A stretch of DNA of 34,528 nt from Paracoccaceae bacterium. GTDB lineage: Bacteria > Pseudomonadota > Alphaproteobacteria > Rhodobacterales > Rhodobacteraceae. The notes below the pieces were generated by a model that was given only the letters and a program-made list of their open reading frames with translations, was not told where the DNA came from and searched no databases. The translations under genes were made by a program, and so were the position numbers. Below, piece after piece: positions 1 to 34,528 of the stretch. Position 1 is the stretch's first letter. The number at the start of each line of letters is the position of its first letter. The stretch is from positions 1-34,528 of the forward strand of contig JABXIA010000285.1 of assembly GCA_013373325.1 (NCBI GenBank), given 5' to 3'.

Positions 1-446
1 CGCTCATCCGGGTAAAGCGGCGTCAGGATGTCAAAGGCGATCTTGTGGCGGGCCTTTTCAGGCTCCTCGAAGTTGATCTTGGTGACATTTGTCAGCGCGA
101 AATAGCGCTCAGTCTCCAGCGGCGCCTTGATCTGGCCTTCTACGGTATCACCGGTGCGCAGCGAATACTGGCGGATCATTTCAGGGGAGACATAAATGTC
201 ATCCGGGCCCGGCAAATAGTTTGCCTCAGGAGAGCGGAGAAAGCCAAAGCCGTCCTGCAGCACTTCCAGCACGCCGTCGCCGCCAATATCCCAGCCTTCA
301 TCCGCGCGTTCCCGCAGGATCTGGAACATCATCTCGCCCTTGCGCATGGTCGAGGCGTTTTCGATCTCCAGCTCTTCGGCCATCGCCAGCAGCGCTTTGG
401 GGCTCTTCGCCTTGAGATCGGACAGATTCAGGGATTGCACGGTCAT
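1..446 (-). CDS. rho: Transcription termination factor Rho, N-terminal part (3' end beyond window)
   Basis: Rho is the hexameric RNA-dependent ATPase that ends transcription of untranslated RNA. Only the first 148 codons are in the window. The translation begins [20 protein letters not shown], the usual N-terminal helical Rho domain, and continues into the cold-shock-like primary RNA-binding domain (for example [20 protein letters not shown] and later [18 protein letters not shown]), typical of alphaproteobacterial Rho. The ATPase domain lies outside. The ATG at 446 matches the family start. It reads away from the proposed origin together with hemJ, with a 173-nt leader that carries its own promoter candidate. 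Rho usually controls its own synthesis through its leader; this is family knowledge, not something seen here. Identification is very secure. Confidence 0.96.
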
Positions 447-538
447 ATAGATACGGCCTCTACTCCCCGCTTACCCGGGGGTCGGTCACACGACAGGATT
501 GGAAAACACGGCTGCCCGGACGGGCCCGCTGAGAGCCA

Positions 539-567
539 TACATAGGGGCTCGCTTCAGATGAGTCAA
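539..567 (-). promoter_or_regulatory. Candidate sigma-70 promoter of rho
   Basis: On the minus strand TTGACT (567-562) and TATGTA (544-539) are separated by 17 bases. The -35 matches TTGACA at five of six positions; the -10 is weak. This would give a leader of about 85 nt before the rho ATG. The same TATGTA -10 with 17-bp spacing appears before fxsA, which supports both. Confidence 0.45.
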
Positions 568-619
568 ACGCCGGCTGCGAAGCTTTCACAGTCACTGCCC
601 CCGTCTCAGGGCTGCAGCG

Positions 620-1075
620 TTAGAATTTGAAGATCACCGAGACCACGATAACCACCATGAGCACGGTTGGCACCTCATTCATCATCCTGAACTGCCGTCC
701 TGTCAGTACATTCCGGCATTCTTTGAAATCCCGGTAGCGAAACAGCAACCAGTGATGGAACCAGGTCATACCGATCACAGATGCGCCTTTGGTCCAAGGC
801 CAGACGTTGCTCCAGTCGATAACGCCGGGTGTCAGCACAATGAACAGTCCTGCTACCCAGGAAACGTACATGGCTGGGCGCATGATGATACGGAGAAGCT
901 TTTCTTCCATGGTCAGGAAGATCGGCACTGCTTCCTGAATCTTCTCTGCCTGTTCCACATGGTACACGAACAAACGTGGCAAATAGAAGAGACCTGCCAT
1001 CCAGCTAAGCACGGCCATGATGTGCAGTGACTTGGCATATGGGTAGAGCGTGAACATCAGGTCGCTCAGGTCCAT
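620..1075 (-). CDS. hemJ: Protoporphyrinogen IX oxidase HemJ
   Basis: HemJ is a small inner-membrane haem enzyme that oxidises protoporphyrinogen IX to protoporphyrin IX, the penultimate step of haem synthesis. The 151-residue product has about four membrane segments. The first carries the conserved motif with His18 and the run LSWMAGLFYLPRLFVYH; an EEKLLRIIMRPAM stretch follows near residue 76. Length fits the family (about 140-150). I chose the ATG at 1075 because GGGGAGA lies just upstream; a GTG at 1105 would add ten unconserved residues. It transcribes leftward from the proposed origin toward rho. In Caulobacter another haem gene, hemE, borders the origin, so a haem gene here fits that pattern. 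Confidence 0.93.
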   Translation of the reverse strand: MDLSDLMFTLYPYAKSLHIMAVLSWMAGLFYLPRLFVYHVEQAEKIQEAVPIFLTMEEKLLRIIMRPAMYVSWVAGLFIVLTPGVIDWSNVWPWTKGASVIGMTWFHHWLLFRYRDFKECRNVLTGRQFRMMNEVPTVLMVVIVVSVIFKF

Positions 1076-1107
1076 GGGTTGTTCTCCCCGGTCAGATCGG
1101 ACCACCC

Positions 1108-1147
1108 TAATAATTAAAGAAATATTAGAAGGATGATGTTTTTGTAG
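1108..1147. other. AT-rich candidate DNA unwinding element
   Basis: Forty bases with 32 A/T, eight G and no C, in a clearly GC-rich genome. It sits at the hemJ side of the DnaA-box cluster, the usual place for a duplex unwinding element, and it probably also overlaps the hemJ promoter. Confidence 0.5.
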
Positions 1148-1268
1148 TGTGCATGGATTCCAGTGGATAAGTGAATCTTCCTCCGCTTATCCCCAGCAAG
1201 GATAAGATTCCAGCCTGCATGGGACAGGAGTCGTGGAAATTTCCTTAACGCCTGTAAAATATGGACTG

Positions 1269-1283
1269 TTAAGGAACGGTTTA
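1269..1283 (+). promoter_or_regulatory. CtrA-box-like site in the candidate origin
   Basis: TTAA-N7-TTTA matches the CtrA box TTAA-N7-TTAA at seven of eight positions. Other candidates in the same gap are TTAA-N7-TTAG at 1114-1128 and the half-site TTAACCAC at 1421-1428. In Caulobacter, phosphorylated CtrA blocks initiation by binding the origin. Binding here is inference. Confidence 0.4.
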
Positions 1284-1485
1284 CCTTTCTTGCCTTGGGG
1301 ATAACAGCGGGATGAACCGGGGAGAGCCGGAATATCCACGATCTCAAAGTTATCCTGACTCACAAAGGACGACTCAGCCGGCAGAATTCTGAGATTTGCG
1401 TCAACCCCTGGAGTCTTTACTTAACCACGGAAAACCATACAAAACGTCCTGAAACGATCTGCGTCTTTCCCACGGGGTTTTCCAC

Positions 1486-2085
1486 ATGACTGCCCACATT
1501 GTGCTGGCTTCCGGTTCCGAAATCAGGGCGCATCTACTGCGTCAGGCAGGCATCAAGATTGAACGCGATGTGCCGCGTCTGGATGAAGATGCGATCAAAA
1601 TGGCATTGCTGGCCGAACAGGCTCCGCCGCGCGACATTGCCGATGCGCTGGCAGAGGCGAAGGCACGCAAGATAAGCGGCAGGCACCCCGGGAGACTGGT
1701 GCTGGGTTGTGATCAGGTTCTTGGTTTTGAGGGAAACCTCCTCTCCAAACCTGACAATCCCAAGGTTGCGCTGAGCCAGTTGAAGGACATGCGGGGCAAG
1801 CGTCACATGCTCCTGTCCGCAGCCGTGATATACAGAGACGGCGAACCCATTTGGCGCCATGTCGGGCAAGTGCGGCTGGTCATGCGGAAATCTTCTGATG
1901 CTTACCTCGAAGATTATGTTTCCCGGAACTGGGACAGTATCCGCCACGCGGTCGGTGCTTACAAGCTGGAGGAAGAGGGCGTGCGGTTGTTTGCCAGCAT
2001 AGAGGGCAGCTACTTTAATGTCTTGGGATTACCGCTGATGGAGCTTATCAGTTACTTGGGACTTCAGGGGGTGATCAAGCAATGA
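1486..2085 (+). CDS. maf: Maf-family nucleoside triphosphate pyrophosphatase
   Basis: Maf proteins hydrolyse non-canonical or modified nucleoside triphosphates to monophosphates and pyrophosphate. The 199-residue product has the N-terminal LASGSEIRAHLL motif (family LASxSPRRxxLL), the GCDQVL segment at 74-79 with the catalytic Asp76, and the C-terminal IEGSYFNVLGLPL motif near 172-184. The DQ pair after the catalytic region resembles the YceF (7-methyl-GTP) branch rather than the DT of the dTTP/UTP branch; this subtype call is tentative. Its ATG overlaps the last DnaA-box-like 9-mer of the proposed origin. It overlaps aroE by four bases, so it is probably cotranscribed with aroE, coaE and dnaQ. 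Confidence 0.93.
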   Translation: MTAHIVLASGSEIRAHLLRQAGIKIERDVPRLDEDAIKMALLAEQAPPRDIADALAEAKARKISGRHPGRLVLGCDQVLGFEGNLLSKPDNPKVALSQLKDMRGKRHMLLSAAVIYRDGEPIWRHVGQVRLVMRKSSDAYLEDYVSRNWDSIRHAVGAYKLEEEGVRLFASIEGSYFNVLGLPLMELISYLGLQGVIKQ

Positions 2086-2915
2086 CAGATGCAAGAATCC
2101 CGCTTGCCGGCGTCATCGGCTGTCCAGTGGCGCATTCTAAGTCGCCACAACTTCACGGCCACTGGCTGAAGACGCATGGTATCTCTGGTCACTACGTTCC
2201 CTTGCATGTAGAGCCGGAAGACCTTGGCGAAACGCTTCGCATGATGCCGAAGATGGGGTTTGTTGGGGCAAATGTGACCATCCCGCACAAGGAAGCGGTG
2301 ATGGAAATCGCTGACAAGGTGACAGACCGTGCCAAGCTGATCGGAGCGGCCAACACGCTGACTTTCCGTTTAGACGGGACCATTTTGGCTGATAACACAG
2401 ATGGATACGGGTTCATTACCAACCTGGTTCAGGGAGCGCCGGATTGGGATCCTCAGTCCGGACCTGCGGTCGTGTTGGGGGCAGGCGGCGCTTGCCGGGC
2501 GGTTATTGCGTCCTTGATGGAAGCAGGGGTCCCGGAAATCCTTCTGAGCAATCGCACCCGGGACCGCGCTGATCAGCTGCGGAAGGATTTCGGGAGCCGG
2601 GTTAAAGTGGTGGAGTGGCTTCAGGCCGGCAACATCGTTGAGGAAGGCGCGCTGATCGTGAACACAACCTCGCTTGGTATGGTTGGCAAGCCGCGTCTTC
2701 GCGTGCCATTTGATGGCTTAAAAACCAGTGCGGTGGTGACCGACCTTATCTATGCCCCCCTCAAAACCGATCTTTTGCAAACAGCAGAGGACGCAGGCTG
2801 CACAGTTGTCGACGGACTGGGTATGCTCCTGCACCAGGCGGTTCCGGGGTTTGAGCGCTGGTTCGGCCACCGTCCGGAAGTTGACGCTGCCACGCGGGAC
2901 GCGGTGCTCGGATGA
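2082..2915 (+). CDS. aroE: Shikimate dehydrogenase AroE
   Basis: AroE reduces 3-dehydroshikimate to shikimate with NADPH in the aromatic amino acid pathway. The 277-residue protein shows the substrate-binding SKS at 19-21, the catalytic Lys70 in NVTIPHKEA and Asp107 in DNTDGYGF. The dinucleotide fold signature GAGGACRA follows at about 132, then NRTRDRADQL, typical of the NADP-binding NRT motif. The C-terminus has the DGLGMLLHQA segment that closes the active site. Length is normal. It begins in the ATGA overlap with maf and ends in another with coaE. Confidence 0.97.
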   Translation: MTDARIPLAGVIGCPVAHSKSPQLHGHWLKTHGISGHYVPLHVEPEDLGETLRMMPKMGFVGANVTIPHKEAVMEIADKVTDRAKLIGAANTLTFRLDGTILADNTDGYGFITNLVQGAPDWDPQSGPAVVLGAGGACRAVIASLMEAGVPEILLSNRTRDRADQLRKDFGSRVKVVEWLQAGNIVEEGALIVNTTSLGMVGKPRLRVPFDGLKTSAVVTDLIYAPLKTDLLQTAEDAGCTVVDGLGMLLHQAVPGFERWFGHRPEVDAATRDAVLG

Positions 2916-3505
2916 GTTTCAGCCTTGGCCTCACCGGCTCCATCGGCATGGGCAAAAGCACCACGGCTCAGTTGTTTGCAGCACAGGGCTGCGCGGTCTG
3001 GGATGCCGATGCAGCGGTTCACCGGCTTTATGGCAAGGGTGGTGCTGCCGTTGTGCCCATGCAGGCAGCCTTTCCTGAAGCTGTGGAGAATGATGAGGTC
3101 AGCCGCGCGTTGCTGAAGCAGATTATCGGAAGCGATCCGGAAGCGCTGGCGCGTATTGAGGCTATTGTGCATCCGCTGGTCGCGCAGGACCGGGCGGCGT
3201 TCCGGGCAACGGCGCAAAGCGACATATTGGTGTTCGACATCCCGCTTCTGTTTGAGACCGGCGGCAATGCGGAAATGGATGCAGTGGCCTGCGTGACAGT
3301 GGATGCACAGACCCAGCAAGAGCGGGTTCTTGCCCGCGGCACGATGACGGTTGAGCAATTCCGGCATATCCTGCAGAAACAGATGCCGATTGAGGAAAAA
3401 CTCTCCCGCGCGGACTATGTGATCGAGACAGATACTCTCGACCATGCCGCCGCGCAGGTGGCAGAGATCCTCTCAGATATCAGGAGCAAGCTGGGCCATG
3501 CGTGA
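2912..3505 (+). CDS. coaE: Dephospho-CoA kinase CoaE
   Basis: CoaE phosphorylates the 3'-hydroxyl of dephospho-CoA, the last step of coenzyme A synthesis. The 197-residue P-loop kinase has its Walker A motif GSIGMGKST at 9-17, the DADAAVH segment near 35, HPLVAQDR near 87 and the FDIPLLFETG lid region near 109. Length is normal. It overlaps aroE by four bases and dnaQ by eight, so translation of the four genes is probably coupled. Confidence 0.96.
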   Translation: MSFSLGLTGSIGMGKSTTAQLFAAQGCAVWDADAAVHRLYGKGGAAVVPMQAAFPEAVENDEVSRALLKQIIGSDPEALARIEAIVHPLVAQDRAAFRATAQSDILVFDIPLLFETGGNAEMDAVACVTVDAQTQQERVLARGTMTVEQFRHILQKQMPIEEKLSRADYVIETDTLDHAAAQVAEILSDIRSKLGHA

Positions 3506-4226
3506 AATCGTTCTCGATACCGAAACCACCGGATTTGATCCGTTTTCGGGGGACCGGATTGTCGAGATCGGCGCGGTGGAACTGTTTAATCACATGCCAA
3601 CCGGGGAAACGTTTCACGTTTATATCAACCCGGAACGCTCAATGCCGGCAGAAGCATTTTCGGTTCATGGCATCGGCCCGGACCTGCTGGAACCGCCGCA
3701 GAAAGCAGAGCCCGGGGCGGTGACGTTGAGGGACAAGCCGGTCTTTGCCAAGGTTGGCCAGAAGTTTCTGGATTTTGTGCAGGATTCCAAACTGGTTATT
3801 CATAACGCCAGCTTTGATATGAAGTTCCTGAATGCGGAACTCGACTGGATGGGGTTGCCTAAACTTCCAATGGATCAGGCAATCGACACGCTGGCAATGG
3901 CGCGCCAGCGCTTTCCTGGTTCTCCCGCGACTCTGGACGCTCTTTGCCGCCGGTTCAATATCGACAATTCCAACAGGACCCTGCACGGAGCACTTCTCGA
4001 CTCCGAAATTCTCGCAGACGTCTATCTGGAGCTGATTGGCGGCCGGCAGCCAGATTTCGGCCTTTCCACACAAGCCAGCTCTACCGCGACTGCTCAAGCA
4101 GAGGATGACTGGCGTCCTGCCCCCCGGCAATCGCCGCTGCCACCGCGGATCACAGCTAAGGAACTGGAAGCGCATGAGGAGTTTGTCGGCAAGATGGGTG
4201 ATGGTGCCCTATGGAAGCCAGCTTAG
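3498..4226 (+). CDS. dnaQ: DNA polymerase III epsilon subunit (proofreading exonuclease)
   Basis: DnaQ is the 3'-5' exonuclease of the replicase. The 242-residue protein has Exo I DTETTG with Asp7 and Glu9, Exo II HNASFDMKFL with Asp107, and Exo III-epsilon with His163 and Asp168 in HGALLDSEILADVY. The C-terminal 60 residues are low-complexity and would contact the polymerase subunit. Compared with my memory of E. coli epsilon, about 18 extra residues (roughly 64-81) lie between HGIGPD and the FAKVGQKF helix. I chose the ATG at 3498, which starts MREIVLDTE directly; an upstream in-frame ATG at 3444 lies inside coaE. The gene ends at a strong terminator shared with secB. Confidence 0.96.
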   Translation: MREIVLDTETTGFDPFSGDRIVEIGAVELFNHMPTGETFHVYINPERSMPAEAFSVHGIGPDLLEPPQKAEPGAVTLRDKPVFAKVGQKFLDFVQDSKLVIHNASFDMKFLNAELDWMGLPKLPMDQAIDTLAMARQRFPGSPATLDALCRRFNIDNSNRTLHGALLDSEILADVYLELIGGRQPDFGLSTQASSTATAQAEDDWRPAPRQSPLPPRITAKELEAHEEFVGKMGDGALWKPA

Positions 4227-4248
4227 CACCGCGGTCGGTAGAAACAAA

Positions 4249-4275
4249 AAACGCCGCTGAATGTCAGCGGCGTTT
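4249..4275. terminator. Bidirectional intrinsic terminator between dnaQ and secB
   Basis: A perfect 12-bp stem (AAACGCCGCTGA with TCAGCGGCGTTT) and a 3-nt loop, with an A tract on the left and a T-rich run on the right. It can stop the rightward maf-dnaQ operon and the leftward fxsA/secB transcripts. Confidence 0.9.
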
Positions 4276-4296
4276 CTTGAAGTAAAAAAGACCTGC

Positions 4297-4785
4297 TTAC
4301 TGCGTGGGTGCCGCTGCTGCCGCTTCGGACTGGCGTCGGGCCAGTTCGTTGCGGTAGATCGCCACAAAATCGATGTTGTCCAGGTTCAGCGGCGGGAAGC
4401 CGCCGTCGCGGGTCACGTCGGACACGATGCGGCGCAGGAACGGGAAGGTCATGCGCGGGCATTCGATCAGCAGGAACGGGTGCAGCTGGTCTTCCGGAAT
4501 TCCAACGATGTTGAAGACACCAACATATTCCAGCTCCAGCACGAACAGGACGTTGCCGCCCTCCTTGTTTTTGGACTCCACGGTCAGCTTGGTGACAACT
4601 TCGTACTGGTTCTCAACTGAGCGTTTCTTCGCGTCCAGGTTCACTTGCACGCTGACGTCGGGCTGAACCTCGCCGCCAGTTCCTTTTTGAGCCATCACGT
4701 TCTCGAACGACATGTCGCGGATGAACTGGGCCAGAATGTTCATCTGGACTTGCGGCTGCTGCTGGGCTTCGCCGTTTTCGGCCAT
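4297..4785 (-). CDS. secB: Protein-export chaperone SecB
   Basis: SecB is a cytoplasmic tetramer that keeps preproteins unfolded and hands them to SecA. The 162-residue product starts MAENGEAQQQPQVQ, then has the conserved VQMNILAQFIRDMSFENV segment, the LELEYVGVFNI strand and the CPRMTFPFLRRIVSDVTRDGGFPPL region. Length is typical of alphaproteobacteria. I chose the ATG at 4785 because AGGAG lies eight bases upstream and the homologous part begins there; an open extension to 4845 is not convincing. It lies downstream of fxsA on the same strand and converges on dnaQ. Confidence 0.96.
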   Translation of the reverse strand: MAENGEAQQQPQVQMNILAQFIRDMSFENVMAQKGTGGEVQPDVSVQVNLDAKKRSVENQYEVVTKLTVESKNKEGGNVLFVLELEYVGVFNIVGIPEDQLHPFLLIECPRMTFPFLRRIVSDVTRDGGFPPLNLDNIDFVAIYRNELARRQSEAAAAAPTQ

Positions 4786-4841
4786 CGGGATACTCCTGAA
4801 AAAATGCTTTGGACCGTGCTTAACAGCTTGGTTCAGGCAGC

Positions 4842-5342
4842 TCAACGGGGGCCATCAACCCAGCCTGAGGCGCCGCTTGGGCGGTGACCCGGGGTCACAT
4901 CCTCGTAATCGCCATCGATGACATCATCCGGCCTGCCGGCGGTGCCGGGATAGTGACGGCCCTGCATGCTGCCCGGTCCCATCTGGAACTGGGCCACAGT
5001 GATACGAGCGCGCAAATAGCGGTAAACCGCCAGCCGCACTCGCGGCATCAAAAGAGCAAAGCCAGCTGCGTCAGTAAAGAAACCAGGAGTCAGCAGCAAA
5101 GCGCCGGCAAACAGGATCATTGCTCCATGTGCCAGCGGTTCCGCCGGATCGGACAATTGCTGAAAGGACGACCGCAGCTGTCCCATTGCCATCCGTCCCT
5201 GTGTTTTCACCAGCCAGGTGCCCAATACAGCGGTCAGAACCACGATGGACAGGGTCGGCCACAGACCGATGGCGCCGCCGACCTGAATAAACAAAGCAAT
5301 TTCAATGATGGGAACCATCAGAAAGGCCAGGAAGAGATACAT
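4842..5342 (-). CDS. fxsA: FxsA family membrane protein
   Basis: FxsA is a small cytoplasmic-membrane protein whose overproduction relieves phage T7 exclusion by the F plasmid in E. coli; its normal role is unclear. The 166-residue product begins MYLFLAFLMVPIIEIALF, the characteristic first membrane segment. A second segment follows at about 27-45 and a third near 75-100 (ILFAGALLLTPGFFTDAAG), with the conserved LTPGFFTD motif. The C-terminal tail is hydrophilic and acidic (DDVIDGDYEDV). The ATG at 5342 has AAGGAAA upstream. fxsA next to secB is a common alphaproteobacterial arrangement. Confidence 0.92.
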   Translation of the reverse strand: MYLFLAFLMVPIIEIALFIQVGGAIGLWPTLSIVVLTAVLGTWLVKTQGRMAMGQLRSSFQQLSDPAEPLAHGAMILFAGALLLTPGFFTDAAGFALLMPRVRLAVYRYLRARITVAQFQMGPGSMQGRHYPGTAGRPDDVIDGDYEDVTPGHRPSGASGWVDGPR

Positions 5343-5397
5343 GGGGGTTTCCTTGCGATCATACGTCCGGGCGGTAGACTTGCTCCCGCCCGTCACC

Positions 5398-5426
5398 TAC
5401 ATAAGGTCTGATCGCTTTGGTTTCAA
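5398..5426 (-). promoter_or_regulatory. Candidate sigma-70 promoter of fxsA
   Basis: On the minus strand TTGAAA (5426-5421) and TATGTA (5403-5398) are 17 bases apart, about 56 bases before the fxsA ATG. The -35 matches five of six consensus positions; the -10 hexamer equals that proposed for rho. Confidence 0.45.
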
Positions 5427-5457
5427 ACAAAGCACGAACGCCTAGCATGAGGTATCC

Positions 5458-6114
5458 ATGGAGTCGCCTGTGATTCAGCTATTGGTTCTGGCCGGTATTG
5501 CCGTGTTTCTGATCCTGCGCTTGAAAAGCGTTCTAGGAACACGCGAAGGGTTCGAAAAACCGCCGCTGCCAAAATCCGAAGCCAAAACCCGCCGTCCAGA
5601 TCTGGAAGTAATCGAAGGCGGCCCGGACCGCGACATTACCGACTATGTTGCTGAAGGCAGTCCACAGGCGCAGGCCTTGGCTTCCATGAAACGGGTTGAA
5701 CCCTCATTCCAGGTTCAGGAGTTTGTTCAGGGCGCCCGCGGCGCTTATGAGATGATCCTGATGGGGTTTGAGCATGGCAACCTGGATGAAATCCAGCCCT
5801 TCCTGGCTGAGGATGTGTTCGACAGCTTCGTAGAAGCTGTTGCGCATCGAGAAGACCAGGGCCTGAAGATCGAGGCTGAATTCATTGGCGTGCGTGAAAC
5901 CTCACTGGCGGACGCGCAGTTTGATGCACAGTCGGGCCGGGCTGAGATTACCATGCGTTTCGTTGGCGAGCTGACGTCTGTTGTGCGTGACCGCGGCGGC
6001 GACATCGTAGAGGGTGATCCCAAGGCCGTGAAACGCCAGAAAGACACCTGGGTCTTTGCCCGTAACATGGGCAGTGACGATCCCAACTGGCAGCTTGTTG
6101 CGACGGACGCATGA
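5458..6114 (+). CDS. Tim44-like domain protein, membrane anchored
   Basis: The 218-residue product resembles bacterial relatives of mitochondrial Tim44, which tethers the import motor to the inner membrane. The bacterial function is not settled. Residues 6-21 form one hydrophobic anchor (QLLVLAGIAVFLILRL). A charged linker follows (30-75), then the Tim44 domain from about 90, with FVQGARGAYEMILMGFEHGNLDEIQPFLAEDV split between helices and a beta-rich C-terminus ending WVFARNMGSDDPNWQLVATDA. The ATG at 5458 follows AGGTATCC. It overlaps mltA by four bases. Rightward Tim44-mltA-smr next to leftward fxsA-secB is a common order in alphaproteobacteria and suggests an envelope role. Confidence 0.85.
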   Translation: MESPVIQLLVLAGIAVFLILRLKSVLGTREGFEKPPLPKSEAKTRRPDLEVIEGGPDRDITDYVAEGSPQAQALASMKRVEPSFQVQEFVQGARGAYEMILMGFEHGNLDEIQPFLAEDVFDSFVEAVAHREDQGLKIEAEFIGVRETSLADAQFDAQSGRAEITMRFVGELTSVVRDRGGDIVEGDPKAVKRQKDTWVFARNMGSDDPNWQLVATDA

Positions 6115-7163
6115 TTGCGGCGCTTCGGGGGGCACTTGGGGCGGCTGCAATTGCAGGCGCTGCGATGACCGCCTCCGGGGCGCAATCTGAAACCGTGTCC
6201 AGCATTTTGGATTTTGCCCAGCTGGACGGCTGGGCACAGGATGATCACGCAGCCGCGCTGGAGGTTTTTCTGGGGACGTGCAAGGATCTAAAGGATCCGG
6301 ATTGGGCTGCACTGTGCAAGGCCGCCCGATCGCAGTCGTCTGATGGCGCCCGCGCGTTTTTCGAGCTGTTTTTTCGCCCGGTGCTGATTGAGGACGGAAG
6401 CCCTGCCCTTTTTACCGGATATTTCGAGCCGGAGCTGAATGGCTCACGCTACCCCACGGGCCGCTTCCGCTATCCCGTTTACAAGATGCCGCCTGAGGCT
6501 CGGGGTAGCGGCTTGTGGCTGCCGCGGCGGGATATCCTGACCAGCGACGTGATGCAGGGCCGGGGTCTGGAAATCGCCTGGGTCGATGATCCGGTGGAGC
6601 TGTTCTTTCTGCAAATCCAAGGATCCGGTCGCATTCGTTTGCCGGATGGCTCGACCATCCGCGTGGGTTATGGTGGGGCCAACGGCCATCCCTACAAATC
6701 CATCGGCAAGGAATTGGTGCGCCGCGGCGTCTATAACGCCCATCAGGTAAGTGCCCAGGTGATTAAATCCTGGGTGCGCCGCAACCCGGCCGACGGCAAG
6801 GAACTGCTGTTCCACAATCCTTCCTATGTGTTCTTCCGGGAGGTGCGCAGGGTTGCAGCCTCCAAGGGGCCGCTCGGGGCGATGAACCGGTCCGTCACAC
6901 CAATGCGCACCATTGCTGCCGATCCTGCCTACACCCCGCTAGGGGCGCCGGTCTGGGTGGAGAAGGACGGGCATATGCCACTGCGGCGGCTGATGGTTGC
7001 ACAGGACACCGGCTCTGCCATCAAGGGCGCGCAAAGGGCCGACATTTTTGTCGGAACAGGTGATGCAGCGGGCGAGACTGCTGGCACCATGAAAGACCCA
7101 GGACGGATGGTGGTTCTGCTGCCGATCCAGCGGGCCTATGCGATGCTGCCGGAAGACATTTGA
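6111..7163 (+). CDS. mltA: Lytic murein transglycosylase MltA
   Basis: MltA cleaves the glycan strands of peptidoglycan, forming 1,6-anhydromuramyl products in the periplasm. The 350-residue protein has a signal peptide (about 1-25, ending near SGAQSE) without a lipobox cysteine, so it is probably soluble or loosely bound rather than a lipoprotein as in E. coli. The MltA domain contains FTGYFEPELNGS near 103 and IQGSGRIRLPDGSTIRVGY near 172. The C-terminal 3D domain has DTGSAIKGAQRADIFVG at 299-315 with the conserved aspartates, including the catalytic one. It starts inside the Tim44-like gene and abuts smr. Confidence 0.94.
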   Translation: MIAALRGALGAAAIAGAAMTASGAQSETVSSILDFAQLDGWAQDDHAAALEVFLGTCKDLKDPDWAALCKAARSQSSDGARAFFELFFRPVLIEDGSPALFTGYFEPELNGSRYPTGRFRYPVYKMPPEARGSGLWLPRRDILTSDVMQGRGLEIAWVDDPVELFFLQIQGSGRIRLPDGSTIRVGYGGANGHPYKSIGKELVRRGVYNAHQVSAQVIKSWVRRNPADGKELLFHNPSYVFFREVRRVAASKGPLGAMNRSVTPMRTIAADPAYTPLGAPVWVEKDGHMPLRRLMVAQDTGSAIKGAQRADIFVGTGDAAGETAGTMKDPGRMVVLLPIQRAYAMLPEDI

Positions 7164-7751
7164 ATGACACGGCGCAAACTGACAGGCGACGAAATCGACC
7201 TTTGGCACAAGGTCGTGAAGCACACAGAGCGGTTGCACCCGGGTGCGCATTCTTCGCCGCCAGCCCCGCCGATGCCCAAACCCAAACCGGTCAAGCAGCC
7301 GGAGCCGCGCCTGGCGGCATTTGAGATTGGCAGCCGGGCTAAGGCGAAACCCGTCAAACATGATCTGAAGCCTACGATAGCCCGCAGCCTTTCCAGTGAT
7401 CCGCTGCAAATGGACGAAAAGGCCTTCCGCCGCATGAAGCGCGGAAAGATCCGCCCGGAAGGTAAACTGGATTTGCATGGCATGCGGATTGACACCGCGC
7501 ATCCTGCTCTCACACGCTTTATCTTGTCGGCTCAGGCATCAGGAAAGCGGCTGGTTCTGGTGGTGACAGGCAAGGGCAAGGACCGGGATGAGCCGGGCCC
7601 GATGCCGGTGCCGCGCGGTGTGCTGCGTCACAAGGTGCCGCAATGGCTGGCCCTGCCGCCCTTGTCGCAGGCCGTCTTGCAGGTCACACCGGCCCACGTC
7701 AGCCATGGCGGAGAAGGCGCCTACTACGTCTACCTCAGGCGCAGCCGTTAA
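7164..7751 (+). CDS. Smr/MutS2 domain protein
   Basis: Stand-alone Smr-domain proteins are putative nucleases related to the C-terminus of MutS2; E. coli SmrB cleaves mRNA on collided ribosomes, but the role of this alphaproteobacterial type is not shown. The 195-residue protein has a basic, proline-rich N-terminal half (PPAPPMPKPKPVKQPEPR near 31-47). The Smr domain follows, with the catalytic-type DLHG motif at about 102-105, LVLVVTGKGKD near 130 and the final HGGEGAYYVYLRR strand. The ATG directly follows the mltA stop. It ends six bases from the convergent lipoprotein gene with no visible terminator. Confidence 0.88.
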   Translation: MTRRKLTGDEIDLWHKVVKHTERLHPGAHSSPPAPPMPKPKPVKQPEPRLAAFEIGSRAKAKPVKHDLKPTIARSLSSDPLQMDEKAFRRMKRGKIRPEGKLDLHGMRIDTAHPALTRFILSAQASGKRLVLVVTGKGKDRDEPGPMPVPRGVLRHKVPQWLALPPLSQAVLQVTPAHVSHGGEGAYYVYLRRSR

Positions 7752-7757
7752 GGAATT

Positions 7758-8873
7758 TCACCGATTGTCCGACGGGGGGCCATCCAGGGCGATTTCAGTT
7801 GCGTTGTCCCGGATAACGATCTGGCCAGGTAAAAGCCTGCGCAGACGGTCCTGATCGCGGTCAAAGGTTTGTGCCGTTTCACGCGCACCATTCAGCAGCG
7901 CCAGCAGCGCCGGCGATGTTGCAGCGACAAAATGCTGTGATTCCGCCTCTTCTGCAAAGGCTGTAGTATCAATGACCTCCACCGGCAGGTCACTGATCTC
8001 CTCGGCATTGTTCAGGTTGCCTAGCCTTGCACGCCCGTTCAATCCCCGTAACCTCTGCGACAAGGTCAGGATGCTGTCCTTTTGCGAAACGAAAATCGCA
8101 AACGGTTGCGGGACTTCGGCAAAGCGGGCCATTTGCGACTTGAAAACATCCACGTCCAAATCCGGTGACATCAGCACCACGCCGCCCAGGTTACGCGCGG
8201 TCCACCCTGGCGACTTGATCTCAATCTGCCGCAGCGCTTCCATGGTGAGAAGCCCGCCCATGGAATGTGCCACGACAACAACCCGGCTGGCGCCGAAGGT
8301 GCGCAGCTTGCGCAGCAGAGACTCCAGACCGTCGCGGGCAAACAGAACACTGTCACCATCATAGGCGTAGCCAAGCGCCTTGCCTTTGCTGGGCCAGGAA
8401 TAAATGACAGTTGCACCGGGAACATTCAGGTCATGTGTCAGCTGGGCGGCCCTGAACGCGGTTTCCGCCTGGGTGGAATTGAAGCCGTGCACAAACACTG
8501 TGACGTCCCGCTCATTGGCTGGAAACTTGGCCAGTTCCTGTTGCAGCTTGGATGAAAAGGCTGCTTCAGATTGGAATTTCCTGCGTCCCGCCATTGTAAA
8601 CTCAGCCGAAGGGTCCGGGTTTGCATAACCGAACTTCAACGAGCCGGGTGTGTGTTCGGGCGGAATTGAAACTGTCAGTTCCAGCAGGCTAATACCGTCA
8701 GTTCTCTCGGCTCCGAACGTACCGTCAGGCAAGGGTTCCCGGTTTGTGGCTGCAAAGACAGTTGCGGGTTTGCCAATGTTCAAGGCTTCAGGGACCGTGG
8801 GCGAGTAGGATCTGTCCGCACACCCTGCCAGCCCAATCAGTAAAAAAACGCAAACCGCGCGCACATCCTGCAT
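7758..8873 (-). CDS. Lipoprotein alpha/beta hydrolase (DUF900-like)
   Basis: The 371-residue product has a lipoprotein signal peptide with lipobox LAGC and acylated Cys18, so it is probably anchored in the envelope. The alpha/beta hydrolase core shows the oxyanion-side motif VFVHGFNST (126-134), the nucleophile elbow AHSMGG with Ser204, and a plausible acid in SPDLDV near 240. A histidine in SQHFVA near 309 could complete the triad. The VFVHGFN signature is typical of the DUF900/COG4782 esterase-lipase group; the substrate is unknown. I chose the ATG at 8873 because the lipobox then falls at the normal distance; an upstream ATG at 8924 would bury it. It follows hslU on the same strand after 81 bases. 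Confidence 0.85.
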   Translation of the reverse strand: MQDVRAVCVFLLIGLAGCADRSYSPTVPEALNIGKPATVFAATNREPLPDGTFGAERTDGISLLELTVSIPPEHTPGSLKFGYANPDPSAEFTMAGRRKFQSEAAFSSKLQQELAKFPANERDVTVFVHGFNSTQAETAFRAAQLTHDLNVPGATVIYSWPSKGKALGYAYDGDSVLFARDGLESLLRKLRTFGASRVVVVAHSMGGLLTMEALRQIEIKSPGWTARNLGGVVLMSPDLDVDVFKSQMARFAEVPQPFAIFVSQKDSILTLSQRLRGLNGRARLGNLNNAEEISDLPVEVIDTTAFAEEAESQHFVAATSPALLALLNGARETAQTFDRDQDRLRRLLPGQIVIRDNATEIALDGPPSDNR

Positions 8874-8954
8874 GATGCCAGCCCCCAAACTCAAATGGCA
8901 GCAGGCTATCCGACCCGCCGCCATTGTCCAGTAGCTGTGCCTGATGATGGCGGT

Positions 8955-10262
8955 TTACAGCACGTAACGGCTGACATCCGCAGACCGGCCAAGTTCGCCC
9001 AGGTTCTTCGTCACAAAAGCCGCGTCAACCGAGACAGCCTCACCGGAGCGGTCTGGTGCCGTAAAGGAGAGTTCCTCGAAGACCCGTTCCATCACGGTAT
9101 AAAGCCGGCGGGCACCAATGTTTTCGACTGTCTGGTTCACCTCGGCCGCAATCTTGGCAAGCGCGGCAATGCCATCTTCGGTGAAGGTTACCTCGACTTC
9201 CTCTGTGCCCATAAGCGCGGTGTACTGACGTGTCAGCGCGTTGTCGGTCTCGGTCAGGATGCGCACAAAGTCCTTCTCGGTCAGCGCCCGCAGGTTCACC
9301 CGGATCGGCAGCCGGCCCTGCAGTTCCGGCAGCAGATCCGACGGTTTGGCGATGTGGAAGGCACCGGAGGCGATGAACAGGATATGGTCGGTCTTGACCG
9401 GCCCGTGCTTGGTGCTGACGGTGGTGCCTTCGATCAGCGGCAGCAGGTCGCGCTGCACGCCTTCCCGGCTGACGTCGCCGCCGCGGGTTTCCTGGCGCGC
9501 GCAAACCTTGTCAATCTCGTCCAGGAAGACGATGCCGTTCTGCTCCACCGATTCCAGAGCGGAACGGGTGACGGTTTCGTCATCCAGCAGCTTGTCAGCC
9601 TCCTCGCTGATCAGCACCTCGTAGCTTTCGGCAACGGTCATTTTCTTGCGGGTGGTGCGCCCGCCCATCGCTTTGCCGAACAGGTCGCCCAGGTTCAGCA
9701 TGCCCATATTGCCGCCGGGCTGGCCTGGGATTTCGAACATGCCCATCGGATTGGAGGTGTCGGCCACATCCAACTCGATCACCGTGTCGTCGAGTTCGCC
9801 CGCCTTCAGTTTCTTGCGGAACATCTCGCGGGTGGCTTCACGGGCATCTGCGCCGGCGATGGCTTCAACAACGCGGTCCTCTGCAGCCTTGTGGGCGTTG
9901 GCCTTCACGTCCTCGCGCATGTACTCGCGGGTCTGAGCAATGGCGCTGTCCACCAGATCGCGGATGATCTGCTCCACATCGCGGCCGACATAACCAACCT
10001 CGGTGAACTTGGTGGCTTCCACCTTTATAAACGGCGCACGGGCCAGCTTGGCCAGACGGCGGGAAATCTCTGTCTTGCCGACACCGGTGGGGCCGATCAT
10101 CAGGATGTTTTTGGGGTACACCTCGTCGCGGAGGTCGTCAGCCAGCTGCTTGCGCCGCCAGCGGCTGCGCAGCGCTACTGCCACGGCCCGTTTGGCTTCC
10201 TTTTGGCCGATGATAAAGCGGTCAAGTTCGGAAACGATTTCGCGCGGGGTCAGATCAGTCAT
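8955..10262 (-). CDS. hslU: ATP-dependent protease ATPase subunit HslU (ClpY)
   Basis: HslU is the AAA+ unfoldase ring that feeds substrates to the HslV peptidase. The 435-residue protein begins [20 protein letters not shown] and has Walker A GPTGVGKT at 57-64, the pore motif GYVGRD near 90, an inserted I domain around 110-230, Walker [10 protein letters not shown] near 252 and the sensor regions. It ends in DVSRYVL, the C-terminal tail that docks into HslV. The ATG at 10262 gives the family start; the open frame further upstream is not conserved in type. In this genome hslU is separated from hslV by a membrane-protein gene. Confidence 0.97.
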
Positions 10263-10275
10263 GGGTCTTTCCGTT

Positions 10276-11346
10276 TCAGTGTGAGGGCGGCAGCCGGTCA
10301 AGTGGCAGCACACCGGACAAGGGGGTAAGCATGGCCGCTCGGATGCGGCTCCAGAAGGCGCCGAGGGCAACCAGAAACACGCCAAGCGCCAGTACGGTGA
10401 TGGCGGTGCCTTCGCCGTTGAAAACGGTGCCGGCCAGGGTGACGCTGTAGCCGATGGCGGCAATCAGGAAGGAGCGGCGGTCGATGATGATTGCGATGAG
10501 GGCAAAAAGCACAAGGACGGCAAACAAGAGAAGATTTGAACTGGAGGTTCCACTGTCCAGAAGGCTTAGAGCAATGGTGTTGACCAAGGCTGGCGCGGCA
10601 ACGACATGCAGCCAGAACCCCTGTGCCGACCGACGCGTCACCCGGTGCGGGTCGCTGAGATCGAAAACCATCGCAACCGCGAAGACGCAACACCCGACGG
10701 CCAGAGTAATAAAGGCAAAGGGGCCACTGGCTGACAGCAGGAATAGGTCGCTTATTCCTGCCGGGGTGCCGGCCCTGATGGCTCCTGACAGCAGTGCAAC
10801 TGCGAAGACCCCCAAAGCAATCAATGCCATAGCAAAGGGAACCCTGAAGCGCATCCAGAACACTGCGATTGCGGCGGTTGCGGCTGCAACAGGCAGCGGC
10901 AGACTGGAGAAGTCGTTTTGCGCGATCATGAAGGGTTGCGAGAAATATGCTGTAAACCCGGTGCCTGCATTACCGGCCCACAAAAGCGACAGAGCGATGG
11001 CGGGTGCAACCATGCGGCGGCGGCGGATGAAGTATTCGGACAGCAGCCACAGAACCGCGGCCCCGGCGATGGCGGAATAGACCGCCTTCTGCTGATAGCC
11101 CCCCAGCGAGCCTGCCAGATCGACGGCTGTAAGAGCCATCCAGCCGGAAGCCAGGATCAACAGGCCGATCACGATGAAAATCTCGTTGAACCCCCTAAAC
11201 AGTTCAAAGGGTTCATCGCCCGGAGACAGGTTTTCCCTGGCGCCCCGGCGGCTGTCCGCCAATGCCAGCAGCGAGGCCGCCTGAGCTTCGCTCAGCAGGC
11301 CTGAGCCAACGGCGGCGCGCAGATCATCCTGGTTGACCCTGCCCAC
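10276..11346 (-). CDS. DUF2157-like multi-pass membrane protein inserted between hslV and hslU
   Basis: I do not recognise a biochemical function. The 356-residue product (from GTG 11346) has a short cytoplasmic helical head (about 1-50, with [15 protein letters not shown]) followed by about ten hydrophobic segments, a layout like the DUF2157 family. I prefer the GTG at 11346: it starts one base after the hslV stop and has GGAGGGGAAGG just upstream; a TTG at 11364 would overlap hslV. The gene ends 13 bases before the hslU ATG, so it is almost surely cotranscribed with hslV and hslU. A link with heat-shock proteolysis is only suggested by position. Confidence 0.75.
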
Positions 11347-11347
11347 T

Positions 11348-11911
11348 TCAGCCTTCCCCTCCAATGGTTTCGACGGTCAGGTTTCCATTGGTGTAGACGC
11401 AGATGTCGGAGGCGATGGCCATGGCGTCTCGGGCAACCGACTCCGCAGATTTCTCGCTGTCCATCATGCCGCGTGCTGCTGCCAGCGCAAAGTTCCCGCC
11501 AGAGCCGATGGCGGCCACGTCATGCTCAGGCTCCAGCACGTCGCCGGCTCCGGTGATCACAAACAAGTCGGTTCCGTCGGTGACGATCAGCATCGCTTCC
11601 AGCTTCTGCAGGTATTTGTCTGTGCGCCAGTCCTTGGCCAGCTCAACACTGGCGCGGGCCAGTTGGCCCGGGGTTGCTTCCAGTTTGGCTTCCAGCCGTT
11701 CCAGCAGTGTGAATGCATCCGCGGTCGAGCCGGCAAAACCCGCCACCACATCAAAGCCGCCGGGCGACAGCCGGCGCACCTTGCGGGCGGTGCCCTTGAT
11801 CACTGTCTGCCCCAGCGACACCTGGCCGTCGCCGGCGATGACCACCTGCCCGCCCTTCTTGACGCCGATGATGGTGGTGCCGTGCCAGCCGGGGAATTGA
11901 TCGTCTGCCAT
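11348..11911 (-). CDS. hslV: ATP-dependent protease peptidase subunit HslV (ClpQ)
   Basis: HslV is the proteasome-beta-like threonine peptidase that degrades substrates unfolded by HslU. In the 187-residue protein the propeptide is [11 protein letters not shown] and the catalytic N-terminal threonine after processing is Thr12 in TTIIGVKK. Other hallmarks are [34 protein letters not shown] and [15 protein letters not shown]. The ATG at 11911 has GGAGG seven bases upstream. A heat-shock-type promoter candidate lies 26-54 bases before the start. It is followed by the DUF2157-like gene and then hslU. Confidence 0.97.
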
Positions 11912-11936
11912 TTATGCCTCCGTTAAGTTGCCCCCT

Positions 11937-11965
11937 ATATGGAACCATCCCCCCGCCGGCACAAG
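11937..11965 (-). promoter_or_regulatory. Candidate heat-shock (RpoH) promoter of hslV
   Basis: On the minus strand CTTGTGC begins at 11965 and TTCCATAT ends at 11937, 14 bases apart. The RpoH consensus is CTTGAAA-N14-CCCCATNT: the CTTG core and CATAT part match, two Cs are replaced by T. hslVU is a classic RpoH regulon member. Confidence 0.45.
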
Positions 11966-11987
11966 AGAGCGGGCGGGATCACAGGCA

Positions 11988-12018
11988 TTGACACGGCCGC
12001 CAGGCCTTATGCTGCTAT
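11988..12018 (+). promoter_or_regulatory. Possible promoter of the DUF1127 gene
   Basis: A perfect TTGACA -35 hexamer lies at 11988-11993. The best -10 candidates are weak (CTGCTA after 18 bases or TGCTAT after 19). Many Rhodobacteraceae promoters have a strong -35 and a poor -10. It would leave a leader of about 110 bases. Confidence 0.35.
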
Positions 12019-12132
12019 GCAGAAAGTGCAAGGCGGGGCTGTTGAACCGGCAATTGCGGGACTCAGCCACGCATCCTACATGAGGCTCACAACCGGCACA
12101 GGGTCGGCTGTTTCTTAGAAGGATATGCGCAA

Positions 12133-12324
12133 ATGACGACCGCAAACATTCATGCGCCGCTCGGAGCAGTCACCGTTCTCCGCGTGGTCGACACTATGAC
12201 CAGTGTGAAAAGCTCCATCGTTGAGTGGTACGAAGCCCGCGAAACCCGCAAGGCTTTGTCCCGGCTGACCGATGCGCAGCTCGATGACATCGGCATGAGC
12301 CGCGCTGATATCGCAAAAATCTGA
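12133..12324 (+). CDS. DUF1127 small protein
   Basis: A 63-residue protein with the DUF1127 (YjiS-like) C-terminal motif, here EARETRKALSRLTDAQLDDIGMSRADI, at about residues 35-61. The arginine-rich helix precedes the conserved L-D-IG-R pattern. Members in Rhodobacter (CcaF1) and Agrobacterium bind RNA and affect small-RNA stability; whether this one does is unknown. AAGGA lies about ten bases before the ATG. It is a single gene ending at an intrinsic terminator. I looked for the CUCCUCCC-type small-RNA loops that follow CcaF1 in Rhodobacter and saw none. An internal ATG at codon 22 is possible. Confidence 0.85.
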   Translation: MTTANIHAPLGAVTVLRVVDTMTSVKSSIVEWYEARETRKALSRLTDAQLDDIGMSRADIAKI

Positions 12325-12351
12325 GACCAGCATGGTCGAAGATTCTGAATG

Positions 12352-12380
12352 AGCCGCCTAGAAACGGGCGGCTTTGTTCA
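12352..12380 (+). terminator. Intrinsic terminator after the DUF1127 gene
   Basis: Stem AGCCGCC (12352-12358) with GGCGGCT (12367-12373), eight-base loop, followed by TTGTTC. It lies between the DUF1127 gene and the convergent Lin0512 pair. Confidence 0.7.
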
Positions 12381-12749
12381 TTCTGGGACGGCGATATTGT
12401 ATTTTCCTGCCTGATCCGGCAGCCAGGCTTCAATTGCAGCGGTTGCCACCACGTGGCGGCTTCCTGCGTCTGCATCTGCAACATCCAGACCGCCCTTGAC
12501 GGCACGCACGCTGGCCCTGCCCCGGGGCAAATCCTGCGCAATCAGATCGCAATCAACTGCCTCCGGCTGCTGCACCCCGATGGTCACATCAACGCGCATT
12601 TCGCTGTGATCGATACCAAGCTTGGCGAACAGGGTGATAGACGAATGATGCAGTGCGTCCTGCACCGCACGGCGTGCAGCCTTGGTGTAATCCTGACCGT
12701 AAAGGTCGTTGCCGGTGCCCATTTCCAGGATGATGCGTTTCTCGCTCAT
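12378..12749 (-). CDS. Lin0512 family protein, second of a tandem pair
   Basis: A 123-residue protein of the conserved Lin0512 family, whose function is unknown. Visible family features are the start RIILEMGTGNDL, DYTKAARRAVQDALHHSS, VDVTIGVQQPEAVD and VKGGLDVADADAG. It aligns along its whole length with the product of the gene just upstream (shared E-G-G, DYT-AARRA--DAL-H-S, IGVQ-PEAVD and GGLD), so the two arose by tandem duplication. It starts inside the stop of its partner (ATGA overlap), which suggests equal expression and perhaps a mixed oligomer. It ends near the terminator shared with the DUF1127 gene. Confidence 0.85.
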   Translation of the reverse strand: MSEKRIILEMGTGNDLYGQDYTKAARRAVQDALHHSSITLFAKLGIDHSEMRVDVTIGVQQPEAVDCDLIAQDLPRGRASVRAVKGGLDVADADAGSRHVVATAAIEAWLPDQAGKYNIAVPE

Positions 12750-13093
12750 TCCGTTGCCTCCATGTCAAAGGACACAACCACGGCCGCATTGGCAATCACC
12801 GTGCGTCCGCCATGCGGTTTCCCGATGTCGAGCCCGCCTTCCACCACCCGGATGCTGGGCTGGCCGTAGGGGAAAATCTCCAGAAGCGCCTCCGCGTCCA
12901 CCGCCTCCGGTTTCTGAACCCCGATCTCGGCTTCGATGATCATGTCTTCCTTTTGGAAATCGAACAATTCCGCCATGCTGACGGAGTTGTGCCACAATGC
13001 GTCCTTGATCGCGCGGCGGGCGGCTTCGGTATAATCCTCGCGTCTCAGCGATGTGCCCATGCCGAATTCCACCAATACCCGTGTCTTGGCCAT
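12746..13093 (-). CDS. Lin0512 family protein, first of a tandem pair
   Basis: A 115-residue paralogue of the downstream gene with the Lin0512 pattern: VLVEFGMGTSLRREDYTEAARRAIKDAL split over a strand and helix, AEIGVQKPEAVDAE, and VVEGGLDIGKPHGG. No signal peptide or membrane segment is present, so it should be cytoplasmic. The ATG at 13093 has GGAGG upstream; the longer open frame to 13231 runs through the trxA terminator and is rejected. It lies 150 bases after trxA on the same strand but is separated from it by an intrinsic terminator, so it probably has its own promoter. Function unknown. Confidence 0.85.
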   Translation of the reverse strand: MAKTRVLVEFGMGTSLRREDYTEAARRAIKDALWHNSVSMAELFDFQKEDMIIEAEIGVQKPEAVDAEALLEIFPYGQPSIRVVEGGLDIGKPHGGRTVIANAAVVVSFDMEATE

Positions 13094-13189
13094 TTTGCCT
13101 CCATTACTGTCTCCAGACGAACCGTCGCAAGACATCAAAAAAAAGAACAGTACCAGTTTCCTGCCGGCCGGTACGCCAGCGCTCAAAAC

Positions 13190-13221
13190 AAAAAAAGGGC
13201 CGCCCCTCGGGGACAGCCCTT
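13190..13221 (-). terminator. Intrinsic terminator of trxA
   Basis: Read leftward, a stem of about 12 bp (AAGGGCTGTCCC with GGGGCGGCCCTT, including G-U pairs) is followed by a run of seven T. It lies 22 bases after the trxA stop and closes the long divL-to-trxA cluster. Confidence 0.88.
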
Positions 13222-13243
13222 GGAAATCCATTTTGGATCCGGC

Positions 13244-13564
13244 TTAGATCGACTCTTCGATCCAGCTCTGCAGCGCGGCCTTGGGGGCGGCGCCGGCACG
13301 GTTGGAGATCACCTGGCCGTCCTTGAAGATGAACAGCGCCGGAATGCCGCGCACGCCCATGGCAGCAGCGGAGTTCGGGTTGCTGTCAACGTCGACCTTG
13401 GCGATTTTCACCTTGCCGCCGAATTCCGCGGCCAGCTCTTCCAAAGCCGGGCCGATTTGTTTGCAGGGACCGCACCACTCTGCCCAGAAATCCACCACAA
13501 CGGGGATATCGGAGTTCTTGACTTCGGCGTCAAAGGTGGCGTCGGTGACGGCTACGGTGGACAT
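13244..13564 (-). CDS. trxA: Thioredoxin TrxA
   Basis: A 106-residue cytoplasmic thioredoxin with active site WCGPC (Cys31, Cys34), the buried aspartate in VVVDFWAEW, the cis-proline in [11 protein letters not shown] and the final helix [11 protein letters not shown]. It reduces protein disulfides using thioredoxin reductase. The ATG at 13564 has GGAGA upstream; in-frame ATGs at 13570 and 13591 are less likely. It follows addA by 62 bases, and a TTAA-N7-TCAA sequence (13616-13630, one mismatch to a CtrA box) lies upstream. Confidence 0.96.
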
Positions 13565-13626
13565 ATGCATGTCTCCATGAGTGTGTGGCAACTGGAGTTG
13601 GAACCTATGTACGGCTTAACGGATCG

Positions 13627-16600
13627 TCAAGGTTCCAGACGCCGCATCAGCGCGGCTGTCACAAGTTCGTGCGGCAGCGGCATCAGCGTGGCCGTTCGGG
13701 TCCAGAGCAGTGCAGTCTCAACAGTGCGGCCGGGGTAGATCTGCGCCAGCGCTTGGGCATAGGCACCCATTTGGCGCAGCAGGCCTTCGGGGCATTGAGC
13801 GGGCGTTGCAGGCACGGTGGCATTGGATTTGAAATCGACTGCCAGAACCCTGTCCGCTGTGACGATCAGCCGGTCGATGATGCCGTGCAGACGGGTTCCA
13901 TTCAGGTCTGCGGTTACCGGAACCTCAGCCAAACTTTCCGCGGCGAAAATATGAGCTAAACCCGTGTTGCTCAGAACACTGGACGCTTCGGCGAGCAGGT
14001 CATCAGTGTCACCGGCATTCTGCAGCAAGTTGCCGGCGAGCTTTGGCCAGAGACCTTCAGGCCGGCCTGGCAGATGCTCGAGTAAGAGGTGCAGCCGGCC
14101 GCCGCGCGCCTTGGCGGCATCTTCGTCCAGGCCCGCATCACCCGGCAGGGCCTTGGCCCCGCCAAGATCAGAGGGGCTAAGCGCCGGTGCCGGCGCCTCG
14201 TATGCTTTGGCAGGCCGGTCGAAAACCTCAGGCAGGCTGTGTTTCACAACTTTCTCGACCGTCGCTTCAACCAAAGGCAGCCCGTCCCAATCCCCGTGCT
14301 GCAGCCGCAAGCCGGCCCCGCCGGGACAGTCAGCCTCAACTGCGCCGCCTTCGCGCAAGGCGTGCTCTGTCATTCGGTACCAGCTGTCTTCCCGCTCACC
14401 CGCGTCGCCGGCGGCAGCGACAACCAGCCACTTTTCCGCCCGGGTTAGAGCCACATACAGCAGCCGCAGGCGTTCATTCTGCAGCTTTTCCTGGGCAACT
14501 TCGCGGGCTGCCAGCATGGCGGCAGGCATCTGATCCTTGGGAAGCTTCCAGACCGGGGTGCCATCGGCCAGCATAATCTCCGCGTCCCGCGGCGCCTGGC
14601 GTTTCGCGGTGTCCGGCAGGATCACAATCGGCGCCTCCAGCCCCTTGGATCCATGTACAGACATTACCCGGATCATGTTCCCGGCAGCGCCCATCTGGCG
14701 TTTGATTTCCAGATCGTCCGTCTGCATCCAAACCAGAAACCCGGTGAGGCTGGGCACGTCGGTGCGCTCATAAGCCAGTGCTTGTGACAACAGCGCATTG
14801 ATACCGTCTTCCGCTTCCGGCCCCAGCCTGCCCAGCAATTTCTGGCGGCCGCCGTGGCGGGTCAGGATGCGTTCGATCAAGTCAAAGGGGCGCAGGAAAT
14901 CCGCATTGGCGCGCAGGTCATCCAGCACTGCCATGGTTTCCGGGAACTCCCCTGCCCGCTCCCGCAGTGCCGGCCACAGGTACATGGCTTCCCGCCGGTG
15001 CGCGAGGTCGAACAGCGCCTGCTCCTCCCAGCCGAACAACGGCGATTTCAAAGCCTCCGCCAGAGACAAAGAGTCTTCTGGCAGTGCCAGAAACCGCAGC
15101 AGCGCGGCGATGTCTTTCACCGCCAGTTCCGCGCCGACTTTCAGCCGGTCAGCGCCGGCAATCGGCAGTTCAGCCTTCTTGCACGCGCGGATGATTTCCG
15201 AAAACAGATCGGAGCGGCGCTGCACCAGGATCAGGAAGTCGCCGGCCTGCACCGGACGGCGCTGAAACGTGCCGCGTTCCGGGCCGTCCTCGGGAATAGT
15301 GACACCTGTTTCGATCATCTGCTTGATCGACGCCGCAATCCGTTCTGCCAGGATCACCGTGTGGTGGCGGCTGCTGGGGCGGTCGACAGGGCTTGTCCAG
15401 TCTGGATCCTCGTCATCCTCCACCTTTTCGACCACCGGCCACAGGTCCACCCGGCCCGGCAGGTCCGATTTAAAGGCACGGTGCAGCGCGTCCTTGCGAA
15501 AGCCGGCGCGCGGGCTGTCCTTGAACACCAGATCGACCAGCTTCAGGATCGCCGCCGAGGAGCGGAAGGAGAAATCAAGCGAGGCATCCTGCAGCCCTGC
15601 CCCGGTTTCCGCCAGCCGGTTGCTGAACTCCTGCTGCATCCGGTCAAACGCATCCGGGTCAGCGCCCTGGAAAGAATAGATCGACTGCTTCTTGTCACCG
15701 ACAACAAAGATCGTGCGCTCCACATCAGAGCGCGCGCCCTCGCCGGCGGTGAATTCCTGTGCCAGCTTCTCGATCACGTCCCATTGCACCGGGCTGGTGT
15801 CCTGCGCCTCGTCCACCAGGATGTGGTCGATGCCGCCGTCCAGCCGGTACAATACCCAGGCGGCAACGCCCGGATCGTTCAGCAGCTGGCGGGCCTTCAG
15901 GATCAGGTCGTCAAAGTCGAGCCAGCCGCGCAGCTGCTTGCGGCGCTCATACTCTGGCAGAAAGGCGGCGGAAAACCGGTGCAGGTCGTGGCTCTTGCGC
16001 GCGGCGGACAGCGCCAAACGTTTGGCACGGGCATCCTCGACCCGCCGCATCAGCGGTTCCAGCTGATCCATCAGCGGCAGATGGGCTTCGCGCAGTTTCT
16101 TGGTTGGGAACTTGTCAATTTTGGCAGTAAACGGCTCCTTGGCGCTGGCGCCGGTCAGGAAAACACTTTCCAATGTGCCCAGATCTGCGAGTGTTGGCTT
16201 GGTGATCCCTGCCAGCTTCCCGGCCGCTTTCTGGTCGGTCGAACCGCCCTTCCTAAGCATCTCACGCGTGCGCTGCAGCAATTCTTCCTCGCCGCCCAGG
16301 AATACCAGCGTTTCCAGTGCTGTTTCGTCGAACCCTTCAGGCAGTTCGAACAAGTCCAGCAGCCCGGCCCAGCTCAGCGGTTCTCCGAAATCGGCCCGGC
16401 GCTGGCAAATCGCGGAGGTCAGTGTCTCAAAGTCGCTGTCGCTTACATGCCGCGCCAGGGCATCGACCAGCGGGGCCTCATCGCCTCGGGCAAAATCCTC
16501 CATGATCTCCGCCCGCAGCAGCTGGCCTGCCCGGTCGTCCATTTCTGAAAACTGCGGACTGACACCAGCCTCCAGCGGGAAGCGGCGCAGCAGCGATGAA

Positions 16601-16980
16601 CAGAAGGAGTGGATGGTCTGGATTTTCAGCCCGCCCGGCGTCTCGATCGCGCGGGCAAACAGGGTCCGCGCCTGGGCCAGATCCTCAGGCGCGGTGCTGA
16701 CCTCCCCAAGTTCGGTCAATGCAGTGATCAGCGCGGGATCATCCAGCATCGCCCATTCACCTAGCCGTTTGAACAGCCGGTTCTGCATCTCGCTGGCCGC
16801 CGCCTTGGTATAAGTGAGGCACAGAATGTGCTGCGGCTGCACGCCCTTCAGCAGCAGCCGGGCCACCCGGTCGGTCAGCACCTTGGTCTTGCCGGAGCCG
16901 GCATTTGCCGCCAGCCAGGTGGAGGCATCAGGGCGCGCAGCGCGGAACTGCGCCTCGGAGGCGGCGTCGCGGATGGTCAT
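13627..16980 (-). CDS. addA: Double-strand break repair helicase-nuclease subunit AddA
   Basis: AddA is the UvrD-type helicase and nuclease subunit of AddAB, the alphaproteobacterial counterpart of RecBCD that resects double-strand ends for RecA. The 1117-residue protein has Walker A AANAGSGKT at 24-32, motif Ia with LTYTKAAASEMQNRL, motif II ILVDEAQDTSPVQWD near 390, motif III VGDKKQSIYSFQGAD, and motif VI LLYVALTRAEKWL near 840. The C-terminal RecB-type nuclease has VDFKSN and QMGAYAQAL. All key motifs are intact. It overlaps addB by four bases. Confidence 0.96.
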   Translation of the reverse strand: MTIRDAASEAQFRAARPDASTWLAANAGSGKTKVLTDRVARLLLKGVQPQHILCLTYTKAAASEMQNRLFKRLGEWAMLDDPALITALTELGEVSTAPEDLAQARTLFARAIETPGGLKIQTIHSFCSSLLRRFPLEAGVSPQFSEMDDRAGQLLRAEIMEDFARGDEAPLVDALARHVSDSDFETLTSAICQRRADFGEPLSWAGLLDLFELPEGFDETALETLVFLGGEEELLQRTREMLRKGGSTDQKAAGKLAGITKPTLADLGTLESVFLTGASAKEPFTAKIDKFPTKKLREAHLPLMDQLEPLMRRVEDARAKRLALSAARKSHDLHRFSAAFLPEYERRKQLRGWLDFDDLILKARQLLNDPGVAAWVLYRLDGGIDHILVDEAQDTSPVQWDVIEKLAQEFTAGEGARSDVERTIFVVGDKKQSIYSFQGADPDAFDRMQQEFSNRLAETGAGLQDASLDFSFRSSAAILKLVDLVFKDSPRAGFRKDALHRAFKSDLPGRVDLWPVVEKVEDDEDPDWTSPVDRPSSRHHTVILAERIAASIKQMIETGVTIPEDGPERGTFQRRPVQAGDFLILVQRRSDLFSEIIRACKKAELPIAGADRLKVGAELAVKDIAALLRFLALPEDSLSLAEALKSPLFGWEEQALFDLAHRREAMYLWPALRERAGEFPETMAVLDDLRANADFLRPFDLIERILTRHGGRQKLLGRLGPEAEDGINALLSQALAYERTDVPSLTGFLVWMQTDDLEIKRQMGAAGNMIRVMSVHGSKGLEAPIVILPDTAKRQAPRDAEIMLADGTPVWKLPKDQMPAAMLAAREVAQEKLQNERLRLLYVALTRAEKWLVVAAAGDAGEREDSWYRMTEHALREGGAVEADCPGGAGLRLQHGDWDGLPLVEATVEKVVKHSLPEVFDRPAKAYEAPAPALSPSDLGGAKALPGDAGLDEDAAKARGGRLHLLLEHLPGRPEGLWPKLAGNLLQNAGDTDDLLAEASSVLSNTGLAHIFAAESLAEVPVTADLNGTRLHGIIDRLIVTADRVLAVDFKSNATVPATPAQCPEGLLRQMGAYAQALAQIYPGRTVETALLWTRTATLMPLPHELVTAALMRRLEP

Positions 16981-19910
16981 GCCAGATCCTCCGGCTGCGG
17001 TTCAGCGCTGCGGTCCCATTCGCCGTAGCGCGCCAGGTGGTCGTAATCGCCGGCGATGTCATCCCGGTGCACCATGCGGCGGCTCGAATACCCTTGTTCA
17101 GGCTCGAAATAGGCGCCGATCAAGGTGCGCAGCTCGTCCCAGACCTTGGCGGGCGGTTCCTCTTCCAGCGGTGCGCGCACCTCTTTCATGCTGCTGCCCA
17201 GCCCAATGAACAGGGCGCGTGCCACCTCCGCCGGGCCGAGGTCGTCAAAGGCGCCTTCCTCGGCCATGGCGGCTTCGATCAGCAGCTGTTTTTCGAACTT
17301 CTTCTGCTGCGCTTCGCTGGGCGGCGCGCCGGTCTTGTAATCGTAGAGATGCAGGAAACCGCGTTCATCCATGTCGATCCGGTCGGCGCGGCAGGCGATG
17401 GTGAAATCCAGCGGATCCAGCCGGGCGCTGCCCTTGGCTTCAAACGCAACCGGCTTGGCACGGGCCTGGCGCTCCTGCTCGGCCTGGACGAAGTCTCCGG
17501 CAATCTTTCGGATTCGGCTGTGCCACAGGATGCGGGCAACCGGCCAGGGCACATGGGTTTCCAGCAGTTCGCGGGTCTTTTCGATGAGCTGGCCGGCGGT
17601 CAGCAGGCTCGGGTCCGCCTGGGCTTCCTTGACGAAATGCTCGAATACCTCATGCACCACGATTCCGCGCAGCAGGGCGTCGGGTTCCTGCACCAGCGGG
17701 TTAAGCGGCTTCAGCCGCAGCACATGCTTGGCGTAGATCGCATAAGGGTCACGGATGAGCCGCGGGATTTCCGTGATCGTCAGGCGGCGCGGGCGGGCGG
17801 CAACCGGCGGTCGCGGCGAGGGGCGCGGCATCTGTGGAATGGGCGTGGGCTCCTCCAGCGAGTCTGCCCAACCGAGCCATTGCTGGCCTCTTGCACGCAT
17901 CGCCATCAGCGCATCCTGGCCGCCCTGATCCGGCAGGCCGGACAGCAGGTTGGTCAGCCGGTTCAGCCAGCGCGACGGTACGGTGTCGGCTTCCTCCGAG
18001 CGTTCAGCACGGGTCAGCCAGAGTTCTGGCGCCGCAATCGCCTGCTGGAAATCATGCGCCGACAGCCCGATGCGGCGTTCGGGCAGCAACAGGCCTGCCT
18101 GATTGCGCAACTGGCGGTTCAGCCAGGGATCGGGACTGGCGGCCTCCGGCCAGCTGCCTTCATTGAGGCCGCCCAGAATGACCAGATCGGCGCCCTGCAC
18201 CCGGGCCTCCAGCGTGCCCCAGATCATGATAGAGCCATAGGGCGCATCGCGGTCGCGCACCTCGCCTTGGCTCAGCAGCGCGCCCAGCAGGTCAGCGAAA
18301 TCGCGGGCGGTCATCTCGCCGCCATAGGGGGCCTCAGTTTCCAGGTTTTCGATGCAGGCGAGCGCGGCCTGGCCGGCCTTCTTGTCCCACAGTGTGCCGG
18401 CGCCGTCCGTCTGGCTGCCGGCAGCGATGCGCTCGGCCAGATCACGCAGCCGTTCGACCCAATCGGTCAGGGGCAGGGTGCCAGCGATCTCCTGATCCGC
18501 GAAACAGGCGCTCAGCCAGCCGGTCCAGCCCGGTGTCAGCTCGCGGCCTTTGCCAAATGCCGCAAAGGCCGCGGTGTCGGGGAAGGGCGGTCCGTTGCGG
18601 CGCAAGGACAGCTCCAGCTCGCGGGTTTGGCGCAGGTGGTTGCCACGGTCCGCACCGTCATGGGTCAGCGGGTGCTTCAGCAGCGTCAGCAGGCTGTCGC
18701 AGGCCAGCGGCTTGCAGAACAGCCACGCCACGTGGCGCAGGAACCGGCCAGGCGGCGACAGCTGCAGCGGCTGGCCGGCGGAATCATCCGGCAGGATGTC
18801 CCAGCGGTCCAGTGCGGCAGAGACCTGACGTGTCAGCATCCGGTCGGGCGTGATCAGCGCAGCGGTCTGGCCGTCCTCCGCCGCCTGGCGCAGGCGCAGC
18901 GCAATGGCGAGCGCCTCGGCACGGGGGCTGGGAGCTTCGACAAGCAAAACGTTTTCCGTTGCGCTGTCCAGACCGGTCAGCTTGGGGCCTTCGCTCATCC
19001 AGGCGTCTGTCACCGGGGCCGGGCGCAATGCCAGCGAGACCAGCCGGTTGCGTTCGGGAGAGACCGGCGGGGTATCGGTCCAAGGCCGCACATCGCGCGG
19101 GGCCAATTCCAGGTCTTTCATCAGCTTGTGGAACCGGTACTGAGGATGGTCTTCCGAGATCATCGGGTCATCCAGACTGCCCCAGACGTGGTCCGGCTGA
19201 TCGAAATCGAAACCAGGCAGCACCACAGCGCCCTGCGGCAGACGGGCAATGGCCTGCATCAGCATCAAGGTGGTGCCACGGGACCCGGTGGAACCGGCCA
19301 GGATGACGGGATGCGACGGCGGGTTTTCCTGCCACTTCCCAATCAGGTTCAGCACCACTTGCCGCTGCCGTGCCTGGGCGTCCATCGCGCCTTCATGCAG
19401 GCCGGTGAACTCATCCGCGATACCAATAAATGCTTGCGCCCGCGCCCAGTGGCCGGACATGTCAGAGACGTCCAGATCCCGGATGGCATCGGTGCTGACA
19501 CCTTCCCCCTGCATCTCGTCAATCAGCGCCGCCAGGCTATCAGAAAGATCATAAAGGGACGCGCGGGAGGCTAGGTCAGGCTGCGTGTCCAGCAGCTTGG
19601 CGATCAGCTGCGACAACTCCAGCCGGCGCCGCAGCGGGGGCAGGGCGGGTGGCAATCCGTCCAATGCAGCCCTCTGCGCCAGATCGGTCAGCATCAGCAT
19701 GCGTGGCAGCAGCATCGCTGGGCCGTTGTCAAACAGGCTGCGGATGCGCCGTGCCATGCGGGAGGTGTTGACGATCAGCTCAGCCCGCGCCAGTGCCTCC
19801 GGCGGCAAGTTTCGGGCCCGCTCCCGCAGTCCTTCGACCAGCGCACGCGGAAAATCCACACCGCAGGGCACGGCAAAAACACGCGGTTTGGCGGATGGTT
19901 CAAACATCAT
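16977..19910 (-). CDS. addB: Double-strand break repair subunit AddB
   Basis: AddB is the second AddAB subunit, used in other bacteria for Chi recognition and for the second nuclease. The 977-residue protein is of the alphaproteobacterial type. A degenerate P-loop-like AGSTGSRGTT lies near residue 208 and lacks the lysine needed for ATP hydrolysis. The C-terminal nuclease has ACRADRIDMD, LHLYDYKTG and KQLLIEAAMAEE, matching the D-x-K and Q-x(n) pattern. The four cysteines that bind an iron-sulfur cluster in Bacillus AddB are absent; the last 260 residues contain only one cysteine. It starts MMFEPS at 19910 and overlaps murU by 11 bases. Confidence 0.94.
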   Translation of the reverse strand: MMFEPSAKPRVFAVPCGVDFPRALVEGLRERARNLPPEALARAELIVNTSRMARRIRSLFDNGPAMLLPRMLMLTDLAQRAALDGLPPALPPLRRRLELSQLIAKLLDTQPDLASRASLYDLSDSLAALIDEMQGEGVSTDAIRDLDVSDMSGHWARAQAFIGIADEFTGLHEGAMDAQARQRQVVLNLIGKWQENPPSHPVILAGSTGSRGTTLMLMQAIARLPQGAVVLPGFDFDQPDHVWGSLDDPMISEDHPQYRFHKLMKDLELAPRDVRPWTDTPPVSPERNRLVSLALRPAPVTDAWMSEGPKLTGLDSATENVLLVEAPSPRAEALAIALRLRQAAEDGQTAALITPDRMLTRQVSAALDRWDILPDDSAGQPLQLSPPGRFLRHVAWLFCKPLACDSLLTLLKHPLTHDGADRGNHLRQTRELELSLRRNGPPFPDTAAFAAFGKGRELTPGWTGWLSACFADQEIAGTLPLTDWVERLRDLAERIAAGSQTDGAGTLWDKKAGQAALACIENLETEAPYGGEMTARDFADLLGALLSQGEVRDRDAPYGSIMIWGTLEARVQGADLVILGGLNEGSWPEAASPDPWLNRQLRNQAGLLLPERRIGLSAHDFQQAIAAPELWLTRAERSEEADTVPSRWLNRLTNLLSGLPDQGGQDALMAMRARGQQWLGWADSLEEPTPIPQMPRPSPRPPVAARPRRLTITEIPRLIRDPYAIYAKHVLRLKPLNPLVQEPDALLRGIVVHEVFEHFVKEAQADPSLLTAGQLIEKTRELLETHVPWPVARILWHSRIRKIAGDFVQAEQERQARAKPVAFEAKGSARLDPLDFTIACRADRIDMDERGFLHLYDYKTGAPPSEAQQKKFEKQLLIEAAMAEEGAFDDLGPAEVARALFIGLGSSMKEVRAPLEEEPPAKVWDELRTLIGAYFEPEQGYSSRRMVHRDDIAGDYDHLARYGEWDRSAEPQPEDLA

Positions 19911-20592
19911 CTGCGGCTATCAGGTCCTCGGCCAGTTTGATCCCTTCGGGATGGCCCACATCGCACCAGCGGCCGGGATATTCCAGCGCAAACAGCCGGC
20001 CTGCGGCTGCCATCCGGTTCCACAGGACATTGAGAGAGAATACCTGCTCCTCGACGTCGTGCAGCCCCTCCGTTTTCAGGATCTGCACCCCGCCATAGAC
20101 CAGATTCCCGCCGCGGCTGATGCGGCCCTCGGCATCGGTTGAGAAATCCCCAATACCGGTGCGCCCCGCCGCGCGCTCCAGCGGCACGCAGACCAAAAGC
20201 GCATCCATTCGGTCAGGGTCCCAGGCGTCTTGCGCCAATTGCAGCGGGTTCGGGCCTTTCCAGATAGCATCGGTGTTCATCGTGAAAACCGGCCCGCTGC
20301 CCAGCAGGGGAAGGGCATGGCGCAACCCTCCGCCGGTATCGAGGATCTCGGGCGCCTCATGGCTGATCAGCACCTTTTCAGGCTCTAAAAAGGTCACAAG
20401 CGGTTCAGGCTTGTAATGCACGTTGGCGGCAATCCGGGCCGGCTGAACTTCCTTGGCCAGATCCAGTGCATGGGCAATCAGCGGCCGGCCGGCAACTCCG
20501 ATCATCGGCTTCGGCCTGTCGCGGGTGAGTTCCCGCATCCGGGTGCCAAAACCCGCTGCAAACAGCATCACGGCGTTCGGAGCACGCTGCAT
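19900..20592 (-). CDS. murU: N-acetylmuramate alpha-1-phosphate uridylyltransferase MurU (nucleotidyltransferase)
   Basis: The 230-residue protein is a sugar-phosphate nucleotidyltransferase: signature LFAAGFGTRMRELTRDRPKP at 10-29, the TGGGLRHAL segment near 87, the metal-binding NTDAIW near 107 and the final WCDVGHPE motif. Its tight coupling to the kinase gene upstream (TGATG overlap) matches the AmgK-MurU pair of Pseudomonas and Caulobacter, which turns recycled MurNAc into UDP-MurNAc and bypasses MurA. That specificity is inferred from context; a mannose-1-phosphate guanylyltransferase annotation is common for this family. It overlaps the start of addB by 11 bases. Confidence 0.82.
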   Translation of the reverse strand: MQRAPNAVMLFAAGFGTRMRELTRDRPKPMIGVAGRPLIAHALDLAKEVQPARIAANVHYKPEPLVTFLEPEKVLISHEAPEILDTGGGLRHALPLLGSGPVFTMNTDAIWKGPNPLQLAQDAWDPDRMDALLVCVPLERAAGRTGIGDFSTDAEGRISRGGNLVYGGVQILKTEGLHDVEEQVFSLNVLWNRMAAAGRLFALEYPGRWCDVGHPEGIKLAEDLIAADDV

Positions 20593-21590
20593 CAGGGCCT
20601 CAGCTTTTCCAGGTTTTCCGGCTTCGGTGCGGGCAGCTTGTCACGCAGAAGACCCGCCACCGGGGCCAGCGCCGGGTGGTCCAGCCCGCGGATGAAATGA
20701 TCCCAGACCCGTGGAATCAAATCCACATAGTGCGGTTTTCCATAATCCAGGCTGAGCCGGGCAAAGACACCCAGGATGCGCAGGTTCCGCTGCACGCCCA
20801 GCACAGTATAGGCGGTACGGAAGCCGGACTCGTCCGCGCCAGCGGCCGCGATGTAACGGCTGATCATCTGCATCTCGATACCCGGCGGCACGTCACGGCG
20901 GGCATCTTGCAGGAGAGAGACGAGATCGTATGCCGGGTGGCCTGCGCGCGCGTCCTGGAAATCCAGCAGGCCAACCCGGGCCACACCGTCGCGGTCCGGC
21001 AGCCACAGCAGGTTTTCTGCGTGGTAGTCCCGCTGGACCAGAACCGGATCGCCCTTGACTGTTTCGCGCAGGATGTCCTCGAACTGGTTCTCGAACCGTG
21101 ACTGCAGCTCCGGGTCATGGCCGCCTTGAATCCCGTCTCGGTATTTCGACAGTGCGAGCCCGGCCATTTCCGCCATTAGCCGCGGACCGTAGGGTTCCAA
21201 TTCCGGCATCGGCGCTTGATGGAGGGCAACCAGCGCGTCAGTGGCGGCCTCATAAATTTCCTTTTCCAGAGCCGGTTGCCGCTCTATGACGCGGGCATAA
21301 AGGTCGTCGCCCAGATCCTCCAGCATCAGAAATCCTTGCTCGACATCTTTTGCCAGGATCTCCGGGGCGCTGAGACCCTGGGCACGGAGGTATTCGGCAA
21401 TGCGGATGAAGGGGCGGACGTCCTCGCCCTTTTCCGGCGGTGCGTCCATCAGCACGACAGTCTCACCGGCTGAGCCGGTCAGCCGTTCATAGCGCCTGTT
21501 GGAGGCATCGCCTGCCAGCGGTGCGCATTGCCAGCTGGCATAGGCCGTTTCCGAGAGAAAGGTTTCGCGCAGGGAATTGCGGTCGGTCAT
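20592..21590 (-). CDS. amgK: N-acetylmuramate/N-acetylglucosamine kinase AmgK (APH family)
   Basis: A 332-residue aminoglycoside-phosphotransferase-fold kinase. The catalytic loop is VQRDYHAENLLWL (near 195), the metal site LLDFQDARAG (near 218), and MLEDLGDDLYAR lies in the hinge. In the MurU-linked branch the enzyme phosphorylates MurNAc or GlcNAc at C1 for cell-wall recycling. I chose the ATG at 21590, which lies in an ATGA overlap with tsaE and begins MTDRNSLRETFL; a longer frame to 21620 would overlap tsaE further. The tsaE-amgK-murU order is a known alphaproteobacterial arrangement. Substrate assignment is by family and context. Confidence 0.84.
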   Translation of the reverse strand: MTDRNSLRETFLSETAYASWQCAPLAGDASNRRYERLTGSAGETVVLMDAPPEKGEDVRPFIRIAEYLRAQGLSAPEILAKDVEQGFLMLEDLGDDLYARVIERQPALEKEIYEAATDALVALHQAPMPELEPYGPRLMAEMAGLALSKYRDGIQGGHDPELQSRFENQFEDILRETVKGDPVLVQRDYHAENLLWLPDRDGVARVGLLDFQDARAGHPAYDLVSLLQDARRDVPPGIEMQMISRYIAAAGADESGFRTAYTVLGVQRNLRILGVFARLSLDYGKPHYVDLIPRVWDHFIRGLDHPALAPVAGLLRDKLPAPKPENLEKLRP

Positions 21591-22063
21591 GCGCAGATGC
21601 GCTCCATCAGGGGCTGCCATTTTACATCGCTCCAGCGGAGCGTCAGATGGCGGCGGTCTTGGTGTTCAGGGTCCAGCGCCAGCGTAAGATGCAAGGCGTG
21701 CGGCGGTGTCAGTTCCTGCAGCCGGTCAGGCCATTCGACCAGGCAGATTGCATTGTCAAAGGCTTCGGTCAGGCCCAGTTCCTCCAGCTCATCCAAGGAG
21801 GACAGCCGGTAAAGGTCGGTGTGCCACAGCTCGCCAGCGGGTACCTGATAGGTTTGCACCAACGTGAAGGTGGGCGAAGGCACGTCTTCAGGCACGTCCA
21901 TCAGCGACTGGATCAGATGGCGGGCGAAATGGGTCTTTCCGGCACCGATTACGCCTTCCAGCAACAAGCAATCGCCGGGGCGAAGGGCTCCGGCGACTCG
22001 GTCGGCCAGCTCGGCCGTTTCCTCAGGCGAATTCAGCGTGCGAGCCGCGGTGTTTGTGGTCAT
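21587..22063 (-). CDS. tsaE: tRNA threonylcarbamoyladenosine biosynthesis ATPase TsaE
   Basis: TsaE is the ATPase that drives the TsaB-TsaD complex during t6A37 modification of ANN-decoding tRNAs. The 158-residue product has the P-loop LEGVIGAGKTHFARHL near 36-51, the PSPTFTLVQTYQ segment near 68, HTDLYRLSSLDELEELGL near 80-97 and VEWPDRL near 108. Length is normal. tsaD is also in this window (32353-33450), about 10 kb away. tsaE overlaps amgK by four bases and starts 49 bases after the divL-like gene. Confidence 0.95.
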   Translation of the reverse strand: MTTNTAARTLNSPEETAELADRVAGALRPGDCLLLEGVIGAGKTHFARHLIQSLMDVPEDVPSPTFTLVQTYQVPAGELWHTDLYRLSSLDELEELGLTEAFDNAICLVEWPDRLQELTPPHALHLTLALDPEHQDRRHLTLRWSDVKWQPLMERICA

Positions 22064-22112
22064 GGCGGTACAATGACGCCGCCGCGCTACGGCTGCAAGC
22101 TGGATTCAATGA

Positions 22113-23660
22113 TCAGTCTTGCGGGTTGGAGGCAAAGCGTTCCTGACCCGCCGGAAGGGCAGCTGCTTCGGGCTTTCGGAAGCTGACCATAGTGGCGCCG
22201 TTCTGGATTGCCGTTACCTTGCAGACCATCTTGGTGCCTCTGCGCAGCTGAACATGGGACCACCAGGCCTCGCGCCCTTCGCAGCCCGCAACGAAGTCCC
22301 GGATTTCGCCCCAGACCGGGGTCGGCGCACAGGTGTCCTGCCAGATCCGGCTGGCATCCATGATTGACACCTTGGCAAAGCTGGAATCGGGGTCCATCTG
22401 CCACAGGCTGTCATAAGCGCTGTTCGAGAAACTCAGGCTGCCGTCATTAGCAAAAACCGCAATGGCTTCGTCCATCTGATCCAGGATCGACTGGCCCATC
22501 TCCAGCTCAGAGCGGAACTGGCGGGTGAGGGTGACCTCTGCGGTAATGTCTTCGAACAGGAAGGCGATGGCACCATCCGGATGCGGTCGGCCGGAGACCT
22601 TGTAGACAGAACCAGACGGTAGCGACCAAGTTTCCTGATACCGGCCCTCGGCAGCGGCCTCCAGCAGGTCAGCCATCTGGTGGCGCCAGCTGGAATAGCT
22701 TTTGGGCTCCGGCATCATCCTTTGGTCGCGCAACCGGTCGAAGAAAGTGAGCAGGTTGGGCCGCGAGCTCAGGAAATTGGCAGGCAATGCGGTCAGGTCG
22801 ATCAGCACCGGATTGAACAGCACCAGCTGACGGTTGCGGTCAAAGATCGCCAGGCCGATCGACAGCTGCGCAAAGGTCTTGGCCAGGGTCTGCACAAAGT
22901 TGCGCTGGGCAACCTCGGCGTCGACCACGGCGTTCACATCGACCGCATGGCAGAGCCAGCCGGCCTCGGTCTCGGTCGTCGAAACATTATACCAAAGCTT
23001 CTTGCCGCTGTCCGGCAGCGGAATGTGAATCCGCTCAGGCTTGCCGCTGGTCATCGGGTCGTGGAGGTCCGTGAACAAGGGATCTGCGAAATCTGAACTG
23101 CGGCCGCGAATCTTCTGGTTGAGATTATCGTAAGCGAGATTGGACCAGGTGACGTTTCCCTCCTCGGACTGCAACCAGACCGGGTAGGGGGCCTGATGCA
23201 CGGCAGCGCGCAGGGTGGTCAGTTCCTGATCCAGGGACTTATTCTGTTCTTCCAATGTGCTGCGGCGCAGTTGCACGCGGGTGACACCGTCAATCCACTC
23301 GCAATGCGCCTCGCGGCTCTCAGCAGCGGCAGTGCCTGACAGCACAAGCGGCCCCACATCCTTGAGAAAACCGGGCGATTGCGGCAGGCCAGGATAGCTG
23401 CGGGCCAGCTGGTCGCGCAGCATGCTCCAGTCAAAGTTCTCAGCCTGGTCACCGATAAACTTGCGGGCGCCGGAGGACCAGCCGATCAGACTGCTGTCGT
23501 CAAACAGAAAGACAGCATCAGTACGGCCGTCGGCGGCAAGCAGGTCATGTTCCATGCCACTGCGCCGCGGAGAGGGCGACAGCCACCAGACTGCGGCTGC
23601 AGCCGTGGCGGCACAAAGTGCGGCCAGTACAAACCACTCGATCGAAGCGAAATCCTGCAT
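22113..23660 (-). CDS. divL: DivL-like PAS-domain protein lacking a kinase domain
   Basis: A 515-residue membrane-anchored sensor: one N-terminal segment (about 9-27), then four PAS-like regions. PAS-like cores start near 45 (DAVFLFDDSSLIGWS), 153 (QAPYPVWLQSEEGNVTWSN), 268 (LSIGLAIFDRNRQLVLFNP) and 396 (DQMDEAIAVFANDGSLSFSN); a coiled-coil-like stretch lies near 133-150. No HisKA or HATPase region follows. In Caulobacter DivL is a PAS-bearing pseudokinase that controls CckA and so CtrA; Rhodobacter capsulatus has a PAS protein called DivL that affects CtrA phosphorylation and gene-transfer-agent release. The position before tsaE-amgK-murU-addBA-trxA is where rhizobial genomes have a DivL-like kinase. 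A perfect CtrA box lies upstream. The name is by synteny and layout. Confidence 0.65.
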   Translation of the reverse strand: MQDFASIEWFVLAALCAATAAAAVWWLSPSPRRSGMEHDLLAADGRTDAVFLFDDSSLIGWSSGARKFIGDQAENFDWSMLRDQLARSYPGLPQSPGFLKDVGPLVLSGTAAAESREAHCEWIDGVTRVQLRRSTLEEQNKSLDQELTTLRAAVHQAPYPVWLQSEEGNVTWSNLAYDNLNQKIRGRSSDFADPLFTDLHDPMTSGKPERIHIPLPDSGKKLWYNVSTTETEAGWLCHAVDVNAVVDAEVAQRNFVQTLAKTFAQLSIGLAIFDRNRQLVLFNPVLIDLTALPANFLSSRPNLLTFFDRLRDQRMMPEPKSYSSWRHQMADLLEAAAEGRYQETWSLPSGSVYKVSGRPHPDGAIAFLFEDITAEVTLTRQFRSELEMGQSILDQMDEAIAVFANDGSLSFSNSAYDSLWQMDPDSSFAKVSIMDASRIWQDTCAPTPVWGEIRDFVAGCEGREAWWSHVQLRRGTKMVCKVTAIQNGATMVSFRKPEAAALPAGQERFASNPQD

Positions 23661-23712
23661 GTCTTCCTGCCTAGCTCAGCTCTCGTTTGCCCTCATGGTT
23701 CCCTAAAAATGG

Positions 23713-23727
23713 TTAAATGAAGTTTAA
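23713..23727 (-). promoter_or_regulatory. Perfect CtrA box upstream of the divL-like gene
   Basis: TTAA-N7-TTAA with no mismatch, 53-67 bases before the divL-like ATG. Read on the minus strand the second half extends to TTAACCAT, the half-site reported as typical for CtrA in Rhodobacterales. The spacing suits a promoter -35 region. Binding is inference. Confidence 0.6.
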
Positions 23728-23749
23728 TTGGTTTCCCAAAAGTGAACAG

Positions 23750-25144
23750 TTAAATTTCTAAAGGCAAATTTTTGCCGGTAACAGGGACTCCTGCTTCTAT
23801 GGCGTCGATTTTTTCGCGCGGCCAGACCACTTCAACGATGGCACCGCGCCCTTCGGGCGCATGTGCTTCACTATGGATCTGGTCCCAGTCATTGGCGAAC
23901 TTCAGCCGCGCCCCGGTGCGCTGGAGCAGTGTCTTGGCAATGAAAAGCCCCAACCCCATGCCCTCATACTCCGGACGCTGCTTCAGTTCGCTTTCCCCCC
24001 GGCGGCGGCGTACAAACGGGTCGCCGATGCGGCCGAGCAGATGCGGCGGGAAGCCTTGGCCGTCGTCGCTGATCAGAAGAACGATACGCTCGTCGTTCCA
24101 GGCCGCGTTGATCCAAACGGTGGACCTGGAGAAGTCGACCGCGTTCTGGACCAGATTGCGCAGCCCGTGAATGATTTCTGGCTTGCGCAGAACTGTAGGC
24201 TGCTGAAAGTCACCGCCTTCCAGCGGTTCCTCGTGATAAAGAACCGCTTTGCCGCGATGCATGTGCGGCTCTGCTGCTTCAGTCACCAGTGTCGACAGCG
24301 GTGCCTGACGCAGGTGCAGGTCATCCTTGCCAGCCCGGCCCATGCTGCGCAGGATGTCGCGGCAGCGGTCGGCCTGTTCGCGGATCAGGGCAGCATCCTC
24401 GCGCAGGTCCGGGCGGTCGTCCAGTTCTTCGATCAGCTCGGCGCTGGTCAGTTTAATGGTGGCCAGCGGTGTTCCCAGCTCATGCGCTGCTGCGGCCACC
24501 ACACCGCCCAAATCAGTCAGCTTCTGCTCGCGCGACAAGGCCAGCTGGGTGGCGCTTAGTGCGTCCGACATCAGCCGCATCTCGTTACTGACCCGGAAGG
24601 AATAGGCACCGATAAAAAGAATCGCGATGACGATGGCGATCCAGTTGCCGAAGATGAACACATCCGGGATCCGCAGGATGAACCCCTGCTCCGTGCGCAG
24701 CGGCAGGTGGAATTCGGCCATCAGGGTGACCAGGATAATGGCGGTTGCGCCGATGATCAGGGTAGAGCGCAGGCCCATCACCGCAGCGGAAATCGTCACG
24801 GGTCCCAGTACAAGCAAAGCAAAGGGGTTGTTCAGCCCGCCTGTCAGATAGACCAGAAAGGCCAGTTGCAGCAGGTCGAAGAGCACCATCAGGAAGTTCT
24901 CGAACTCGCTGAGACGCTTGTTTTCCGGAAAAGCGAAGATGGCGATCAGGTTGCCGGCGGCGGAAATACCGATCGCCAGATAGCACAGACCCAGCTCCAG
25001 CTGCAGGTTGAACCGGTGCTGTGCCACCGCAATAGCCGTGATCTGCCCGGCAATGGCCACCCAGCGCAGCAGGATCAATGTCCGAAGCCGGACCCAGTGA
25101 CTGTGATCGTGGCTGCTTGCCAGCATGAAAAGTCGATCGTTCAT
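23750..25144 (-). CDS. regB: Redox sensor histidine kinase RegB/PrrB
   Basis: RegB senses the redox state of the ubiquinone pool and respiratory flux and phosphorylates RegA when oxygen is low. The 464-residue protein has about six membrane segments (21-182) with the quinone-binding GGLNNPF at 102-108. The H-box AAAAHELGTPLATIKL carries His221 and the redox-active cysteine is Cys261 in ADRCRDILR. The ATPase domain has N-box Asn334 (LVQNAVDFS), SDDGQGF near 359 and GMGLGLF near 395. His221 and Cys261 match His225 and Cys265 of R. capsulatus with a constant offset of four. I chose ATG 25144 (MNDRLFML), with GGGAG upstream. It diverges from senC. Confidence 0.96.
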   Translation of the reverse strand: MNDRLFMLASSHDHSHWVRLRTLILLRWVAIAGQITAIAVAQHRFNLQLELGLCYLAIGISAAGNLIAIFAFPENKRLSEFENFLMVLFDLLQLAFLVYLTGGLNNPFALLVLGPVTISAAVMGLRSTLIIGATAIILVTLMAEFHLPLRTEQGFILRIPDVFIFGNWIAIVIAILFIGAYSFRVSNEMRLMSDALSATQLALSREQKLTDLGGVVAAAAHELGTPLATIKLTSAELIEELDDRPDLREDAALIREQADRCRDILRSMGRAGKDDLHLRQAPLSTLVTEAAEPHMHRGKAVLYHEEPLEGGDFQQPTVLRKPEIIHGLRNLVQNAVDFSRSTVWINAAWNDERIVLLISDDGQGFPPHLLGRIGDPFVRRRRGESELKQRPEYEGMGLGLFIAKTLLQRTGARLKFANDWDQIHSEAHAPEGRGAIVEVVWPREKIDAIEAGVPVTGKNLPLEI

Positions 25145-25202
25145 CCGGTTCCGGTGCTCCCGCAGATGTGACGCCGTGCGCCAGTTGCATCGGCCGTATT
25201 TC

Positions 25203-25231
25203 TTGATAGGTCTGGCGCCGCAAACGATCAA
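25203..25231. promoter_or_regulatory. Dyad in the regB-senC divergent promoter region
   Basis: TTGAT (25203-25207) and ATCAA (25227-25231) face each other across 19 bases, with palindrome GGCGCC (25214-25219) near the centre. The arms resemble FNR half-sites but the spacing is far from the 4-bp FNR spacing. It is a possible operator between two oppositely transcribed genes. Confidence 0.3.
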
Positions 25232-25261
25232 CAACCCTTCCCTGACGAAAAGTGTGATCCC

Positions 25262-25882
25262 ATGACCCGCGTCTATGCTCTTCTAGCTGTTGCTTTTGTC
25301 GCTGCCCTTGTGGGGGGCGCCTGGTTTCTGACACGCGGGGGCGGCGGGGGTGACAAATTCGCGCAGTGCCGCAGCAGCCAGATTGCGGGCGGCACCGAAA
25401 CCATCGGGGGCCCGTTCGAACTGGTCAACGCCAAGGGTGAAACCGTCACCGACAAGGACGTGATCACCGAGCCCTCAATTGTCTATTTCGGCTACACCTT
25501 CTGCCCCGATGTCTGCCCGATGGATGCCGCCCGCAACGCGGATGCCATCGATGTTCTTGCAGAGCGCGGCATCAGCGCAACGCCAGTGTTTATTTCTGTC
25601 GACCCGGACCGCGATACCCCTGAAGCCGTTGGTGATTTTGCTGCCAACCTGCATGAAAAGATGATCGGGCTGACAGGTTCGCTGGAGCAGGTGAAAGCTG
25701 CCAGCAGGGCCTACAAGACCTACTTCAAGAAGAACGAGGGGGATGAGGATTACTACCTCGTGGACCACTCCACCTTCTCGTACCTGGTGCTGCCCGAAGA
25801 AGGCTTCGTTGAGTTCTTCCGCCGCGATGAAACGGCACAACAAATGGCGGACAAGACCGCCTGCTTTGCCGGAAAAATCTGA
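25262..25882 (+). CDS. senC: SCO1/SenC/PrrC copper chaperone
   Basis: SenC (PrrC) is a membrane-anchored, periplasm-facing thioredoxin-fold protein that helps build the CuA or CuB centre of cytochrome oxidase and links oxidase activity to RegBA signalling. The 206-residue protein has an uncleaved N-terminal anchor (about 4-23), the copper-binding CPDVCP at 81-86 with Cys81 and Cys85, the SVDPDRDTPE motif near 112 and His169 in VDHSTFSYL. All metal ligands are present. It stands between divergent regB and co-oriented regA, the classical prrBCA order. Confidence 0.95.
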   Translation: MTRVYALLAVAFVAALVGGAWFLTRGGGGGDKFAQCRSSQIAGGTETIGGPFELVNAKGETVTDKDVITEPSIVYFGYTFCPDVCPMDAARNADAIDVLAERGISATPVFISVDPDRDTPEAVGDFAANLHEKMIGLTGSLEQVKAASRAYKTYFKKNEGDEDYYLVDHSTFSYLVLPEEGFVEFFRRDETAQQMADKTACFAGKI

Positions 25883-25896
25883 AGCAGGATAGCTGT

Positions 25897-25926
25897 TTGA
25901 CCTTTTCCCCTGCCCGGACATATTCT
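25897..25926 (+). promoter_or_regulatory. Candidate promoter of regA
   Basis: TTGACC (25897-25902) and TATTCT (25921-25926) are 18 bases apart in the 79-bp senC-regA gap. Matches are five of six at -35 and four of six at -10. It would allow regA transcription independent of senC. Confidence 0.5.
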
Positions 25927-25961
25927 TGCGTCAATAGATAAAACTGCGCGGAGGACCGGGC

Positions 25962-26516
25962 ATGGCCGAAACTGCTCTGCAGGAAATTGGACCCGACAAG
26001 ACACTGCTGCTGGTCGATGACGACGAGCCCTTTCTGCGGCGCCTTGCCAAGGCAATGGAGAAACGCGGCTTTGAGGTGGAGACCGCAGGCTCCGTCGCCG
26101 CAGGCAGTGCCATCGCAACCGCCCGCCCGCCTGCCTATGCCGTGGTTGATCTGCGGCTGGAGGATGGCAACGGCCTCGACGTTGTCGAGGTGCTGCGCGA
26201 AAAACGCCCGGACAGCCGGGTTGTGGTGCTGACTGGCTATGGCGCCATCGCAACGGCAGTTGCGGCTGTAAAGATCGGCGCGACCGATTACCTGTCCAAG
26301 CCCGCTGACGCCACCGACATCATGAACGCGCTGCTGTCGACCGGAGACGAGCTGCCGCCGCCGCCGGAAAACCCGATGAGCGCCGACCGGGTGCGCTGGG
26401 AGCATATCCAGCGGATCTATGAGCTCTGCGACCGCAATGTTTCGGAAACCGCCCGCCGGCTGAACATGCACCGCCGCACTCTGCAGCGGATCCTGGCAAA
26501 ACGCAGCCCGCGCTGA
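25962..26516 (+). CDS. regA: Global redox response regulator RegA/PrrA
   Basis: RegA is the partner of RegB and regulates photosynthesis, respiration, carbon and nitrogen fixation genes. The 184-residue protein has a receiver domain with acidic pocket DDDE at 19-22, phosphoacceptor Asp63 (VVDLRLEDG), Thr91 and Lys113. A four-proline hinge lies at 132-135. The Fis-type helix-turn-helix at about 143-180 contains the near-invariant run NVSETARRLNMHRRTLQRIL. Length and Asp63 equal those of Rhodobacter PrrA. A strong GCGGAGGA ribosome site precedes the ATG. No hvrA gene follows, unlike in R. capsulatus. Confidence 0.97.
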   Translation: MAETALQEIGPDKTLLLVDDDEPFLRRLAKAMEKRGFEVETAGSVAAGSAIATARPPAYAVVDLRLEDGNGLDVVEVLREKRPDSRVVVLTGYGAIATAVAAVKIGATDYLSKPADATDIMNALLSTGDELPPPPENPMSADRVRWEHIQRIYELCDRNVSETARRLNMHRRTLQRILAKRSPR

Positions 26517-26853
26517 GCAGGTAGCTTCAGACACGGCGCTGCACCCTGAATCTGCGGGGTGTTGCGTACCCGGCGTACGCTGGTCTCACCGGATCTTAAG
26601 TGGACTGCGGCATTGTTCCAATTGATTGCGGTCACTGCCGGGCCTGACACCCTCGGCGCATAGGAACAGGGCCCATTGGCACGGGCACGCACAGACGACG
26701 TTTCGCGTGCGGGAGGACACTCCCGTCCCGCCTCCGCCCCTTGGCGGCGCCGCCACCCATAACTTGCTCAAGCTCTTACGCAGGACATACAGCTGGACAA
26801 GGATTGAATAACCGGCGGGGCAACGGCTCTCACCGGGCAAAAACCGTTGCCAG
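26517..26853. other. Gene-free gap of 337 bp after regA
   Basis: No convincing gene, tRNA or terminator was seen. Three inverted repeats stand out: GCGTAC-N5-GTACGC at 26564-26580, the perfect 14-bp palindrome TGGCGGCGCCGCCA at 26742-26755, and GGCAACGG (26819-26826) with CCGTTGCC (26844-26851) just after the HD-domain gene stop. None has a T tract. A 61-codon open frame at 26626-26811 shows no family features. Confidence 0.4.
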
Positions 26854-27450
26854 CTACATCTGCTGCAACAGCGCCTGGTGCCGGGCTATGAAGTCTTGAC
26901 GTACCTCCACCGGCGGGCGCAGGCGGATGTGCAGGCCTTTGGCAATCTCTGCATTCGGGCGGCCAAAAAACTTGCCGGCTTCTGCCTCTGAAAACCCAGC
27001 GATTTGCACCGCTTCCATCCAGGCGCTGACCTTGTCCGCCCGCTTGATCTGCGCCTTCACCGTTTTGGGCAACGCCGCCGGCAGCCCGAACCGCAGGTGA
27101 ATGGCCGCCGTCAGCCGCTGATCAAGATCGCCGTAACCCGGACCGACCGCGGCCTTCACAGGAGAGATCATATCGCCGATCACATATTCCGGCGCATCAT
27201 GCAGCAGCGCCGCCAGCCGCCATCTGACCGGCGCCTTGGGCTGCATGCGGGTGAAGATGTCCTCGACCAGCAGCGAATGCTCTGCCACGGAATAGGCAAA
27301 ATCCCCCATCGTCTGGCCGTTCCAGCGCGCCACAAAGGCCAGACCGTGCGCGATATCCTCAATCTCGATATCGACGGGCGTCGGATCCAGCAGGTCCAGA
27401 CGGCGGCCGGACAGCATTCTCTGCCAGGCGCGGGCGGGTTTGGCGGGCAT
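26854..27450 (-). CDS. HD-domain phosphohydrolase (YfbR-like)
   Basis: A 198-residue metal-dependent HD hydrolase similar to the YfbR 5'-nucleotidase group. Metal-ligand motifs are the histidine in VAEHSLLVED (His58), the HD pair His84-Asp85 in LLHDAPEYVIGD, and an aspartate near 138 in KRADKVSAWMEA. The N-terminal IAHGLAFVARWNGQT is also typical. The substrate may be a deoxynucleoside monophosphate, but this is family knowledge only. It is convergent with regA and lies where R. capsulatus has hvrA (between regA and ahcY), although it is not an HvrA relative. Confidence 0.85.
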   Translation of the reverse strand: MPAKPARAWQRMLSGRRLDLLDPTPVDIEIEDIAHGLAFVARWNGQTMGDFAYSVAEHSLLVEDIFTRMQPKAPVRWRLAALLHDAPEYVIGDMISPVKAAVGPGYGDLDQRLTAAIHLRFGLPAALPKTVKAQIKRADKVSAWMEAVQIAGFSEAEAGKFFGRPNAEIAKGLHIRLRPPVEVRQDFIARHQALLQQM

Positions 27451-27573
27451 GGGTTTTCCTGTTGCTGCACTCAGTCCTTTGACTACCTTCTGGGGCTGTG
27501 CCGGGCAATGCTTGCCATCGTTTGTATGTTTTCGCGAACACGGATGAAAACGGGCAGTTTATGCGGCGTGAGT

Positions 27574-27604
27574 TTGAAAAAGGTGCATCCAGACCCAATA
27601 TTAT
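27574..27604 (+). promoter_or_regulatory. Candidate promoter of the small secreted protein gene
   Basis: TTGAAA (27574-27579) and TATTAT (27599-27604), each matching five of six consensus bases, separated by 19 bases. The leader would hold a GGGGC-ACC-GCCCC hairpin at 27615-27627. Confidence 0.35.
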
Positions 27605-27681
27605 AGGTACACAAGGGGCACCGCCCCCTCTCTGCGGCAAACCCCTTTTGCGACGTGACACGCAACAGAAAGGAGTTTGTC

Positions 27682-27996
27682 ATGTTCAAACGCTTACTTG
27701 GTCTTTCCCTGTTGTTCGGCATGGCAGCGACAGCGCCGCCAGCCTTGGCAGCCAGCTGCGGCGACCGTGAGGTCATGACGCAAAAACTGGAAAGCGGATA
27801 CTCCGAACGGCTGACTGCCGGCGGATTGCAGAAAAGCCGCCCGGAAGCGACAGTGATTGAAGTGTGGTCTTCGGATGAAACCGGCACTTTCACGGTTCTG
27901 GTCACACATGCAAACGGGATCAGCTGTGTTGTCGCAACCGGATCCTCCTTTTTCCACATTACTGAAAAAGCGCCTGACCTGGGCACGCCAAGCTGA
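27682..27996 (+). CDS. Small secreted protein of unknown function
   Basis: I do not recognise this 104-residue product. It has a clear Sec signal peptide (MFKRLLGLSLLFGMAATAPP followed by ALA-AS, cleavage near 24-25). A mature part of about 80 residues follows with two cysteines, Cys26 and Cys81, that could form a disulfide. The mature part contains EVMTQKLESGYSERLTAGGL and a beta-rich stretch around IEVWSSDETGTFTVLVT. AAAGGAG precedes the ATG at 27682 with good spacing, and the homologous-looking signal peptide starts there rather than at 27655. It is monocistronic between the HD gene and ahcY. Confidence 0.75.
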   Translation: MFKRLLGLSLLFGMAATAPPALAASCGDREVMTQKLESGYSERLTAGGLQKSRPEATVIEVWSSDETGTFTVLVTHANGISCVVATGSSFFHITEKAPDLGTPS

Positions 27997-28078
27997 CAAT
28001 GGCCGCCTGACAGGCTTCCCCTCCTGCCTGACACTAGACGAAAAGCCTGAGCCAACGGCTCCGGTTGCGGGTATCTTC

Positions 28079-28091
28079 GTTGAATATCAAC
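28079..28091. promoter_or_regulatory. 13-bp dyad upstream of ahcY
   Basis: GTTGA-ATA-TCAAC is a perfect 5-3-5 inverted repeat 56-68 bases before the ahcY ATG. It covers a TTGAAT hexamer that could be the -35 element (a weak TAGGCC lies 17 bases on), so it could be a repressor operator. A GAGCC-AAC-GGCTC hairpin lies just upstream (28049-28061). Confidence 0.35.
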
Positions 28092-28146
28092 TATTGCAGT
28101 GCTAGGCCCTGCAGCAAGTGTACTCGTAACCGGAATGGAGCAGACT

Positions 28147-29535
28147 ATGGCCGGGGATTATATCGTCAAGGACATCGCGCTGGCAGGCTTTGGCCGCAAA
28201 GAGCTGGACATCGCTGAAACCGAAATGCCGGGCCTGATGGCCCTGCGCGAGGAATATGGTGAAAGCAAACCGCTGAAGGGCGCGCGCATTGTCGGCTCGC
28301 TGCACATGACCATTCAGACCGCGGTTCTGATCGAGACGCTGGTGGCGCTGGGTGCGGATGTGCGCTGGGCCTCCTGCAACATCTTCTCGACCCAGGACCA
28401 CGCCGCCGCGGCAATAGCCGAGGCCGGCATTCCGGTCTTTGCGATCAAGGGCCAGACCCTGGAAGAGCATTGGGATTACCTCGACAAATCCTTCATGTTC
28501 CCCGAAGGCGCGAACCTGATCCTGGATGATGGCGGCGACGCTACTCTTTACGTGCTGCTGGGCGCCCGCGCCGAAGCAGGCGAAGAGATCATCCCGGTGC
28601 CGCAGTCCGAGGAAGAAGCGGTCATCAAGGCGCAGATCATGAAGCGCATGGAAGCATCGCCCGGCTGGTTCACCAAGACCCGCGACGCAATCCTGGGTGT
28701 GTCGGAGGAAACCACCACCGGCGTACACCGCCTGTATGAGCTGCAGAAGAACGGCCAGCTGCCGTTCCCGGCGATCAACGTGAACGACTCTGTCACCAAG
28801 TCGAAATTCGACAACAAATACGGCTGCAAGGAATCGCTGGTCGACGGCATCCGCCGCGCCACCGACACCATGATGGCCGGCAAGGTTGCCGTGGTTTGCG
28901 GTTACGGCGATGTGGGCAAAGGCTCCGCAGCCTCCCTGCGCGGTGCCGGTGCCCGTGTGAAAGTCACCGAGGCCGACCCGATCTGCGCGCTGCAGGCCGC
29001 CATGGATGGTTTCGAAGTTACCCTGCTGGAAGATGAAGTCGCCACCGCCGACGTGTTCATCACCACCACCGGCAACAAGGACGTGATCCGCATCGAGCAC
29101 ATGCGCGAGATGAAGGACATGGCGATCGTCGGCAACATCGGCCACTTCGACAACGAGATCCAGGTCGCCGCGCTGAAGAACCACAAATGGACCAACATCA
29201 AGGACCAGGTGGATATGATCGAGATGCCCTCCGGCAACCGTCTGATCCTCTTGTCCGAAGGCCGGCTGCTGAACCTCGGCAATGCCACCGGCCACCCGTC
29301 GTTTGTGATGTCGGCCTCCTTCACCAACCAGGTGCTGGCCCAGATCGAATTGTGGACCCGCGGCGACCACTATGAAAACGACGTCTACATCCTGCCCAAG
29401 CATCTGGACGAGAAAGTCGCGCGCCTGCACCTGGGCCGCATCGGCGTCAAGCTGACCCAGCTGAGCTCTGAGCAAGCCGCCTATATCGGCGTCAAGCCGG
29501 AAGGCCCGTTCAAGCCGGAGCATTACCGCTACTAA
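28147..29535 (+). CDS. ahcY: S-adenosylhomocysteine hydrolase AhcY
   Basis: AhcY splits S-adenosylhomocysteine into adenosine and homocysteine and so keeps methylation going. The 462-residue enzyme has [16 protein letters not shown] near 49, the substrate site [17 protein letters not shown] near 216, the NAD-binding [18 protein letters not shown] near 256 and the end motif PEHYRY. The bacterial long-form insertion ([16 protein letters not shown] region) is present. I chose ATG 28147 with GGAG seven bases upstream; ATG 28135 is an alternative. In R. capsulatus ahcY also lies near regA. A strong terminator follows. Confidence 0.97.
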
Positions 29536-29555
29536 GCTGTAAAAGCAGAACTACC

Positions 29556-29588
29556 AAAGCGCCGCCGGGGAAATCCGGCGGCGCTTTT
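29556..29588. terminator. Intrinsic terminator after ahcY
   Basis: Perfect 13-bp stem AAAGCGCCGCCGG with CCGGCGGCGCTTT, six-base loop, then TTTT-type run. It lies between convergent ahcY and the DUF4242 gene and may serve both. Confidence 0.92.
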
Positions 29589-29603
29589 CATTTCCCGGCT
29601 TGC

Positions 29604-29876
29604 TTAGCTGCCAGTGGTTGGGTCGATAACAGTTTCGATTTTTGTGATCTTACTGGCCGGGAAGCCGCTCAGCTTTGAATGCTCGTGTATCGCGTCTTCG
29701 GAGTCGGCCAGGTAAATACAGATGGTTTTGTCTCCGGCAACGTAGGAGTGCTGCCACTGGACCCGGGGGGCAAGTTTGGCCAGCGCCTCATTGGAGGTGC
29801 GCGCCGCGCCGCCAAGTTCTTCACCGCTCATGCTGCCTACCTTCGGGATCTCCCGTTCGATGAGAAACTTTTGCAT
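29604..29876 (-). CDS. DUF4242 family small protein
   Basis: A 90-residue soluble protein of the DUF4242 type (often named nickel-binding-like). It begins MQKFLIEREIPKVGSMSGEEL, the usual N-terminal strand and loop, and has the central WQHSYVAGDKTICIYLA and DAIHEHSKLSGFPASKI segments with two conserved histidines. Its fold is expected to be a ferredoxin-like alpha/beta barrel unit. Function unknown. The ATG at 29876 has a strong GGAGGAGG; the longer frame to 30026 has no support. It converges on ahcY. Confidence 0.85.
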   Translation of the reverse strand: MQKFLIEREIPKVGSMSGEELGGAARTSNEALAKLAPRVQWQHSYVAGDKTICIYLADSEDAIHEHSKLSGFPASKITKIETVIDPTTGS

Positions 29877-30101
29877 GGAATTACCTCCTCCGTGTCGCTG
29901 GTACGCAGGCCTCGACATAGGTCCCTGGCCCGGAAAGGCATCTGCCCTGGCGCCGAAAAGCGGTGGCAATGCAATTGAGGGATCTGGAAATGTGAGCCCG
30001 GAGGAAGGACGCGGCTCAGCTGGCAATACCTGAAGATGAAACCTTCCGATTTAGCTCGCATTGTCCGGGTTATTGTTTTGCGGAATCGGCACTGAACGGC
30101 C

Positions 30102-30219
30102 TATACCTAAGGAACCGGCCAGGACGGCCAGGAACCAGATTTTCATACGCGTGTGGTGGATAGTGGAGCACGCGGGGTGGAAGGGAAGGTCCTGATTGTC
30201 CTCAGGTCCTTCCCTTTTT
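30102..30219 (+). ncRNA. Candidate small RNA ending in a strong terminator
   Basis: A long intrinsic terminator (30181-30219) points rightward, but no plus-strand gene precedes it back to the end of ahcY at 29535, whose own terminator lies at 29556. Upstream, TTGCGG (30078-30083) and TATACC (30102-30107) with 18-bp spacing could start a transcript near 30114, giving about 105 nt. The promoter is weak, so the start is uncertain. A 19-codon frame at 30036-30095 has no good ribosome site and ends before the proposed start. Confidence 0.4.
30181..30219 (+). terminator. Orphan intrinsic terminator
   Basis: Fifteen-bp stem with one central T-T mismatch (AAGGGAAGGTCCTGA with TCAGGTCCTTCCCTT), six-base loop, then a T tract. 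It can act only rightward: read leftward the stem is followed by CCACCCCG. Confidence 0.8.
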
Positions 30220-30255
30220 CATTTCAGATCAGCGTCAGCGCAGACCGGTGTCAGT

Positions 30256-30651
30256 TCAAAACAGCGTCAGCACCAGACCCGCCGCCGCGCAGGCCAGCGT
30301 GGCATAGCCGCCATCAATCAGCGTCAGTTTCACTGGCCGCATCCCTTACATGTTGTTGAGAGCAATCCAGGGGCTGATGAAAAAGAGGCCGATGCCGACG
30401 CCCCCCACAAGACCTGCGCTCAGGGACTCGATACCCGACAGGCTGAACACATGGCGCATCATGCCGGCCACAATCAGCTGCAGGACAAAAGCCATGGCGA
30501 AGATCATCGGGCTTTGCCCGCCCTTTGGCTTGCCGCTCTCGTCAACTTCCACGCCAGACGCTTCAACCCAAGGCTTGGCCAAGGTGCCGTAATACGCGGC
30601 CCCAAGGGCAAAGGCAGCCGCAGCCGCGGCAATCACGCTGAGAAATCCCAT
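30256..30651 (-). pseudogene. DUF1761 membrane protein interrupted by an in-frame TAA
   Basis: The frame from ATG 30651 (AGGAGAG upstream) encodes a DUF1761 protein with membrane segments at about 4-24 and 48-66. Codon 102 is TAA (30348-30346), after the segment FFISPWIALNNM. The same frame then stays open for 29 more codons, encoding GMRPVKLTLIDGGYATLACA and a last hydrophobic helix ending GLVLTLF before TGA at 30256. The full 131 residues fit the family (about 130), and the family has a LIDGGY-type C-terminal helix. TAA is one base away from a tyrosine codon. So this is a nonsense mutation, a sequencing error, or a 101-residue truncated protein. It is the last gene of the tsaD-gpsA-yciI-EVE direction, 46 bases after the EVE gene. 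Confidence 0.75.
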
Positions 30652-30697
30652 GATGCTCTCCTGAATGATTTTGGCCATTTGAAAGCAGAGTGTCAGA

Positions 30698-31120
30698 TCA
30701 GCTTGGATCTGTCTCCCCCAGCCCGCAGATGGCGGCCCATTCGGTTTCGCTCATCGGCTGCACTGACAATCGGGAGTTTTTCACCAGCACCATATCTTCC
30801 AGCCGCGGGTCGGCCTTGATCTGGTCCAGGCTTACCGGCTTGGCAAAGGGGCGCACCGCCTTGATGTCCACGCATTCCCAGCGGTCGTCCTCGGTGGTGC
30901 TGTCGGGATGCGCCCCGGCGCAAACCTCGACGATGCCGACCACGGATTTTTCTTTCTGCGAGTGATAGAAAAAGCCACGGTCGCCGATTTTCATCTCGCG
31001 CATGAAGTTGCGCGCCTGGTAATTGCGTACGCCGTCCCATTCCTCGCCCGCATCACCCTTGGCAACCTGGTCATCCCAGCTCCAGGTGGAGGGTTCGGAT
31101 TTGAACAGCCAGTAACGCAT
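30698..31120 (-). CDS. EVE domain protein
   Basis: A 140-residue stand-alone EVE (PUA-like) protein. The family binds modified bases in DNA or RNA; the physiological ligand of stand-alone bacterial EVE proteins is mostly unknown. It begins MRYWLFKSEPSTWSWDD, the signature start, followed by the WDGVRNYQARNFMREM helix, GDRGFFYHSQ, VVGIVEV and the final LVKNSRLSVQPMSETEW. All hallmark parts are present. Its ATG overlaps the yciI stop by one base (TGATG), a typical alphaproteobacterial pairing. Confidence 0.93.
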   Translation of the reverse strand: MRYWLFKSEPSTWSWDDQVAKGDAGEEWDGVRNYQARNFMREMKIGDRGFFYHSQKEKSVVGIVEVCAGAHPDSTTEDDRWECVDIKAVRPFAKPVSLDQIKADPRLEDMVLVKNSRLSVQPMSETEWAAICGLGETDPS

Positions 31121-31392
31121 CAGCCGATGACCTTTTTCCAGGTGATCAATTCGACAGCTTCGAACAGTCCGGCCTTGTTGTAGGGGTCATTTTCTGCCCA
31201 GGCTTCACCCGCTGCCATGTCTTCGACGTCCAGAATAACCAGGGAACCGGCCATATTGCCATCCTGGTCCAGCAGCGGCCCTGCCTGCGCCACGGCGCCA
31301 GTGTCGTTGATATAGGCCAGATGGGCGTCACGGTTGTCCAGCCGGGTCTGCAAATGGCCGGGTTTGTCGCGGGCGATCAGGGCGATGAGCAT
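31120..31392 (-). CDS. YciI family protein
   Basis: A 90-residue ferredoxin-like-fold protein of the YciI family. It has the start MLIALIARDKPGHLQTRLDNR, with the conserved R-x-x-H area DNRDAHLAYI, the GPLLDQDG turn and a DPYNKAGLFE segment containing the conserved aspartate. The catalytic His-Asp pair proposed for YciI (His24 and Asp near 69) is visible, but function is unknown. It begins one base after the gpsA stop and is coupled to the EVE gene. A TTAA-N7-TTAA sequence lies 13-27 bases before its ATG. Confidence 0.9.
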   Translation of the reverse strand: MLIALIARDKPGHLQTRLDNRDAHLAYINDTGAVAQAGPLLDQDGNMAGSLVILDVEDMAAGEAWAENDPYNKAGLFEAVELITWKKVIG

Positions 31393-31393
31393 T

Positions 31394-32356
31394 TTATTCC
31401 TCTTTTAATGGTCTTTTAAGCAAATGTGCCGCTGCCTCGCTGATCGTCAAGCGCTGATCTACTAAATTGGTTACCGTGAGAGTGACCGGCATATCCAAGG
31501 CCATCCGCTGGGCCTGCTCCGCCACGGCCCGCGCGGTGGCTGCTCCTTCCACGGTGATGCTGGGGTCAAATTCCTCGCCGCGGCCAATGGACAGGCCCAA
31601 CCGGTAATTGCGGGACAAGTCAGAAGTGCAGGTCAGCGCGAGGTCGCCAAAGCCTGAAAGCCCGGCCAGGGTTTCCGCCTTGGCACCGCTTGCCAGCGCC
31701 ATGCGCTGCATCTCCGCATAGCCCCGTGTCATCAGCGCGGCACGGGCACTGTCACCAAGTCCCGCACCGATGACTGCGCCGCAGGCAATTGCCATCACAT
31801 TCTTCAGCGCGCCGCCGATTTCTGCGCCGACGGTGTCTGTGGTCCGGTACAGGCGCAGATTGGCTGTGGTCAGCTGTTTTTGCAGGGACTTGCACAGATC
31901 TGCGTCGCCGCAGGCCAGCGTCAGCGCAGTTGGCAGCCCCCGTGCGATGTCAGCTGCAAAGCTTGGCCCGGTCAGCAGCGCGGCCTTCGCATCTGGCAGA
32001 ACCTCCTGGATAACGGCAACCGGGCCTAGACCAGTCTCCAGCTCAATCCCCTTGCAGCAGGCAACAAGTGTCTTTCCTGACAGCTGCACACCGTACTCCT
32101 CCAGCACGCCGCGCAGCGTCTGCATCGGCACAGCCAGGAGCAGCACTTCGGACTGGCTGGCCTTGGTGATATCCGCGGTGACAGTGAGGTTTTCCGGCAG
32201 TGCCACACCTGGCAGGCGGGTGCCGTTGCGGCGGCTGTCCTGCATCGCCTGGGCCTTCATTGCGTTGCGCGCCCACAGGGTCACCGGCCCGTTGCCAGCC
32301 AGCGAGATTGCCAGGGCGGTGCCAAATGCGCCTGATCCCAATACCGAAATGCTCAT
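31394..32356 (-). CDS. gpsA: NAD(P)-dependent glycerol-3-phosphate dehydrogenase GpsA
   Basis: GpsA reduces dihydroxyacetone phosphate to sn-glycerol 3-phosphate for phospholipid synthesis. The 320-residue protein has the NAD fold GSGAFG at 7-12, [11 protein letters not shown] near 72, CKGIE near 106, the [14 protein letters not shown] motif near 140, and the catalytic lysine in [14 protein letters not shown] near 185. The C-terminal domain has [23 protein letters not shown] split near 233. It overlaps tsaD by four bases and adjoins yciI. Its last codons use TTA and AAA, unusual for this GC-rich genome, and form a TTAA-N7-TTAA repeat. Confidence 0.96.
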
Positions 32357-33450
32357 GCTTTGGCTCCCTTGCGGCCTGATCCGATCAATGCCGGGCTGCT
32401 TTGATCCAGCGGCCAGCGGGGACGGGCGGTCAGATCCAGCCCGTCGCGCGCGCCCGCTTTGAACCGCTCAAGGCCCGCATAGGCGATCATTGCCGCGTTG
32501 TCGGTGCACAGCCGCAGCGGCGGAGCGGTGAAGGCGGTGCCTGCCTCTGCACAAACCGTCTCTAAAGCTGCCCGGATGGCGGTATTTGCTGCCACACCGC
32601 CAGCCACGGCAATGGTCGGCTGCGCTGGCTGCTCTTCCAGATACTGACGGATGGCGCGGCGGGTTTTCTCCGCCAAGGTATCAACCACCGCTGCCTGAAA
32701 TCCTGCACACAGGTCGGCGCGGTCCTGGCGGGCCAAGCCGCCCTTTTCCGCAACGATCTGATCGCGCATCCGCATCAGCGCGGTTTTCAGGCCGGAGAAG
32801 GACAGGTTGCAATCGGGCCGGTCCAGCAAGGGCCGGGGAAAGTGGAACCGCTTGGGCTCGCCCTTTTCCGCCTCAGTCTGCACCGACGGCCCGCCGGGTT
32901 GCGGCAGGCCCAGCAGGCGGGCGGTTTTGTCAAAGGCCTCGCCCGGTGCGTCGTCAATAGTTCCGCCCAAACGGGTGAAATCCTCAGGACCGCGCACCAG
33001 CAGGTACTGGCAGTGGCCGCCGGAAACCAGCAGCATCAGATAGGGATAGGCGATCCCGTCCGTCAGCCGCGGCGTCAGCGCGTGTCCCGCCAGATGGTTT
33101 ACCCCGATCAGCGGAAGACCGGTTGCGGCGGCAATCCCCTTGGCGCACATCACGCCGGACATCACGCCGCCGATCAGCCCCGGGCCGGCGGTGACGGCTA
33201 CCACATCCAAGTCCTTCAGGCTCAGCCCGGCTTCTGCCAGTGCATCGCGGACGCAGATGTCCAGCTTTTCAGCGTGGGCGCGAGCGGCAATTTCCGGCAC
33301 CACGCCGCCAAAGGCACTGTGCAGCTCGGTCTGGCCGAACACGATCGAGGACAGAACCTCGGGCTGCTCACCCTCTGCCTGCCGTACCACGGCGGCGGCG
33401 GTGTCGTCACAGCTGCTCTCCAGCCCCAGGATTGTCAGGGTCTTTGTCAT
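32353..33450 (-). CDS. tsaD: tRNA N6-adenosine threonylcarbamoyltransferase TsaD
   Basis: TsaD transfers the threonylcarbamoyl group to A37 of ANN-decoding tRNAs, with TsaB and TsaE. The 365-residue ASKHA-fold protein begins [17 protein letters not shown]. Metal-binding His119 and His123 sit in NHLAGHAL, and the family signature ESSCDD and [12 protein letters not shown] (near 48-59) are intact. Further parts are [12 protein letters not shown] near 139 and [13 protein letters not shown] near 283. It is divergent from hemD over 74 bases and heads the gpsA-yciI-EVE-DUF1761 series. Confidence 0.97.
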
Positions 33451-33524
33451 GGCCTTACCGTTGCATCAAACTGCCGCCGGGGCTACCACCGAAGCGGGGT
33501 GCAAACAATCCCGGGAGCCTTTGG

Positions 33525-34250
33525 ATGGTGCCATTGCTGATGACACGCCCGCTGGCAGCGGCAAAGCGGTTTGCCGCCAGCCTGCCAGCCGAAGCGCTTG
33601 CCGGGCTGCAGGTAATCTATACTCCGCTGATGGAGATTCAGCCGGTTCAGGCACCGGTCAGAACGCAGGGTATAAAAGGGGTGATCTTTACCTCTGCCAA
33701 CGGCGTTGAGGCCGCTTCACGTGAAACCACAGTGCGGCTGCCTGCCTATTGTGTAGGGGAACGCACGGCGCAGACTGCCGCAGTACTGGGCTGGCAGGCT
33801 GAGGTTCTGGGGCAATGCGCCGAAGAACTGACGGCTGCCCTGCTGCAAAAGCGCCCCGAAGCACCGCTATTGCATTTGCGCGGCGCCCATGCGCGGGGCG
33901 CAATTGCGCAGCTTCTGACGGATGGCGGCCTCCCCTGCGGGGAGCAAATCGTGTATGATCAGGTGCTTTTGCCGCTGACGGAGGGGGCGCAGGCTGCGCT
34001 TGCTGCGCAAAACGGTGTGATCGTGCCGCTATTCTCACCCAGGACTGCGCGCCATTTTGCCAATCTGTGCGGGGACGCGTCGCATTTGCATTTGATTGCA
34101 CTGAGCGAGGCTGTGGCGGAACCGTTGAAAGGCTTGAATTACAAGGCTTTCAGAGTAAGTAAAGCCCCGGATGCACCGGCCATGGCGGAGGCTGTCCTTG
34201 ATGCCGCAGCGCAGCTGTCCCGGCTTGAGGGCAGGGGGCGTGCGGAGTAG
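33525..34250 (+). CDS. hemD: Uroporphyrinogen-III synthase HemD
   Basis: HemD closes hydroxymethylbilane with inversion of ring D, giving uroporphyrinogen III for haem, sirohaem, cobalamin and chlorophylls. The family is poorly conserved; visible features in the 241-residue protein are MTRPLAAAKRFA at the start, VIFTSANGVEAAS near 53, the YCVGERTAQTAAVLGW stretch near 75, LLHLRGAHARG near 113 and VVPLFSPRTARHFANL-type text near 166. I chose ATG 33525 with GGGAG eight bases upstream; GTG 33528 and ATG 33540 are alternatives. No hemC lies nearby. The next gene follows after 51 bases. Confidence 0.9.
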   Translation: MVPLLMTRPLAAAKRFAASLPAEALAGLQVIYTPLMEIQPVQAPVRTQGIKGVIFTSANGVEAASRETTVRLPAYCVGERTAQTAAVLGWQAEVLGQCAEELTAALLQKRPEAPLLHLRGAHARGAIAQLLTDGGLPCGEQIVYDQVLLPLTEGAQAALAAQNGVIVPLFSPRTARHFANLCGDASHLHLIALSEAVAEPLKGLNYKAFRVSKAPDAPAMAEAVLDAAAQLSRLEGRGRAE

Positions 34251-34301
34251 GGTCCAGCGTGTTCGCACGAATGTATTTTAGGAATCGAGGGGGAAGCCGG
34301 C

Positions 34302-34528
<227 letters not shown>

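Follow-up and report, generated by a model that had tools for sequence, protein, structure and literature searches.

The origin of Caulobacter crescentus, Cori, lies between hemE and a COG1806 gene and, in the available passages on it, combines an AT-rich segment and DnaA boxes with parS within about 8 kb (PMC1914354, PMC4468827, PMC6399470). Both hemE and maf have been named as oriC indicator genes in the part of the source at hand (PMC3794950), and excerpts on Hyphomonas place the marker-frequency maximum near hemE (PMC6650430). In Rhodobacter sphaeroides, OriC1 was located by cumulative GC skew with parABS as a marker, and the Ori and its DnaA boxes were verified with OriFinder, as far as the excerpted text reports (PMC6315104). 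The closest taxonomic precedent is a Rhodobacteraceae set of 101 strains, in which oriC was assigned from DnaA boxes, GC disparity, and the closeness of parAB, much as in the present analysis (PMC6699656). This set very probably contains, in many strains, the locus described here. The available passages of that source name neither flanking genes nor a conserved sequence block.

The window is the whole 34,528-nucleotide stretch of DNA that was analysed, namely contig C97 among the 409 of a draft assembly of 4.51 Mb (G000). Its Maf protein shares 87% and 89% identity with Maf of two Leisingera records (L112 and L116). A sequence-only reading of the window had proposed the gap between hemJ and maf as the replication origin. 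The left end of the window is organized as follows.

3 to 446, minus strand: rho, N-terminal part, at the contig edge, left of hemJ
620 to 1075, minus strand: hemJ, left flank, divergent from maf (NCBIfam TIGR00701), ATG at 1075
1076 to 1485, no strand: hemJ-maf intergenic gap, 410 bp, almost certainly oriC
1486 to 2085, plus strand: maf, right flank (TIGR00172), ATG at 1486, followed by aroE, coaE, and dnaQ

The gap 1076-1485 is, with near certainty, the chromosome replication origin (oriC) of this marine, Leisingera-like bacterium. The proposal is borne out by a cluster of DnaA boxes beyond chance, an AT-rich element, a skew switch together with parS and parAB in relatives, conservation within the family, and a single match to the sequence signature R1. 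The gene-free interval had been put at 410 bp, which is its exact length, and its G+C content is 47% against 61% for the window. The assignment of hemJ falls under the model cut-off (116 bits, cut-off 138), and that of maf is marginally above it (117.7 bits, cut-off 117.15). Divergent gene blocks had been described on either side; this is true of the immediate flanks, hemJ and maf, but not beyond them, where secB, hslU, addA, and addB lie on the minus strand. Between 8000 and 30000, hslU, addA, addB, a murU-like gene, an amgK-like gene, and regB are all on the minus strand and point toward the origin, and gpsA, tsaD, and hemD (uroporphyrinogen-III synthase) are clustered at 31394-34250, about 30-33 kb from it. 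Compared with Cori, hemJ replaces hemE on the AT-rich side, and maf adjoins the gap directly, with no intervening gene and no COG1806 gene on the box side. A further difference from Cori concerns CtrA: exact TTAA-N7-TTAA sites are absent from the gap of the window and present in just 6 of 46 family gaps, and are thus not conserved.

Within the gap, an AT-rich run on the hemJ side is followed by DnaA boxes extending to the start of maf. The nine-base box and the parS, CtrA, and IHF sites were scored against strings that are taken here to be their consensus sequences.

1108 to 1151, plus strand: C-free run, 44 bases, 77% A+T
1162 to 1170, minus strand: DnaA box 1, TTATCCACT, 8/9, 3′ end toward the conserved block; at least 7/9 in 38/46 loci
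1187 to 1195, plus strand: DnaA box 2, TTATCCCCA, 8/9; at least 7/9 in 35/46 loci
1200 to 1205, minus strand: extra TTATCC core (GGATAA on the plus strand), weakly conserved (0.58)
1296 to 1304, minus strand: DnaA box 3, TTATCCCCA, 8/9; at least 7/9 in 38/46 loci
1332 to 1340, plus strand: DnaA box 4, ATATCCACG, 7/9; at least 7/9 in 28/46 loci
1350 to 1358, plus strand: DnaA box 5, TTATCCTGA, 7/9; at least 7/9 in 19/46 loci
1421 to 1429, plus strand: 7/9 match TTAACCACG, mean column conservation 0.37
1478 to 1486, plus strand: DnaA box 6, TTTTCCACA, 8/9, last base shared with the maf ATG

The whole window holds six matches at 8/9, four of them inside the gap, the same four that had been counted from the sequence. 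In 5,000 dinucleotide shuffles of 1073-1490, none reached four (mean 0.12, maximum 3), and the TTATCC core, observed five times, averaged 0.33 with a maximum of 4. The count of 7/9 boxes taken alone showed no excess over the dinucleotide shuffles of this interval (p = 0.13). Two such boxes had been reported, whereas the count is three (1332-1340, 1350-1358, and 1421-1429); the last is unconserved and thus probably a chance match. The overlap of the outermost box with the maf start codon stands, as the box and the ATG have one base in common, and the C-free stretch, described as 40 bases with 80% AT, is essentially as measured. The DNA-unwinding element is likely to be the left portion of this stretch (1108-1130). 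An inverted repeat, TTCCTTAAC/GTTAAGGAA (1241-1249/1268-1276), was set aside for poor conservation (0.41 and 0.61). The gap also carries seven GANTC sites, presumably of CcrM type, between 1156 and 1411; their number ranges from 0 to 9 over the 46 loci and is zero in ten.

Conservation was assessed in 46 loci of the family, window included, which remained of 56 sequences after ten were dropped. Five had no usable gap, being either without a detected hemJ (L014, L026, L042, and L051) or without maf (L035), L032, L036, L040, and L041 were second copies of one genome, and L117 was dropped as not being a gap at all. Of 80 loci from one search, the six best (L112-L117) were taken. In L014, L026, L042, and L051, tblastn found no hemJ between rho and maf. 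Gap length in the 46 loci is 361-421 bp, over-counted by about 3 bp because gaps were cut from the second hemJ codon. The question of whether the boxes persist in close relatives, which the sequence-only reading had set as a check, is answered positively: at least two boxes at 8/9 occur in 45/46 gaps and at least three in 36/46, and 45/46 have, near hemJ, 30 nt or more in a row without any C. The maf-start end of the gap carries a box matching 8/9 or better in 43/46 loci, window included. Mean column conservation is 0.85 at 1129-1148, 0.81 in box 1, 0.83 in box 3, and 0.89 in box 6, compared with 0.50 in the remainder.

The position of the origin was also to be checked by GC skew. Since the genome itself is in 409 contigs and its skew cannot be read beyond the contig, skew was taken from relatives with contiguous DNA around maf, namely G190 of the same genus (400 kb), G161 (310 kb and 100 kb), G066 (200 kb), and G116 (200 kb). 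In all four, the best G-C change point within 90 kb either side falls within 0.9 kb of the gap midpoint (−320 bp in G190, −180 bp in G161, +299 bp in G066, and −877 bp in G116), in agreement with the proposed position. For G161 and G066, the cumulative skew bottoms out at the gap; its minimum is displaced by 31.5 kb in G190 (at 160.5 kb) and by 87.5 kb in G116, where skew to the right of the gap is near zero. The G190 minimum could be taken to mean that replication really begins at another place, some 30 kb away on the maf side or, on other grounds, at dnaA. This is very hard to credit. The G190 change point lies only 320 bp from the gap midpoint, and the first 30 kb on the maf side are almost skew-neutral in all four genomes, an effect that may be caused by genes running toward the gap, such as hslU, addA, addB, and regB in the window. 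Box density argues in the same direction, as the gap is the top-scoring 450-bp bin in the 400 kb of G190 (five boxes at 8/9), the 310 kb of G161 (four), and the 200 kb of G066 (four); elsewhere in the G190 stretch, no bin exceeds two. In the 200 kb of G116, the gap has two boxes at 8/9 and ties with one other bin, but has more TTATCC cores.

As for dnaA, the fine reading of G161 is weakly positive at 0-60 kb beside this gene, which favours an origin there, then negative at 80-190 kb, with the lasting switch at the gap, at 213 kb. In coarser samples of G161, skew is positive throughout 0-1.84 Mb and negative throughout 2.53-4.37 Mb; between these stretches, the sample at 2.07 Mb is negative and that at 2.30 Mb positive. 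In G227, dnaA (0.506 Mb) and maf (0.938 Mb) are 432 kb apart, and 20 samples show skew negative to 0.92 Mb, positive from 0.945 to 2.42 Mb, and negative again at 2.6 and 2.8 Mb. The coarse skew of G219 (20 samples of 20 kb) disagrees with an origin at maf: there are several sign changes, the sharpest at 1.8-1.98 Mb, and across maf (2.93 Mb) skew only moves from −0.018 to +0.122. The distance from dnaA to maf in this genome is 1.58 Mb, which, as with the separation in G227, counts against an origin at dnaA. The scrambled skew of G219 (C1) suggests large inversions.

Sites for chromosome partitioning accompany the origin. At least two parS-like sites (TGTTTCACGTGAAACA-like) were found in 27/27 genomes searched, and in 19/19 genomes measured the near pair is upstream of maf, at distances of 3.1-3.6 and 5.0-6.2 kb. 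Three genomes measured against R1 instead (G149, G224, and G088) have parS at 3.2 and 5.1 kb, and five of the 27 have no distance, because the sites are on another contig (G000) or no maf is listed (G085, G038, G079, and G141). Additional parS-like sites, a point against the assignment, occur in G100, G080, and G149, and in G100 and G149 include some that are hundreds of kb away or farther; those of G100 and G080 were excluded from the maf offsets. The pair of the source genome itself is on contig C117 with a spacing of 1,911 bp, identical to that in G190, where the gene order is rho, mnmE, mnmG, rsmG, parA, parB and both parS sites lie within the mnmE-rsmG stretch.

R1 is a sequence-only model of positions 1104-1198 (95 positions), built from the 46 sequences. 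At E-values up to 0.001, which are rough owing to a short calibration, it matches 198/246 family genomes once each, own genome included, and finds no match in the other 48, single-contig G085 and G038 among them. Training sequence is known to come from 41 of the matching genomes and could come from no more than 46, which leaves 200 others, of which at least 152 match. Wherever R1 and maf were both among the matches listed (121 genomes), R1 lies 247-344 bp upstream of maf and shares its strand. A second, partly overlapping sample, drawn by order yet consisting wholly of this family, gave R1 in 133/149 genomes. At the level of the class, R1 was found in 40 of 289 genomes, 35 of which belong to other families. 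Of these 35 matches, 27 have hemE 4-175 bp away, divergent and on the AT-rich side, and 25 have maf within 6 kb on the box side; 29, from 24 families, are at hemE and/or maf in the same orientation, a positional result independent of the E-values. The other six have neither nearby and, like the 48 unmatched family genomes, count against the assignment. A search with GATGATGNTTTTGTAGG, allowing one mismatch in 387 genomes of the class, was discarded. Of its 67 listed hits, spread over 61 genomes, two fall at the known origin (G000 and G170). Thirty loci, all outside the family, were inspected and taken as chance, since tblastn found none of maf, aroE, coaE, dnaQ, hemJ, and rho there and no more than a single DnaA box lay close by.

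The distribution of R1 bears on whether the gap is merely a two-way promoter region for hemJ and maf, in which the DnaA boxes would regulate transcription. The divergence of the flanking genes and the box abutting the maf ATG in 43/46 loci would fit such a role, yet the explanation is highly improbable given the skew change points at the gap and the parS sites nearby. Moreover, the four loci without a detected hemJ keep the R1 element upstream of maf (L014, L026, L042, and L051, of genomes G151, G061, G042, and G008), and R1 stands beside hemE in 27/35 matches of other families. The hemE gene of the source genome is on a different contig (C277), and hemE and maf are at least 140 kb apart in 18 relatives with both on one contig. 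Since R1 matches lie at hemE or maf outside the family while hemE is far off within it, the gap is, on this sequence comparison, the same origin by descent as the Caulobacter-type hemE-flanked origins, with its left neighbour changed from hemE to hemJ. This comparison is drawn from other genomes of the class, Caulobacter itself not being among them.

One part of the gap, between the AT-rich stretch and the first box, is conserved to the same degree as the best boxes.

1127 to 1149, plus strand: conserved block, consensus AAAAGGATGATGnTTTTGTAGGG, with boxes 6 and 3 among the best-conserved parts of the gap
1148 to 1161, plus strand: spacer from the conserved block to box 1, 14 nt, first 4 nt 66% G+C across the 46 loci

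The block has the form GATGATG-N-TTTTGTAG, and GGATGATGnTTTTGTAGG stands between the A-rich segment and box 1. Read outward from box 1, its core (1132-1147) runs GAT GTT TTT GTA GTA, then G(G/A)A. From 1147 to 1132, the first base of successive triplets is G in 41, 44, 15, 46, 45, and 40 of the 46 loci. The first triplet is 3′-GAT-5′ in 36/46; its middle base is A in 39/46, and that of the next four is mostly T. The counts for the triplet phase are 194/322 against 8/322 and 30/276, figures to be read with the phase having been picked after viewing the alignment and with the 46 sequences being related, so that the counts are not independent. Runs of WWG exceed dinucleotide shuffles at p < 0.05 in only 10/46 sequences. 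When offsets of 0-30 were scanned, with ties broken toward 13, a box scoring 7/9 or better and pointing its 3′ end at the triplets was found 13-14 nt from the block in 38/46 loci, at 3-4 nt in seven, and nowhere in one. The idea of a second, degenerate DnaA box occupying the proximal slot was rejected as too weak (7/38 at 5/9 or better, against 3.4 expected). A literature search by title and abstract start returned no description of the block, a scope that leaves room for publication elsewhere.

In the basal unwinding system (BUS) of Bacillus subtilis (PMC8287927, PMC10721633), a DnaA box is paired with a run of triplets, the DnaA-trios, set 0-16 nt from it. The box has its 3′ end toward the triplet run on the opposite strand, as is the case for box 1 and the block. 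The likeness extends to the spacer, 13 bp being the commonest spacer of BUS with DnaA-trios in the passages at hand (PMC8287927) and 13-14 nt that of the block, and to the first triplet, 3′-GAT-5′. Unlike BUS as these passages present it, most block triplets have a middle T (or G) rather than A, and canonical runs of 3′-[GA]A[TA]-5′ are not enriched, the longest exceeding shuffles in 2/46 and 3/46 sequences in two tests. The middle base is contacted in B. subtilis by Asn187 of DnaA, and a middle T in a trio weakens the B. subtilis origin, according to the excerpts available (PMC10721633). When DnaA of G190 was aligned to that of B. subtilis, Asn187 was replaced by Tyr and Arg202 by Lys, with Glu183 and Glu228 kept. 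The same stretch of G161 DnaA, compared by eye, has the same residues, making two DnaA proteins read altogether. The B. subtilis numbering was taken from the alignment and agrees with the residues named in the available text (PMC10721633). Weak DnaA-family matches were also seen in G066 and G012 (15 each, those of G066 all of one size); these are probably ATPases of the kind putatively named IstB-like, from insertion sequences.

It is conceivable, though rather doubtful, that the block is a deviant DnaA-trio array, with 3′-G-T-A-5′ triplets after one canonical 3′-GAT-5′ and a matching change in DnaA (Asn187 to Tyr). Chances are even that the block is instead a binding site for a nucleoid protein such as GapR or IHF, or else part of the promoter of the neighbouring heme gene, and not a single-strand site for DnaA, a reading that concerns the block only. 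The lack of enrichment of canonical trio runs is consistent with such a site, and GapR, as described in the passages available, has an affinity for AT-rich DNA, with peaks near Cori in Caulobacter (PMC6399470). Against it, a box of at least 7/9 stands at one of the two preferred spacings in 45/46 loci, and the R1 element keeps its position where hemJ is undetected or hemE is present instead. IHF in particular is disfavoured by its exact consensus occurring in only 7/46 gaps. A model of the 23-nt block alone (R2) gave 108 hits at E up to 10 and fell inside the R1 element in 6/29 non-family genomes, which suggests that part of the block may exist beyond the family, though it was not found in most genomes.

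Opening of the origin is inferred to proceed as follows. DnaA-ATP would load on boxes 2-6, and the resulting DnaA complex would reach box 1, the 3′ end of which faces the AT-rich side. From box 1, a DnaA filament would extend across the triplet block onto one strand and open the AT-rich DNA beside hemJ. The helicase would then be loaded at the opened DNA, and forks would leave in both directions.

The origin itself is expected and ordinary for such a bacterium; what merits experimental attention is the conserved block next to the unwinding element. In most sampled Rhodobacteraceae (198/246), fragmented drafts included, the 95-nt signature identifies the origin with a single match per genome, and in 24 further families of the class it picks out sites beside hemE or maf. 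A deviant trio at the block would fit the suspicion of the BUS authors, voiced in the available part of their paper, that there may be trios without a middle adenine (PMC8287927). If this assignment is true, the code by which the origin is opened would have shifted together with its reader, DnaA, in this branch of the Alphaproteobacteria.
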